Origin: Pseudomonadota bacterium
GTDB taxonomy: Bacteria; Pseudomonadota; Gammaproteobacteria; Burkholderiales; Burkholderiaceae_C
Direction of reading: 5' to 3'
Assembly (NCBI GenBank): GCA_030535425.1
Contig: JAUNHQ010000002.1
Coordinates: 73,093-128,727, forward strand
DNA length: 55,635 nt
A program made the translations under genes and the position numbers. The notes below the pieces were generated by a model. The model saw only the letters and a list, made by a program, of their open reading frames with translations, made no database searches and had not been told where the DNA came from. Below are positions 1-55,635 of the stretch, one piece after another (the stretch's first letter is position 1; each line of letters begins with the position of its first letter).

Positions 1-1
1 C

Positions 2-1618
2 GTTCGCGCGCCCCGCGCCGCCGCTGCCGAGGGAGCCCCCGCCGCGCGTGGCCTGCCCGCCGCCCAGGCTGCCCTGGCCAGCGGCGACAGCTACCGCACC
101 ACCCTCGTGCCCGAGCCGCGCAGCAATGCCATCATCGTGCGCGCCGCCAACAGCGCCCGCCTGTCGCTGGCCAAAACCCTGATCGAGCAGCTTGACCAGC
201 CTCCGCACCAGCGCGCCGACGGCGGCACGGGCAACATCCACGTCGTCTATCTGAAAAACGCCGACGCCACCAAACTGGCCGTCACCCTGCGCGCTGCGCT
301 GGCGGCCCTGCCCGGCCAGCAGGCCAGCGCCGCTGGCGGCGGTGCAGGCGCCAGCGGCGGCAGCACCGCCGCCAGCAGCGGCACCCCAGCCAGCGCCAGC
401 ACCGGCAGCAGCAATGGCAACAGCCTGACCACCGGCCCCAGCATCAACGCCGCAGCAGGCAACCAGCCTTCCACCGGCGGGCAGATCCAGGCCGACCCGG
501 CCACCAACTCGCTCATCATCAGCGCGCCCGAACCCGTGTACCGCGAGCTGCGCGCCGTCATCGACAAGCTGGACCAGCGCCGCGCGCAGGTGTTCGTGGA
601 AAGCCTGATTGCCGAAGTCAACATGTCCAAGGCGGCTGATCTCGGTGTGCAGTGGCAAATGTTTGGTCAAAACGGTAGCAATGTGGGTGTCATTGGAACC
701 AACTTTTCCACCGGCAGCAGTACTAACATCTTCGATATTGCGACTGCCGTATTGGGTTATCGGGCTGGTGGTGGCGTAGAAAGCCTAGCTAGTGCTCGAC
801 CAAGCACCGGCTTCAATTTTGCGCTAGGCACGCGTGCACTGGGCATTCTCGCCAACTTCCTCCAAAGCACAGGCACAGGAAATGTACTAAGCGCCCCTAC
901 TCTGCTAACGCTCGACAACGAAGAAGCGAAAATTATTATCGGTAAAAATGTTCCCATTGTTACTGGGAGCTTCGCCGCTGGCACTACTGGTGCAGCCGTC
1001 AACCCCTTTCAAACGTATGACCGTCAAGACGTGGGCCTGACACTTCGGGTTCGCCCACAAATTAGCGAGGATGGCACCATCAAAATGGTGCTTTACCAAG
1101 AGGTTTCCAGTGTCGATCCTGCAACAGCCAATAATCAGTCTGGCCCAACCACAAGCAAGCGTGCCATTGAATCCAGTGTGTTGATAGACGATGGTGCTAT
1201 TGTGGTGCTAGGTGGTCTAATGGAAGATACTTACGGCTCATCAGAAGATAAGGTGCCAGTACTAGGCGATGTTCCAATTATTGGAAATTTATTCAAAAGC
1301 CAAAATCGAAACATTACAAAAACCAACCTCATGGTCTTTCTGCGCCCCGTCATCGTGCGCGACGCAGCTTCTACCGAAAACTACTCGCTCGACCGCTACG
1401 ACATGATGCGCGCCGCGCAGCAAGCCAGCCAGCCGCGCCCCAGCAGTGTGCTGCAGGTTAATGAGGCGCCCCTCATCCCGCCCGTGGTGCCCGTCAATCC
1501 GGATGCGTGGTCGCGGCCTGCACCGCCACCGCCGCTGATCCGCCCCGTGGCCCCGCCATCGGCGCAGCCTGCCGCCGGCGAGAGCAATTACTACGGCGAG
1601 CCCATCCGCCAGAACTGA
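2..1618 (+). CDS. gspD: Type II secretion secretin GspD, 5'-truncated by window edge
   Basis: C-terminal part of the outer-membrane secretin that forms the exit pore of the type II secretion system. The reading frame is open to the left edge, so the GTG at 107 is internal and the true start lies outside. Visible parts are an N-domain repeat ([11 protein letters not shown]), a Gly/Ser/Ala-rich linker at about 300-440, a second N-domain ([10 protein letters not shown]) and the secretin core ([10 protein letters not shown] to [14 protein letters not shown] and [10 protein letters not shown]). A Pro-rich tail ends the protein. gspE follows 19 bp downstream. The stretch from about 640 to 1335 is clearly more A/T-rich than both flanks although it encodes the most conserved domain. 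Family assignment is secure. Confidence 0.95.
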
Positions 1619-1637
1619 CCCAGAAGGCGCATTCCCC

Positions 1638-3059
1638 ATGCGCCCAGCTCCGCACATGCTGCGCTACCCGCTGCCCTACGCCTTTGCCCGCACCGCCGGG
1701 CTGCTGCTGGAAGATGACGGCCATGGCCTGACGCTGTGGCACGACGGCACGCCAGACGCCAACCATCTGAGTGAAGTCATGCGCCGCTACGGCGGTGGCC
1801 AGGCACCGCTGACCCTGCAGCAAACCGACTCGCACACCCTGGCCCAACGCATCAGCCACGTCTACAGCCAAAGCGAAAGCAGCGCCGCCGCCGTGGTCAG
1901 CGAAGTCGAAAGCGACGCCGACCTCTCCCGCATCATGCAAGAGCTGCCCGCGGTGGAAGACCTGCTGGAAAGCGCCGACGACGCGCCCATCATCCGCATG
2001 CTCAACGCCCTGCTCACGCAGGCCGCGCGCGATGGCGCCAGCGACATCCACATCGAGCCTTACGAGCGCCACTCCAGCGTGCGCTTTCGCGTCGATGGCG
2101 CGCTGCGCGAAGTGGTGCAGCCCAACCGCGCGCTGCACGCCGCGCTCATCAGCCGCCTGAAGATCATGGCGGACTTGGACATTGCCGAAAAACGCCTGCC
2201 GCAAGACGGCCGCATCAGCCTGCGCCTGGGCACTCGCGCCATTGATGTGCGTGTGTCCACCATCCCCAACGCGCATGGCGAGCGCGCCGTGCTGCGCCTG
2301 CTGGACAAGTCCGAAAGCAAACTCAGCCTCGAATCCGTAGGCATGCAAGGCACAGTGCTGCAACAGTTCGAGCAGCTCATCGCCCAGCCCCACGGCATCA
2401 TCCTCGTCACCGGCCCCACCGGCAGCGGCAAAACCACCACGCTGTACGCCAGCCTGGCGCGGCTGGACGCCAGCCGCAACAACATCATGACGGTGGAAGA
2501 CCCGATCGAATACGACCTGCCCGGCGTGGGGCAGACGCAGGTCAACGCCAAGATCGACCTCACCTTCGCCCGCGCCCTGCGCGCCATCCTGCGGCAAGAC
2601 CCTGACATCGTGATGATTGGCGAAATCCGCGACATCGAAACTGCGCAAATCGCCATCCAGGCCAGCCTGACCGGCCACCTGGTACTGGCCACGCTGCACA
2701 CCAACGACGCCGCCAGCGCCATCACCCGCCTGACCGACATGGGCGTAGAGCCTTTCCTGCTCAGCTCATCGCTGCTGGGCGTGCTGGCCCAGCGCCTGGT
2801 GCGCAAATACTGCACCGCCTGCGCAGGCCAAGGGTGCGATGCCTGCGGCCACACCGGCTACGCGGGCCGCACCGGCGTGTTTGAGCTGCTGGTGGTGGAC
2901 GAAGGCATTCGCAACCAAATCCACGAGCAAGCGCCCGAAGCCGCCATCCGCAATGCCGCACTGGACAAGGGCATGACGCTGATGCGCGACGACGGCGAGC
3001 GTCTGATCGCCCGCGGCATCACCAGCCGCGAAGAAGTGCTGCGCGTCACGCGCGATTGA
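1638..3059 (+). CDS. gspE: Type II secretion ATPase GspE
   Basis: Cytoplasmic hexameric ATPase that drives pseudopilus assembly for type II secretion, 473 residues. Walker A GPTGSGKT lies at 259-266, the Walker B/Asp-box region [12 protein letters not shown] at 321-332 and the His box (LATLHTND) near 350-357. The zinc-binding cysteines are compact, C392-x2-C395-x4-C400-x2-C403, a shorter insert than in many GspE proteins. A PilB/HofB-like type IV pilus ATPase is the main alternative, but adjacency to a secretin supports GspE. No gspF follows: the next gene is an unrelated binding protein. Confidence 0.93.
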
Positions 3060-3082
3060 AAACGCGCCCCAGAAATCCATAT

Positions 3083-3140
3083 AAAAACAGGCATTTGCGC
3101 TTATCTGACGCGCGCGAAAAGCTATATAAATAATAGCAAA
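3083..3140 (+). repeat. Comamonad-type intergenic repeat, copy 1
   Basis: Diverged copy: GGCATTTGCGC box, variable middle with GACGCGCGCG, then the A/T-rich palindromic box GCTATATAAATAATAGC. It lies downstream of gspE. Confidence 0.7.
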
Positions 3141-3180
3141 CCCCGTGCCACAGCCCCTCTGAAAGAGCCAGGCAGCGGCC

Positions 3181-3212
3181 TTGCTTTTGGGGGCAGCCAG
3201 CCCCACTACAAT
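3181..3212 (+). promoter_or_regulatory. Possible sigma-70 promoter of the BMP gene
   Basis: TACAAT (3207-3212) is a good -10 box. The nearest -35-like element TTGCTT (3181-3186) is 20 bp away, longer than ideal. Offered as a weak candidate only. Confidence 0.3.
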
Positions 3213-3292
3213 CGCTCACCCTGCCCCCAGCCAACGCCCCGTGCGGCTGAGGGCAGTTTCATTGACCACCCGGGGCCATGTCGAGGACAACC

Positions 3293-4417
3293 ATGTACAA
3301 AAACCTCGCCGCCACGCTCGTGGCTGCCTGTTTTTCCTTCTCCAGCCTGGCCCAGCCCACGGCTGCCCAATTGCCTACCCGATTGCCCGCCCAACCGCCG
3401 GCGCAGCCTGCCTCTGCGCCCATCAAGGCCGCGTGGGTGTACGTCAGCCCCATCACCGAAGCCGGCTGGACCCAGCAGCACGACCAGGGCCGCCGCGCCG
3501 TGGAAAAAGCCCTGGGCGCGCAGGTGCAAACCACCTTTGTCGAGAACGTGCCCGAAGGCGCCGACGCCGAGCGCGTCATCCACGACCTGGCGGCGCAGGG
3601 GCACGACATCATCTTCACCCCCAGCTTCGGCTACATGGAGCCCACGCTCAAAGTCGCGCGCGACTTTCCGCAGGTGAAGTTCGAATCCGTCACCGGCTAC
3701 AAGCTCGCGCCCAACGTGGCCGCGGCCAACGCGCGCTATTACGAAGGGCGCTACCTGGCCGGCATCGCCGCCGGGCGCATGACGCGCACCCATGTGGCCG
3801 GCTACGTGGCCGGCTTTCCCATCCCCGAAGTGCTGCAAGGCATCAGCGCCTTCACCCTGGGGCTGCGCAGCGTCAACCCCCAGGCCACGGTCAAGGTCAT
3901 CTGGCTGAACGAATGGTTCAACCCCCCGCGCGAGCGCGACGCCGCCATGACGCTGATGAACCAGGGCGCCGACGTGCTGGCCTTTCACACCGGCTCCACC
4001 GCCGTCATGGCCGCCGCCGAAGAACGCGGCCAGCTGGCCGTGGCCTACCACTCCGACATGCGCCGCGTGGCCCCCACGGCGCAAATCGCCGCAGTCACCC
4101 ACCAGTGGGGCGACTACTACACCCGCCGCGTGCAAGCCCTGCGCGATGGCCGCTGGCGCAGCACCAGCACCTGGGGCGGGGTCAAGGAAGGCATGATCCG
4201 CGTCGATGCCTTTGGCCCCAAAGTGCCCCAGGCCGTGCAGACCGAGGTGCTGGCGCGCCAGGCCGACATGGCGCGCGGGCGCCTGGCGCCCTTTACCGGC
4301 CCCATCCGCGACAACACTGGCACCCTGCGCGTGCCTAAGGGCCAGGCACTGAGCGATGAGCAAATCCGCCAGATCAACTGGCTGGCCGAAGGCGTGCGCA
4401 CGCCCTTGCCGCAGTAG
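3293..4417 (+). CDS. BMP-family ABC transporter substrate-binding protein (paralogue 1)
   Basis: Periplasmic binding protein of the BMP/PnrA family, whose characterised members bind purine nucleosides. The start at 3293 is chosen because GAGGA sits 5 nt upstream; an in-frame ATG at 3278 would precede it. A Sec signal peptide (LVAACFSFSSLAQ) is followed by a Pro/Ala-rich spacer and the fold beginning KAAWVYVSPITEAGW. There is no lipobox, unlike paralogue 2 at 21593-22762. The two share blocks such as VPEGAD-ER, SFPIPEVL and NAFTLG/SAFTLG. No ABC ATPase or permease gene is next to it; guanine deaminase lies two genes downstream, which fits a purine role (inference). Confidence 0.88.
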   Translation: MYKNLAATLVAACFSFSSLAQPTAAQLPTRLPAQPPAQPASAPIKAAWVYVSPITEAGWTQQHDQGRRAVEKALGAQVQTTFVENVPEGADAERVIHDLAAQGHDIIFTPSFGYMEPTLKVARDFPQVKFESVTGYKLAPNVAAANARYYEGRYLAGIAAGRMTRTHVAGYVAGFPIPEVLQGISAFTLGLRSVNPQATVKVIWLNEWFNPPRERDAAMTLMNQGADVLAFHTGSTAVMAAAEERGQLAVAYHSDMRRVAPTAQIAAVTHQWGDYYTRRVQALRDGRWRSTSTWGGVKEGMIRVDAFGPKVPQAVQTEVLARQADMARGRLAPFTGPIRDNTGTLRVPKGQALSDEQIRQINWLAEGVRTPLPQ

Positions 4418-4485
4418 TGTTTTTTCCCCTGGCCGTGCGCGGCCAAGGCGACAATGCCAAGCCATGGCTCCCGCCACGGCACACC

Positions 4486-5463
4486 ATGCACACAAACGAC
4501 CCTTCCCCCTGGCAGCACACGCACCACTTTCACACCCGCCACAGCGGCGGTGCCGAGCAGCGCACCCGCTGGGTGCTGGCGCTGACGCTGGTCACCATGG
4601 CGCTGGAAATCAGCGCGGGCTGGTGGAGCGGCTCGCTGGCGCTGCTGGCCGACGGCTGGCACATGAGCTCGCACGCGCTGGCCATCGGCCTGTCGGTGTT
4701 CGCTTATGCCGCCGCGCGGCGCCTGGCGGGCGATACGCGCTTTGCCTTTGGCACCTGGAAAATCGAGGTGCTGGCCGGCTTTGCCAGCGCCTTGCTGCTG
4801 CTGGGCGTGGCTGTGCTGATGGTGTTAGGCGCTGTTGAGCGCCTGCTCAACCCCCAGCCCATTCATTACCTGGAGGCCATAGGCGTGGCCGTGCTGGGCC
4901 TGACCGTCAACGTGGCCAGCGCCTTGATGCTGGGGCATGCGAGCGGGCATGACCACCACCACCACGGCCACGATCATGGTCATGCAGCGGCGCACGACGG
5001 GCATTTGCACGAAGACCTGAACCTGCGTGCCGCCTACCTGCATGTGCTGGCCGACGCCGCCACCTCCGTGCTGGCCATTGCCGCTCTGGGTGGCGGCTGG
5101 CTGTGGGGCTGGGACTGGCTCGACCCCCTCACCGCCATGGTGGGCGCCGTGCTGGTGGCCCTGTGGGCCAAGGGCCTGCTGGTGCAAACCGGCAAGGTGC
5201 TGCTCGACCGCGAAATGGACGCCCCCGTGGTGGCCGAAATCCGCGACGTGGTGCAAGACCCCCGCTACCCCGGCCACACCCGCGTGGCCGATTTGCACGT
5301 GTGGCGCGTGGGCCAGGCGGCCTATGCCTGCGCCATCACGGTCGTTACCCACGACCGCCAGCTGACCCCCGCTGCCCTGCGCCAGCGCCTGGCCGTGCAT
5401 GAGGAAATTGCCCACTGCACCATTGAAATCCAGCACTGCGGCAGCCCAGACGACCGCTGCTAA
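4486..5463 (+). CDS. dmeF: CDF-family Co/Ni efflux transporter, DmeF-like
   Basis: Inner-membrane cation diffusion facilitator that exports divalent metal with proton exchange. The ATG at 4486 gives 325 residues and a typical DmeF N-terminus with several histidines (WQHTHHFHTRH). Metal-site motifs DGWHMSSHA in TM2 and HVLADAATS in TM5 are present. A His-rich cytosolic loop (GHDHHHHGHDHGH) joins the TM4 and TM5 regions. A C-terminal cytoplasmic domain follows TM6. A longer reading begins at 4417, directly on the stop codon of the BMP gene, but its extra residues do not look family-like. Metal specificity is inferred from similarity to DmeF rather than CzcD. Confidence 0.88.
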   Translation: MHTNDPSPWQHTHHFHTRHSGGAEQRTRWVLALTLVTMALEISAGWWSGSLALLADGWHMSSHALAIGLSVFAYAAARRLAGDTRFAFGTWKIEVLAGFASALLLLGVAVLMVLGAVERLLNPQPIHYLEAIGVAVLGLTVNVASALMLGHASGHDHHHHGHDHGHAAAHDGHLHEDLNLRAAYLHVLADAATSVLAIAALGGGWLWGWDWLDPLTAMVGAVLVALWAKGLLVQTGKVLLDREMDAPVVAEIRDVVQDPRYPGHTRVADLHVWRVGQAAYACAITVVTHDRQLTPAALRQRLAVHEEIAHCTIEIQHCGSPDDRC

Positions 5464-5472
5464 AGCCAACCC

Positions 5473-6780
5473 ATGCCTCACGCCCTCCAAGCCTTTCGAG
5501 CCGCCTTGCTGCGCTTTGACGAACACGGCCAGGCGCTGTACGACGAAGACGGCCTGCTCGTCACCGACGGCGCGCACGTGCTGGCCGCCGGCCCCTGGCT
5601 GGCGCTGCGCCCGATGCTGGCTGCGCAATGGCCCAGCGCGCGGCTGGTGCACCTGCCGGGCCGCATCCTGGCCCCCGGCTTCATCGACATGCACGTGCAC
5701 TACCCGCAGGTGGACGTCATCGGCTCGCCCGCCGACGGCCTGCTGCCCTGGCTGGAGCACTACACCTTTCCGCACGAAGCGCGCTTTGCCGATGCGGCCC
5801 ACGCCGCCGAAGTGGCACACTTTTTCTGCGACGAGCTGCTGCGCCACGGCGTGACCACGGCGCTGACCTTTTGCACCTCGCACCCGGCCAGCGTGCACGC
5901 GCTCTTTCACGAAGCCGAGCTGCGCCACCTGCGCCTGATCGCCGGCAAGGTGCTGCAAGACCGCCACAGCCCAGATGGCGTGCGCGACGATACCGAGCAA
6001 AGCCTGGCCGACACCGAAGCCCTGATCCGCCAATGGCACGGCAAGGGCCGGCTGGGCTACGCCATCACCCCGCGCTTTGCCCCCACCTCCACCGAAGCGC
6101 AACTGCGCGGCGCCGGCGCGCTGGCCGCGCGCTTTGCCGACGTGTGGGTGCATTCGCACGTGGCCGAAAACACCGACGAAATTGCCTGGGTGCGCCAGCT
6201 TTTTCCGGCCGCCCGCAGCTACCTGGATGTGTACGCCCGCTGTGGCCTGATGCGCCCGCGCGCCGTGTACGCCCACTGCCTGTACCTGGACGAAGCCGAC
6301 CGCGCCCTGATGCAAAGCAGCGGCAGCGCCGCCGCCGTGTGCCCCACCAGCAACCTGTTTTTGGGCAGCGGCAGCTTTGACTTTGCTGCCGCGCAAAGCG
6401 CGGGCTACCTGCACGGCCTGGCCAGCGACGTGGGCGGCGGCACCAGCTTCTCGCCCTTTGCCACCATGCGCGGCGCCTACTTTGCCGGCCGCAGCGCGGG
6501 CAACGGCGCGCAGCCCAAATCCGCCATCACCCTCACCCCCGAGCGCCTGTGGTGGCTGCACACCGCCGGCGCGGCCCAGGCCCTGGGGCTGGGCGGCGTG
6601 GTGGGCAACCTGCAAGCAGGCTGCGAGGCGGACTTCATCGTCCTCAACCCCCGCGCCACCCCGCTGCTGGCGCGCCGCACCGGCGCCGCGCAATCCTTGG
6701 CCGAGCTGCTCTTTGCCCTCATCGTGCTGGGCGATGACCGGGTGGTGGAGCGCGTGCACATTGCGCAGGCCGTGCACTGA
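5473..6780 (+). CDS. guaD: Guanine deaminase
   Basis: Zinc-dependent amidohydrolase converting guanine to xanthine and ammonia, 435 residues. The metal and catalytic residues of the family are visible: PGFIDMHVH at 68-76 (H74, H76), VHSHVAEN with H227/H229, AHC with H268, and SDVGGGTS with D319. It begins 9 bp after the dmeF stop, so the two are probably co-transcribed. Together with the upstream BMP binding protein it suggests guanine/guanosine uptake and catabolism. No xanthine dehydrogenase is seen in the window. Confidence 0.95.
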   Translation: MPHALQAFRAALLRFDEHGQALYDEDGLLVTDGAHVLAAGPWLALRPMLAAQWPSARLVHLPGRILAPGFIDMHVHYPQVDVIGSPADGLLPWLEHYTFPHEARFADAAHAAEVAHFFCDELLRHGVTTALTFCTSHPASVHALFHEAELRHLRLIAGKVLQDRHSPDGVRDDTEQSLADTEALIRQWHGKGRLGYAITPRFAPTSTEAQLRGAGALAARFADVWVHSHVAENTDEIAWVRQLFPAARSYLDVYARCGLMRPRAVYAHCLYLDEADRALMQSSGSAAAVCPTSNLFLGSGSFDFAAAQSAGYLHGLASDVGGGTSFSPFATMRGAYFAGRSAGNGAQPKSAITLTPERLWWLHTAGAAQALGLGGVVGNLQAGCEADFIVLNPRATPLLARRTGAAQSLAELLFALIVLGDDRVVERVHIAQAVH

Positions 6781-6833
6781 ACACTGAAAGAGCCTGGTCG
6801 CTTTTCGCCTTTTGCCCCCTGGGTTCGCTGTCC

Positions 6834-8042
6834 ATGCCCGCGCCATCTCCTGCGGCTGCGCCGTCCACACGCCCCGCCCCCTTGCCCGCCGGCATCTGGG
6901 CGCTGGGCTTTGTCAGTTTGCTCATGGACATCTCCAGCGAAATGATCCACGCGCTGCTGCCGCTGTTCATGGCCGGCTCGCTGGGCATGGGCGTGGCGCT
7001 GATCGGCCTGCTGGAAGGGCTGGCCGAAAGCCTGGCGCTGGTGCTGAAAGTGTTTTCCGGCGTCATCAGCGACTGGTTTGGCCGCCGCAAGCCGCTGGCC
7101 CTGCTGGGCTACGGACTGGGCGCGGCCACCAAGCCGCTGTTTGCGCTGGCCACCGGGCCGGGGCTGATCTTCACCGCCCGCCTGCTGGACCGCGTGGGCA
7201 AAGGCATTCGCGGCGCGCCGCGCGACGCGCTGGTGGCCGACATCACCCCGCCCGAGCAGCGCGGCGCGGCCTTCGGCCTGCGGCAATCGCTGGACACGGT
7301 GGGCGCCTTTGTCGGCCCGCTGCTGGCCGTGGGGCTGATGCTGCTGTGGGCCAACGACTTTCGCGCCGTCTTTGCCGTGGCCGTCATCCCCGCCGTGCTG
7401 GGCGTGCTGGTGCTGGCCTGGGGCGTGAAAGAGCCTGTGCGCCCGCGCGGCGCGCCCCGCACCAACCCCATCACCCGCGCCAACTTGCAGCGCCTGCCGC
7501 GCGCGTACTGGTGGGTGGTGGGTGTGGGCGGCGTGTTCACGCTGGCGCGGTTTTCCGAGGCGTTCTTGGTGCTGCGCGCCGAAAACCTGGGTGTGGCGCT
7601 GGCCTGGGTGCCCATGGTCATGGTGGCGATGAACGTGGTGTATTCGCTGTGCGCCTACCCCTTTGGCAAGCTGTCCGACCGCATGTCGGCGCGCACGCTG
7701 CTGGCCGCCGGGCTGCTGATGCTGGTGGCGGCCGATGTGGTGCTGGCGCTGGCCACGCACTGGAGCGCTTTGCTGCTGGGCGTGCTGCTGTGGGGCCTGC
7801 ACATGGGCATGACGCAGGGCCTGCTGTCGGCCATGGTGGCTGCCCATGCCCCGGCAGATCTGCGCGGCACGGCCTTTGGTTTTTTCAACCTGGTCAGCGG
7901 CCTGGCCCTGCTGGCCGCCAGCGTGCTGGCCGGCCTGCTGTGGCAACACCTGGGCCCGGCCTGGACCTTTGGTGCCGGCGCGGCGCTGGCGGCGCTGTCC
8001 ATCTTCACGCTGCTGCTGCGGCCCGCAGACCCAAAGAACTGA
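6834..8042 (+). CDS. MFS transporter
   Basis: Major facilitator superfamily permease, 402 residues, with about 11-12 hydrophobic helices. TM1 begins at [15 protein letters not shown], and the MFS loop motif between TM2 and TM3 appears as [16 protein letters not shown] second family motif is [15 protein letters not shown] Pro/Ala-rich cytosolic N-terminus precedes TM1. Start at 6834; a GTG-type upstream start cannot be excluded. It follows guaD by 53 bp on the same strand. Substrate cannot be read from sequence; a purine or drug is possible. Confidence 0.85.
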
Positions 8043-8080
8043 AGAGAAAAAAACTGCCAGCGCCCGCCCCAAGCGTGGCA

Positions 8081-8100
8081 ACAGCTATCAAAACAAGAGT
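8081..8100 (+). repeat. Fragment of the intergenic repeat family
   Basis: Short remnant, ACAGCTATCAAAACAAGAG, matching the terminal box of the repeat and nearly identical to the fragment at 31152-31170. Confidence 0.45.
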
Positions 8101-8163
8101 TTGGGCAGGGCCGCACATAGAATGCCCCCATCTCTTTTCCTCCAGACCGGAAGCCAAGCCAAC

Positions 8164-8730
8164 ATGAGCATCAAAAGCGACAAGTGGATCCGCCGCATGG
8201 CCGAGCAGCACGGCATGATCGAGCCGTATGAACCCGGCCAGGTGCGCCAGGTGGACGGGCGCAAGATCGTCAGTTATGGCACCTCAAGCTACGGCTACGA
8301 CATCCGCTGCGCGCCCGAATTCAAGATCTTCACCAACATCCACAGCACGGTGGTGGATCCGAAGAACTTTGACGAAAAGAGCTTCGTCGATTTTCAGGGC
8401 GATGTCTGCATCATCCCGCCCAACAGCTTTGCGCTGGCACGCACGGTGGAGTATTTCCGCATCCCGCGCAACGTGCTGACCATCTGCCTGGGCAAAAGCA
8501 CCTATGCGCGCTGCGGCATCATCGTCAACGTCACCCCGTTCGAGCCGGAGTGGGAAGGCTATGTGACGCTGGAGTTCAGCAACACCACCCCCCTGCCAGC
8601 CAAGATTTACGCGGGCGAAGGCTGCGCGCAGGTGCTGTTTTTTGAAAGCGACGAGGTGTGCGAAACCTCGTACAAGGACCGCGGCGGCAAGTACCAGGGG
8701 CAGGTGGGTGTGACGCTGCCTAAGACCTGA
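8164..8730 (+). CDS. dcd: dCTP deaminase
   Basis: Homotrimeric enzyme converting dCTP to dUTP for dTTP synthesis, 188 residues as usual for the family. The family signature runs from [13 protein letters not shown] through GKSTYARCG to the region around [19 protein letters not shown], which holds the catalytic glutamate. The start at 8164 gives the typical [14 protein letters not shown]-terminus. The frame stays open far upstream through the MFS gene, but that part is out-of-frame translation of the permease. Confidence 0.97.
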
Positions 8731-8817
8731 GCGGTACGGGCGACTTGGCATCGTTTCTGATGCCCCGCCTTGGTCCGTGACCGGCGTATTGCTGCGGCAC
8801 GGATGGTGCGCCGCGCC

Positions 8818-9756
8818 TTAGGCCCCCGCCTGCCGCAGCGCCAGCCGCGCGGCGGCCAGATCCCACCCGGCCCAGCCGCAGCTTTTGAACAGCACCGGCC
8901 CTGCACTGGTCTGGCCGGTTTTGGCCGTGCCGCTGCGCACCACGTCGGCCAGCGTGGGCAGGGCGGGCACGTTCAGCCCGGCTTGCAGCAAGTCGCCCGC
9001 TTCGTGCGCGGCGTCGGCCGTGTCCACCACCACGCGGCCGGTGGCGGCCAGGTGGCGGGTCAGGTCGGGGGCCAGCTCGATCATTTGCGGGGTGAAGGCG
9101 CCCACGGCGGCGATGAAGGCGTCTGGGCGCGGCAGCGCGTGCAGCGCCACAGCGCGCGCGGGGGTGCAGGTGACCACCAGCGGGCACTGGGCCAAGGCCG
9201 TGTTGGCGTCTGCCACGGCCTGGGCCTGGCAGCCCATGGCCTGCACCTGTGCGGCCAGGGCCTGGGCGCTGGCCAGGCGGCGCGAGGCAATGACGAACTG
9301 CTGCACCCCCAGCACGGCGGCAAACGCCTGCGCGTGGGCCAGCCCCTGCACACCTGCGCCCACGATGAGCATGGGCCCGTGCGGCAGGGGGGCCAGGTAT
9401 CGCGCGGCCAGGGCCGAGACGGCGGCGGTGCGGCGGGCGGTGACAGTGGGCCCGTCCAGCACCAGGCGGCGCTGGCCGGTGGGCACGTCAAACACCGTCA
9501 CGTCGCCCTGAATCAGCGGGCGCAGTGTGCCCGCGTTGGCGGGGGTGAGGGTGATGAGCTTGGTCATGGCGCAGCGCGCGTCACAGCCGGGCATGCACAG
9601 CAGCACCGCCCCGTCGGCGGTGGGCAGCACGATGCGCGGGGGCACTTGCACGCTGGGGTCTTGGAGCAAGGCTTCAATCTCGTCGGCCAGCGCGGCCCAG
9701 GGCAGGCTGGCGGCGGTTTGGTCGGCCGTTTGCAGCACGTTAGGCAAGGTGTTCAT
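8818..9756 (-). CDS. Ornithine cyclodeaminase/mu-crystallin family; probable delta1-pyrroline-2-carboxylate reductase
   Basis: 312-residue protein of the OCD/mu-crystallin fold, with a Rossmann motif MLIVGAGVQGLAHA and a substrate-side lysine in CAMTKLITLTP. The C-terminal block GPVLFKSCGWAGWDLAAARLA resembles LhpI-type reductases that act on delta1-pyrroline-2-carboxylate and delta1-piperideine-2-carboxylate in D-proline, hydroxyproline or D-lysine breakdown. True ornithine cyclodeaminase is the alternative. It stands alone, convergent with dcd and divergent from the metallopeptidase gene, so context does not settle the substrate. Confidence 0.8.
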   Translation of the reverse strand: MNTLPNVLQTADQTAASLPWAALADEIEALLQDPSVQVPPRIVLPTADGAVLLCMPGCDARCAMTKLITLTPANAGTLRPLIQGDVTVFDVPTGQRRLVLDGPTVTARRTAAVSALAARYLAPLPHGPMLIVGAGVQGLAHAQAFAAVLGVQQFVIASRRLASAQALAAQVQAMGCQAQAVADANTALAQCPLVVTCTPARAVALHALPRPDAFIAAVGAFTPQMIELAPDLTRHLAATGRVVVDTADAAHEAGDLLQAGLNVPALPTLADVVRSGTAKTGQTSAGPVLFKSCGWAGWDLAAARLALRQAGA

Positions 9757-9816
9757 GCAGACATTGTGATGCAGAGCCGATGGACGGTGAGTGCTAGCAG
9801 GGCGCGCCGGATGGTT

Positions 9817-9872
9817 GCTTTTATTTATATAGCATAAAACCCAAACACGACAAGCGCAAATGGCATTTTTTA
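9817..9872 (-). repeat. Comamonad-type intergenic repeat, copy 2
   Basis: Minus-oriented copy in a divergent intergenic region: TTTATATAGCATAAAACCC, then GACAAGCGCAAATGGCATTTTTT. Confidence 0.8.
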
Positions 9873-10033
9873 CTCACCATCATGGCGGCATGGCGGTGCC
9901 AGAGTTCATGGGGCGCCGTGCTGGCAGCGGGCTTTTGTCTGACACCCCAAAACCGGGGCGGGCAGCTACCATTGCCGCCTTTGCAGGCGCAGGTTGAAGG
10001 CGCAGGCACAGTGCGCAGCAAGGAGCATGAACG

Positions 10034-10903
10034 ATGAGATGGGAAGGCAACCGCCAGTCAAGCAATGTGGAAGACCGCCGCGGCGCGGGCGGCGGCGGCA
10101 TGGGTTTTGGCGGGCGCAGCATTGGCATTGGCACCATCGTCATTGCGCTGATTGGCGGCTGGATTCTGGGGGTGAACCCGCTGACGCTGCTGGGCATTTT
10201 GAGCGGCGGGCAGGCCACGGTGCAGCAGCAAAGTGCCCCGGCCCAGACCACGCCGGCCAATGACCAGAACACCGCCTTCGTGCGCACGGTGCTGGCATCG
10301 ACCGAGGACGTGTGGGGCGAAATCTTCCGCCAGGGCGGCGCGCAGTACCGCGAGCCGCGGCTGGTGCTGTTTCGCGGCGCCACACCCACGGCCTGCGGCA
10401 CGGGGCAGTCGGCCATGGGGCCGTTTTACTGCCCGGCCGACCAGTCGGTGTACCTGGACATGGCGTTTTTCGACACCTTAAGCCGCCAGCTGGGCGCGCC
10501 GGGCGAATTTGCCCGCGCCTACGTCATTGCGCACGAGGTGGGCCACCACGTGCAAACCCTGCTGGGCACCACGGCCAAGGTGGACGGCATGCGTGGGCGC
10601 ATCAGCCAGACGCAGCAAAACCAGCTGAGCGTGCGCATGGAATTGCAGGCCGACTGCTACGCGGGCATCTGGGCAGCGCATTCGCAGCAGGCCAAGAACT
10701 GGCTGGAGCAAGGTGATCTGGAAGCGGCCATCAACGCCGCCGAGCGCATTGGCGACGACGCGCTGCAAAAGCAAAGCCAGGGCTATGTGGTGCCTGACAG
10801 CTTCACCCACGGCTCCAGCGCGCAGCGCCAGCGCTGGTTCACGCAGGGCTACAAAACGGGCAGCGTGCAGGCCTGCGACACTTTCAGCGTGCAGACGCTG
10901 TGA
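10034..10903 (+). CDS. ypfJ: YpfJ-type neutral zinc metallopeptidase
   Basis: 289-residue single-pass membrane protein of the Zn_peptidase_2 family. A short Gly-rich cytosolic N-terminus precedes one transmembrane helix (about residues 30-50, SIGIGTIVIALIGGWIL), and the catalytic domain follows. The zinc motif HEVGHH is at 167-172, with a downstream acidic ligand in MELQAD near 202-207. Physiological substrates of this family are not established. Monocistronic as far as can be seen; the FAH-fold gene follows 76 bp later. Confidence 0.93.
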   Translation: MRWEGNRQSSNVEDRRGAGGGGMGFGGRSIGIGTIVIALIGGWILGVNPLTLLGILSGGQATVQQQSAPAQTTPANDQNTAFVRTVLASTEDVWGEIFRQGGAQYREPRLVLFRGATPTACGTGQSAMGPFYCPADQSVYLDMAFFDTLSRQLGAPGEFARAYVIAHEVGHHVQTLLGTTAKVDGMRGRISQTQQNQLSVRMELQADCYAGIWAAHSQQAKNWLEQGDLEAAINAAERIGDDALQKQSQGYVVPDSFTHGSSAQRQRWFTQGYKTGSVQACDTFSVQTL

Positions 10904-10979
10904 TGTCCCGTGTCTGCCTGGGCGCCCTGCCCTGGCCGGCTTTGCTTTCTCGACGACCTTCAATCACCCCCATCTCACC

Positions 10980-11834
10980 ATGAAGCTGCTGCGTTACGGC
11001 CCCCGTGGCCAGGAAAAGCCTGCCCTGCTGGATGCCCAGGGCCAGGTGCGTGACCTCTCGGGCCATTTGGCCGACATCACGCCCGACATCCTCAGCCCCG
11101 AGCGGCTGCGCGCCTTGCGCGACATCGACCCCACCACCTTGCCCATTGTGGTGGCGCAGCGCCTGGGCACCCCCCTGGCAGGGATAGGCAAGTTCCTCTG
11201 CGTAGGTCTGAACTACAGCGACCACGCCGCCGAAACCGGTGCCGAGGTGCCCAAGGAGCCCGTGCTCTTTGCCAAATGGTGCCGCCCCAGCGGCGCCAAC
11301 GACCCCATCGTGCTGCCCCAAGGCTCGCAGAAAACCGACTGGGAAGTAGAGCTGGGCGTGGTCATCGGCAGCCAGGCGCGCTACGTGACCAGGCAAGACG
11401 CGCTGGCCTGCGTGGCCGGCTACTGCGTCATCAACGACGTGTCCGAGCGCGAGTACCAGATGGAGCGCGGCGGCACCTGGGACAAGGGCAAGGGCTGCGA
11501 CAGCTTCGGCCCCATTGGCCCCTGGCTCGTCACCGCCGATGAGGTGCCCGACCCGCAGAACCTGGACTTGTGGCTCGACGTCAACGGCCGGCCTTTTCAG
11601 CGCGGCAACACGCGCACCATGGTGTTTGACGTAGCCACGCTGGTGCACTACATCAGCCAGTTCACCACGCTCTATCCTGGCGACGTCATCTCCACCGGCA
11701 CGCCACCCGGCGTGGGCCTGGGGCAAAAGCCCCCCGTTTTCCTGCAACCGGGCGACACCGTGCGCCTGGGCATCCAGGGCCTGGGCGAGCAGCAGCAGCA
11801 AGTCATGGGCTGGGACGCAGCCTTGCTGGACTAA
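10980..11834 (+). CDS. FAH-family hydrolase/lyase (ureidoglycolate lyase-like)
   Basis: 284-residue fumarylacetoacetate hydrolase-fold enzyme. Divalent-metal residues are visible in DWEVELGVVIG and NDVSEREYQ, and the family motif GVGLNYSDHA occurs as CVGLNYSDHAAE. The ATG at 10980 is chosen because it gives the standard MKLLRYGPRGQEKPALLD start; the frame is open further upstream inside ypfJ. Close relatives are annotated variously as ureidoglycolate lyase or 2,4-diketo-3-deoxy-L-fuconate hydrolase. Purine genes in the window make the first tempting, but the distance is large, so the substrate is undecided. Confidence 0.85.
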   Translation: MKLLRYGPRGQEKPALLDAQGQVRDLSGHLADITPDILSPERLRALRDIDPTTLPIVVAQRLGTPLAGIGKFLCVGLNYSDHAAETGAEVPKEPVLFAKWCRPSGANDPIVLPQGSQKTDWEVELGVVIGSQARYVTRQDALACVAGYCVINDVSEREYQMERGGTWDKGKGCDSFGPIGPWLVTADEVPDPQNLDLWLDVNGRPFQRGNTRTMVFDVATLVHYISQFTTLYPGDVISTGTPPGVGLGQKPPVFLQPGDTVRLGIQGLGEQQQQVMGWDAALLD

Positions 11835-11844
11835 AAAAAGCCAC

Positions 11845-11903
11845 AAAAAAGGCCATTTGCGCGCCATACACAAGGGTTTTAAGCTATATAAAATATAGTA
11901 AAA
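11845..11903 (+). repeat. Comamonad-type intergenic repeat, copy 3
   Basis: Well-preserved copy: AAAAAAGGCCATTTGCGCGC, ATACACAAGGGTTTTA, AGCTATATAAAATATAG. It lies between the FAH-fold gene and dusA. Confidence 0.9.
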
Positions 11904-11938
11904 GCCCTTTCCCCGTCTGCACACGCCTGCACCGCCTC

Positions 11939-12970
11939 ATGAGTGCCTCAGCCGTCCCTTTGCCTGCCCAGTCCGCCAGTGGCGCCCCCGACACCCCTTT
12001 CAGCCCCTGGCGCCTGAGCGTGGCGCCCATGCTCGACTGGACCGACCGCCACTGCCGCTTTTTCCACCGGCTGCTGACGCGCCGCACGCTGCTGTACACC
12101 GAAATGGTCAACGCGGGCGGCATTCTGTATGGCGGCACCGAACGTCACCTGCGCTTCAACTCTGAGGAACACCCTGTCGCCCTGCAACTGGGCGGCAGCG
12201 AGCCTGACCGCCTGGCCCAGGCGGCGCGGCTGGGGCAGCAATGGGGTTACGACGAAATCAACCTGAACTGCGGCTGCCCCAGCGAGCGCGTGCAGCGCGG
12301 CGCCTTTGGCGCGTGCCTGATGGCCGAGCCGCAGCTGGTGGCCGACTGCGTGAAAGCCATGTGCGACGTGGTGGACGTGCCCGTTACCGTCAAGCACCGC
12401 ATTGGCATTGACCGGGAAGAAAGCTACGCCTTCGTGCGCGACTTCGTGGGCACCGTGGCCGATGCGGGCTGCCGCGTGTTCATCGTGCATGCGCGCAATG
12501 CCTGGCTCAAGGGCCTGAGCCCCAAGGAAAACCGCGAGGTGCCGCCGCTGCGCTATGAAGTGGTGTACCAGCTCAAGCGTGACTTTCCGCACCTGACCGT
12601 CGTGCTCAATGGCGGCGTCGGCAGCGACGAGCAGGTGGCCGCGCATTTGCAGCATGTGGATGGCGTGATGCTGGGCCGCCAGGCCTATCACCAACCCTGG
12701 ATGCTGGCGCACTGGGACGAGCGTTTTTGGGGTGCCGCGCCCAATGCCCTGACCCCGGACGAGGCGGAAGACGCCCTGGTGGCCTACATGGCGCGCGAAG
12801 CCGCAGCGCACGGCACGCCGTGGTACGCCGTGGCGCGCCACATGCTGGGCCTGCACCATGGCCGCCGTGGTGCGCGGCTGTGGCGCCAGGTCTGGAGCGA
12901 CCACAAGCTCAAGCACCTGACGGCCAGCCAGGTGCAGGCGCAAGCGCGGGCACATCTGCTGACGGCCTGA
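11939..12970 (+). CDS. dusA: tRNA-dihydrouridine(20/20a) synthase DusA
   Basis: FMN-dependent enzyme that reduces U20/U20a of tRNA, 343 residues. The N-terminal motif LSVAPMLDWTDRHCRFFHR is the DusA-specific form of the family start. The catalytic cysteine lies in NLNCGCPSERVQ. FMN and tRNA contacts are represented by VKHRIGID, HARNAWLKGLSP and NGGVGS. Length and motifs are complete. It is convergent with dnaE, with 109 bp between the stops and no convincing terminator there. Confidence 0.95.
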   Translation: MSASAVPLPAQSASGAPDTPFSPWRLSVAPMLDWTDRHCRFFHRLLTRRTLLYTEMVNAGGILYGGTERHLRFNSEEHPVALQLGGSEPDRLAQAARLGQQWGYDEINLNCGCPSERVQRGAFGACLMAEPQLVADCVKAMCDVVDVPVTVKHRIGIDREESYAFVRDFVGTVADAGCRVFIVHARNAWLKGLSPKENREVPPLRYEVVYQLKRDFPHLTVVLNGGVGSDEQVAAHLQHVDGVMLGRQAYHQPWMLAHWDERFWGAAPNALTPDEAEDALVAYMAREAAAHGTPWYAVARHMLGLHHGRRGARLWRQVWSDHKLKHLTASQVQAQARAHLLTA

Positions 12971-13079
12971 ATGGCCGCCTGAAGCAAGCGCCTGCAAGGC
13001 CCAGACCGGCAAGACCCGCAAAGCCTGTGCGTCCTGCGAGGCGCCGTTTCACTCTTCCACGTTTTTGCCAGCGCCTGCC

Positions 13080-16000
13080 TCAAAGAAGCGACACCTGGCC
13101 GCTCATTTCATACACCACCTGCGCCCGGCCCTCGTCGGCTTCGGCACTCCAGCTGGCCAGGGCCGTGTCGCTGGGAAAGAACTGCGCGGCGCTGCCCAGT
13201 TGCAGCTGCGCCATCACACCGCCGGCGGGCAGGCGCCGCTCAATCAGCAGGCGCACGGGCAGCCCGCGCAGCAGCTCGCCGTGTTCGGTGTGTTCAACCT
13301 GCGGCGGAAACTCGGCCAGCAGGCGGCGCACGTCGGGGGGCTTGGCGCCCACGGCCACGCGCAAGAACTTGCCGAAGCGGCAGCGCGCCTGCGCCAGATC
13401 CCAGATGTGCGTGACGCTCAGTTGCAGCCCGCCGGAAAAGCGGTCGGGCATGGCGCGGGCCATGACGACGATGAACTCGTCGTCCTTGAGCAGGTGGCGG
13501 TGCTGCTCCAGCAGCGCACCTTCCACGCGCGCGTCCAGCGTGGCGGATTTGTCGTCGAGCTTGAACAGGCCCAGCTTGCCGCGCTGGCCGTTGATGATGC
13601 GAAAGTCGCCCACGATACCGGCCAGCAGCTGCGGCTCGCGGCTGTCCACCAGCTCGTCCAGCGTGCGGCGCACGAAGCGGCGCACCTCCTGCTCCACCTC
13701 GTCAAACAGGTGGCCCGAGAGGTAAAAGCCAAGGGCGGTTTTTTCGGCGGACAGGCGCTCTTTCACGCCCCAGGGGGTCACGGCGGGCAGCTCGGGCTCT
13801 TGGTCGCTGGCGCCGTGGCCGTCGTCCATCAGGTCAAACAGGCCGCCTTGGTTGGCGTTGGCTTCGGCCGAGGCGGCAAAGTCAAAGGCCAGGTCAATGC
13901 TGGCGGCCAGCGCGGCGCGGTTCAGGTGCAGGCTGTCAAAGGCGCCGGCGCGGATCAGGGCTTCGACGGTGCGCTTGTTCACGCGCGAGCGGTCCACGCG
14001 GCGGCAGAAGTCGAACAGGCTTTTGAACGGCCCGCGCTCGCCGCCGGCCATGGCTTCGCCCCGGCCTTCGCGGGCGGCGACGATGGCCTCGATGGCCTGC
14101 TGGCCCGTGCCCTTGATGGCGCCCAGGCCGTAGCGGATGAGGGTGTCGCTCACCGGCTCGAAGCGGTAGCCGCCGCGGTTGACGTCGGGCGGCTCGAAAG
14201 CCATACCTTCGCGCTGCGCGTCTTCATACAGCACCTTCAGCTTGTCGGTGTTGTCCATTTCCACCGTCATGTTGGCGCAGAAGAATTCGGCCGTGTAGTG
14301 CACCTTGAGCCAGGCGGTGTGGTAGGCCAGCAGCGAGTAGGCGGCGGCGTGGCTTTTGTTGAAACCGTAGCCGGCAAACTTTTCCATCAGGTTGAACACT
14401 TCGTCGGCCTTGGCTTCGCTGATGCCGTTCTTGGCCGCGCCTTCGCGGAAAAGCAGGCGGTGCTGGGCCATTTCCTCGGGCTTTTTCTTGCCCATGGCGC
14501 GGCGCAGCAAGTCGGCGCCGCCTAAGCTGTAGCCGCCCAGGATCTGCGCGGTCTGCATCACCTGTTCCTGGTAGACCATGATGCCGTAGGTTTCGCTGAG
14601 CACGCCTTCGACCAGGGGGTGGGGGTAGGTCACCTCCTCGCGCCCGTGCTTGCGCGCCACGAAGCTGGGGATCAGGTCCATGGGGCCGGGGCGGTACAGG
14701 GCGTTCAGGGCAATCAGGTCTTCCAGCCGCGTGGGCCGCGCGTCGCGCAGCATGCCCTGCATGCCCCGGCTTTCAAACTGGAACACGGCTTCGGTGCGGC
14801 CTTCCTGAAACAGCTTGTAGGTCTTGGCGTCATTGAGCGGCAGGTTTTCAAAGGCAAAGTCCTGCTGCCCCGGGTGGCGCCGCACGATCAGCTCTTTGGC
14901 AATTTCCAGGATGGTCAGCGTGGCCAGGCCCAGAAAGTCGAACTTGACCAGGCCCACGGCTTCCACGTCGTCCTTGTCGTACTGGCTCACGGCAGAGTCG
15001 CTGCCCGGCTGCTGGTACAGCGGGCAGAAGTCGGTGAGCTTGCCCGGGGCAATCAGCACGCCGCCGGCGTGCATGCCGATGTTGCGCGTCAGCCCTTCGA
15101 GCTGCTGGGCCATCTCGATGATGGCGCGCACGTCCTCTTCGTTTTTCACGCGCTCGGCCAACTGCGGCTCCAGCTCCAGCGCGTAGTTGTTTTTGTCGCC
15201 TTCGGGCTTGGGATTGGGCGGGTAGGCCAGGGTGTAGGTCTGCCCCGGCTTGCCGGGCACCAGCTTGCTGATGCCGTCGCAGAAGGTGTAGCTCATGTCC
15301 ATCACGCGGCCTACGTCGCGGATGGCGGCCTTGGCGGCCATGGTGCCGAAGGTGGCGATCTGGCTGACGGCGTTGCGGCCGTACTTGTCCTTCACGTAGT
15401 CGATCACCCGGTCGCGGTTGGCCTGGCAAAAGTCGATGTCGAAGTCCGGCATGGACACGCGCTCGGGGTTGAGAAAGCGCTCGAACAGCAGCTTGTAGTG
15501 CAGCGGGTCCAGGTCGGTGATCTTCAGCGCATAGGCCACCAGCGAGCCCGCGCCGGAGCCGCGCCCCGGCCCCACGGGGCAGCCGTTTTCCTTGGCCCAG
15601 CGGATGAAGTCGCCCACGATGAGAAAGTAGCCGGGAAAGCCCATTCCCAAGATGGTGTCGATCTCGAACGACAGGCGCTGCACGTACTCGGGGCGCCGGG
15701 CGTCGCGCTCGGCAGGGTCGGGAAACAAGTGCGCCAGGCGCTGCTCCAGCCCGTCCATAGACGCCTGGCGGAAATACGTCTCGATGGTGTGCCCCTCGGG
15801 CACGGGAAAGTTGGGCAGCTGCGGCTTGCCCAGCGTCAATGTCAGGTTGCAGCGGCGCGCAATCTGCACCGCATTGGCCAGCGCGCTGGGCACGTCGGCA
15901 AACAGCGCCTGCATTTGCGCGCTGGTCTTGAAATACTGCTCGCGCGTGAAGCGCCGCACGCGGCGCGCGTTGCCCAGCATCTCGCCCTCGGCAATGCACA

Positions 16001-16658
16001 CGCGCGCCTCGTGCGCCTCGTAGCCGTCGGCACTGGCAAACTGCACCGGGTGCGTGGCCACCACGGGCAGCCCCAGGCGCGCGGCCAGCTGCACGGCAGC
16101 GGCCACGTGCGCCTCGTCGTCCGGGCGGCCCGCGCGTTGCAGCTCCAGGTAAAAGCGGTGCGCAAACATACCCGCCAGCTTCAGCGCCACGTCGCTGGCC
16201 TGGGCCTGCCGCCCCTGCACCAGCGCCTGGCCCACGGGCCCGGCCTGCGCGCCCGACAGCAGGATCAGCCCCTCGTTCAGCTCGGCCAGCCAATCCCAGC
16301 GCACCAGCGCATGGGCCTTGACCACCCCTTGCGTCCAGGCGCGCGCCAGCAGCTCCGACAAATTCAGATAGCCCTGGTGGTTTTGCACCAGCAGCAGCAC
16401 GCGCGCGGGCTGGGCGGGCTTGCCGGGCGGCAGGTCGCTGGCGTCTTCGGCCTGCAGCATCACCTCGGCGCCCAAAATGGGCTTGATGCCCTTGCCGCGC
16501 GCCGTTTTGTAGAACTTCACGGCGCCAAACAGGTTGCCCAGGTCGGTGATGGCCAGCGCGGGCTGACCGTCGGCAGCGGCGGCCTTGACCGCCTCGTCCA
16601 CGCGCGTGGTGCCATCGACCACGGAAAACTCGGTATGCAGGCGAAGATGGACGAACAT
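13080..16658 (-). CDS. dnaE: DNA polymerase III subunit alpha
   Basis: Replicative polymerase catalytic subunit, 1192 residues, DnaE1-type length. Order: PHP domain at the N-terminus (FVHLRLHTEFSVVDG), C-family polymerase palm with GPGRGSGAGSLVAY at about 362-375 and catalytic aspartates in PDFDIDF at 404-410, thumb/fingers, a helix-hairpin-helix region and an OB fold near the C-terminus (GIVGDFRIINGQRGKLGLF). Start MFVHLRLH at 16658. Large open frames on the opposite strand are shadows of its codon bias. Confidence 0.97.
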   Translation of the reverse strand: MFVHLRLHTEFSVVDGTTRVDEAVKAAAADGQPALAITDLGNLFGAVKFYKTARGKGIKPILGAEVMLQAEDASDLPPGKPAQPARVLLLVQNHQGYLNLSELLARAWTQGVVKAHALVRWDWLAELNEGLILLSGAQAGPVGQALVQGRQAQASDVALKLAGMFAHRFYLELQRAGRPDDEAHVAAAVQLAARLGLPVVATHPVQFASADGYEAHEARVCIAEGEMLGNARRVRRFTREQYFKTSAQMQALFADVPSALANAVQIARRCNLTLTLGKPQLPNFPVPEGHTIETYFRQASMDGLEQRLAHLFPDPAERDARRPEYVQRLSFEIDTILGMGFPGYFLIVGDFIRWAKENGCPVGPGRGSGAGSLVAYALKITDLDPLHYKLLFERFLNPERVSMPDFDIDFCQANRDRVIDYVKDKYGRNAVSQIATFGTMAAKAAIRDVGRVMDMSYTFCDGISKLVPGKPGQTYTLAYPPNPKPEGDKNNYALELEPQLAERVKNEEDVRAIIEMAQQLEGLTRNIGMHAGGVLIAPGKLTDFCPLYQQPGSDSAVSQYDKDDVEAVGLVKFDFLGLATLTILEIAKELIVRRHPGQQDFAFENLPLNDAKTYKLFQEGRTEAVFQFESRGMQGMLRDARPTRLEDLIALNALYRPGPMDLIPSFVARKHGREEVTYPHPLVEGVLSETYGIMVYQEQVMQTAQILGGYSLGGADLLRRAMGKKKPEEMAQHRLLFREGAAKNGISEAKADEVFNLMEKFAGYGFNKSHAAAYSLLAYHTAWLKVHYTAEFFCANMTVEMDNTDKLKVLYEDAQREGMAFEPPDVNRGGYRFEPVSDTLIRYGLGAIKGTGQQAIEAIVAAREGRGEAMAGGERGPFKSLFDFCRRVDRSRVNKRTVEALIRAGAFDSLHLNRAALAASIDLAFDFAASAEANANQGGLFDLMDDGHGASDQEPELPAVTPWGVKERLSAEKTALGFYLSGHLFDEVEQEVRRFVRRTLDELVDSREPQLLAGIVGDFRIINGQRGKLGLFKLDDKSATLDARVEGALLEQHRHLLKDDEFIVVMARAMPDRFSGGLQLSVTHIWDLAQARCRFGKFLRVAVGAKPPDVRRLLAEFPPQVEHTEHGELLRGLPVRLLIERRLPAGGVMAQLQLGSAAQFFPSDTALASWSAEADEGRAQVVYEMSGQVSLL

Positions 16659-17029
16659 GGCAAAGGCTGGCGGCGAAAAGAGGCAGGAAAATCAACGAAA
16701 GCAAACGGAAGAAGCCGCCCCGCAGGACATGGCACCCCAGCCGCCCTGCTCTGCTGGCGGCTGACCGCCACAGCGGCGTGACACTTTTCCACCTCCGCCT
16801 GACGGCAAACCCCCACGCGCCATGGCTTGTGCGCATTAGTGCGCAGTTCATGCACCAACGGCTACGGCTGGCACGCGCGAGAGGCAAAGAGCAAAAATAT
16901 ACTCTGCCGCGCCGGCCCACACCGCATTGATGCTGCCCGGCGCCAGCCAAACCACCGCTGCCGCCCACGGGCAGCAGCGGCTACCTGACTCGACGCCCTT
17001 GGCGTCACCAACAACAAAAGAGCGAAGCC
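16659..17029. other. Divergent intergenic region between dnaE and the conservon-like operon
   Basis: 371 bp without a supported gene. A -10-like TATACT lies at 16898-16903 on the plus strand, 127 bp before the first gene of the operon, but no matching -35 box is seen. No riboswitch, RNA gene or repeat is recognised. Confidence 0.4.
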
Positions 17030-17761
17030 ATGTCCCCCCTGAGACTGGGAGCCTACAAACTGCCCGCAGCCGAAGTCGTGCTGGTACAGACGCTGTTTCG
17101 CCTGTACGCGCACGGCAGCGCGTTTCGTTGGAGCTTCGTCACCGCCCCACCCTACGACGCATTGCTGGTCGATGGCACCACTGGCGAACCCCTGGACGCC
17201 GAAATCGCCGGCATGGCCCGTGCCGTGTTGCGCCTGACGCGCATGAACGCCCCCGACGCACCCAACACCCTGCAACGCCCCATTCGGGCCGACCGGCTGC
17301 AAGAGTGGCTGCGCGTTACCGAATTACAGTTGCTCGACACCCAGCTGGCCACCCAACCTGCTGAGGAAGCCCCCGCTGCGGCGACACCCGGCAAAGACAC
17401 GGCGGCTGCGGCTGCCACAGCTGCTGCCTCAGCAGCAGCCGTGCGCTTCAAGCTGCGCCGCTGGCCGCCCGCCTCGCTGCTGCGTGGCGATGCCCACCGC
17501 ATCCGCATGGCCACGCTGCTGTCGCGCCGCGCACTCAGCGCCGCCGAGTTGGCTGACATCAGCCAGCAGCCCGTGCAAGCATGCCAGGCTTTCTTGCAAA
17601 ACCTGCAAACCCTGGGCCTGGTTGAGTTGCCGCCTGCGGCGCCCCCGGCAGCTGCCGTGGCCCAGCCCGCCGCTGACGCCCGGGCAGCCGCCCCCGCCCC
17701 TGCCAAGCCCAGCTTTGCACGCGGGTTGATCTCAGGCATCCGCCGCCGCCTGGGGCTTTGA
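17030..17761 (+). CDS. CvnC/DUF742-like winged-helix protein, first gene of a GTPase-Roadblock operon
   Basis: 243 residues. Residues 1-105 form an alpha/beta domain with no motif I can name. Residues 108-137 are an Ala-rich linker. Residues 138-200 read as a winged helix (LSRRALSAAELADIS, then FLQNLQTLGLVEL), patterned like the DUF742 (CvnC) proteins of Streptomyces conservons. A second Ala/Pro-rich linker leads to a basic amphipathic tail (FARGLISGIRRRLGL) that could bind membrane or a partner. Gene 2 starts 21 bp after the stop. The domain call rests on sequence pattern and on neighbours, so function is inferred. Confidence 0.65.
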   Translation: MSPLRLGAYKLPAAEVVLVQTLFRLYAHGSAFRWSFVTAPPYDALLVDGTTGEPLDAEIAGMARAVLRLTRMNAPDAPNTLQRPIRADRLQEWLRVTELQLLDTQLATQPAEEAPAAATPGKDTAAAAATAAASAAAVRFKLRRWPPASLLRGDAHRIRMATLLSRRALSAAELADISQQPVQACQAFLQNLQTLGLVELPPAAPPAAAVAQPAADARAAAPAPAKPSFARGLISGIRRRLGL

Positions 17762-17782
17762 AAAGCGCGCCTTGTTGCCATC

Positions 17783-18319
17783 ATGAACGAATACAAAATC
17801 CTTTTCACTGGCACCATGGGTGCTGGCAAAACCACGGCCATCGGCGCCGTCAGCGAAACGCCGCCCATCGTCACCGATGTGGAAAACAACGACCTGTCGC
17901 ATAGCAAGGCGCGCACCACCGTCGGCCTGGACTTTGGCCAGTTCACGCTGGACAACGGCGACCGCATCCGCCTGTTCGGCACACCGGGGCAGTCGCGCTT
18001 TGACTTTCTCTGGAAAATCCTGTCGAAGAACGCACTGGGCATGGTCATCCTGACCGATAACTCGCGCCCGGATCCACTGGGTGATCTGCGCGTGTACCTC
18101 GAAGGCTTTGCCGACGACCTAAAAACCATGCCCTGCGCCATTGGCGTAGGCCGCCTGCGCGAACACTCCAGCCCCTCGCTGGAGGATTACATCGACGAGT
18201 TGTCCCGTCATCAACTGGTGCTGCCCGTGCTGGATGTGGACGTGCGCCGGCGCGAAGACGTCATCCTGTTGATCGATACCCTGCTGGCCCAGTTGGAAGC
18301 CGGCATGTCTGGAGAATGA
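17783..18319 (+). CDS. CvnD/MglA-like small GTPase
   Basis: 178-residue Ras-superfamily prokaryotic G-protein. The P-loop GTMGAGKTT is at residues 10-18, switch I threonines fall in ARTTVGLDFG (43-52), and the G3 region reads LFGTPGQSRFDFLW (64-77). That G3 form matches CvnD proteins of actinobacterial conservons and recalls TVPGQ of MglA rather than DxxGQ of Ras. No NKxD-type G4 is visible: the expected place reads IGVGRLREH. It sits between the winged-helix gene and a Roadblock gene that overlaps its stop region, so it probably works as their nucleotide switch. Confidence 0.85.
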   Translation: MNEYKILFTGTMGAGKTTAIGAVSETPPIVTDVENNDLSHSKARTTVGLDFGQFTLDNGDRIRLFGTPGQSRFDFLWKILSKNALGMVILTDNSRPDPLGDLRVYLEGFADDLKTMPCAIGVGRLREHSSPSLEDYIDELSRHQLVLPVLDVDVRRREDVILLIDTLLAQLEAGMSGE

Positions 18320-18324
18320 ACCCC

Positions 18325-18717
18325 ATGTCCGTGCAACTGAATCTGGCCCCTACCGCCAAGGTCATCGCCCAGCGCGAGGCACAAAGTTTTCTGAACGAAG
18401 TCAATGGCGTCACTGCCGTGGTCGTGGCCTCTGTCGATGGCTTTGACGTGGCATCGGCCATGCGCTCAGGCGATGCCGCGCGCGTGGCTGCCATGGCCAG
18501 CTCCATTGCGGCTATCAGCGCCGTGGTGTCGCAAGAAGCCAGCCTGGGCCGCAACAAGAGTGTCACCATTGACACCGAGTCCGGTTTTGCCGTGGTCTAC
18601 AGCGTGCATCGTGCCGACGCGGCGCTGGTCATTAACGTCATCGCCGATGGCAGCGCCATCCTGGGCCAGGTCAATTACCGTGCCGCCCAGTTCGCCAAAA
18701 CCCTGACCGACGCATGA
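18325..18717 (+). CDS. Roadblock/LC7 (CvnB/MglB-like) protein
   Basis: About 130 residues with the Roadblock/LC7 fold pattern: FLNEVNGVTAVVVASVDGFDVA, a central helix AARVAAMASSIAAISA, then strand-rich VTIDTESGFAVVYSV and LVINVIADGSAILG. Family members act as GTPase-activating or scaffold partners of MglA/CvnD proteins. Start 18325 is preferred because GGAG lies 10 nt upstream. An ATG at 18316 overlaps the GTPase stop codon but has GGAG too close. Translational coupling to the GTPase is likely. Confidence 0.88.
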   Translation: MSVQLNLAPTAKVIAQREAQSFLNEVNGVTAVVVASVDGFDVASAMRSGDAARVAAMASSIAAISAVVSQEASLGRNKSVTIDTESGFAVVYSVHRADAALVINVIADGSAILGQVNYRAAQFAKTLTDA

Positions 18718-19079
18718 GCCAGGCCCAACTCCGCCAAGCCCTTGAGGACATGGCCGCTATGCCCGGCCTGCAGGGCTGCGCCCTGGTTGAGATTGAGGCC
18801 GGCATGGTCTGGCACCACGCGGGCTACATCGAAGGTGTGCAAACCTTCGCTGAAGCCGCCAGTGACTACTGGCGGCTGTACCAGCGCCTGGCGCACCAGT
18901 TTCAGGACCTGGGCGACCTGAAGGCCTCCGTCATGATGCATGCGCATGGCCGTATCACCTTGCTGCCCTGCGGCAGCGGCATGCTGCTGGTCACGCTCAC
19001 GCGGCAAAAGTCTGAAATCGACTGGACCTTGTGGCAAGAAAAAACCCGGGCACTGGCGCGGCTGGTAGACGCGCTGTAG
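18714..19079 (+). CDS. Small protein, probable divergent Roadblock-like partner
   Basis: 121 residues, start codon overlapping the stop of the Roadblock gene (ATGA). Not a family I can name with certainty. The pattern resembles the upstream Roadblock protein: LEDMAAMPGLQGCALVEI (helix then strand), a central helix with WRLYQRLAHQF, strand ASVMMHAHGRITLLP, strand GMLLVTLTRQ and a final helix. An uncommon feature is the WHHAGY stretch in the first strand pair. Operon position suggests a second partner or regulator of the GTPase. Confidence 0.65.
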   Translation: MSQAQLRQALEDMAAMPGLQGCALVEIEAGMVWHHAGYIEGVQTFAEAASDYWRLYQRLAHQFQDLGDLKASVMMHAHGRITLLPCGSGMLLVTLTRQKSEIDWTLWQEKTRALARLVDAL

Positions 19080-19149
19080 CTGGCCTGTAGCTAGCCTTTT
19101 GAGCCAGCCGCAGGCAAAGCGCCGTTCGATCCGGCTCGACAAGCGCCAT

Positions 19150-19176
19150 AAAAAAACGCGGCCTTCAAGGCCGCGT
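19150..19176 (-). terminator. Rho-independent terminator after the DUF1521 gene
   Basis: Perfect hairpin ACGCGGCCTT/AAGGCCGCGT at 19156-19176. On the minus strand it is followed by seven T, and lies 67 bp past the DUF1521 stop. It may also serve the convergent operon. Confidence 0.85.
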
Positions 19177-19243
19177 GCAATCGCTTGGAGTTGTCGTTAT
19201 GGTTATGTGGTCCGGTCGGTTGGGCGACCTGCCGCACTAGGAA

Positions 19244-20335
19244 TCAACGCAGCGCACCCAGCAAGAGCCTGGCAAGGGCGTCACGGCCTTTGTCCTCGTT
19301 GGCGAAAACGGCCACGCCATCGACCTGGCCAATGGCGCCCAGCGAGCGCGTGACCGCGTTGTAGGGCAGCAGGGCCGGGTTATTGGCGCGCCAGGCCAGT
19401 GAGCCACCGCTGCGCGTGTCCACGCTGCCATTGCGGTGATGAATGGTGAGGGTATTGGCGTCAGGTTGCCGCACTTCGGCGCGCGCAATATCCAGCACCG
19501 GCTTGTACGCGATGGGTGCAGGCTTGTAATCGCAGCGGCCGCTTTCCCAGTTGCTGCTGCCGCTGCCCAGATCCAGGCCGCCGCCGAACAGGCCGGTCAT
19601 CAGGTACAGGCCCAGCGCCTGGCCGAACTGCTGGGTGAATTCATAGGGCTTTTCGGCGCCGGGCTTGGTAATGTTGAAGTCTTCCTGCGTGGCGAGCTTG
19701 CCCGTGTCGGGGTTGATCCAGCCTTCGCCCTTGGCGTTTTCATGCACGGTGAAGCCATCGGTCACAGCCCAGTCCAGCGCCTGGCCGCCGCGGTCGGCGT
19801 ATTCCACTTTCAAGTCGCCCAGCTCGTTTTGGCTGATGCCCGAGATTTTCATGGCATGGTCGCCGCGCGTGACCGTGACTTCACTGGCCACGTACATGTC
19901 CTTGCCGCCTTTCCAGGGCTCGGTGTCAATGGTGATCTTGGTGCCGTCTTCGAGCTGGAAGGTGGTCTTGCCCCAGAAGTCGGCATCGGTTTTGCCGTCT
20001 TTGTTCCAGTCGATGTGCGGATCGCCCCAGATGTTGGTGACTTCGCCGTTCTGCTTGTTGACGATCTTGATTTGCGAATTCTTCTCGTCCAGTTGCAGCT
20101 CGTAGTTGCCCAGGTCAACATTGGCTTTGCCGTTGCCGGGGTTGTTCACTGTCCACTTGGCATCCTGGCCGGTAGGCAGCTTGCAGCGGCAAAAGCAGCC
20201 TTTTTTGTCCACAGTGCCCAGCTCAAACTGGTTGGTGTGCGGCAGCACAGCTCGGTTGTTGCCGGTGGGGGTAACGGGGCCAAATACAGCGGCGCCAACA
20301 GCTGCAAAGCCAAAGGCGGGGGACGAGCCAATCAT
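19244..20335 (-). CDS. DUF1521 metal-inducible self-cleaving protein
   Basis: 363 residues. Residues 100-190 match the DUF1521/MIIA domain known from the Bradyrhizobium effector NopE1: WGDPHID at 103-109, where the family cleaves itself between Asp and Pro on calcium binding, followed at once by DWNKDGKTD (109-117), an EF-hand/dockerin-type DxNxDGxxD loop. A CFCRC cluster lies at 47-51. The C-terminal 130 residues contain a Gly-rich hydrophobic patch (LMTGLFGGGLDLG) and no family I know. No clear signal peptide is present. AGGAGG stands 7 nt before the ATG, a very strong site. Its own promoter and operator are upstream. Role unknown; secretion is possible. Confidence 0.85.
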   Translation of the reverse strand: MIGSSPAFGFAAVGAAVFGPVTPTGNNRAVLPHTNQFELGTVDKKGCFCRCKLPTGQDAKWTVNNPGNGKANVDLGNYELQLDEKNSQIKIVNKQNGEVTNIWGDPHIDWNKDGKTDADFWGKTTFQLEDGTKITIDTEPWKGGKDMYVASEVTVTRGDHAMKISGISQNELGDLKVEYADRGGQALDWAVTDGFTVHENAKGEGWINPDTGKLATQEDFNITKPGAEKPYEFTQQFGQALGLYLMTGLFGGGLDLGSGSSNWESGRCDYKPAPIAYKPVLDIARAEVRQPDANTLTIHHRNGSVDTRSGGSLAWRANNPALLPYNAVTRSLGAIGQVDGVAVFANEDKGRDALARLLLGALR

Positions 20336-20390
20336 GTTTATTCCTCCTGGGGGTTACGCCCGCGCGCCGCGCGCGGGACTCAGGAGATGT

Positions 20391-20419
20391 AGTAGACCCG
20401 TGACAACATGTCTCGACAA
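20391..20419 (-). promoter_or_regulatory. Sigma-70-like promoter of the DUF1521 gene
   Basis: On the minus strand TTGTCG (20419-20414), a 17 bp spacer, then TCTACT (20396-20391). Each box matches 4 of 6 consensus bases. It precedes the strong AGGAGG and ATG by about 55 bp. Confidence 0.5.
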
Positions 20420-20421
20420 GT

Positions 20422-20450
20422 TGGTATCGATACCATTGGTAGAGATACCA
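20422..20450. promoter_or_regulatory. Tandem palindromic operator upstream of the DUF1521 gene
   Basis: TGGTATCGATACCA (20422-20435) is a perfect 14 bp palindrome. TGGTAGAGATACCA (20437-20450) repeats it with two central changes after a 1 bp spacer. The pair abuts the -35 box, a place typical for activators. No regulator gene is adjacent. Confidence 0.7.
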
Positions 20451-20517
20451 GCGGTAACGTCAGAGAAGTAAAACCATGTTCTACCTTTCTGAGCTTCGGG
20501 CCTGGCTGACGGACAGG

Positions 20518-21528
20518 TCAGACGATCACGCCCCAGGTGATGCCGCTGGCCTTGAGGTAGCGTCGGTAGGCGGCGGACATGCGGTCGGCAGACGAGTGCG
20601 CTTCGGCATCGGGCGCCAGGGGCAGGCGCTTGGGGCGCTGTGATTCGAGCACGGGCTGGTCCTGGCCGAAGATGGTGTCTTGAAAATCGATCAGCCGCGC
20701 GTCGGGCGACTCGAAGTCGTTCATGGCCATGCGCGTCCAGGCCACGCTGGTTTCTTCGGTGACGGGGCAGACGAACATGGCGATGGCCTCGTTCAGCCCG
20801 TCGATGGCGGTGGTGCCGGCCTCGGGTTTTTTGGTCAGCACGGCCATGTAGGGGGCGGTGACTTCGTAGGTGTATTCCACCTGCGCGCCGCTTTCGGCGT
20901 GGATGGACGAGCGCGGCTGCCAGGCCAGGCAGCCGGTGGCCTTGACGCCGTGCGGGGTGGGCTGCACGTCGTAGGGCGGAATGTCGGGCCGCTCGCGGCT
21001 GCCCAGCCAGCCTTCGTGCACGTAGCCGAAGTGGGCCATGTCCAGAAAGTTTTCGATGATGCGCGGGGCGCTGGCCTGCACGAAGTAGGGGCCGCTGGTG
21101 GTCTTGCGCAGACGCGGCTCGGCCTCGGCGGCAAAAAGGGGCAGCTCGTGAATGGGCAGTGCCGGGCCTTCGGGGGCGGCCAGGCGCACCCAGAGCATGC
21201 CGTAGGCCTCGCGCGTGTCGAACGCCTGGGCGCAGTGGCGCGCGCCGGGCTTGAAGTCAGGCACGGCGGGGATGTGGGTGCATTGCGCGGCGCTGTCAAA
21301 GCGCCAGCCGTGGTAGGGGCATTCCAGCTCGCCTTGCACCACGCGGCCCAGGGAAAAGCGCGCGCCGCGGTGGGGGCATTGGTCGGCCCAGGCGTGGGCG
21401 GCGCCTTGGGTGTCGCGCCAGAGCACCAGCTCTTGCCCCAGCAGGTTGGCGGCCAGGGGGGCGTTACCCACCACGTGGCTCAGGGCTACGGGGTGCCAAA
21501 GGGTGCGTTCAAGAAGCGGTGAAGTCAT
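20518..21528 (-). CDS. Rieske non-haem iron oxygenase, alpha-subunit type (VanA/HpxD-like)
   Basis: 336 residues. The Rieske [2Fe-2S] centre is CPHRG ... CPYHGW near the N-terminus, and the mononuclear iron site reads ENFLDMAHFGYVHEG. Length and architecture fit single-subunit oxygenases such as vanillate demethylase VanA or the HpxD protein of purine catabolism. ATG 21528 is preferred; the upstream ATG at 21561 lies inside a repeat element. No reductase gene (VanB/HpxE) is adjacent. The neighbouring BMP purine-type binding protein gene, same strand, favours an HpxD-like role, which is inference. Confidence 0.87.
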   Translation of the reverse strand: MTSPLLERTLWHPVALSHVVGNAPLAANLLGQELVLWRDTQGAAHAWADQCPHRGARFSLGRVVQGELECPYHGWRFDSAAQCTHIPAVPDFKPGARHCAQAFDTREAYGMLWVRLAAPEGPALPIHELPLFAAEAEPRLRKTTSGPYFVQASAPRIIENFLDMAHFGYVHEGWLGSRERPDIPPYDVQPTPHGVKATGCLAWQPRSSIHAESGAQVEYTYEVTAPYMAVLTKKPEAGTTAIDGLNEAIAMFVCPVTEETSVAWTRMAMNDFESPDARLIDFQDTIFGQDQPVLESQRPKRLPLAPDAEAHSSADRMSAAYRRYLKASGITWGVIV

Positions 21529-21548
21529 GGGAGGTGTTTTTTTATGAA

Positions 21549-21598
21549 TGAAAAAGGCCATTTGCGCTTGATAGACAAGCGCAAGCAGCTATTTATTT
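21549..21598 (+). repeat. Comamonad-type intergenic repeat, copy 4 (palindromic subtype)
   Basis: AAAAAGGCCATTTGCGCTTG, ATAGACAAGCGCAAGCAGCT, ATTTATTTT. The middle forms a hairpin (GCGCTTG/CAAGCGC). Its end overlaps the stop codon of the BMP gene on the minus strand. Confidence 0.85.
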
Positions 21599-22762
21599 TG
21601 AAGCAGGCACGCGACCTTCCACGCCTTTGACGAAGAAGTCGATCTTGCCCATCCAGTCGTCGTCGGCGGTGCTGCCTGCGGGCAGGCGTTCCTTGCCGTC
21701 GGTATCGATCACGGGGCCGGTGAAGACGTGGAATTCGCGCGCTTTCATCTGGGCCTTGATTTGCTCGACCTTCTCGCGCGCGGGAGCGGGGATGCTGTCG
21801 GCCAGCTTGATGAGGTCGTTTTGCCCTTCGGGCACGCCCCAGCGGGTGACCTGGCCGCCTTTCCAAGTGCCGTCCAGCACATCTTGCACCACTTTCTTGT
21901 AGTAGTGGCTCCAGTCGGCAATGGCTGAGCCCAGGTGGGCCTGGCCGCCAAAGGCGCTCATGTCGCTGTCCCAGCCAAAGGCGTGCTTGCCGGCTTTTTC
22001 AGCGGCTTGCAACACGGCGGTGGAGTCGGTGTTTTGCAGCAGCACGTCGGCGCCGCCGTTCATCAGCGCCTGGGCGGCTTCGGTTTCACGCGGGGGGTCG
22101 TACCAGGTGTTGACCCAGGTCACGCGCACTTTCACGTCGGGGCGCACGCTTTGCGCGCCCAGGGTGAAGGCGTTGATGTTGCGCAGCACCTCGGGGATGG
22201 GGAAGGAGCCGACAAAGCCTAGCGTGCCGGTCTGGGTCATGTGCCCGGCCACGATGCCGGCCAGATAGGTGTCCTGGTAAAAGCGCGCGTCGTACACGTT
22301 CATGTTGGCGGCGGTTTTGTAGCCGGTGGCGTGTTCGAACTTCACCTCGGGGTGGTCGGCGGCCACTTTGAGCATGGCTTCCATGAAGCCGAAGCTGGTG
22401 CCGAAGATGAGGGTGTTGCCCTGGCTGACCAGATCGCGCAGCACGCGCTCGGTGTCGGCGCCTTCGGGCACGCTTTCAATGAAGGTGGTTTGCAGCCGGT
22501 CGCCAAAGGCGGCGGCCACGGCCTGGCGGCCCTGGTCGTGCGCATAGGACCAGCCGGCGCTGCCCACGGGGCCGACGTAGATCCACGCGGCTTTCAGCGG
22601 CGCGGCGGCAGGTGCAGCCGCCGGGGCAGCGGGGGCGGCCGCAGGGGCGGGGCTGTCTTCTTTCTTGCCGCAGCCAGCCAAGGCGGCGGCGGCCAGGGCG
22701 GCGCTGGCAGCAGCCAGTTGCATCAGGCGGCGGCGGGTGGTGGGGTGGGTGGGCTGTGTCAT
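21593..22762 (-). CDS. BMP-family ABC transporter substrate-binding lipoprotein (paralogue 2)
   Basis: 389 residues from ATG 22762. The N-terminus has a twin-arginine-like stretch (TTRRRLMQLAAAS) and a lipobox (LAGC), so it is probably an exported lipoprotein, perhaps through Tat. A spacer rich in Ala and Pro precedes the BMP/PnrA fold starting KAAWIYVGPVGSAGW. Blocks shared with paralogue 1 (3293-4417) include VPEGAD-ER and SFPIPEVL. Characterised members bind purine nucleosides. ABC ATPase and permease genes are not in the window. It lies upstream of the Rieske gene, with 64 bp and a repeat between them. Confidence 0.9.
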   Translation of the reverse strand: MTQPTHPTTRRRLMQLAAASAALAAAALAGCGKKEDSPAPAAAPAAPAAAPAAAPLKAAWIYVGPVGSAGWSYAHDQGRQAVAAAFGDRLQTTFIESVPEGADTERVLRDLVSQGNTLIFGTSFGFMEAMLKVAADHPEVKFEHATGYKTAANMNVYDARFYQDTYLAGIVAGHMTQTGTLGFVGSFPIPEVLRNINAFTLGAQSVRPDVKVRVTWVNTWYDPPRETEAAQALMNGGADVLLQNTDSTAVLQAAEKAGKHAFGWDSDMSAFGGQAHLGSAIADWSHYYKKVVQDVLDGTWKGGQVTRWGVPEGQNDLIKLADSIPAPAREKVEQIKAQMKAREFHVFTGPVIDTDGKERLPAGSTADDDWMGKIDFFVKGVEGRVPASK

Positions 22763-22833
22763 GGGGTCGTCTTTCTCTCGCAAAAAAACATGCCGGGCAG
22801 CAACGCCCGGGCACTCAGGTATCTGCCAATCAG

Positions 22834-22851
22834 GTATTAGCCGTATTAGCC
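22834..22851 (-). repeat. 9 bp tandem repeat in the promoter region of BMP paralogue 2
   Basis: On the coding strand GGCTAATAC occurs twice in direct succession, with a further GCTAAT 9 bp away. Could be a regulator site or contain the -10 box. Confidence 0.5.
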
Positions 22852-22938
22852 ATCAGTGATTAGCAAGCAGCGTGCCGGGCGCTGCGGCCAATGGGTGCGC
22901 GCACCACGGCCGCCGCCGCAGGCACGGCCTGCGGTGTG

Positions 22939-24168
22939 TCAGGAGCGGTAGTCAGCGTTGATGGTCACGTAGTCGTGGCTCAGGTCGCATGTCCACACCG
23001 TGTCGCTTGCGCTGCCGCGCCCCAGGTAAACGCGCACGGTGATTTCGGACTGCTTCATCACGCGCTGGCCATCTTCTTCGCGGTAGGCCGGGTGGCGTCC
23101 GCCCCGCGTGGCCACGTGCACATCGTCCAGGAACAGCTCAATGCCTGCCTGATCCAGATCGGCAATGCCCGCGTAGCCCACGGCGGCCAAGATGCGGCCC
23201 AGGTTGGGGTCGCTGGCAAAAAAGGCGGTTTTGACCAGGGGCGAGTGGGCAATGGCGTAGGCCACCTGGCGGCACTCCTCGGTGCTGCGTCCGCCTTCTA
23301 CGTGCAGTGTGATGAACTTGGTGGCGCCTTCGCCATCGCGCACGATGGCCTGCGCCAACTGGCGCGCCACGGTCAGCATGGCGGCCTTGAGCGCCTGCCC
23401 CTCGGCTGATTCGAGTGAACGAATGGGGGGGTTGCCGGCCTGGTTGGTGGCGATGACCAGAAAGGAGTCGTTGGTGGAAGTGTCGCCATCGACCGTGACA
23501 CGGTTGAACGAGCCTTCGGCCAGCTCCAGCGCCAACTGGTGCATAACGGCCTGGTCCACGCACGCGTCGGTAGCCAGAAAGCCCAGCATGGTGGCCATGT
23601 TGGGGCGGATCATGCCTGCGCCTTTGCTGATGCCGGTGATCGTGACTTCCACCCCGCCAACCATGGCCTTGAGGCTGGCGGCCTTGGGCACGGTGTCTGT
23701 GGTCATGATGCCTTCGGCCGCGCGCGCCCAGTGGGCTGGCTGCGCGTCGGCCATGGCGGCGGGCAGGCCCGCCTCAATGCGTTCGACCGGCAGCGGCTCC
23801 ATGATGACGCCCGTGGAAAACGGCAGCACCTGCTCGGGCGCCACGCCCAGTTGCTCAGCCAGCGCACGGCTGACCTGGCGCGCGCGCGCCAGGCCATCCT
23901 GGCCTGTGCCCGCGTTGGCATTGCCAGTGTTGATGACCAGCGCGCGCACACTCTGCCCCGCCGCCAGGTGCTCGCGGCAGACCTGCACGGGCGCGGCGCA
24001 AAAGCGGTTGCGGGTAAACACACCGCCCACGCTGGCGCCTTCATCCAGCAAAAACACCACCACATCTTTGCGCCCGGCCTTGCGCACGCCAGCTTCGGTC
24101 ACGCCAATACGCACCCCAGCCACCGGGTGCAGTTGGGAAGGATCAGGGGCAGTCAAATTGACGGGCAT
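22939..24168 (-). CDS. argJ: Bifunctional glutamate N-acetyltransferase/amino-acid acetyltransferase ArgJ
   Basis: Arginine biosynthesis enzyme that recycles the acetyl group from N-acetylornithine to glutamate, 409 residues. The self-processing site is present in [16 protein letters not shown], with the Thr of ATML as the family nucleophile and new N-terminus of the beta chain. Other motifs are NTGNANAGTG and [10 protein letters not shown]. Start [10 protein letters not shown] at 24168; the open frame continues to 24255 through A/T-rich leader sequence. The 262 bp between argJ and nrdJ hold a 16 bp hairpin (24232-24247) but no gene. Confidence 0.96.
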
Positions 24169-24430
24169 GACGGTGTTTCCAGGAAAAAAAGTGAAAAAAG
24201 AGACAGCGAAAAGAAAAACCCGACAAGTGTAGGGGCTAAGCAGCCCCAAGCCCACCCGCCTGGCGTCGGGCGTGACGGCGGATCGCTATTTTTTTCAGCA
24301 GTGGAGCCAGGGAAATGCCGCTGAAAGCCCAGCAGGTTTGGGGGACAGGCCGCCCCGCGTGTCCCATGCTGGCCGTCCCCCAAGGGGGAGAAACTGGCGA
24401 CAAGGCGCCAACAGCACCTTTAAGAAACCG

Positions 24431-26941
24431 TCACCCGCAGCTGCCCACAAAGCCGCACTGCGTGCAGTAGTCGCAGCCGTCTTTGCGGATCATGGCGTGG
24501 GCGCCGCATTCGGTGCATTTCTTGCCGGCCATGACACCGGGGTTGACGCTGCCGGGGGCCACGTCGGGCTCGGCCACGGGCAATTCGTCGGCGCCAAACA
24601 GATCGCCCTGCGCGGCCTGGGCACGCTGGGCGATGAGGTTTTCAATGGCGTAGCCGATGGCAGCCACTTCGCTGTCGTGCCAGCGCGGCACGTGGGTGCC
24701 GTCGGCTTTCTGGTAGGTGCCCAGGCGCACGGGGCCGCGGTCCCAGGTGACTTTGCGCATGTCGGACAAGGCGCGGTCCAGAAAGCCGCCGCGCGCGGCC
24801 AGGCTGAGCATGCGCATGGTGGCGGTGATCCACTGCTGCGATTCGCCGCTTTGCCCCACGGGCATGAAAAATTCGATGGCGCGCTCGACCGTGCCTTTGC
24901 CGTCGGCGGTGGGCACGGGCAGGAAGGTGACGATGAGGTACAGGCGCTGCTGGCCTTCGTGCGTCCAGTATTCGATCTTCTCGGCCACGGCGGGCAGCCC
25001 GCCTGCGGGGCGCTTTTCGATCACGGTGCGCATGGGGTCGTAGGGCGCGGCGGCCACGGGGGCAGATGCGGCGTGGGCGGATGCGGCCGGGGCAGGTGCG
25101 GCGGGCTGCTCTGGCGGCTTGGCTGGGGTCACTTCCAGCACGGCGCCCAAGATGCTGTTGGGACGGTAGGTGGCCAGCCCTTTGAGGCCCGCTTGCCAGG
25201 CCTGGCGGTAGAGGTCCTTGAAGTCCTCGTAGGGGTAGTCCTCGGGAATGTTGACGGTCTTGCTGATGCTGGTGTCCACAAAGGGCTGCACGGCCTGCAT
25301 CATGGCCACGTGCTCTTGCGCGCTCATCTGCAAGGCGTTGACGAAGTATTCGGGCAGGCCGGCAGGCTGGTCGGCGCGCACCTGGGGATCCACCAGCGCG
25401 CGGTACAGGCGAAAGGCGTGGTCTTCCACCATGTAGCTGCTTTTGCTGCCGTCGGCTTCGCGCTTGTTGCGGGTGTAGCCCCAGCTGAAGGCGGGCTCGA
25501 TGCCGTTGCTGGCGTTGTCGGCAAAGGCCAGGCTGACGGTGCCGGTGGGGGCGATGGACAGCAAATGGCTGTTGCGGATGCCGTGCTGGCGGATGTCGGC
25601 CTGGATGTCGGCCGGCAGGCGGCTGGCAAAGCTGCCTTCGGCCAGGTAGCCGTCGGCGTTGAACTGGGGGAAAGCGCCTTTTTCCTTGGCCAGCGCCACC
25701 GAGGCGCGGTAGGCCGCGTCGCGCATGCGGCGGGCAATGTCGGCGGCCATTTGGCGGCCTTCTTCGCGGTCGTAGCGCAGCTTGAGCATGCTCAGGGTGT
25801 TGCCCAGGCCGGTAAAGCCCACGCCAATGCGGCGCTTGGCCTGGCTTTCGGCGTGCTGCTTGTCCAGCGGCCAGAAGGTCACGTCCAGCACGTTGTCGAG
25901 CGCGCGCACCTGCGTGGCCACCACTTGCTCGAAGCGTTCAAAGTCAAACGCGGGCTCGCCGCCCACGCCAAAGGGGTGGCGCACGAAGCGGGTGAGGATG
26001 ATGGGGCCTAAGTCGCAGCAGCCGTAGGGCGGCAGGGGCTGCTCGCCGCAGGGGTTGGTGGCCTCGATGCGTTCGCAGTAGTTGAGGTTGTTGTCGCGGC
26101 CGATCTGGTCGAGAAACAGAATGCCCGGCTCGGCAAAGTCGTAGGCGGACTTCATGATGGTGTCCCACAGCTGGCGCGCGGGCACGCTGCGGTACACCCA
26201 CAGGCCGTCGGCGCGCTGGCGGCCGCCTTCGGCCAGCACCTTGGCGCCGGGCTTGGCTTTGTGCACCAAGTCCCAGTCGGCGCCTGCGGCCACGGCCTGC
26301 ATGAAGGCGTCGGACACGCCCACGCTGACGTTGAAGTTGTTCCAGCGGCCAGGCGTGCGCTTGGCGGTGATGAATTCCAGCACGTCCGGGTGGTCGATGC
26401 GCAGCACGCCCATTTGCGCGCCGCGGCGCGCACCGGCGCTTTCCACGGTGGAGCAGCTTTGGTCAAACACGTTCATGTAGCTGCACGGGCCGCTGGCAAT
26501 GCTGTGCGTGCCTTTGACGTCGGCGCCGCGTGGGCGGATGCGCGAGAAGTCATAGCCCACGCCGCCGCCGCGGCGCATGGTTTCGGCCGCTTCGCGCAGG
26601 GCTTCGTAAATGCCGGGGTAGCCGTCGTCGTCCACCCCCTGGATGCAGTCGCCCACGGGCTGCACGAAACAATTGATGAGGGTGGCCTGAATGTCGGTGC
26701 CCGCCGCGCTCATGATGCGCCCTGCGCCAATGGCGCCCGCGTGCAGGTTGTCCAGAAACTTTTTCTCCCACTCGGCGCGCAGCGCGGGCTTTTCCACGCT
26801 GGCCAGCGCACGTGCCACGCGGGCATACACCTGCGTGGCGCTGGTTTCGTCTGCCTTGCAGTATTTCTCGACCAGCACGTCCTGGCTGATGGGTTGTTCG
26901 GGCAGGGCTTGGACAGGAGAAGCAGGCAGGTCGCGTTTCAT
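24431..26941 (-). CDS. nrdJ: Adenosylcobalamin-dependent (class II) ribonucleotide reductase
   Basis: 836 residues from ATG 26941. Class II RNR makes deoxyribonucleotides with or without oxygen using coenzyme B12. Family sequence includes [19 protein letters not shown], with an active-site cysteine, and [17 protein letters not shown]. The C-terminus carries a TSCPD-type region followed by a zinc-ribbon-like [11 protein letters not shown] ... CDYCTQCGF. No class I nrdAB is seen here. I looked for a cobalamin riboswitch in the 5' region and saw none. Upstream residues to 27043 read poorly and were excluded. Confidence 0.94.
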
Positions 26942-27403
26942 GGGCGTGTGACAGGAAAAGTGACTGGAGAAAAGAGAAACCGGGAAAAAACGCACGCATG
27001 CGCCAGAAAAATGCGCCGGGCGCACCCGCGCAGCACTGGCCATCAGGCCGGCGGAGCCAAGTTCAAAATTGTGGCATCGCCGCCCTTCACGATGCGCAAA
27101 ATCATGCCATCAGCGCCTGAGCAGGGTCTATTGAATAGCTACAAATAAAGTAGCTTAGAAATGTTTACAGATGCGCGCAAATGGCATTTTTTACACACAT
27201 CCAACATGGCCTGCTGTCACGGGCACATGCTTTCTGGCCGCTCGTTTTTTCATAGCGTTTAATGCTGATACAAACAGTGCCATCGCGCAGCAGGCGTGCT
27301 TTTTCGAACACTTACAATGTCGCTTTCGCCTTGGCGCTTTTCTTTTTTTCGCGTGGCGCCTGAAAGATCCGGCGTTTCCCTCCACAGCCTCTGGACACAC
27401 ACC
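26942..27403. other. Divergent intergenic region nrdJ / exported protein
   Basis: 462 bp. It contains repeat copy 5. A -10-like TACAAT at 27313-27318 faces the plus-strand gene without a clear -35. No RNA gene, B12 box or NrdR-box pair is recognised. Confidence 0.4.
27131..27193 (-). repeat. Comamonad-type intergenic repeat, copy 5
   Basis: Minus-oriented, diverged: GAATAGCTACAAATAAAGTA, variable middle, GCGCGCAAATGGCATTTTTT. Confidence 0.75.
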
Positions 27404-27802
27404 ATGAACCGCTGCCTGAAACACCTGCTCGTCTGCCCTGCCCTGGCGGCGCTGCTGTGCCTTGCGGCCTTGCCCGCACAGGCGCAGCGCACATTTCCGC
27501 AACGCGTCGAGCGTGGCGAAATCACCTTTCTCACGCAAACGCAAATCTCGCTCAACGGCGAGCAAGAGCGCCTGGCCCCTGGCGCACGTGTGCGCGACGA
27601 GCACAACCGCATACCGCTGGCGGGCTCGCTGCGCGGACAAACCTTTGTGGTGAACTACCTGCGCGACCCGGCGGGCAAGGTGCGCGATATCTGGCTGCTG
27701 ACGCCCAAGGAAGCCGCGCGCCCTGCCCCGCGCGCGCGCATTCGCGCCAAGCAGCTCAACGCCCCCGCACCGCAGCCTGACCCCACGCTGCACCTGAACT
27801 GA
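27404..27802 (+). CDS. Small exported protein of unknown function
   Basis: 132 residues with a clear Sec signal peptide ([19 protein letters not shown], cleavage probably before QRTFP). The mature part is about 105 residues, basic and Pro/Ala-rich toward its end. It contains short strands ([34 protein letters not shown]) that suggest a small beta-rich periplasmic domain. I do not recognise the family. miaB starts 95 bp downstream; no shared role is evident. The frame is open to 27296, but the signal peptide fixes the start at 27404. Confidence 0.75.
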
Positions 27803-27897
27803 AATCGCCGCGCCCAGCGCACCCTGCCCGCCCGTGCCCTCTTGCCGGCACGGGCGCTGCCATTTTTTCCCCTGCTCTTTTTCACCAAGGCACCCCC

Positions 27898-29247
27898 ATG
27901 CCCGGCAACACCCCATCCCGCAAAGTCTTCATCAAAACCTTTGGCTGCCAGATGAACGAGTACGACTCGGACAAGATGGCCGACGTGCTGGGCGCCGCCG
28001 AAGGCTACGAGTCCACGGACAACCCTGAAGATGCCGACCTGATCCTCTTCAACACCTGCTCGGTGCGCGAAAAGGCGCAGGAAAAGGTGTTTTCAGACTT
28101 AGGCCGCGTCAAGCACCTGAAAGCCAAAGGCGTGCTCATCGGCGTGGGCGGCTGCGTGGCCAGCCAGGAGGGTGAGGAGATCATCAAGCGCGCGCCCTAT
28201 GTCGATGTGGTCTTTGGCCCGCAAACCCTGCACCGCCTGCCCGAGCTGCTGGCCCAGCGCCAGCGCCAAAACACCCCGCAGGTGGACATCCGCTTTCCTG
28301 AAATCGAGAAGTTCGACCACCTGCCCCCTGCGCGGGTAGAGGGCGCCAGCGCCTTTGTCTCCATCATGGAAGGCTGCTCCAAATATTGCAGCTACTGCGT
28401 GGTGCCCTACACGCGCGGCGAAGAGTTCAGCCGCCCCTTTGACGACGTGCTGACCGAAGTGGCCGGCCTGGCCGACCAGGGGGTGAAAGAAATCACCCTG
28501 CTGGGCCAGAACGTGAACGCCTACCGCGGCCCCATGGGCGAAACGGGCGAGGTGGCCGACTTTGCCCTGCTGATCGAATACGTGGCCGAAATCCCGGGCA
28601 TCGAGCGCATCCGCTACACCACCAGCCACCCCAACGAATTCACCCAGCGCCTGATCGACGTATACGCCCGCGTGCCGCAGCTGGTCAGCCACCTGCACCT
28701 GCCTGTGCAGCACGGCTCGGACCGCATCCTCATGGCCATGAAGCGCGGCTACACCGCCATGGAATACAAGAGCATCATCCGCCGCCTGCGCGCCGTGCGG
28801 CCTGATTTGAGCCTGTCCAGCGACTTCATCGTCGGCTTTCCGGGCGAAACGGAAGAGGACTTTGCCAAGATGATGAAGCTGATCGAGGACGTGGGCTACG
28901 ACGCCTCTTTCAGCTTCATCTTCAGCCCCCGCCCCGGCACCCCGGCGGCCAACTTGCACGACGACACGCCGCACGAAGTCAAGCTGGGGCGCCTGCAACA
29001 CCTGCAAGCTGTGGTGGAGCAGAACGTGCGCCGCATCAGCCAGTCGCGCGTGGGCACGGTGCAGCGCATTTTGGTGGAAGGTCCTTCGCGCAAGAACCCG
29101 GCCGAGCTGATGGGCCGCACCTTTTGCAACCGCATCGTCAACTTTGACGGCGGCCCCAGCGCGCAGCGCCTGGTAGGGCAGATGATTGATGTGACCATCA
29201 CCGAAGCCCTGCCCCACTCACTGCGCGGACGCGTCAACGTGGCGTGA
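27898..29247 (+). CDS. miaB: tRNA-2-methylthio-N6-dimethylallyladenosine synthase MiaB
   Basis: Radical-SAM methylthiotransferase that modifies i6A37 of tRNAs, 449 residues. Three N-terminal cluster cysteines are C17 (TFGCQMN), C54 (NTCSVRE) and C86 (GGCVAS). The radical-SAM triad is C160-x3-C164-x2-C167 in [21 protein letters not shown] domain forms the C-terminus. [19 protein letters not shown] is MiaB-type rather than RimO- or MtaB-type. Confidence 0.96.
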
Positions 29248-29258
29248 CGGGTGCGAAT

Positions 29259-29285
29259 GCCGGTGCGGGTGCCGGTGCGGGTGCC
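29259..29285 (+). repeat. 12 bp tandem repeat after miaB
   Basis: Two copies of GCCGGTGCGGGT plus a partial third unit. Low-complexity spacer; no function apparent. Confidence 0.55.
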
Positions 29286-29363
29286 ATGTGTGCCCGCCCG
29301 CCTGGCATCCACCCCGCCAGCGGCGGCAGACAGCGCGGCTCCCAACCCCTTCAAAAAACACCC

Positions 29364-29424
29364 TTAAAAATGGTCATTTGCGCGCATTACACAAGGGTTT
29401 TAAGCTACATTAAATATAGCAAAA
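29364..29424 (+). repeat. Comamonad-type intergenic repeat, copy 6
   Basis: AAAAATGGTCATTTGCGCGC, ATTACACAAGGGTTTTAAGC, then TACATTAAATATAGC. It lies between convergent miaB and the phospholipase D gene. Confidence 0.9.
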
Positions 29425-29454
29425 TATCCCCAACCGGTGCTGGCGACCAAGCGC

Positions 29455-31023
29455 CTACAGCATCTCGTCAGGCGCCAGCGGCCCCAGGATCTTGAGCATG
29501 AGTTGCAGGCCCCAGCTGGCGTCGGGTTCGCTGTGGGCGTCGCCAAAGTCGGCGCCGGGCGGCGCGCGCCAGCGCAGCTGGTCATCGTCCGTCAGCTCCA
29601 TGCGCCAGGCGCCCGCCGCCAGGGCATGTTCGATGCGCTCGGCCGCCTGGCCAGACAGCGCGCGGCTGCGCACGATCAGGGCCACCTCGGTGTTTTGCAG
29701 CTGGCTGCGCAAGTCCAGGTTCATGGAGCCGATGCTGGTGACGCGCCCGTCAATGACCAGCATCTTGGCGTGCAGGCTGGCCTTGGAGCCGCCCGGGCTG
29801 GAGCCGAACACGGTGCGGTCCAGTTGCGCGCCTTGCAGCGCGCGCATTTCGTACAGCTGCACACCCAGGGCCACCAGCTCGCGCCGGTAGCGGGCATAAC
29901 CCACGTGGGCCAGGGGCGCGTCGTTGGAAGCCAGCGAATTGGTCAGCACGCGCACGCGCACGCCCCGGCGGCGCAGGTCGGCAAACACCTGCATCATCTG
30001 CGCGCCGGGCACGAAGTAGGGCGAGACGATGAGCACGTCGTGCCGGGCCGCCTGCATCAGGCTGAGCATGCCGTTGACCACGGTGTCTTCGGTGTGCGCG
30101 TCGTTGAGCTCAGGCACCAGCTTGGCCGGCTCGTCCACCAGCAAGTCAGCGGGCGCCCAGATCAGGGGCAGCGTGCGCAAATCCAGCGCAGGCGGCAGGG
30201 CCGGCGCGGGTGCGGGGGGCTGATCGGGCGGCGGCGCCACGGTGTCGCGCAGGGTGCGCAGCTCATCGGGCGAGATGAGCACCTGCACGGGATAGGCCAG
30301 CGGGTTGTTCCAGTAATGGTCAAAGCTGGCCGACATGTCGCGCACCACGGGGCCGGTGGCCAGCACGTCCATGTCCACAAAGTTGCTGCCGTCAGCGGTG
30401 CCGAAATAGGCATCGCCCAGGTTGCGCCCGCCGGTGATGCCCCAGGCGTTGTCGGCAATGAACAGCTTGTTGTGCATGCGGTGCTGGATGCGGCGAAAGT
30501 CGTGCAGCGACCCCAGCGCGCGCAGCGCCCCTGCCCCGCGCCTGCCGGGCAGGGGGTTGTACATGCGCATGTGCACGCCGGGCACAAAGGCCATGCCCAT
30601 GACCAGCGCGTTGCGGCCGGTGGTGTTGAAGTCGTCCAGCAGGATGCGCACGCGCACGCCCCGCGCGGCGGCGTCGCGCACGGCACGCAGCAGCTCGCGC
30701 GTGCTGGCGTCGGCATGGATGGCGTAGTACTGGATGTCGAGCGTGCGCTGGGCCTGCTGCGTCAGCGCCAGGCGGCTGGCATAGGCCATGTTGGGCGAGT
30801 CGATGAGCGCAAAGCCGGAATCGACCGCGCGCGTTTTGTCGCCGCGCCGCGCCTGGGCCAGCTGGCCCAGCGCGGTGGCGCCAGGCGTGTTCAGCGCATG
30901 CGATTCAGGGCGCTGCACGTCAGCCGGCAGGCTGGCACAGGCGCCAAGCCACAGCACAAGGCCCAGCAGCGCCAGACGCAAGGCGGCGCGCCAAAGGCAT
31001 AGGGTTTGAAAAGGCGGTGGCAT
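29455..31023 (-). CDS. clsC: Phospholipase D family lipoprotein, ClsC (YmdC)-like
   Basis: About 522 residues from ATG 31023. An N-terminal lipobox (LWLGACAS) marks it as a probable lipoprotein. Two HKD motifs are intact: HNKLFIAD in QHRMHNKLFIADN and HAKMLVID in SLHAKMLVIDG, followed by GSMNLD. This arrangement fits ClsC-type cardiolipin synthase, which condenses phosphatidylethanolamine with phosphatidylglycerol. No ymdB partner is present, so another phosphatidyltransferase or phospholipase role remains possible. Start codons at 31050 and 31038 are also in frame. Confidence 0.85.
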   Translation of the reverse strand: MPPPFQTLCLWRAALRLALLGLVLWLGACASLPADVQRPESHALNTPGATALGQLAQARRGDKTRAVDSGFALIDSPNMAYASRLALTQQAQRTLDIQYYAIHADASTRELLRAVRDAAARGVRVRILLDDFNTTGRNALVMGMAFVPGVHMRMYNPLPGRRGAGALRALGSLHDFRRIQHRMHNKLFIADNAWGITGGRNLGDAYFGTADGSNFVDMDVLATGPVVRDMSASFDHYWNNPLAYPVQVLISPDELRTLRDTVAPPPDQPPAPAPALPPALDLRTLPLIWAPADLLVDEPAKLVPELNDAHTEDTVVNGMLSLMQAARHDVLIVSPYFVPGAQMMQVFADLRRRGVRVRVLTNSLASNDAPLAHVGYARYRRELVALGVQLYEMRALQGAQLDRTVFGSSPGGSKASLHAKMLVIDGRVTSIGSMNLDLRSQLQNTEVALIVRSRALSGQAAERIEHALAAGAWRMELTDDDQLRWRAPPGADFGDAHSEPDASWGLQLMLKILGPLAPDEML

Positions 31024-31145
31024 GGTGGCGTGTGCCATGAGGCGCACCATGATAGGCGCAGGCGGCTGCTATGCCTACAGGAGCTGCTGCCACGCGCTGC
31101 GCAAGGCATTTGGATAGAAATACCCAAAATATGAGGCGCAGTGCG

Positions 31146-31170
31146 CGCAAGCAGCTATCAAAACATGAGC
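31146..31170 (+). repeat. Fragment of the intergenic repeat family, copy 7
   Basis: GCAAGCAGCTATCAAAACAT is the end box of the element; the preceding 50 bp look like a decayed remainder. Confidence 0.5.
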
Positions 31171-31218
31171 ATCCGCCGGCAGCACCTGAAGCGGGTTCAG
31201 GGCGGGTTCAGGGCGGGC

Positions 31219-32454
31219 TCAAGGCGCGCTCAGCGCCTTCAGCAGCTTTTGCCCGGCGCGGCCATCGGCCTTCATGCCCAGGCGCTGCTGCTCGGCGCGG
31301 ATGGCTTCGCGGGTTTTGGCGCCGATCATGCCGTCGGCCTGGCCGATGTCGTGGCCGCGCGCCAGCAGCAGCTCTTGCAGCTGGCGGTTTTGCGCGCGCG
31401 ACAGGCCAGGGTCGTCGGTGGGCCAGGCGGTGGCAAAGGCCACGCTGGCGCCGGGCTTGGCGACCAGATCGCTCAGGTGGGCAATGGCCAGGCCGTAGTT
31501 TTCGCTGGCGTTGTAGCTGTACAGGGCGTCGAAGTTGCGGCCCACCAAAAAGGCAGGGCCGCCGCCGTGGGCGCGGGCGGGCAGCAGCAGGCCGGCGCTG
31601 GGCAGGCTGTCGGGCAGCGGGCTGCCATCGGGCAAGGTCAGGCCGTCGGCACGCCAGGCGGCCATGGGGCGCTTGGCCTTGCGGCTGGCGCCGGAGGTGT
31701 CGTAGCCGGCGGGCAGGCGCACTTCAAAGCCCCAGGGCTGGCCCGCGCGCCAGCCGGCGTTTTGCAAAAACTTGGCGGTGCTGGCCAGGGCGTCGGGCAC
31801 GCTGTTCACGATGTCGCGGCGGCCATCGCCGTCAAAGTCCACCGCGTTGCGGAAAAAGGTGCTGGGCATGAACTGCGTTTGCCCGAAGGCACCAGCCCAG
31901 GAGCCGGTGAGCTGCTCGGGCGGGATGTGGCCTTCTTGCAGGATGCGCAAGGCGGCGGCGAATTCGCCCCGGAAGTACGCCTGCCGCCGCCCAAAGCACG
32001 AGAGCGTGGCCAGCGATTGCACCAGCGGGCGGCCGCCCAGGTTCTGGCCAAAGTTGCTTTCCACCCCCCAGACGCCGACGATGACGTGGGCGGGCACCCC
32101 CGTTTGCTGGGCGATGCGCGCCAGCGGCTCTTGCCACTGCGCCGCGCCCGCGCGGCCGGCGGCCACGCGCTCGTCATCGACGAGCATGGCCATGTAGTCC
32201 CACACGGGGATGGTGAATTCGGGCTGGCGGTTGAGCAGCACCAGCACCGAGGGGTCGGGCGCCAGCTCGCCGGTGTGGCGGGCAAAGGTGTCGGCGCGGA
32301 TGGCCTGAAAGGCGCTGCTGGCCTGCAACTGGTTCAGGCAGGCGCGAAACTCGACCGGGTCTGCCGCAGGCAGGGGCGCTTCTTGCGCGTGGGCGGTCAG
32401 GCAAAGGGCAGCGGCCAAGGCGGCGCCTGCGTGGGCAAGGGGATGTCGGTTCAT
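31219..32454 (-). CDS. Lytic murein transglycosylase, MltB family (GH103) with PG-binding domain
   Basis: 411 residues from ATG 32454. A Sec signal peptide (AGAALAAALCLTAHAQ) directs export; no lipobox is seen, so it is a soluble Slt35-like form. The catalytic glutamate lies in GVWGVESNFGQ. Further family motifs are GSWAGAFGQTQFMPSTF and FDGDGRRDI. The C-terminal 60 residues form a PG_binding_1 domain (ARGHDIGQADGMIGAKTREA). It cleaves peptidoglycan glycan strands to 1,6-anhydromuropeptides. Downstream of pat on the same strand. Confidence 0.92.
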   Translation of the reverse strand: MNRHPLAHAGAALAAALCLTAHAQEAPLPAADPVEFRACLNQLQASSAFQAIRADTFARHTGELAPDPSVLVLLNRQPEFTIPVWDYMAMLVDDERVAAGRAGAAQWQEPLARIAQQTGVPAHVIVGVWGVESNFGQNLGGRPLVQSLATLSCFGRRQAYFRGEFAAALRILQEGHIPPEQLTGSWAGAFGQTQFMPSTFFRNAVDFDGDGRRDIVNSVPDALASTAKFLQNAGWRAGQPWGFEVRLPAGYDTSGASRKAKRPMAAWRADGLTLPDGSPLPDSLPSAGLLLPARAHGGGPAFLVGRNFDALYSYNASENYGLAIAHLSDLVAKPGASVAFATAWPTDDPGLSRAQNRQLQELLLARGHDIGQADGMIGAKTREAIRAEQQRLGMKADGRAGQKLLKALSAP

Positions 32455-32535
32455 ACAAAAAGCATAGCGCAGCAGCGGGTGCGGGCTGTCATGGGCTGTA
32501 TCAGCGCGTACGCGATGACGGCCCGAGGCAGCGGT

Positions 32536-32561
32536 GGCGGGGCGCGCCATCGCGCCCCGCC
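32536..32561 (-). terminator. GC-only hairpin after the pat gene
   Basis: Perfect 11 bp stem GGCGGGGCGCG/CGCGCCCCGCC with loop CCAT, 16 bp past the stop. No T-run follows on either strand, so termination is uncertain. Confidence 0.4.
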
Positions 32562-32576
32562 CAAACACCGCCCGCC

Positions 32577-35258
32577 TCAGGACTGCAAGGGCAGCGTCAG
32601 GGCCACGGTGCTGGCGTCGCCGGGCACGGGGGCTTCGGCAAAGCCCAGGCTGCGGGCGAGTTTGCGCATGCGGTCGTTTTCGTTCAGCACGATGGCGGTC
32701 AGGCGCTGGGTGCCGGCAGCGCGCTGGTAGGCGATGATTTTTTCCATCAGGATGCGGCCCAGGCCGCTGCCTTTGAGCCCGGGGCTGAGGATGATGGCGA
32801 ATTCAGCCTCCACGTTGTCCGGGTCGGCCAGCGCGCGCACCACGCCCAGGGTGCGCTCCATGCCCTGCTCGTCGAGCTGGGTGGCGATGAAGGCCATCTC
32901 GCGCGTGTAGTCGATCTGCACCAGGCGCGCCAGTTCGCTGCGCTCCAGCATGCGGCGGCTGTGGAAAAAGCGCATGCGCATGTCGTCGCTGCCCAGTTGC
33001 TCGACAAAGGCGCGGTGGCGCGCTTCGTCTTCGGGGCGGATGGGCCGCAGCGTGAGCGTGCCGCCCTGCCAGGGCATGGCTTCGATCAGGTGCGCGGGAT
33101 AGGGGCGAATGGCAAAGTTGGCCGCGCCAGCGGGGCGCTGGGCGCTGACGCGCACGCGCGCGTCCAGGGCAATGGCGCCTTCGTGGTTGGCGATGAGGGG
33201 GTTGATGTCCAGCTCGGCAATTTCGGGCACGTCGGCCAGCAGCTGCGACACGGCTTGCAGGGTGTGGATGATGGCGTTCATGTCGGCGGGCTTGACGTCG
33301 CGGTAGCCTGCCAGCAGGCGCGACACGCGCGTGCGGCGAATGAGCGCCTGCGCCAGCGGCAGGTTCAGCGGCGGCAGGGCCATGGCACTGTCTTTCATCA
33401 CTTCCACCGCCGTGCCGCCCTGGCCAAACAGGATGACGGGGCCAAAGGTGGGGTCGATGCTGGCACCAATGATCAGCTCTTGCGCCTGGCTGCGGCGCAC
33501 CATTTGCTGCACGGTAAAGCCGTCGATGCGGGCCTTGGGATAGGCCTTGCGCACGCGCTCAAGCATGGCGCGGGCGGCTTCGCGCACGTCGGCCTCGTCT
33601 TGCAGATTGAGCACGACGCCGCCCACGTCGGATTTGTGCGAGATGTCTTCGGACAGGATTTTCAGCACCACGGGAAAGCCCATGCGCGCGGCCTCGGCGG
33701 CTGCCGCATCGGGCTCAGGCCCCACGCTGACGGTGGCCGCCACGGGAATGCGGTAGGCCGCGCACACGGCCTTGGCCTCGGGCTCGGTCAGCATGTCGCG
33801 GCCACTGGCCAGCACCTGCTGCACCAGCGCGCGCACGGCGGCGGTGTCGGGCGGGCCATCGCCATGCACTTGCACGGGCAGGGGTGCTTCGGTCAGCTCG
33901 GCCTGGTTGCGGGCATAGGCTTGCAGCATGCCGATGGCGGCTACGGCCTGCTCTGGCATGTCGTAGCTGGCAATGCCCGCTTCGATGAAGCGGCGCTTGG
34001 CATCGGCCACGGCCGGGCCGCCCACCCAGCTGCTGATGACGGGTAGCGCCGGCCCCTGGGCCGGGTGGATGACGGGCAGCAGCGCCTGGGCAATGTCGCT
34101 GGACGGCACGATGGCCGTGGGCGCCTGGATGAACAAGATGGTGCCCGTTTGCTGCGGAAAACGCGCCAGGCCCTTGAGCGCGTCCACATAGCGCTGTGCG
34201 GGCGCATCGCCAATGATGTCCACCGGGTTGCCGCGCGACCAGTTGCCCGGCAGCACCTTGTCCAGCGCGGCCACCAGATCAGGTTGCAGATCGGCCAGGG
34301 GCACCTGGTAGCGCTCGGCGGCGTCAGCTGCCATCACGCCCACGCCGCCGCCGTTGGTGAGGATGGTCATGACCTGCCCGATGGGCGCGCGGTAGCGGGT
34401 CAGCACCTCGGCGGCCAGGAACAAGTCTTCCAGACTGTCCACGCGCAGCATGCCGGCGCGGGCAATGGCCGCGTCGTACACCGCGTCAGCCCCGGCCAGC
34501 GCGCCGGTGTGCGAAGCCGCGGCCTTTTGCCCCTGGGCGCTGCGCCCGGCCTTGACCACGATGACCGGCTTGTTGCGCGCGGCCGCGCGCGCGGCAGACA
34601 TGAACTTGCGCGCATGGTCCACCGATTCGATGTAGAGCAAGATGGCGCGCGTGCGCGCATCGGTGGCCAGGTAATCGAGCATGTCGCCAAAGTCCACGTC
34701 GGCGTGCTCGCCCAGCGAGACGAAGTGCGAAAAACCGATGTTGCGCGCCTCGGCCCAGTCCAGCATGGCCGTGACCAGCGCGCCGGATTGGGAGATGAAG
34801 GCAATTTCACCGGGCCGCGCGGGAATGTGGGCAAAACTGGCGTTCAGCCCCGCGTGCGGCGCCAGCAGGCCCACGCAGTTGGGCCCCAGAATGCGCATGA
34901 GCGTGGGGCGCGCGGCATCCAGCATGGCCTGCTTGTCGGCCTTGCTCAGCCCGGCGGTGATGACCACCACCGCCTTGGTGCCGCGCCGCGCCAGCTGCTT
35001 GATCAGCCCCAGCACGGTCGCCGGCGGCGTGCAGATCACGGCCAGCTCCGGCGCCTCGGGCAAATCCTGCACGCTGGCATAGCAAGGCACGCCAGAGAGC
35101 GTGCGGTGCTTGGGGTTGATGGGGTACACGCGGCCCTGAAAGCCCCCATGGCGCATGTTGTGCCACAGCGTGCCCCCCACGGAAAACGGCCGCTCCGAGG
35201 CGCCAATGACCGCCACCGATTGCGGATCGAACAGGGAATCGAGATTGCGAATGCTCAT
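32577..35258 (-). CDS. Pat-like NDP-forming acyl-CoA synthetase/GNAT acetyltransferase fusion
   Basis: 893 residues from ATG 35258. The domain order is CoA-binding Rossmann (SVAVIGASERPFSVGG), succinyl-CoA-synthetase-like domains, an ATP-grasp subdomain with VVLKILSEDISHKSDVGGV, and a C-terminal GNAT of about 160 residues with acetyl-CoA loop LKGSGLGRILM. Salmonella Pat (YfiQ/Pka) has this layout and acetylates enzymes such as acetyl-CoA synthetase. Whether the synthetase half is active here is not clear. Residues encoded upstream to 35408 were excluded; MSIRNLDSLFDPQSVAVIG is the family-like start. Confidence 0.88.
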   Translation of the reverse strand: MSIRNLDSLFDPQSVAVIGASERPFSVGGTLWHNMRHGGFQGRVYPINPKHRTLSGVPCYASVQDLPEAPELAVICTPPATVLGLIKQLARRGTKAVVVITAGLSKADKQAMLDAARPTLMRILGPNCVGLLAPHAGLNASFAHIPARPGEIAFISQSGALVTAMLDWAEARNIGFSHFVSLGEHADVDFGDMLDYLATDARTRAILLYIESVDHARKFMSAARAAARNKPVIVVKAGRSAQGQKAAASHTGALAGADAVYDAAIARAGMLRVDSLEDLFLAAEVLTRYRAPIGQVMTILTNGGGVGVMAADAAERYQVPLADLQPDLVAALDKVLPGNWSRGNPVDIIGDAPAQRYVDALKGLARFPQQTGTILFIQAPTAIVPSSDIAQALLPVIHPAQGPALPVISSWVGGPAVADAKRRFIEAGIASYDMPEQAVAAIGMLQAYARNQAELTEAPLPVQVHGDGPPDTAAVRALVQQVLASGRDMLTEPEAKAVCAAYRIPVAATVSVGPEPDAAAAEAARMGFPVVLKILSEDISHKSDVGGVVLNLQDEADVREAARAMLERVRKAYPKARIDGFTVQQMVRRSQAQELIIGASIDPTFGPVILFGQGGTAVEVMKDSAMALPPLNLPLAQALIRRTRVSRLLAGYRDVKPADMNAIIHTLQAVSQLLADVPEIAELDINPLIANHEGAIALDARVRVSAQRPAGAANFAIRPYPAHLIEAMPWQGGTLTLRPIRPEDEARHRAFVEQLGSDDMRMRFFHSRRMLERSELARLVQIDYTREMAFIATQLDEQGMERTLGVVRALADPDNVEAEFAIILSPGLKGSGLGRILMEKIIAYQRAAGTQRLTAIVLNENDRMRKLARSLGFAEAPVPGDASTVALTLPLQS

Positions 35259-35335
35259 ACAAACACCGTTTGAAAACGCAGCCCACACACAAAAAACCAG
35301 CCCCAGCGCCAGGGCAACACACGGCATACCAGGGT

Positions 35336-35351
35336 TTACCCTTAAGCGTAA
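35336..35351. promoter_or_regulatory. Imperfect palindrome between divergent pat and yceI
   Basis: TTACCCTTAAGCGTAA is a 16 bp palindrome with one mismatched pair, 78 bp upstream of the pat start. Possible regulator site. Confidence 0.3.
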
Positions 35352-35548
35352 CGCGCTTTCATGACACTGCGCCTGCGGCGCCACGGGCCGCGTCTTGCGA
35401 TGGCTCAAAACCCTGGCAGGCCAAGGGCCGCTGTGCGCAGCACTTCACATGCAGGCGCTCAGCCAGTACCCTGCCCGCGACCCTGCCTGCCATGCCGCGC
35501 TTGGCTTGGGTTTTTCATTTCTTTTTCTCCAAGGAGCTTTGCCTTTCC

Positions 35549-36151
35549 ATGCACACCTTCATGCCACGCACCGCCCTGCGCGCAGCCAGCGCCGCCCTGA
35601 CCCTGATCGCCCTGGGCGCCGTGGGCAGCGCCCATGCCCAGATGGCCGAATACAAGATCGACCCCGACCACACCTACGCCAGCTTTGCCATTGACCACTT
35701 TGGCGCCTCGGTCAACCGGGGGCGTTTTGACCAGGTCAGCGGCACGGTGCAGTTCGACCGCGCGGCCCAAACCGGCAAGGTGGACATCCTCATCGACACC
35801 CGCAGCATCCACAGCGGCTCGACCCGGTTCGATGAGCACCTGAAGGCGGCCGACCTGTTCAACACCGCCCAGCACCCCAGCATGCGCTTTGTCTCTGACC
35901 GCCTGGTGTTCAAGGGCGACAAGCTCATCGAAGCCGTGGGCCAACTCACCCTGCTGGGGAAAACGCACCCTGTCACGCTCAAGGCCCTGCAATTCAACTG
36001 CTACCCCAACCCCATGGCCAAAACCGAGGCCTGCGGCGGCGACTTTGAAGCCAGCATCGACCGCACCCAATGGGGCATGAACTACGCCGTGGACATGGGC
36101 ATCTCCAAGACGGTGAAGATCACCGCCACCATCGAGGCGTTCAAGCAGTAA
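35549..36151 (+). CDS. YceI family periplasmic protein
   Basis: 200 residues. A Sec signal peptide (ALTLIALGAVGSAHA) precedes a lipocalin-like YceI barrel beginning MAEYKIDPDHTYASFAIDHFG. Family members bind isoprenoid or other hydrophobic ligands in the periplasm. AAGGAG at 35531-35536 supports the ATG at 35549; an ATG four codons later (35561) is an alternative. The gene is alone on its strand between pat and the tRNA gene. Confidence 0.9.
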   Translation: MHTFMPRTALRAASAALTLIALGAVGSAHAQMAEYKIDPDHTYASFAIDHFGASVNRGRFDQVSGTVQFDRAAQTGKVDILIDTRSIHSGSTRFDEHLKAADLFNTAQHPSMRFVSDRLVFKGDKLIEAVGQLTLLGKTHPVTLKALQFNCYPNPMAKTEACGGDFEASIDRTQWGMNYAVDMGISKTVKITATIEAFKQ

Positions 36152-36228
36152 GTAAGCCGCGCCCGCAAGCGGGCTTGGAAAGGCCGTCGTATCCTGCCCG
36201 GCTTGCGTCACATATCCAGGGCATGAAC

Positions 36229-36290
36229 ACGCTTGCTGCTATTTAAATAGCAAACACTCATTACCATTCAAGCGCGAACCGCCATTTTCA
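36229..36290 (-). repeat. Degenerate comamonad-type intergenic repeat, copy 8
   Basis: GCTTGCTGCTATTTAAATAG followed by a decayed middle and AGCGCGAACCGCCATTTTC. Confidence 0.5.
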
Positions 36291-36321
36291 AACAATCGCT
36301 TTCAAGCGATCTACATCAAAA

Positions 36322-36357
36322 AAAATCCCAAGCAGGCCAGCGCGTGCTTGGGATTTT
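36322..36357 (-). terminator. Rho-independent terminator after tRNA-Ser
   Basis: Stem AATCCCAAGCA/TGCTTGGGATT with a 10 nt loop and, on the minus strand, a long T-run immediately after. It starts 6 bp past the tRNA 3' end. Confidence 0.9.
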
Positions 36358-36362
36358 GAATT

Positions 36363-36450
36363 TGGCGGAGGCGGTGAGATTCGAACTCACGAACGGTTGC
36401 CCGTTGCCGGTTTTCAAGACCGGTGCAATCGACCACTCTGCCACACCTCC
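36363..36450 (-). tRNA. tRNA-Ser (anticodon UGA)
   Basis: 88 nt including an encoded CCA. The acceptor strands GGAGGTG/CACCTCC-type pair, the anticodon arm is CCGGT-CTTGAAA-ACCGG giving UGA, the long variable arm is typical of class II tRNA, and the T-loop GTTCGAATC is intact. It follows the rpmBG operon, with its own terminator. Confidence 0.97.
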
Positions 36451-36492
36451 GTGGCAGCTCTCAGATCCGTGTCGCCCGAGAGCTCCAAAACA

Positions 36493-36515
36493 AACCCGCT
36501 GAATAGCAGCGGGTT
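36493..36515 (-). terminator. Rho-independent terminator after rpmG
   Basis: Hairpin AACCCGCTG/CAGCGGGTT with loop AATAG. On the minus strand TTTGTTTT follows the stem. It lies 14 bp after the rpmG stop. Confidence 0.85.
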
Positions 36516-36528
36516 GGCAGGGCAAAGC

Positions 36529-36699
36529 TTATTTCAGCTTCACTTCCTTGTATTCGACATGCTTGCGAGCCTTGGGGTCGAACTTCATGATCGACATTTT
36601 CTCGGGCATGGTCTTTTTGTTTTTGCTGGTGGTGTAGAAGTGGCCGGTGCCAGCCGTGGATTCCAGCTTGATTTTTTCGCGTCCGCCTTTGGTGGCCAT
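36529..36699 (-). CDS. rpmG: 50S ribosomal protein L33
   Basis: 56 residues translated by eye from the minus strand: it begins [20 protein letters not shown], continues through FYTTSKNKK and ends VEYKEVKLK. It is the cysteine-free L33 form, so not dependent on zinc. AGGAG lies 8 nt before the ATG. It follows rpmB with a 19 bp gap, the standard rpmB-rpmG operon. Confidence 0.97.
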
Positions 36700-36718
36700 G
36701 TGTCAGCTCCTTGAGGTT

Positions 36719-36952
36719 TTAAGCCTGGCCGCGGGCGCGCATGTCGGCGAGCACGGCGTCGATGCCATTTTTGTCAATTAGGCGCAAAGCAGCGCTGGAC
36801 ACGCGCAGGCGCACCCAACGGTTTTCGCTTTCGACCCAGAAACGGCGGTATTGCAGGTTCGGCAGGAACCGGCGCTTGGTTTTGTTGTTGGCGTGGGAAA
36901 CGTTGTTCCCGACCATGGGCTTTTTGCCCGTGACGTCGCACACGCGTGCCAT
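36719..36952 (-). CDS. rpmB: 50S ribosomal protein L28
   Basis: 77 residues from ATG 36952, beginning [20 protein letters not shown] and ending in a typical L28 tail ([19 protein letters not shown]). Structural protein of the large subunit. The longer frame to 37003 adds residues that no L28 has. Confidence 0.97.
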
Positions 36953-37089
36953 GTTGGATTTGCTCCGTTGCTTGAAAAACAGCCTTGGCTGGACGCCGGG
37001 CACAGGCTGCCTTTTTCGGGCAGCGCAAAAGCCGACTCGCCTTGGCTTGACCTCGCCATGAAAGAGGTGGCGGTAGCCTCATCACCTTC

Positions 37090-37112
37090 AAAGCCCAGGC
37101 AAGGGCTTTTTG
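37090..37112. terminator. Terminator-like hairpin between trxB and rpmB
   Basis: Stem AAAGCCC/GGGCTTT with loop AGGCAA and T-rich sequence on the plus-strand side. In the trxB direction the T-run is short, so strength is uncertain. Confidence 0.45.
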
Positions 37113-37152
37113 GGTAAAGCCAGCGATTGTAGCCTGAAAGTGCAGCCTGCGT

Positions 37153-38115
<963 letters not shown>

Positions 38116-38257
38116 TTATGGCAGATCAATGGGTTTGCGCTACGATAGGCATAGTCAGCAATCCTGCTGAGATATGCAGCAGATGTGCATAGCGCAAGCT
38201 GCAGGAGCGGGATTCTAGAAACTTGTATATGGGAACGAATGCCGGAGGTGTATTGGG

Positions 38258-38932
38258 ATGACGATGTTGTCTAGTCTTGATCTGATTCGCCGGGTGCCGC
38301 TGTTTTCCATGTTGACCGATGTGCAGGCGACAGCTGTGGCAGACGCGGTCATCAAACGACGTTTCAAGCGCGGCGATGTGATTGTGGAGCAGGGCAAGAA
38401 ATCGGATGCCCTGTTCATCTTGCTCAACGGGCGGGCGCGCGTGCTGACGTCAGACAACCGCGGGCGCGAGGTGATTCTGGCCACGCTGCAACCGGGCGAT
38501 CACATTGGCGAGATGAGTCTGATCGACAACGAGCCGCATTCGGCCACGGTGCGCGCAGAGGTGCAAACCGACGTGCTAATGCTGGGTCGTGTGGAGTTTG
38601 CCCGCTGCCTGCCCGAAAACACATCCATGGCTTACGCCGTGATGCGCGGGCTGGTGCAGCGGCTGCGCCATGCCGATCGCAAGATTGAGTCGCTGGCGCT
38701 GATGGACGTGTATGGCCGCGTGGCCCGTGCATTGCTGGAGTTTGCCGCTGAAAGCCCGGATGGCCAGATGCTGATTCGCGAGCGCATTTCACGCCAGGAC
38801 ATTGCCAAGATGGTGGGTGCGTCGCGCGAGATGGTCAGCCGCGTGATGAAAGACCTGGAAGAGCGCGGCTTCATCGAGACGCAGGAAAACGGCGCCATCG
38901 TGGTGAAAGAGCGCCTGAACTCACTGAGCTGA
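38258..38932 (+). CDS. Crp/Fnr-family transcriptional regulator
   Basis: 224 residues: an N-terminal cyclic-nucleotide-binding-type beta barrel (GDVIVEQGKKSDALFILLNG, GDHIGEMSLIDNEPHSATV), a dimerisation helix and a C-terminal HTH_Crp (SRQDIAKMVGASREMVSRVM). The absence of N-terminal Fnr cysteines argues against an iron-sulfur sensor. The E-R-type cAMP contact residues are only partly kept (GEMSLIDNEPHSAT), so the ligand is uncertain. Upstream, CTGCT-N9-CAGCAG at 38164-38182 is a possible autoregulatory site. Confidence 0.9.
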   Translation: MTMLSSLDLIRRVPLFSMLTDVQATAVADAVIKRRFKRGDVIVEQGKKSDALFILLNGRARVLTSDNRGREVILATLQPGDHIGEMSLIDNEPHSATVRAEVQTDVLMLGRVEFARCLPENTSMAYAVMRGLVQRLRHADRKIESLALMDVYGRVARALLEFAAESPDGQMLIRERISRQDIAKMVGASREMVSRVMKDLEERGFIETQENGAIVVKERLNSLS

Positions 38933-38947
38933 CCTGCCGCTGCCCTC

Positions 38948-38968
38948 AACCGGGCAGCCTGGTTTTTT
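38948..38968 (+). terminator. Rho-independent terminator after the Crp/Fnr gene
   Basis: Stem AACCGGG/CCTGGTT (one G-T pair), loop CAG, followed by TTTT, 15 bp after the stop. Confidence 0.8.
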
Positions 38969-38998
38969 ACGTGCAGCGGGCAAGCCGCTGCACACCTG

Positions 38999-39057
38999 AA
39001 AAAAAAGGCCATTTGCGCGCAGTACACAAGGGCTTTTAGCTATTATAAAAATAGCAT
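38999..39057 (+). repeat. Comamonad-type intergenic repeat, copy 9
   Basis: AAAAAAAAGGCCATTTGCGC, GCAGTACACAAGGGCTTTTA, GCTATTATAAAAATAGC. Between the convergent Crp/Fnr and oxoprolinase genes. Confidence 0.9.
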
Positions 39058-39127
39058 TTCTCCAGAGAAGCAGGCTTGTCTATGCGGTGGCTATGGGCGC
39101 AGCCACCACAGGCTGCGCCCGATTCTC

Positions 39128-42100
39128 TTACGCCTGACTGCGGCCAAACCCGCCCCCGCCGGGGGTGTGGATCTCGAAGATGTCGCCCGGCTGCATGTCG
39201 GCGCTGCCGATGTGGCCCAGCGCCTGCATCTGGCCGTCTGCACGCACGACGCGGTTGATGCCCACCGCACCGGCTGCGCCGCCGGCCATGCCAAAGGCGC
39301 CGTGCACGCGGCCGTTGCTGAGGATGCTGGCGGTCATGGGCTGCAAAAAGCGCACGCGCCGCACGCCGCCGTCGCCGCCGCGCCAGCGGCCCGCGCCGCC
39401 GGATCCGGGCCGGATGGCGTAGCTTTCCAGCCGCACGGGAAAGCGCCACTCCAGCACCTCGGGGTCGGTCAGGCGCGAGTTGGTCATGTGCGTTTGCACG
39501 ACGCTGGTGCCGTCAAAGCCGCCCACGAGCTGGCCGTGCGCGTCAAACACGCCGCCCGCGCCAGAGCCGCCGGAGATGGTTTCGTAATACTGGTGCGTGT
39601 CGTTGCCGAAGGTGAAGTTGTTGACGGTGCACTGGCTGGCGCCCATCAGCCCCAGGGCGCCAATGAGGGCGTTGGTGATGCAGGTGGAGGTTTCCACGTT
39701 GCCCGCCACCACGCTGGCCGGGGGCGCGGGCTTGAGCATGGAGCCGTCGGGGATGAGGACTTCGATGGGCTTGAGGCACCCGGCGTTGAGGGGAATGTCG
39801 TCGTCCACCAGCATGCGGAAGACGTACAGCACGGCGGCCATGCACACGGCGGTGGGGGCGTTGAAGTTGTTGGGCTGCTGCGGCGAGGTGCCGGTGAAGT
39901 CGACCTTGGCCGTGCGCGTGGCGCCGTCGATGGTGACGGCCACCTGGATCTGCGCGCCGTTGTCCAGCGGCAGGGTGAACTGCCCGCCTTGCATGCGCGC
40001 GGCCAGGCGGGTGATGGCGCGGCGCACGCTTTCTTCGGCGTTGTCCTGCACGTGGCCCATGTAGGCGCGCACCACGTCCAGGCCGAATTGGTCCACCATC
40101 TTGCGCAGCTCTTGCACGCCTTTTTCGTTGGCGGCGATTTGCGCTTTCAAATCGGCCAGGTTTTGCTGCGGGTTGCGGCTGGGGTGGGGGCCGCTTTGCA
40201 GCAGGGCGATGAGTTCGGCCTCGCGCAGCTGGCCGGCATCGACCAGCTTGAAGTTGCTGATTTGCACGCCCTCTTCTTCGATGCGGGTGGAAAACGGGGG
40301 CATGGAGCCGGGGGTGATGCCGCCAATGTCGGCATGGTGGCCGCGGCTGCCCACGTAAAACAGCGGCGCGTCGCTGCCGGGCAGGTACACGGGGGTGATG
40401 ACGGTGACGTCAGGCAGGTGCGTGCCGCCGTGGTAGGGGTCGTTCAGCGCGTACACGTCGCCAGGGCGCATGCGGCCCGCGTTGTCGCGGATGACGGTCT
40501 GGATGCTTTCGCCCATGGAGCCCAGGTGCACGGGCATGTGCGGGGCGTTGGCGATGAGCTGGCCTTGCGCGTCAAACAGCGCGCAGCTGAAGTCCAGCCG
40601 CTCTTTGATGTTGACGGAGTAGGCGGTGTTTTGCAGTTGCAGGCCCATCTGCTCGGCAATGTTCATGAACAAATGGTTGAACACTTCCAGCAGCACCGGG
40701 TCCACCTGCGTGCCGGCGGCAAACTGCACGGCGCGCGGCGCGGTGCGCTCCAGCACGATGTGGTCCAGCGCCGTCAGGCGGGCGCGCCAGCCGGGTTCGA
40801 CCACGGTGGTGGCGTTTTGCTCGGCAATGATGGCCGGGCCCGGCACTTGGTCGCCCGCGCGCAGGTCTTCGCGCACGATCAGGGCCGCGTCGTGCCAGGC
40901 GGCCTGGCCGTCCACCCCGGTGGTGTACACGCGCACGGTGTCACGCCGGGGCACCTCGCGCGCGGGGTGCAAGGCTTGCGTGCGTTCGGCGGGCGCGTCG
41001 CCTGCGGCCACGGCCTCGACCGACACGGCCTCGGCCACCAGCGGCTTGCCGTGCATGAGAAAGGCAAAGCGCTGGCGGTAGGCCGCCTCAAACGCCTGCT
41101 GGATGGCGGCCAGCGCCGCGCCGTCGTCTGCGGCTTCATCTGCCGGGAAAGGCACGATCAGGGCCGAGTCGGTGCCTTCGTAGCGCACGTGCACGCGCTG
41201 GTGCAGGCGGATGTCGCCCTGGCCCACGTCCTGGCGCGCCAGCTCCTGGCCGGTGGCTTCGGCCAGCGCGGCCAGGCGCTGGCGCAGCTGGGGCAGGGCC
41301 TGGGCATTCAGGGGCAGCTCCAGCGCCGCCTCGCGCATCACGCTCTGGTCGGCCAGGCCCATACCGTAGGCCGAGAGCACGCCTGCCAGCGGGTGCACCA
41401 GCACGCGGGTCATGCCCAGCGCGTCGGCCACCAGGCAGGCGTGCTGCCCGCCCGCGCCGCCAAAGCATTGCAGGGTGTAGCCGGTCACGTCGTAGCCGCG
41501 CGCCACGCTGATTTTCTTGATGGCGCCGGCCATTTGCTGCACGGCGATCTGGATGAAGCCGTGGGCCACGTCCTCCGGCGCGCGGCCACCGGCCTGGGGC
41601 TGCGCAGCAATCTCGGCAAAGCGCGCGCGCACCACGCTGGCGTCCAGCGGCGCATTGGCCTGCGGGCCAAACACTTTGGGAAAGTACGCGGGCTGCACCT
41701 TGCCCACCATGACGTTGGCGTCGGTCACGGCCAGCGGGCCGCCACGGCGGTAGCTGGCCGGGCCGGGGTTGGCGCCCGCGCTTTGCGGCCCCACGCGAAA
41801 GCGCGCGCCGTCAAACTGCAAGATGGAGCCGCCGCCTGCGGCCACGGTGTGGATGCTCATCATGGGCGCGCGCATGCGCACACCGGCCACCTGGGTTTCA
41901 AACTCGCGCTCGAACTGGCCCGCGTAGTGGCTCACGTCGGTGCTGGTGCCGCCCATGTCAAAGCCAATGACGCGGGGCTGGCCCGCCATTTCGGCCGTGC
42001 GCGCCATGCCCACAATGCCGCCGGCCGGGCCGCTCAAAATGGCGTCCTTGCCCTGAAAGGCGCGCGCGTCGGTCAGGCCGCCGCTGGACTGCATGAACAG

Positions 42101-42835
42101 CAGCTTCACCCCCGGCATCTGGCTGGCCACCTGGTCCACGTAGCGGCGCAGGATGGGCGAGAGGTAGGCGTCCACCACCGTGGTGTCGCCCCGGCTGACG
42201 TACTTCATCATGGGGCTGGTGGCATGGCTGGTGCTGATTTGCGTAAAGCCCGCCTCGCGCGCCAGGCGCGCGGCCGCCTGCTCGTGCGCGGTGTGGCGCC
42301 AGCCGTGCATGAACACGATGGCCACCGATCGAAGTCCTTGCGCAGCATGTGCCAGCAGCTCTTTTTTCAATAGCCCCTCATCCAGCGGCGCAATCACCTC
42401 GCCCTGGGCGCTGACGCGCTCGTCGGCCTCCACCACGGCGGTGTAAAGCAGCTCGGGCAGCACGATGCGGCGGTCAAACAGGCGCGGGCGGTTCTGGTAG
42501 GCAATGCGCAGGCCGTCGCGAAAGCCGCGCGTGGTGACCAGCAGCGTGGGCTCGCCCTTGCGCTCCAGCAGCGCGTTGGTGGCCACGGTGGTGCCCATCT
42601 TCACGCACTCCACCTGCTCGGGGGTGATGGGCGCATCGGCCCCCAAGCCCAGCAGGTGGCGGATGCCGGCCACGGCCGCATCGGGGTACTGCTCGGGGTT
42701 TTCGCTCAGCAGCTTGTGGGTGACGATGCTGCCATCGGGCCGCTTGGCCACGATGTCGGTAAAGGTGCCGCCACGGTCAATCCAGAATTGCCAGCGGCTG
42801 TTGCGGGGGGTGCCAGAAGGTGCGGCTGCGTTCAT
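39128..42835 (-). CDS. Fused HyuA-HyuB 5-oxoprolinase/hydantoinase family protein
   Basis: 1235 residues, the length of ATP-dependent 5-oxoprolinases. The N-terminal HyuA half holds the ATPase-fold motifs DRGGTFTDIVA and GFDMGGTSTDVSHY, and GGAGGQHACLVADALGM. The HyuB half starts near residue 700 (VDPVLLEVFNHLFMNIAEQMG). Reaction of the family: ATP-driven opening of 5-oxoproline to glutamate, or of hydantoins. It follows the MarR-like regulator gene on the same strand and opposes a TRAP operon that may import its substrate. ATG 42835 was chosen; a TTG at 42847 is also in frame. Confidence 0.9.
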   Translation of the reverse strand: MNAAAPSGTPRNSRWQFWIDRGGTFTDIVAKRPDGSIVTHKLLSENPEQYPDAAVAGIRHLLGLGADAPITPEQVECVKMGTTVATNALLERKGEPTLLVTTRGFRDGLRIAYQNRPRLFDRRIVLPELLYTAVVEADERVSAQGEVIAPLDEGLLKKELLAHAAQGLRSVAIVFMHGWRHTAHEQAAARLAREAGFTQISTSHATSPMMKYVSRGDTTVVDAYLSPILRRYVDQVASQMPGVKLLFMQSSGGLTDARAFQGKDAILSGPAGGIVGMARTAEMAGQPRVIGFDMGGTSTDVSHYAGQFEREFETQVAGVRMRAPMMSIHTVAAGGGSILQFDGARFRVGPQSAGANPGPASYRRGGPLAVTDANVMVGKVQPAYFPKVFGPQANAPLDASVVRARFAEIAAQPQAGGRAPEDVAHGFIQIAVQQMAGAIKKISVARGYDVTGYTLQCFGGAGGQHACLVADALGMTRVLVHPLAGVLSAYGMGLADQSVMREAALELPLNAQALPQLRQRLAALAEATGQELARQDVGQGDIRLHQRVHVRYEGTDSALIVPFPADEAADDGAALAAIQQAFEAAYRQRFAFLMHGKPLVAEAVSVEAVAAGDAPAERTQALHPAREVPRRDTVRVYTTGVDGQAAWHDAALIVREDLRAGDQVPGPAIIAEQNATTVVEPGWRARLTALDHIVLERTAPRAVQFAAGTQVDPVLLEVFNHLFMNIAEQMGLQLQNTAYSVNIKERLDFSCALFDAQGQLIANAPHMPVHLGSMGESIQTVIRDNAGRMRPGDVYALNDPYHGGTHLPDVTVITPVYLPGSDAPLFYVGSRGHHADIGGITPGSMPPFSTRIEEEGVQISNFKLVDAGQLREAELIALLQSGPHPSRNPQQNLADLKAQIAANEKGVQELRKMVDQFGLDVVRAYMGHVQDNAEESVRRAITRLAARMQGGQFTLPLDNGAQIQVAVTIDGATRTAKVDFTGTSPQQPNNFNAPTAVCMAAVLYVFRMLVDDDIPLNAGCLKPIEVLIPDGSMLKPAPPASVVAGNVETSTCITNALIGALGLMGASQCTVNNFTFGNDTHQYYETISGGSGAGGVFDAHGQLVGGFDGTSVVQTHMTNSRLTDPEVLEWRFPVRLESYAIRPGSGGAGRWRGGDGGVRRVRFLQPMTASILSNGRVHGAFGMAGGAAGAVGINRVVRADGQMQALGHIGSADMQPGDIFEIHTPGGGGFGRSQA

Positions 42836-42874
42836 GGGGGTGTGCAAGCTCCGTTAAAGCGGCTAGGTTCAAGC

Positions 42875-42931
42875 ATCAAAAAGGCCGTTTGCGCGCTACT
42901 GAAGCGTGCGAGCAGCTATAAAAAAAGTAGT
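42875..42931 (+). repeat. Comamonad-type intergenic repeat, copy 10
   Basis: CATCAAAAAGGCCGTTTGCG, CGCTACTGAAGCGTGCGAGC, AGCTATAAAAAAAGTAG. It ends directly at the stop codon of the regulator gene. Confidence 0.85.
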
Positions 42932-42932
42932 A

Positions 42933-43490
42933 TCAAAGCGACGTGGCCGCGCGCGCGGCCTGGTCGTACAGGCCGCTCATCAGGCGCAGAAAGCGTGCCA
43001 GTTCGCCAATTTGCGGGTTCAGCTCGCCGTCCACGCTGGCGATCAGGCACTGCTCGCGCACCTCGCGGTAGCGGGCCACCACCTGCTGGCCGCGTTCGGT
43101 GGGGCTGTAGAAGACTTCCTTGCCCGTCTTTTCGCCCACCGCCAGACCAGCGGACACCAGCTTTTTCAAGGCGTAGTTGACGACGTGCGTGTCTTCGTAA
43201 TGCAGCACGAAGCAGATGTCGGCCAGCTTCTTGCCCCGGCCCCGGTGGTTGATGTGGTGCAGCACCAGCACGTCGGTAATGGTCAGGTCGGGCACACCCG
43301 CCGCCGCCATGCAGCGGATGGCCCAGCGGCTGAAGGCGTTCCAGCCCACCGTGAGGCTGAATTCCAGCTCGCTCATCTCGGCACTGCGGGCCGACACCAG
43401 GTGCGATGAAGACACGATGTAGGGCCGCTCGGGCGGCTTGGGATGGGCATCGCCGCTGGCAGGTGTGGGGGTAGGAGTAGCGTCGCTCAT
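42933..43490 (-). CDS. MarR-like winged-helix regulator
   Basis: 185 residues from ATG 43490. A Pro/Thr-rich N-terminus is followed by a helix-rich dimer region and a winged helix (LTITDVLVLHHINHRGRGKKLADICF, with the recognition helix near DTHVVNYALKKLV; wing GKEVFYSPTERG). The oxoprolinase gene lies 97 bp downstream on the same strand. The TRAP operon diverges from it, with an inverted repeat between. It probably controls both units in response to the imported substrate (inference). Confidence 0.82.
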   Translation of the reverse strand: MSDATPTPTPASGDAHPKPPERPYIVSSSHLVSARSAEMSELEFSLTVGWNAFSRWAIRCMAAAGVPDLTITDVLVLHHINHRGRGKKLADICFVLHYEDTHVVNYALKKLVSAGLAVGEKTGKEVFYSPTERGQQVVARYREVREQCLIASVDGELNPQIGELARFLRLMSGLYDQAARAATSL

Positions 43491-43506
43491 GATGACAAAG
43501 TAGCAC

Positions 43507-43537
43507 ATATTTTGTCGATTTGGTGTCAACAACATAT
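43507..43537. promoter_or_regulatory. Inverted-repeat operator between the regulator and the TRAP operon
   Basis: Arms ATATTTTGTCGA and TCAACAACATAT pair at 10 of 12 positions across a 7 bp centre. The 31 bp site lies in an A/T-rich divergent promoter region, 17 bp from the regulator start and 79 bp from dctQ. Confidence 0.6.
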
Positions 43538-43615
43538 CGGTAAAAACACCATAGCGCCCTGGCCCTACGTTTGCCAATAATGGTTCTGCCTTCCGCTTTC
43601 GGGAAACGACTTTCA

Positions 43616-44125
43616 ATGCGACGACTGCTGGACTTTCTTTACGACGCAAGCGCCTGGCTGGCCGCGCTGTGCATGGTGGGCGTGCTGGCCATGGTGCTGC
43701 TGTCCATCGTGGGGCGGCAGCTGGGCTTCAACGTGCCGGGCACCGATGCCTATGCGGGCTACTTCATGGCGGCGGCGGCCTTTCTGGCGCTGGCCCACAC
43801 CTTGCAGCGCCATGAGCACATCCGCGTGACGCTGGTGCTCTCGCGCGTGGGGCCGGGCATGCGGCGCGCGCTGGAGGTCTGGTCGCTGTCGGCGGCGGTG
43901 GTGCTGGCCGGGTTGATGGCGTTTTTTGCCGTGCGGCTGGTGTGGCATTCCTGGCAGTTCAACGACGTGTCCACCGCCAACGACGCCACGCCGCTGTGGA
44001 TACCGCAGCTGGCCATGGCCGCCGGTGCGGTGGTGTTTTGCATCGCCTTCGTGGACGAATGGGTGCAGCAGCTGCGCGGCACGCGCGCGCAGCCCGAAAC
44101 CGGGGAGCTGCTGCGCAATGAATGA
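43616..44125 (+). CDS. TRAP transporter small permease (DctQ type)
   Basis: 169 residues with four transmembrane helices and the family motifs MVLLSIVGRQLGFNVPGTDA and RHEHIRVTLV. Inner-membrane subunit that pairs with DctM. Start ATG 43616 preferred over 43571. It overlaps dctM by 8 bp, so the two are translationally coupled. Confidence 0.93.
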   Translation: MRRLLDFLYDASAWLAALCMVGVLAMVLLSIVGRQLGFNVPGTDAYAGYFMAAAAFLALAHTLQRHEHIRVTLVLSRVGPGMRRALEVWSLSAAVVLAGLMAFFAVRLVWHSWQFNDVSTANDATPLWIPQLAMAAGAVVFCIAFVDEWVQQLRGTRAQPETGELLRNE

Positions 44126-45413
44126 CGTGCTCATCTCCGCCTTGCTGATCGTGTCGCTGTTTGCCATATTGGGCAGCGGCGTGTGGATCGGGCTGGCGCT
44201 GTCGGGTGTGGCCTGGATCGGCATGGAGCTGTTTTCCAGCCGCCCCGCGGGCGACGCGATGGCCGTGACCATCTGGGGCGCATCGTCGAGCTGGACGCTC
44301 ACGGCCCTGCCGCTGTTCATCTGGATGGGCGAGATCCTGTTTCGCACCCGCCTGAGCGAAAGCATGTTCCGCGGCCTGGCGCCCTGGGTGGCGGCCCTGC
44401 CCGGGCGGCTTTTGCACACCAACGTGATTGGCTGCGCCATCTTCGCGGCGGTCTCCGGCTCCAGCGCGGCCACCTGCGCCACCATCGGCAAGATGAGCCT
44501 GCCCGAGCTGAAAAAACGAGGCTACCCCGACAGCATCGCCATTGGCTCGCTGGCAGGCGCGGGCACGCTGGGGCTGCTGATTCCGCCGTCCATCATCATG
44601 ATCGTCTATGGCGTCACGGCCGACGTGTCCATCGCCAAGCTGTTCGTGGCCGGCATCGTGCCCGGCGCGGTGCTGGCGGCCATGTTCTCGGGTTATCTGA
44701 TGCTGTGGGCGCTGATCCACCGCCAGCGCGTGCCCCTGCCGGATGCGCGCCTGAGCCTGGCGCAAAAGCTCAATGAATCGCGCCACCTCATTCCCGTGGT
44801 GCTGCTCATTGCCGCCGTGCTGGGCAGCATTTACGCGGGTGTGGCCACCGCCACCGAGGCCGCTGCCGTCGGCGTGGTGGGCGCGCTGCTGCTGTCGGCG
44901 GCGCAAGGCTCGATGAACTGGGACACTTTCAAGGCCTCGCTGCTGGGCGCCACGCGGCTGTACTGCATGATCGCCCTCATCCTGGCCGGCGCGGCTTTTC
45001 TCACCCTGTCCATGGGCTACATCGGCCTGCCGCGCCACCTGGCCGAATGGGTGGCATCGCTGGGGCTGTCGCCCTTCATGCTGCTGATGGCGCTGGCGCT
45101 GTTTTACATCCTGCTGGGCTGCTTTCTAGACGGCATCTCGATGGTGGTGCTGACCATGGGCGTGATCCTGCCCACGGTGCAGGCGGCGGGCATCGACCTG
45201 GTGTGGTTTGGCATCTTCCTGGTCATCGTGGTGGAGATGGCGCAAATCACCCCGCCCGTGGGCTTCAACCTGTTCGTGCTGCAAGGCATGACCGGGCGCG
45301 ACATTGGCTGGATCGCCCGCGTCACCCTGCCCTTTTTCCTGCTGCTAGCGGCCATGGTGCTGCTGCTGTGGGTGTTCCCCTCGCTGGCGCTGTGGCTGCC
45401 CAGCTTCATGTAA
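44118..45413 (+). CDS. TRAP transporter large permease (DctM type)
   Basis: 431 residues, about 12 membrane helices, ion-coupled translocation subunit. Recognisable blocks: FAAVSGSSAATCATIG, GSLAGAGTLGLLIPPSI, LLGCFLDGISMVVLTMGVIL and ITPPVGFNLFVLQG. The ATG at 44118 overlaps the dctQ stop region (ATGAATGA). The sequence upstream in the same frame is out-of-frame dctQ. Confidence 0.95.
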   Translation: MNDVLISALLIVSLFAILGSGVWIGLALSGVAWIGMELFSSRPAGDAMAVTIWGASSSWTLTALPLFIWMGEILFRTRLSESMFRGLAPWVAALPGRLLHTNVIGCAIFAAVSGSSAATCATIGKMSLPELKKRGYPDSIAIGSLAGAGTLGLLIPPSIIMIVYGVTADVSIAKLFVAGIVPGAVLAAMFSGYLMLWALIHRQRVPLPDARLSLAQKLNESRHLIPVVLLIAAVLGSIYAGVATATEAAAVGVVGALLLSAAQGSMNWDTFKASLLGATRLYCMIALILAGAAFLTLSMGYIGLPRHLAEWVASLGLSPFMLLMALALFYILLGCFLDGISMVVLTMGVILPTVQAAGIDLVWFGIFLVIVVEMAQITPPVGFNLFVLQGMTGRDIGWIARVTLPFFLLLAAMVLLLWVFPSLALWLPSFM

Positions 45414-45456
45414 ACCCGGTCCTTTCAGCCCTTTCACTCATACAAGGAGATACCCC

Positions 45457-46422
45457 ATGAAATACAAGCTCGCCCTGGGTCTGGCCGCCGCCGCGCTGGC
45501 AGGCCACGCTGTGGCCCAGACCAAGTGGGACCTGCCCAGCGCCTACCCCGCCAGCAGCTACCACACCGAAAACCTGGTGCAGTTCGCTGCCGACGTGAAA
45601 AACGCCACCGGCGGCAAGCTGAACATCACCTTGCACCCCAACGCCGCCTTGTTCAAGGCGCCCGAAATCAAACGCGCCGTGCAAGGCAACCAGGCCCAGG
45701 CAGGCGAATTCTTGCTGGTCAACTACCAGAACGAATGGCCCGTGTGGGGGCTGGACGGCGTACCCTTCCTGGCCACCAGCTTCGAGCAGTCGCGCAAGCT
45801 GTACGACGCCAGCCGCGCCACGCTGGAGAAAAAACTGGGCGAGCAGAACATGACCCTGTTGTACGTCGTGCCCTGGCCGCCGCAGGGCCTGTTCAGCCGC
45901 AAGCCCGTGGCCTCTGGCGCTGACCTCAAGGGCATGAAATGGCGCGCCTACAGCCCCGCCACCGGCCGCATTGGTGAACTGGTGGGCGCGCAGCCCGTCA
46001 CCATCCAGCAAGCCGATCTGAGCCAGGCCATGGCCACGGGCGTGGTCGATGGCTTCATGACCTCGGGCGCCACCGGCTACGACGCCAAGGTGTTCGAGCA
46101 CTTCAAGTACTACTACGACCTGCAAGCCTGGCTGCCCAAGAACGCCGTGGTGGCCAACAAACGCGCCTTTGACGCACTGGACAAACCCACGCAAGACGCC
46201 GTGCGCAAAGCCGCCGCCGACGCCGAAAAACGCGGCTGGGACACCGCCGCCAAGAAAACCGGCGAATACCTGGAGCTGCTGAAGAAAAACGGCATGACCG
46301 TCGCCCCCCCGTCCGATCAGCTCAAGGCCGACATGCAGAAAGTGGGCGACACCATGACCCGCGAATGGCTGGACAAGGCCGGCGCCGAAGGCAAGGCCAT
46401 TTTGGACGCCTACCGCAAATAA
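45457..46422 (+). CDS. TRAP transporter substrate-binding protein (DctP type)
   Basis: 321-residue periplasmic protein with Sec signal KYKLALGLAAAALAGHAVAQ and an AAGGAG site 8 nt before the ATG. The fold starts TKWDLPSAYPASSYH; the substrate-contact region of the family includes MKWRAYSPATGRIGELVGA, with the conserved arginine in RAYSP. The ligand is unknown. Location opposite an oxoprolinase gene suggests oxoproline or a related carboxylate or amide. Confidence 0.93.
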   Translation: MKYKLALGLAAAALAGHAVAQTKWDLPSAYPASSYHTENLVQFAADVKNATGGKLNITLHPNAALFKAPEIKRAVQGNQAQAGEFLLVNYQNEWPVWGLDGVPFLATSFEQSRKLYDASRATLEKKLGEQNMTLLYVVPWPPQGLFSRKPVASGADLKGMKWRAYSPATGRIGELVGAQPVTIQQADLSQAMATGVVDGFMTSGATGYDAKVFEHFKYYYDLQAWLPKNAVVANKRAFDALDKPTQDAVRKAAADAEKRGWDTAAKKTGEYLELLKKNGMTVAPPSDQLKADMQKVGDTMTREWLDKAGAEGKAILDAYRK

Positions 46423-46753
46423 GCCTCTGGAAAACCGCTCCAAGGGGGCAAGCGCTGGTGGCCGGGCTTGTCCCGGCCACGGCGCTTCTGGCAGGGGCTG
46501 CTTTCCGCGACCGCTTGCGGGAACTTGACCATGCCGCCGTTCCCCCGGCTTTCCTGCCTTTCTTTCAAGCCAAAGGCCAAGGGCTGGGGTGAAAACCAGC
46601 CAAGCCGGCTCGGCGCGCCACACCCGAGTGGCCCCCACCTTCTTTGCTACCCACAGCAAAGACTGCGCTCCCAGCTTGCGCCAGGTCATTGCCCATGCCG
46701 CCTGACGGGTCTATATTGACCCTGGCGTCATCTTTCAAGGGCTTTTTTCATCC
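46423..46753. other. Intergenic region dctP / frdA with a long hairpin
   Basis: 331 bp. A long imperfect hairpin (46450-46487; inner stem GTGGCCGGG/CCCGGCCAC, outer AAGCGC/GCGCTT) lies 27 bp after dctP and probably ends the TRAP transcript, although no T-run follows. The remainder shows no gene; the frdA promoter is at its right end. Confidence 0.5.
46689..46717 (+). promoter_or_regulatory. Sigma-70-like promoter of frdABCD
   Basis: TTGCCC (46689-46694), a 17 bp spacer, TATATT (46712-46717), 37 bp before the frdA ATG. No clear FNR box was seen near it. Confidence 0.6.
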
Positions 46754-48529
46754 ATGCACATTGCCTGCACCGACCTCATCGTCATTGGCGGCGGCGGCGC
46801 GGGCCTGCGCGCGGCCATTGCCGCCACCCAGGCCCAGCCCGCGCTGGAAGTGGCCCTGGTGTCCAAAGTGGTGCCCATGCGCTCGCACACCGTGGCCGCC
46901 GAAGGCGGCGCTGCGGGCGTGATTCGCACCGACGACAGCCTGCAACACCATTTCGACGACACCGTCTCCGGCGGCGACTGGCTGTGCGAGCAGGACGTGG
47001 TCGAATACTTCGTCGCCCATTGCACCGAAGAAATGGTGCAGCTGGAGCAATGGGGCTGCCCCTGGAGCCGGCAGGACGACGGCCAGATCAACGTGCGTTT
47101 TTTCGGCGGCATGAAAGTGCAGCGCACCTGGTTTGCCGCCGACCGCAGCGGCTTTCACATCCTGCACACGCTGTTTCAGACCTCGCTGCAATTTCCGCGC
47201 ATCCGCCGCTGGGACGAATACTTTTGCGCCGAGCTGCTGGTGGACGGCGGCCGCGTGCGCGGCGTGCTGGCCATTGAAATCGCCAGCGGCGAGCGCGTGG
47301 CCATCTTGGCCAACGCCGTCATTCTGGCCACCGGCGGCGCGGGCCGCGTGTACCGGCAAAACACCAACGCCGGCACCCTCACCGGCGACGGCATGGGCAT
47401 GGCCTTTCGCGCCGGGGTGCCGCTGCGCGACATGGAGTTCGTGCAATACCACCCCACCTGCCTGCCCGGCAGCGGCATTCTCATGACCGAAGGCTGCCGG
47501 GGCGAAGGCGGCATTCTGGTCAACAAGCACGGGCGCCGCTACCTGCAAGACTACGGCTTGGGCCCGCTCGACCCCTGGCCGCGCCCCAAAGCCATGGAGC
47601 TGGGCCCGCGCGACCGCCTCTCGCAAGCCTTCTGGCACGAAATGCAAAAAGGCCACACCGTGGACACCCCCCACGGCCCCGCCGTGCTGCTGGACTTGCG
47701 CCACCTGGGCGCGCAGAAAATCCACGAACGCCTGCCCCTGATTGCCGAAGCCGCCGCCACCTTTGCCGGTGTCGATCCGGTCAAAGACCCCATCCCCGTG
47801 TGCCCCGCCGTGCACTACACCATGGGCGGCGTGCTGACCGACGGCCAGGGCGCCACGCCCCTGCCCGGCCTGTGGGCCGTGGGCGAATGCGCCAGCGTCG
47901 GCATCCATGGCGCCAACCGGCTGGGCTCCAACTCGCTGGCCGAGCTGCTGGTGTTTGGCAAGCTCGCGGGCGAACATGCCGCACACCACGCCGCCAGCCA
48001 GGGCCCGGGCCGCGCCAGCACCGCCGTGCGCCAGCTGGCCGAAGCCGCCGAAGCCCGCCTGCTGGCCTGGCTGGACCCCGCCCGGGGCCAGGGCGAGCGC
48101 CACCCCGCGCTGCGCCAGGCCATGCAGCACAGCATGGACGCGGGTGTGGGCATCTACCGCGAGCAGACCGGCATGCAGGCCGCCTGCGACACCCTGGCCG
48201 AGCTGCGCGAGCGCTACGCCCGCGTCAGCCTGCACGACCACAGCCTGGCCTTCAACACCGACTGGCTCAGCGCCATCGAGCTGGGCTTTTCGCTCGAAGT
48301 GGCCCAGGCCATGGCCCACTCGGCCCTGGCGCGGCAAGAATCGCGCGGCGCCCACCAGCGGCTGGACGGCTTTACCGAGCGCGACGACGCGCGCTTCTTG
48401 CACCACACGCTGGCGCACAGCCAGGGCGCCCACGCCCCCGTTTTGGGCACCCAGCCGGTGCGCATCACCACCTCGCCGCCGCGCGCCCGCGTGTACGGCG
48501 GCCAAGGCCAAAAGGCCGAGCTCACCTGA
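46754..48529 (+). CDS. frdA: Fumarate reductase flavoprotein subunit
   Basis: 591 residues, very close in sequence to the Escherichia coli quinol:fumarate reductase FrdA, as distinct from SdhA. The FAD motif IVIGGGGAGLRAAIAA, the covalent-FAD histidine in MRSHTVAAEGG, WGCPWSR, RDMEFVQYHPT and the active-site block HGANRLGSNSLAEL are all present. It uses quinol electrons to reduce fumarate to succinate in anaerobic respiration and can run in reverse. First gene of frdABCD. Confidence 0.97.
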   Translation: MHIACTDLIVIGGGGAGLRAAIAATQAQPALEVALVSKVVPMRSHTVAAEGGAAGVIRTDDSLQHHFDDTVSGGDWLCEQDVVEYFVAHCTEEMVQLEQWGCPWSRQDDGQINVRFFGGMKVQRTWFAADRSGFHILHTLFQTSLQFPRIRRWDEYFCAELLVDGGRVRGVLAIEIASGERVAILANAVILATGGAGRVYRQNTNAGTLTGDGMGMAFRAGVPLRDMEFVQYHPTCLPGSGILMTEGCRGEGGILVNKHGRRYLQDYGLGPLDPWPRPKAMELGPRDRLSQAFWHEMQKGHTVDTPHGPAVLLDLRHLGAQKIHERLPLIAEAAATFAGVDPVKDPIPVCPAVHYTMGGVLTDGQGATPLPGLWAVGECASVGIHGANRLGSNSLAELLVFGKLAGEHAAHHAASQGPGRASTAVRQLAEAAEARLLAWLDPARGQGERHPALRQAMQHSMDAGVGIYREQTGMQAACDTLAELRERYARVSLHDHSLAFNTDWLSAIELGFSLEVAQAMAHSALARQESRGAHQRLDGFTERDDARFLHHTLAHSQGAHAPVLGTQPVRITTSPPRARVYGGQGQKAELT

Positions 48530-48564
48530 CAAAAGCCGAGCTCACACCAAAGGCAAAAGCTGAC

Positions 48565-49389
48565 ATGAGTGACCCCGAGCGCCCCACCATCGCCATCGAG
48601 TGCCTGCGCTACCACCCGGACACAGACACCGAGCCGCGCTACCAACGCTACGAAGTGCCCTTCAGCCACGACATGTCGGTGCTCGAAGGGCTGCAATACA
48701 TCAAAGACCACCTTGACGGCAGCCTGGCCTTTCGCTGGTCCTGCCGCATGGCCGTGTGCGGCAGCTGCGGCAAGATGGTCAACGGCCTGCCCGTGCTCAG
48801 CTGCCAGACCTTCTTGCGCGACTACTGGCCCCACGGCGTGCGCGTGGAGCCGCTCAAGCACTTTCCCATCCTGCGCGACCTGGTGGTGGACCAGAGCGAT
48901 TTTCTCTACAAGCTCGAAAGCATTCAGCCCTACATCATCCCGGCCGACCCGGCCCGCCCCCCCGTGCCCGCCGACGGCCCCAGCCGCCAGACGCCGCGCC
49001 AAATGGCCGCGTATTACCCCTTCTCGCAGTGCATCAACTGCCAGCTGTGCTACGCCGCCTGTCCGCAATACGGCCTCAACCCCAGCTTCACCGGCCCTGC
49101 CGCCCTGGCCCTGCTGCACCGCTACAACGCCGACTCACGCGATCACGGCACGCCCCAGCGCATGGCCGTCATCAACGACGAACGCGGCGTGTGGGGCTGC
49201 ACCCTGGTGGGCGAATGCTCGGCCGTGTGCCCCAAAGGGGTGGATCCGGCCCGCGCCATCAACATGAACAAGCTCACCTCCACCCAGGACTGGGCCTTGC
49301 GCTTTGTCGCCCCTGGCCTGGCCCCTTCCCACCGGCGGGCAGCCGCACCCGTGGCGCCTGAGCCCCCGCACCCCAAGGAACACCCATGA
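48565..49389 (+). CDS. frdB: Fumarate reductase iron-sulfur subunit
   Basis: 274 residues. The [2Fe-2S] cysteines are in CRMAVCGSCGKM plus a following SCQTF, and the [4Fe-4S] and [3Fe-4S] ligands in CINCQLCYAACPQ and CSAVCPKGVDP. It passes electrons from membrane quinol to FrdA. ATG 48565 begins MSDPERPTIAIECLRY, 35 bp after frdA. A short duplication, AAAAGCCGAGCTCAC-like, spans the gap. A Pro/Ala-rich tail of about 20 residues ends the protein. The stop overlaps frdC. Confidence 0.96.
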   Translation: MSDPERPTIAIECLRYHPDTDTEPRYQRYEVPFSHDMSVLEGLQYIKDHLDGSLAFRWSCRMAVCGSCGKMVNGLPVLSCQTFLRDYWPHGVRVEPLKHFPILRDLVVDQSDFLYKLESIQPYIIPADPARPPVPADGPSRQTPRQMAAYYPFSQCINCQLCYAACPQYGLNPSFTGPAALALLHRYNADSRDHGTPQRMAVINDERGVWGCTLVGECSAVCPKGVDPARAINMNKLTSTQDWALRFVAPGLAPSHRRAAAPVAPEPPHPKEHP

Positions 49390-49817
49390 CCGCGCCCCGC
49401 CGCAGCGTTGCCCCGCTCAAGCCCGTGCGCACCTACCGGCGCAGCATGCGCCACTGGTGGGCCCATGAACGCCCCGCCTACCGCCGCTACCTGCTGCGCG
49501 AGCTGACCTGCCTGGCCGTGGGCTACTACGCGCTGCTGGTGCTGGCCGCGCTGGCCTGTCTGCTGGCTGGCGAAGCCGCCTTCACCCGCCTGATGGCCGC
49601 GCTGCGCTCGCCGCCCTGGGTGCTGCTCAACCTGCTGGCCACGGCCGGCATGGCCTACCACGCCATCACCTGGTTTCAGGTCATGCCCAAGACCATGCCC
49701 TTCATCTACCTGGGGCAGCGCCGCGTGCCCGATGCGGCCTTGGTGCGCGGCGGCCTGGCCGCGCTGGCGCTGGCCACGCTGGCTGTCTTTCTGGCCTTTG
49801 CATGCACCCAGCCATGA
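49386..49817 (+). CDS. frdC: Fumarate reductase membrane subunit C
   Basis: 143 residues with three transmembrane helices. The helix II region GMAYHAITWFQVMPKTMP matches the quinone-side segment of FrdC. Start ATG overlaps the frdB stop. Anchors FrdAB in the inner membrane with FrdD and forms the quinol site; the E. coli type carries no haem. Confidence 0.93.
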   Translation: MTAPRRSVAPLKPVRTYRRSMRHWWAHERPAYRRYLLRELTCLAVGYYALLVLAALACLLAGEAAFTRLMAALRSPPWVLLNLLATAGMAYHAITWFQVMPKTMPFIYLGQRRVPDAALVRGGLAALALATLAVFLAFACTQP

Positions 49818-50239
49818 GCACCCATCACATCGATCGCACCGATCGCCCCCCTCACCCCGCCGATGCCGGCGCGCCGGCCGAGCCGCCCTGGCGGCGCAGC
49901 ATCGAGCCCGTGTTCTGGGCCTTGTTTGGCGCTGGCGGCACGCTGGCCGCGCTGTTCGGCCCGGCGCTGGCGCTCATCACCCTGGTGCTGGTGCCCCTGG
50001 GCCTGCTGCTGGCGCCCGAGACCTTAAGCTACGCGCGCGTGCTGGCCTTTGCCCAATGGTGGCCCGGCAAGCTGGTGCTACTGGCCACCGTCAGCCTGTT
50101 TGCCTTTCACAGCGTGCACCGCATCCACCACACCCTGCACGATCTGGGCCTGCCCGCCAGCGAACGCGCCAACTGGCTTTGGCACGGCCTGGCCGCGCTG
50201 CTGACGCTGGTGTGCGCGGCGCTACTGTGGCGGCTCTAG
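49814..50239 (+). CDS. frdD: Fumarate reductase membrane subunit D
   Basis: 141 residues, three transmembrane helices, beginning with a polar, His- and Pro-rich 30-residue head longer than in E. coli. WRRSIEPVFWALFGAGGTLA and the HSVHRIHHTLHDL segment are FrdD-like. ATG 49814 overlaps the frdC stop; last gene of the operon. Confidence 0.92.
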   Translation: MSTHHIDRTDRPPHPADAGAPAEPPWRRSIEPVFWALFGAGGTLAALFGPALALITLVLVPLGLLLAPETLSYARVLAFAQWWPGKLVLLATVSLFAFHSVHRIHHTLHDLGLPASERANWLWHGLAALLTLVCAALLWRL

Positions 50240-50245
50240 AAAATC

Positions 50246-50296
50246 ATTTTTTTATAGCACAAAACCCGCGCCAAACGTGCGCAAATGGCCTTTTTC
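50246..50296 (-). repeat. Comamonad-type intergenic repeat, copy 11
   Basis: Minus-oriented: TTTTTTTATAGCACAAAACC, CGCGCCAAACGTGCGCAAAT, GGCCTTTTT. Between convergent frdD and the helicase gene. Confidence 0.85.
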
Positions 50297-50341
50297 ACTC
50301 AGACCAAATAACAAACGGGCGGCAGCCACCCGGTTGGGCCA

Positions 50342-52510
50342 TTACCCCTGCCAGCCCTGCCAGCCGCCTGGGGCTTGCACCAGCGCCTGCAAGGCCTCAT
50401 CCAGCGCTTGCGGCGTGTGCAGCCGCCGCATGGGCGGCAGCGCGGCCAGCAGGCGGCGGCCATAGCCCATGTGCGCCAGGCGCGTGTCGCAGATGATGAG
50501 CACGCCGGTGTCTGTCTCGCTGCGGATCAGCCGCCCGGCGCCTTGCTTGAGCGCCACCGCCGCTTCGGGCAGGGCGTAGTCGGCAAAGGCGCTGCGGCCT
50601 TCGGCTTGCAGGCGGCGGCTGCGCGCTTCCACCAGCGGGTCGCCCGGCGGGGGAAAGGGCAGCTTGTCGATCACCACGCATTGCAGCGCATCGCCGGGCA
50701 CGTCCACGCCTTCCCAGAACGAGGCCGAGGCCACCAGCACGCCACCGGGCTGGCCCGCCTGGCCGGCGGCGCGAAAGCGGGCCATCAGCTCGCGCTTGGG
50801 CAAGCTGCCTTGCGCCAGCACCTGTATCGCCGCCGCCCCGCCCTGCCCGGCCCCGGGGCTGCCGCTGTGGGCAAAGCGCTCGCTCAGCGCATCGCCAATG
50901 CCGCGCAGGGCGCGCAAGGTGGTGGTCAGCACCAGGGTGCGCCCGCCCAGGCGTTCAGCCACGTCACCAGCCAAGCGGGCCACGGCGGCGGTGTGCGCCG
51001 GGTCGTTGGGGCGCGGCAGCTGCGTGGGCACGTACAGCGCGGCCTGGGCCGCGTAGTCGAACGGGCTGCCAATGCGCAGCACCTGCGCGTCTTGCAGGCC
51101 GCAAGGCTCGGTAAACCAACGCAGGCGTTCGTCATCGCCCAGGGTGGCTGAAACAAACACCCAGGCGCGCGGGCGCGCGTCGTGGCTTTGGCCCGCCTGG
51201 GGCGCGGAGGGTGCGGCGGGCGCAGCGGGTACGTCGAGTGCAGTTGCAGGGCTGTCATCAGGCTCATCGCCCGGCGCATCGGCCTGGGCCGGTGGCAGGG
51301 CCAGCAACCGCGTGCGCACGGCCTCGGCAATGTCCAGGGGCGACTCCACCAGGCGCAGCGCCGTGCCCACGTCCACCCAGCGCACCCGCTGCGGCTCAGA
51401 CGGCGTGGCAAAGCGCTGGGCCCGTGCGGCCAGGGTGTGGGCGCGCTCGTGCAGGCGCACAAAATCGGGCGCCAGCTCGCTCATCATGTGCAGGGCCTGG
51501 GCGGCTTGCTCCAGCGCCTTGGCCAGCTGCGCCAGGCTGGCGGCCCAGTCGCGGCCGTTGACGCCGTCGGGCGCGGTATCCACCCAGCGCAGGCGGGCGC
51601 CGCCCTGGGCATGGCCTGCGGCCAGGCGCAGCGCGCGCATGGCCTGCTCCACCTGGCCCGACAGGCCCGCCCAGTCGGCCAGGCCGCGCGCGTGCTGCAA
51701 GCCGGCCGCCAGCATGTCGCGGGCCAAATCCAGCAACTGGCCCGTGGCCAGCTGCTGGCCCAGAAACTGGATGCCGGTTTCGTTGAGCTGGTGCGCCTCG
51801 TCAAACACCACCACGCGGGCGCTGGGCAGCAGCTCGGCCATGCCGCTTTCACGAATGGCCAGGTCGGCAAAAAACAAGTGGTGGTTGATGACCACCACGT
51901 CTGCCGCCAGGGCCTGGCGCCGCGCCAGCTGCACGTGGCAGGCGCGGAACTGGGGGCAGTCCGCCCCCAGGCAGTTTTCGCGCGTGCTGGTGACTGCGGG
52001 GATGATGGGCGAGCGCTCGTCCAGCCCCGGCAGCTCGGCCAGATCGCCCGTGTGCGTGGTCTGCGCCCAGCGTTCGATCTTGGCCAGCGAAGCGCGCAGC
52101 CCGCGCAGGGCCGGGTCGGTGCTTTGGCCGGCCAGCGCCAGCCGGTGCAGGCACAGGTAGCTGCCGCGCCCCTTGAGCAAGGCCATGCGCACGGGCACGT
52201 TCAGCGCCTGGGCCAGCCGGGGCAGATCGCGCGCGAACAGCTGGTCTTGCAAGGTTTTGGTGGCGGTGGACAGCAGCACCCGCTCGCCCGACAGCAGCGC
52301 GGGCACCAGGTAGGCAAAGGTTTTGCCCACGCCGGTGGCGGCTTCGGCCACCAGCTGGCCGCCGTCTTGCAACGTGCGCGCCACGGCCAGGGCCAGGTCG
52401 ATTTGCCCCTGCCGCGGACGAAAGCCTTCGGCGGCACAGGCCAACGGCCCGTCTTGCGCAAAGGCCGCCTGCACAGCGGGGCACAGTGCGGGTAATGGAT
52501 CGCCGCTCAT
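50342..52510 (-). CDS. ATP-dependent helicase, DinG/YoaA type
   Basis: 722-residue XPD-like superfamily 2 DNA helicase. Walker A ATGVGKT is at 58-64; four cluster cysteines lie at C120, C180, C185 and C191, placing a [4Fe-4S] cluster as in DinG/YoaA/XPD; the DEAH box is VVFDEAHQ; the late motif VI reads QGAGRLIRSETDTG. Length and the region after motif I fit YoaA better than the exonuclease-fused forms. Start ATG 52510: the open frame to 53263 overlaps the phosphatase gene and is not coding. Probable DNA repair role. Confidence 0.92.
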   Translation of the reverse strand: MSGDPLPALCPAVQAAFAQDGPLACAAEGFRPRQGQIDLALAVARTLQDGGQLVAEAATGVGKTFAYLVPALLSGERVLLSTATKTLQDQLFARDLPRLAQALNVPVRMALLKGRGSYLCLHRLALAGQSTDPALRGLRASLAKIERWAQTTHTGDLAELPGLDERSPIIPAVTSTRENCLGADCPQFRACHVQLARRQALAADVVVINHHLFFADLAIRESGMAELLPSARVVVFDEAHQLNETGIQFLGQQLATGQLLDLARDMLAAGLQHARGLADWAGLSGQVEQAMRALRLAAGHAQGGARLRWVDTAPDGVNGRDWAASLAQLAKALEQAAQALHMMSELAPDFVRLHERAHTLAARAQRFATPSEPQRVRWVDVGTALRLVESPLDIAEAVRTRLLALPPAQADAPGDEPDDSPATALDVPAAPAAPSAPQAGQSHDARPRAWVFVSATLGDDERLRWFTEPCGLQDAQVLRIGSPFDYAAQAALYVPTQLPRPNDPAHTAAVARLAGDVAERLGGRTLVLTTTLRALRGIGDALSERFAHSGSPGAGQGGAAAIQVLAQGSLPKRELMARFRAAGQAGQPGGVLVASASFWEGVDVPGDALQCVVIDKLPFPPPGDPLVEARSRRLQAEGRSAFADYALPEAAVALKQGAGRLIRSETDTGVLIICDTRLAHMGYGRRLLAALPPMRRLHTPQALDEALQALVQAPGGWQGWQG

Positions 52511-52654
52511 ACGGACACAGGCCTTTGTAGCCAAGACGGGGCGCGAAGCGCGAAAGCTGTCACAAAGAAAACGACAAACGGCGGAAAAAACGGCTGGGTG
52601 CTCATTCGATAATACGGCTTTGCCGATCACGCCCGCACCGGGCACCATAAACCT

Positions 52655-53455
52655 ATGCAAAAAGGATATCGACTCAGCGCCGCCACCGGCCTGCACAAAG
52701 GGGACAGACAGTACCAGCAGGACCAGGTGGGGCTGTTCGCCCACCCGCGCGAGCAAGGCTGCGTGATCGGCGTGGTGGCCGATGGCATGGGCGGGCGCAC
52801 AGGCGGGCGCAAGGCCTCTGACCAGGTGCTGCTGACGGCACGTCAACTTTTTGAGCGCTATGCCGCCGACAGCGACGACGCAGGCATCGTGCTGCGCCAA
52901 ATTGGCGAGGAAGCTCACTTGGTCATCAAGCTCACTGCCATCGCCGCCGAGGAAGAGCCGCACAGCACCATGGCCGCCTTTCTCATCAACCCTGGCGGCG
53001 AATGCCACTGGGTGCACACGGGTGACTCGCGCCTGTACCACTTCCGCGGCAACCAGTTGGTGCGCCGCAGCAAGGACCACTCCTACGTGCAGGCGCTGCT
53101 GGACCAGGGTGAAATCACGGAAGCCGAAGCCGCCGAGCACCCAAAATCCAACGTGCTGCTGAGTTGCCTGGGCACCGAAGACGACCCCAAGCTGGAGTCG
53201 CACTACATCCCGCAACTGCAAATCGGCGACACGCTGCTGGCCTGCACCGATGGGCTGTGGCACTACTTCACGGTGGAAGAGTTGGGCTCAGTCATCAGCT
53301 CGCTGCCACCGCGCGAAGCCAGCGAGTTTTTGGTGGAAAAAGCCCGCTCCCGCGCCATGGGCGGCGGCGACAACCTGGCTCTGGCCATCGTGAAGGTAGA
53401 ACCGCTGGCCGAGGGCAAACCGACCGTGGGGTCGGCATTCTCGCCACTGCGCTAA
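52655..53455 (+). CDS. PP2C-family serine/threonine phosphatase
   Basis: 266 residues of a metal-dependent PPM phosphatase. Metal and phosphate motifs are in order: GDRQYQQDQVG, VVADGMGG, HTGDSRLYHFR, LACTDGLWHY and GGGDNLALAIV. The enzyme looks complete. A partner Ser/Thr kinase gene is not present in the window. It diverges from the helicase gene with 144 bp between the starts. Substrate unknown. Confidence 0.93.
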   Translation: MQKGYRLSAATGLHKGDRQYQQDQVGLFAHPREQGCVIGVVADGMGGRTGGRKASDQVLLTARQLFERYAADSDDAGIVLRQIGEEAHLVIKLTAIAAEEEPHSTMAAFLINPGGECHWVHTGDSRLYHFRGNQLVRRSKDHSYVQALLDQGEITEAEAAEHPKSNVLLSCLGTEDDPKLESHYIPQLQIGDTLLACTDGLWHYFTVEELGSVISSLPPREASEFLVEKARSRAMGGGDNLALAIVKVEPLAEGKPTVGSAFSPLR

Positions 53456-53517
53456 CCCACATCAGGACCAAGTCGCCAGCCACCACTGCCCCAAGGTCAG
53501 AGGCAGTAGCCAAAACA

Positions 53518-53967
53518 TCAAGGCGCGCTGGCCGGCGTTTGTGGCGGCTGCGGCTGTAGCGCGCGCAGCCTTGCATCGGTCGTGCGCTGGCGCTCATGCG
53601 CGTTGAGTGCCAGCTCCTGCTGCCGCAGCCCAGCCAGGTCTGCGCGCTGCGCCTGGCGGGCGCGGCGCAGGCAGTCATTGACGGCAAAGCGGCGCCAGCA
53701 CGCTTTTTCAGCCTCATCAAAACGCTGCGCCAGCGCCTGGCGCGCACTGGCAATGCGCGCGCGCTCGGCATTCAGCCAGGCATCAAAAGCCTCATCGGTC
53801 AGTCCGGGCGGCACCGCCAAGGCTTGCGCCTTGCTGGCCGCCGTCGCAGGCGTGGCCACGACAGCCGTATCGGCCGGCCCGCCACCAGGTGATCCACAGC
53901 CTGGCAACACGGCTATGGCCCCTGTCAGGCCCGCTGCTAAACATAAGCAAGAAATCCATCGCTTCAT
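53518..53967 (-). CDS. Small lipoprotein of unknown function
   Basis: 149 residues. A signal peptide with lipobox VLPGC (cysteine at residue 24) predicts lipid anchoring. The rest is an alpha-helical segment (about 60-130) with many Ala, Arg and Gln and a paired C-x7-C (KACWRRFAVNDCLRRAR) that could form a disulfide, then a Pro-rich tail. I do not recognise a family. Its start codon overlaps the zapE stop (ATGA), so it is the coupled last gene of the lpdA-zapE unit. Confidence 0.78.
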   Translation of the reverse strand: MKRWISCLCLAAGLTGAIAVLPGCGSPGGGPADTAVVATPATAASKAQALAVPPGLTDEAFDAWLNAERARIASARQALAQRFDEAEKACWRRFAVNDCLRRARQAQRADLAGLRQQELALNAHERQRTTDARLRALQPQPPQTPASAP

Positions 53968-55070
53968 GTGAGCTGAGTATCCACGGTGCGGTGCGCCAGC
54001 GCCAGGTATTCGGACGATTGCATTTCCGTCAGGCGGCTGATGGTGCGGGGAAATTCGTGCGCCAGCGGCCCTTCGGTGTACAGGCCTTCAGGCGGCACGG
54101 CGGCCGAGAGGATGAATTTGACGCGCCGGTCGTACAGCACGTCCACCAGCAGGGTAAAGCGCCGCGCCTCGGACGCATGGCGCACGAACATTTGCGGCAC
54201 GCCCGACAGCAGCAGGGTGTGAAACTGCGTGGCGATTTCCAGGTAATCGTTTTGCGAACGCGGGCCGCCGCACAGCTCTTGGAAGTCGAACCACACCACG
54301 CCGCCGGCGCGGCGGCGGGCGCGGATCTGGCGCGCTTCGATGTGCAGCACGGGGTCTTCGTCGTGCGTGGCGGCCAGGCGCTCGAAAGCGACCTGCATGG
54401 CCGCATCGGCCTCGGCGCCCAAGGGCGTGTGGTACAGCGGCACCTGCTCCAGCGTGCGGCGGCGGTAGTCGGTGCCGTTGTCCACGTTCAGCACCTGCAT
54501 GCGCTCGTTGAGCAAGGCAATGGCCGGCAGGATGCGGTCGCGGTGCAGGCCGCCGGGGTACAGGCCGTCGGGCTCGAAATTGCTGGTGGTGACAAAGCCC
54601 ACGCCGTTGTCGAACAGCGCCACCAGCAGGCGGTGCAAGATCATGGCGTCGGTGATGTCGGCCACGTGAAATTCGTCAAAGCACAGCAGCTTGTGACGTG
54701 CGGCAATGCGCCGGCCCAGCTCGTTGAGCGGGTTGACGGTGCCTTGCAGGCCGGCCAGCTCGCGGTGCACTTCGCGCATGAATTCGTGAAAGTGCAGGCG
54801 CGTTTTGCGCTGAATGGGCACGGCGTTGAAAAAGCAGTCCATCAAAAAGCTCTTGCCCCGCCCTACCCCGCCGTACATGTACACGCCTTTGGGGATGGCG
54901 GGCTTGTTGAAAAGCTTTTTGAAGCTGTTGGATCGCTTGGCCTTGTAGGCGGCCCATTCCTGGGCGCAGCGCTCCAGCGCCTCGATGGCGCGCAGCTGCG
55001 CGGGGTCGCTTTGAAAGCCGCGGGCCTTCAGTTCGGCCTCGTAGGTCTGGCGCACGCTGTGGGTGGGCAT
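53964..55070 (-). CDS. zapE: Cell division protein ZapE (AFG1/LACE1-like ATPase)
   Basis: 368 residues from ATG 55070. AAA+-type ATPase: Walker A GGVGRGKS at 67-74, Walker B LLCFDEFHV, and sensor VGFVTTSNFEPDGLYPGG. E. coli ZapE binds the division ring and affects FtsZ under stress. The open frame extends to 55124, but that part is translated from repeat copy 12, so MPTHSVRQTYEAELKARG is the supported start. The lipoprotein gene is coupled at its 3' end, and lpdA lies upstream on the same strand. Confidence 0.94.
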   Translation of the reverse strand: MPTHSVRQTYEAELKARGFQSDPAQLRAIEALERCAQEWAAYKAKRSNSFKKLFNKPAIPKGVYMYGGVGRGKSFLMDCFFNAVPIQRKTRLHFHEFMREVHRELAGLQGTVNPLNELGRRIAARHKLLCFDEFHVADITDAMILHRLLVALFDNGVGFVTTSNFEPDGLYPGGLHRDRILPAIALLNERMQVLNVDNGTDYRRRTLEQVPLYHTPLGAEADAAMQVAFERLAATHDEDPVLHIEARQIRARRRAGGVVWFDFQELCGGPRSQNDYLEIATQFHTLLLSGVPQMFVRHASEARRFTLLVDVLYDRRVKFILSAAVPPEGLYTEGPLAHEFPRTISRLTEMQSSEYLALAHRTVDTQLT

Positions 55071-55083
55071 GTCAGGCAAATGC

Positions 55084-55138
55084 TTAAAAAAATATAGCTG
55101 CTTGCGCTTGTCTATCAAGCGCAAGCAGCTTATTTTGC
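55084..55138 (-). repeat. Comamonad-type intergenic repeat, copy 12 (palindromic subtype)
   Basis: AATATAGCTGCTTGCGCTTG, TCTATCAAGCGCAAGCAGCT, TATTTTG. A 15 bp near-perfect stem AGCTGCTTGCGCTTG/CAAGCGCAAGCAGCT forms around TCTAT. It sits in the lpdA-zapE gap and may end or attenuate the transcript. Confidence 0.85.
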
Positions 55139-55152
55139 CTAAAAAGTGCGGC

Positions 55153-55635
<483 letters not shown>

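Follow-up and report, generated by a model that had tools for sequence, protein, structure and literature searches.

A Burkholderiales operon that fits the Group 3 MglA systems, with a receiver-like partner protein and a likely fifth component

We analyzed a stretch of 55,635 nucleotides, hereafter the window, and found a four-gene operon, g1 to g4, whose sequence features fit a Group 3 MglA system. This class of small Ras-like switches was already described in 2014 in beta- and gamma-Proteobacteria as a receiver-like/winged-helix protein, an MglA, and one or two MglB (Wuichet and Sogaard-Andersen, PMC4316618; this and the other papers given by PMC number are cited from excerpts). To this known anatomy, our data likely add a fifth partner, the Roadblock-like gene g5, and a conserved anchor-like tail in g1.

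The operon and its class

The four genes are on the plus strand, with open reading frames of 243, 178, 133, and 121 aa, a 21-base gap between g1 and g2, and ATGA overlaps at g2-g3 and at g3-g4, in line with the tight packing noted in a preliminary description of this DNA. The features are listed here with their supporting evidence.

17030..17761, plus strand: g1, partner protein of 243 aa, with a predicted degenerate receiver, linker, winged helix, linker, and C-terminal amphipathic helix (ORF, 30/30 loci, AlphaFold model)
17030..17353, plus strand: g1 receiver-like N-domain, aa 1-108 (hhalign to alignment A6, PDB receivers, residue conservation, model)
17441..17626, plus strand: g1 winged-helix domain, about aa 138-199, with invariant W145-P146 (PDB SmtB match, model)
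17717..17758, plus strand: g1 C-terminal amphipathic basic helix, aa 230-243 (model helix 230-241, R238 conservation, tail statistics)
17783..18319, plus strand: g2, MglA-type small GTPase of 178 aa, with G1 GTMGAGKTT, G3 GTPGQ, degenerate G4 (GRLR), and G5 DVR (ORF, Pfam, profile, tree)
18316..18717, plus strand: g3, MglB/CvnB-like Roadblock protein of 133 aa, with invariant D41-G42 (Pfam, PDB profile matches)
18714..19079, plus strand: g4, diverged Roadblock-like protein of 121 aa without the DG pair, in 19/30 loci (Pfam, profile, AlphaFold model)
19156..19176, no strand assigned: inverted repeat separating g4 from a convergent DUF1521 gene, predicted as a minus-strand terminator that may serve both (terminator prediction, weak on its own, as shuffles gave 2.6 ± 2.0 terminator-like sites compared with five observed)

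When the window was compared with its relative L006, the differences at codon positions 1/2/3 were 33/33/73 for g1, 13/10/53 for g2, 11/5/42 for g3, and 12/6/41 for g4; they fell mostly at third positions, and therefore all four look coding. The genes are real. All 30 related loci contained g1, g2, and g3 by tblastn, in colinear arrangement, and this conservation excludes a chance grouping. Of the four genes whose order the preliminary description had proposed to survey, g4 was found in only 19 of the loci. In one locus the GTPase was split in two pieces (L031), and in another this was the case for g3 (L015). Median identities to the window copies were 49-73%, and the mirror-tree correlations among g1-g4 were 0.78-0.92, values in which shared ancestry was left in.

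The g2 protein carries LFGTPGQSRF, with GTPGQ at residues 66-70, and RTTVG at G2. Its best Pfam family was ATP_bind_1 (3.1e-9), and the best PDB matches of its profile were Sec4/Rab GTPases (1.5e-8), with MglA at 1.6e-4; the earlier reading of g2 as an MglA/CvnD-type GTPase was supported. As in Group 3, it has GTPGQ at G3 and a threonine replacing the Arg finger at G2, the adjacent partner has a receiver-like N-domain, a variable linker, and a winged-helix C-region, and there are one or two coupled MglB homologues, i.e., g3 and, as a probable second, g4. Group 1 features were not observed, as g2 has T at G2, GTPGQ at G3, and neither the Arg finger nor TVPGQ. Of 30 window-type rows, 25 had GRLx or GRMx as motif G4; in g2 itself, NKxD has become GRLR and the Asp is lost. 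A deviating G4 is expected of Group 3. G5 was DVR, not DAR, in g2 and close relatives. In the GTPase tree, g2 was placed outside the CvnD clade (four rows), which obtained 100/99 without g2; the tree contained no published Group 3 reference rows.

The preliminary description had proposed a conservon-like, kinase-less module, and this part of it gave way to the known Group 3. A true conservon (Group 2) that had lost its kinase would agree with the GTPGQ motif, with CvnB5 as the nearest PDB relative of g3, and with a winged helix followed by a short C-terminal helix as in CvnC. Nonetheless, the position of the GTPase outside the CvnD clade, a different gene order, the failure to find a DUF742/CvnC match at E ≤ 0.1 in the genome (88.6% complete), and the prior definition of Group 3 for such anatomy make this origin highly improbable. 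No sensor kinase was found at the locus: tblastn with four CvnA proteins and an HK pattern detected no histidine kinase in the window, a search that distant kinases may escape, and a single HK-like ORF was observed among the related loci, near L086. It is also very unlikely that g2 is a decaying or nucleotide-blind switch acting as a scaffold, perhaps no longer guanine-specific because NKxD became GRLR. The prevalence of GRLx/GRMx speaks for such a protein, but alignment A1 (27 rows) shows no variation in the P-loop, GTPGQ, the two G2 threonines, or the Asp and Arg of G5; in addition, departures at G4 are known from Groups 2 and 3, and CvnD9, a Group 2 protein, still hydrolyses GTP.

The g1 partner protein

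The AlphaFold model of g1 had a mean pLDDT of 83.5 and a pTM of 0.49, and the order of strands and helices in its N-domain was receiver-like. In agreement, alignment A6 contains a receiver domain to which hhalign matched this region (prob 84.6, E 6.8e-6), and A6 in turn matched PDB receivers in a profile search. Within the domain, D48 was found in 23/27 rows, R83 in 25/27, and P84 in 27/27, with R83 replacing the conserved receiver Lys, and no acidic pair was seen at the end of strand 1 when the alignment was read by eye. The domain thus departs from a phospho-receiver, with its Asp mostly kept, its Lys changed to Arg, and no acidic pair seen, and as judged from sequence and model it is a degenerate receiver; a receiver-like partner domain was predicted for Group 3 by Wuichet's group (PMC4316618). 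It had been described before as an unknown domain and a possible input: it does look like an input domain and could plausibly replace CvnA in that role, but it is no longer unknown.

The winged helix of g1, also proposed earlier, was corroborated by the model and by a match of the family profile to SmtB in the PDB (5e-5), the single-sequence Pfam matches being weak (TrmB 0.009, MarR_2 0.015). Its recognition segment had a mean K+R of 0.81 (27 rows) versus 1.89 in ArsR relatives (p 7e-4), in a comparison whose ArsR/MarR sets included some wrong-frame rows, and the mean was 0.11 in the A6 relatives (nine rows). Five DUF4388-type partners had a basic recognition segment, with a K+R of 2.60, above ArsR. 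The hhalign scores of g1 against the DUF4388-type winged helix (42.7-44.6) were slightly higher than those of ArsR/MarR against that set (36.4-37.2).

By analogy, g1 may have a role similar to that of CvnC/MfpC, the exchange factor of conservons. Two papers describe MfpC (CvnC) as a GEF and MfpD (CvnB) as a GAP (PMC13343842, PMC13015309), and one of them restricts MfpC to Actinobacteria (PMC13015309). The comparison of g1 with CvnC by hhalign gave prob 84, E 7e-6, and a score of 36.2 versus 10.8 ± 2.1 for 60 column shuffles. With cleaned controls, g1 scored 35.7 against ArsR and 30.6 against MarR, and CvnC scored 37.1 and 38.2, respectively, about as good as the mutual g1-CvnC scores of 36.2 and 34.8; A6 gave no match to CvnC. 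The reading of a CvnC-specific homology of g1 was withdrawn, and the exchange-factor role is an analogy because the CvnC match is no better than that of ordinary ArsR winged helices.

In the model, the protein ends in a helix at 230-241, placed after a flexible linker, and R238 was conserved in 27/27 rows of alignment A2. The short, mostly basic amphipathic helix was also found in partners with other N-domains. Among 43 tail-distinct partners, the median hydrophobic moment was 0.65, compared with 0.375 in 297 control C-termini (p 1e-13), and a strict threshold was passed by 24/43 partners versus 28/297 controls. The tail could bind protein rather than membrane. A trans-acting arginine finger was considered for this tail and rejected: a universal one is unlikely because, unlike the A2 rows, the other partners have only Lys or a different spacing there.

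Roadblock proteins and the fifth gene

The identification of g3 as a Roadblock protein, already made in the preliminary description, was supported by Robl_LC7 at 1.5e-9 in Pfam and by the best PDB profile matches, CvnB5 (4.7e-8) and a Robl_LC7 protein (5.6e-8). For g4, described as a small Roadblock-like protein, the predicted topology was consistent with this, the AlphaFold model (pLDDT 90.6) showing the order helix-2 strands-helix-3 strands-helix, but the Robl_LC7 match (3.2e-4, 20.8 bits) was below the Pfam cut-off of 23; judging by the model, g4 probably has a Roadblock-like topology and is a second MglB. It had also been suggested as an input, yet g4 is not the obvious one because it was not found in 11/30 loci, all of which carry g5.

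The g5 gene is a fifth, highly conserved Roadblock-like gene, adjacent in 26/30 loci; here, it is outside the window, elsewhere in the same genome. Its median identity to the L006 copy was 82%, and it offers a concrete and easy study target. The GTPase was present in 10/12 g5-positive genomes versus 17/238 others (Fisher 2e-9). The best PDB match of its profile was a Roadblock protein at 0.004, and the g4 and g5 profiles resemble each other (prob 82.5). Ordinary MglB identity was rejected for both, as neither profile matched that of g3 significantly. The mirror-tree correlation of g5 with g1-g4 was 0.26-0.67, with shared ancestry left in; g5 tracks the operon less closely, and this is mildly against an obligate complex.

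Proposed switch and relation to known systems

We propose, at about even chances, a Group 3 switch in which g1 is the input/anchoring subunit that sets the state or place of the GTPase, with type IV pili or some other surface machine as the likeliest output. In this scheme, g3 would stimulate GTP hydrolysis by g2, as MglB does, and g4 and g5 would modulate hydrolysis as co-GAP or heterodimer partners, as RomY aids MglB in Myxococcus. In an operon that encodes no kinase, g1 would sense, through its receiver-like domain, a protein or signal acting upstream, turn its winged helix to the GTPase and not to DNA, and dock the complex on the membrane or a partner by its tail. The g1 protein would then set where or when the GTPase is GTP-loaded, a function comparable to that of the exchange complex RomR/RomX. 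Should g1 prove to be an exchange or anchoring factor gated by its receiver, and no transcription factor, kinase-free signal reception by such switches becomes open to direct tests on purified proteins.

Regarding the output, with shared ancestry left in both counts, the PilM family was present in 27/27 GTPase-positive genomes versus 202/250 overall in the order (p 0.002), and in 38/39 versus 162/299 in a Pseudomonadota sample, PilM being a loose marker that is common and was also hit in both control genomes, E. coli and Bacillus subtilis. An mglA assigned to Group 3 is present in Snodgrassella, where mutation of an orphan mglB alters colony flares taken as pilus motility (PMC11112851); this was the one experimental study on Group 3 found in the open-licence literature. 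That the same machinery has an output other than type IV pili, e.g., metabolism or another envelope process, is a serious contender at somewhat less than even chances: the GTPase profile is patchily distributed, missing from 223/250 genomes of the order, many with PilM, and the shared flanking clusters examined (dnaE, LysR, DoxX, pirin, TonB/TolA-like; named by eye) have no pilus look, against which stand the presence of PilM in almost every GTPase-bearing genome and the Snodgrassella phenotype. Wuichet and Sogaard-Andersen suggested a transcription role for Group 3 (PMC4316618), in which g1 would be a transcription factor and the GTPase module would regulate gene expression. Its response-regulator-like architecture, its winged helix of the ArsR/MarR class, and the altered gene expression in cvn8 conservon deletions (PMC13343842) point that way; we consider it unlikely, with few K/R in the recognition segments of g1 and A6 relative to ArsR, and with a conserved C-terminal tail, an amphipathic helix that follows a flexible linker, which suits tethering better. 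Extending the proposed switch, a tentative and rather unlikely generalization is that, outside Myxococcus-type MglA, a common modular input protein combines a swappable sensor, a GTPase-facing winged helix, and a docking tail, within a proteobacterial five-protein machine whose g4 and g5 tune the GAP. We lowered this estimate because of the basic recognition segment of the DUF4388-type partners; if true, bacteria would have in this protein an equivalent of receptor-coupled GEFs. In such an arrangement, the sensor could be a receiver, DUF4388/PATAN, or a BLUF photoreceptor, and CvnC would have no sensor domain.

Among known systems, the Roadblock proteins of Ragulator/LAMTOR show weak similarity, LAMTOR2 being among the best PDB matches of the g4 profile (0.044) with no functional link. 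The actinobacterial conservons (CvnA-D, Mfp) share with the window a CvnB-like Roadblock protein, a GTPGQ GTPase, and a winged-helix partner with a helix-like end, but the window differs in having no kinase found, a receiver fused to the partner, a GTPase outside the CvnD clade, and no DUF742 match. The Myxococcus MglA/MglB system with RomR/RomX and RomY (PMC9481161) likewise has an MglA GTPase served by dedicated complexes, for exchange and for Roadblock GAP activity, and RomR is a receiver-domain protein (PMC6785124); there, however, the GTPase belongs to Group 1, with an Arg finger and TVPGQ, the regulators are not beside mglA, and the excerpt of that paper reports no winged helix. The Snodgrassella/Neisseria group 3 mgl locus combines one mglA with three mglB, two of them coupled and one an orphan (PMC11112851), and the orphan may correspond to g5. 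Five related loci, presumably of Neisseriaceae (L079 and L081-L084, family f44), have a longer partner and a gene of 211-214 aa after the GTPase. In the literature examined, no earlier mention of g5, the partner tail helix, or the degenerate G4 in this GTPase clade was found, and the excerpted Group 3 description (PMC4316618) does not mention the amphipathic C-terminal helix or an adjacent g5. Compared with that description, the window has DVR and not DAR at G5 and also lacks the G4 Asp, and it shares the partner architecture, a GTPGQ MglA, one or two MglB nearby, and an occurrence in beta- and gamma-Proteobacteria.

Operon layout and Roadblock-like proteins

The preliminary description had claimed four packed genes at this site, and this observation was confirmed by the ORF layout, by differences from the related locus L006 that fell mostly at third codon positions in each of g1, g2, g3 and g4, and by conserved gene order. 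The same genome carries a second system of this type, on contig C29 (locus L003).

17030-19079, + strand: g1-g4, four genes with one 21-base gap and two ATGA overlaps
4074-6909 of L003 (G000:C29): second MglA-type system, with a 518-aa partner, a GTPase and a 216-aa gene that matches Roadblock very weakly
1716-3328 of L003: upstream of that system, a canonical 120-aa MglB, a PAS protein and a phosphonate-binding-type protein

A GTPase scan of one genome collection gave 30 loci, mostly from Comamonadaceae (Ottowia, Variovorax, Ramlibacter, Lampropedia and others), with two from Massilia and several from metagenome bins. In tblastn searches, the partner protein g1, the GTPase g2 and the Roadblock protein g3 were present and colinear in 30/30 loci, and g4 was found in 19/30. 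A fifth gene, the Roadblock-like g5, lay directly downstream in 26/30 loci and was present in all 11 loci without g4. Conversely, g4 was present in all four loci with no adjoining g5 (L007, L008, L010 and L017), L008 being uninformative here because its sequence stops about 300 bases past g4. In the window's genome, a g5 copy at 91% identity was located on another contig, flanked by ORFs that look by eye like holA and proA. In the window itself, g4 is followed by a convergent gene for a DUF1521 protein (19244-20335), with no homologue among the clustered flanking genes at the other loci.

As previously proposed, the third gene encodes a Roadblock/LC7 protein: g3 matched Robl_LC7 with an invariant DG pair, and its top PDB match was CvnB5. 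The g4 match to Roadblock fell under the Pfam cut-off and the DG pair is absent, but its AlphaFold model (pLDDT 90.6) showed the order alpha-beta-beta-alpha-beta-beta-beta-alpha, which we take to be the Roadblock topology. For g5, no match above chance was found in Pfam; its profile was similar to that of g4, and a search of the PDB with it returned a Roadblock protein (0.004), the next matches being unrelated, at 0.2 and above. It also tracked the GTPase, which was found in 10 of 12 g5-positive genomes (exceptions, G143 and G245) versus 17 of 238 others. Five MglA-type GTPase loci occur in one genome of the same taxonomic class (L108-L112, G389); g5-like genes accompany some of them, once in the reverse orientation.

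The GTPase and related loci

The g2 protein contains a P-loop, GTPGQ and a Thr where Group 1 has its Arg finger. Its G4 motif is degenerate, GRLR in the window and GRLx or GRMx in 25 of 30 window-type rows, whereas most relatives of the type represented in alignment A6 (nine partner proteins from the same order) retain TKxD. Against the PDB, the g2 profile matched Sec4/Rab GTPases best, with MglA lower (1.6e-4). In a tree of 91 GTPases, whose bootstrap had not settled and which had several long branches, only a midpoint root and no published Group 3 rows, the 30 window-type sequences grouped together (support 98/92) and four CvnD rows formed a separate clade (100/99); the nearest neighbours of g2 were from Ottowia, so an Ottowia is the probable host. 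Within the genus of the window's genome, 17/29 genomes had a GTPase match. The second GTPase of this genome, 38% identical to g2, has its own long partner and the canonical MglB nearby; a short N run inside that partner gene (L003, about 4600-4720), flanked by a repeat (DMLDALKKLDASADAAPR twice), is probably an assembly artefact.

Related GTPases also occur on plasmids. In Thermus (L128, 2570-7125; L141, 2593-6787), genes for DUF4388 and an MglA-type GTPase are found beside protoglobin and EAL genes, a grouping that may link gas sensing to c-di-GMP. In Agarilytica (L131, 3267-4943), a BLUF photoreceptor domain is fused to the partner module, and the adjoining genes encode an MglA-type GTPase and a Roadblock protein.

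The partner protein

The AlphaFold model of g1 (mean pLDDT 83.5; pTM 0.49, with two low-confidence linkers) showed a strand at 4-9, a helix at 13-27, strands at 34-36 and 42-48, a short helix, strands at 63-70 and 80-82, and a helix at 87-108, followed by a linker, a winged-helix pattern at 140-199, a linker and a helix at 230-241. We read the first part as presumably a receiver from which two helices are missing. In A6, Asp55, Lys94 and Pro95 were invariant, and its PDB matches were mostly receivers (top, NtrC at 0.0018). The g1 N-domain aligned with A6 (prob 84.6, E 6.8e-6), placing Asp48 on Asp55 and Arg83-Pro84 on Lys94-Pro95; within the g1 family, Asp48 occurred in 23/27 rows and Arg83 in 25/27. 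The model, this alignment and the conservation of both residues indicate that the domain is a degenerate receiver, probably not switched by ordinary phosphorylation. Thus, of the winged helix with an unknown N-domain described initially, the winged helix stood and the N-domain could be assigned.

The mean K+R count of the recognition segment was 0.81 in g1, 0.11 in A6 and 1.08 in CvnC, versus 1.89 in ArsR and 2.11 in MarR (both sets with a few wrong-frame rows). This low value and the C-terminal tail speak against g1 being a plain transcription factor; the mean of 2.60 in five DUF4388-type partners speaks against the winged helix of every partner being non-DNA-directed. A specific homology between g1 and CvnC was not supported, as with cleaned controls the profile match was no better than to ordinary ArsR/MarR winged helices.

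For the tail, 85 GTPase loci were used, and the partner in each was the longest ORF on the GTPase's strand whose end lies immediately ahead of that gene; nine were dropped by eye, and the 76 remaining gave 43 with distinct tails, scored over the last 22 residues. The median maximal hydrophobic moment was 0.65, versus 0.375 in 297 control C-termini (Mann-Whitney 1e-13), and 24/43 tails versus 28/297 controls combined a moment above 0.6 with a charge of at least +2 (Fisher 1.5e-11). Against same-residue shuffles, the mean z was 0.60, above zero in 34/43. By eye, similar tails were seen in partners adjoining such GTPases on plasmids of Thermus (annotated DUF4388) and Deinococcus (annotated hypothetical, DUF4388-like by eye), and in the Agarilytica BLUF partner. 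The C-terminal helix-like segment of 13 CvnC proteins was less basic. Membrane tethering or protein docking is a possible role for the tail. At L118-L122 (family f77), partners not matching the g1 profile have a tail like LLSRIIRRIRGL; the L118 partner had no Pfam match.

Proposed roles and relation to known systems

The GTPase profile was found in 27/250 genomes of the same order and 39/299 of the same phylum (overlapping samples). The type IV pilus family PilM was present in 27/27 GTPase-positive genomes versus 202/250 overall in the former (Fisher 0.002) and in 38/39 versus 162/299 in the latter (Fisher 1.7e-10; exception, G397), both tests ignoring ancestry; it is a loose marker because the control genomes, E. 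coli and Bacillus subtilis, match it as well.

In the portions consulted, conservon studies cite the CvnC homologue MfpC as GEF and the Roadblock protein MfpD as GAP (PMC13343842, PMC13015309), with MfpC confined to Actinobacteria (PMC13015309); in Myxococcus, the GEF is RomR/RomX and the GAP is MglB with RomY (PMC9481161, in part). By analogy with these regulators, g1 would act on the loading or anchoring side, and g3, with g4 and g5, on the GAP side. For g1, this is analogy and not an argument from homology with CvnC.

According to the sections consulted of Wuichet & Sogaard-Andersen 2014 (PMC4316618), Group 3 is nearly confined to beta/gamma-Proteobacteria and combines MglA, one or two MglB, a deviating G4, a G5 of DAR and GTPGQ with a conserved unknown protein that has a receiver-like N-region, a variable linker and a winged-helix C-region. 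No mention of g5 or the tail was found in the open-licence literature consulted, including those sections, g5 not being searchable by name; in Snodgrassella, the orphan mglB is possibly the same gene as g5, differently named (PMC11112851, in part). The window shows the features given in those sections as far as they are testable, except that its G5 is DVR. Since it fits them, the operon is assigned to an already described family, not to a new system; the earlier interpretation is partly supported. The points of interest at this locus are the fifth component g5, the conservation of the tail, and the testable choice between the GTPase and DNA as what the winged helix acts on.
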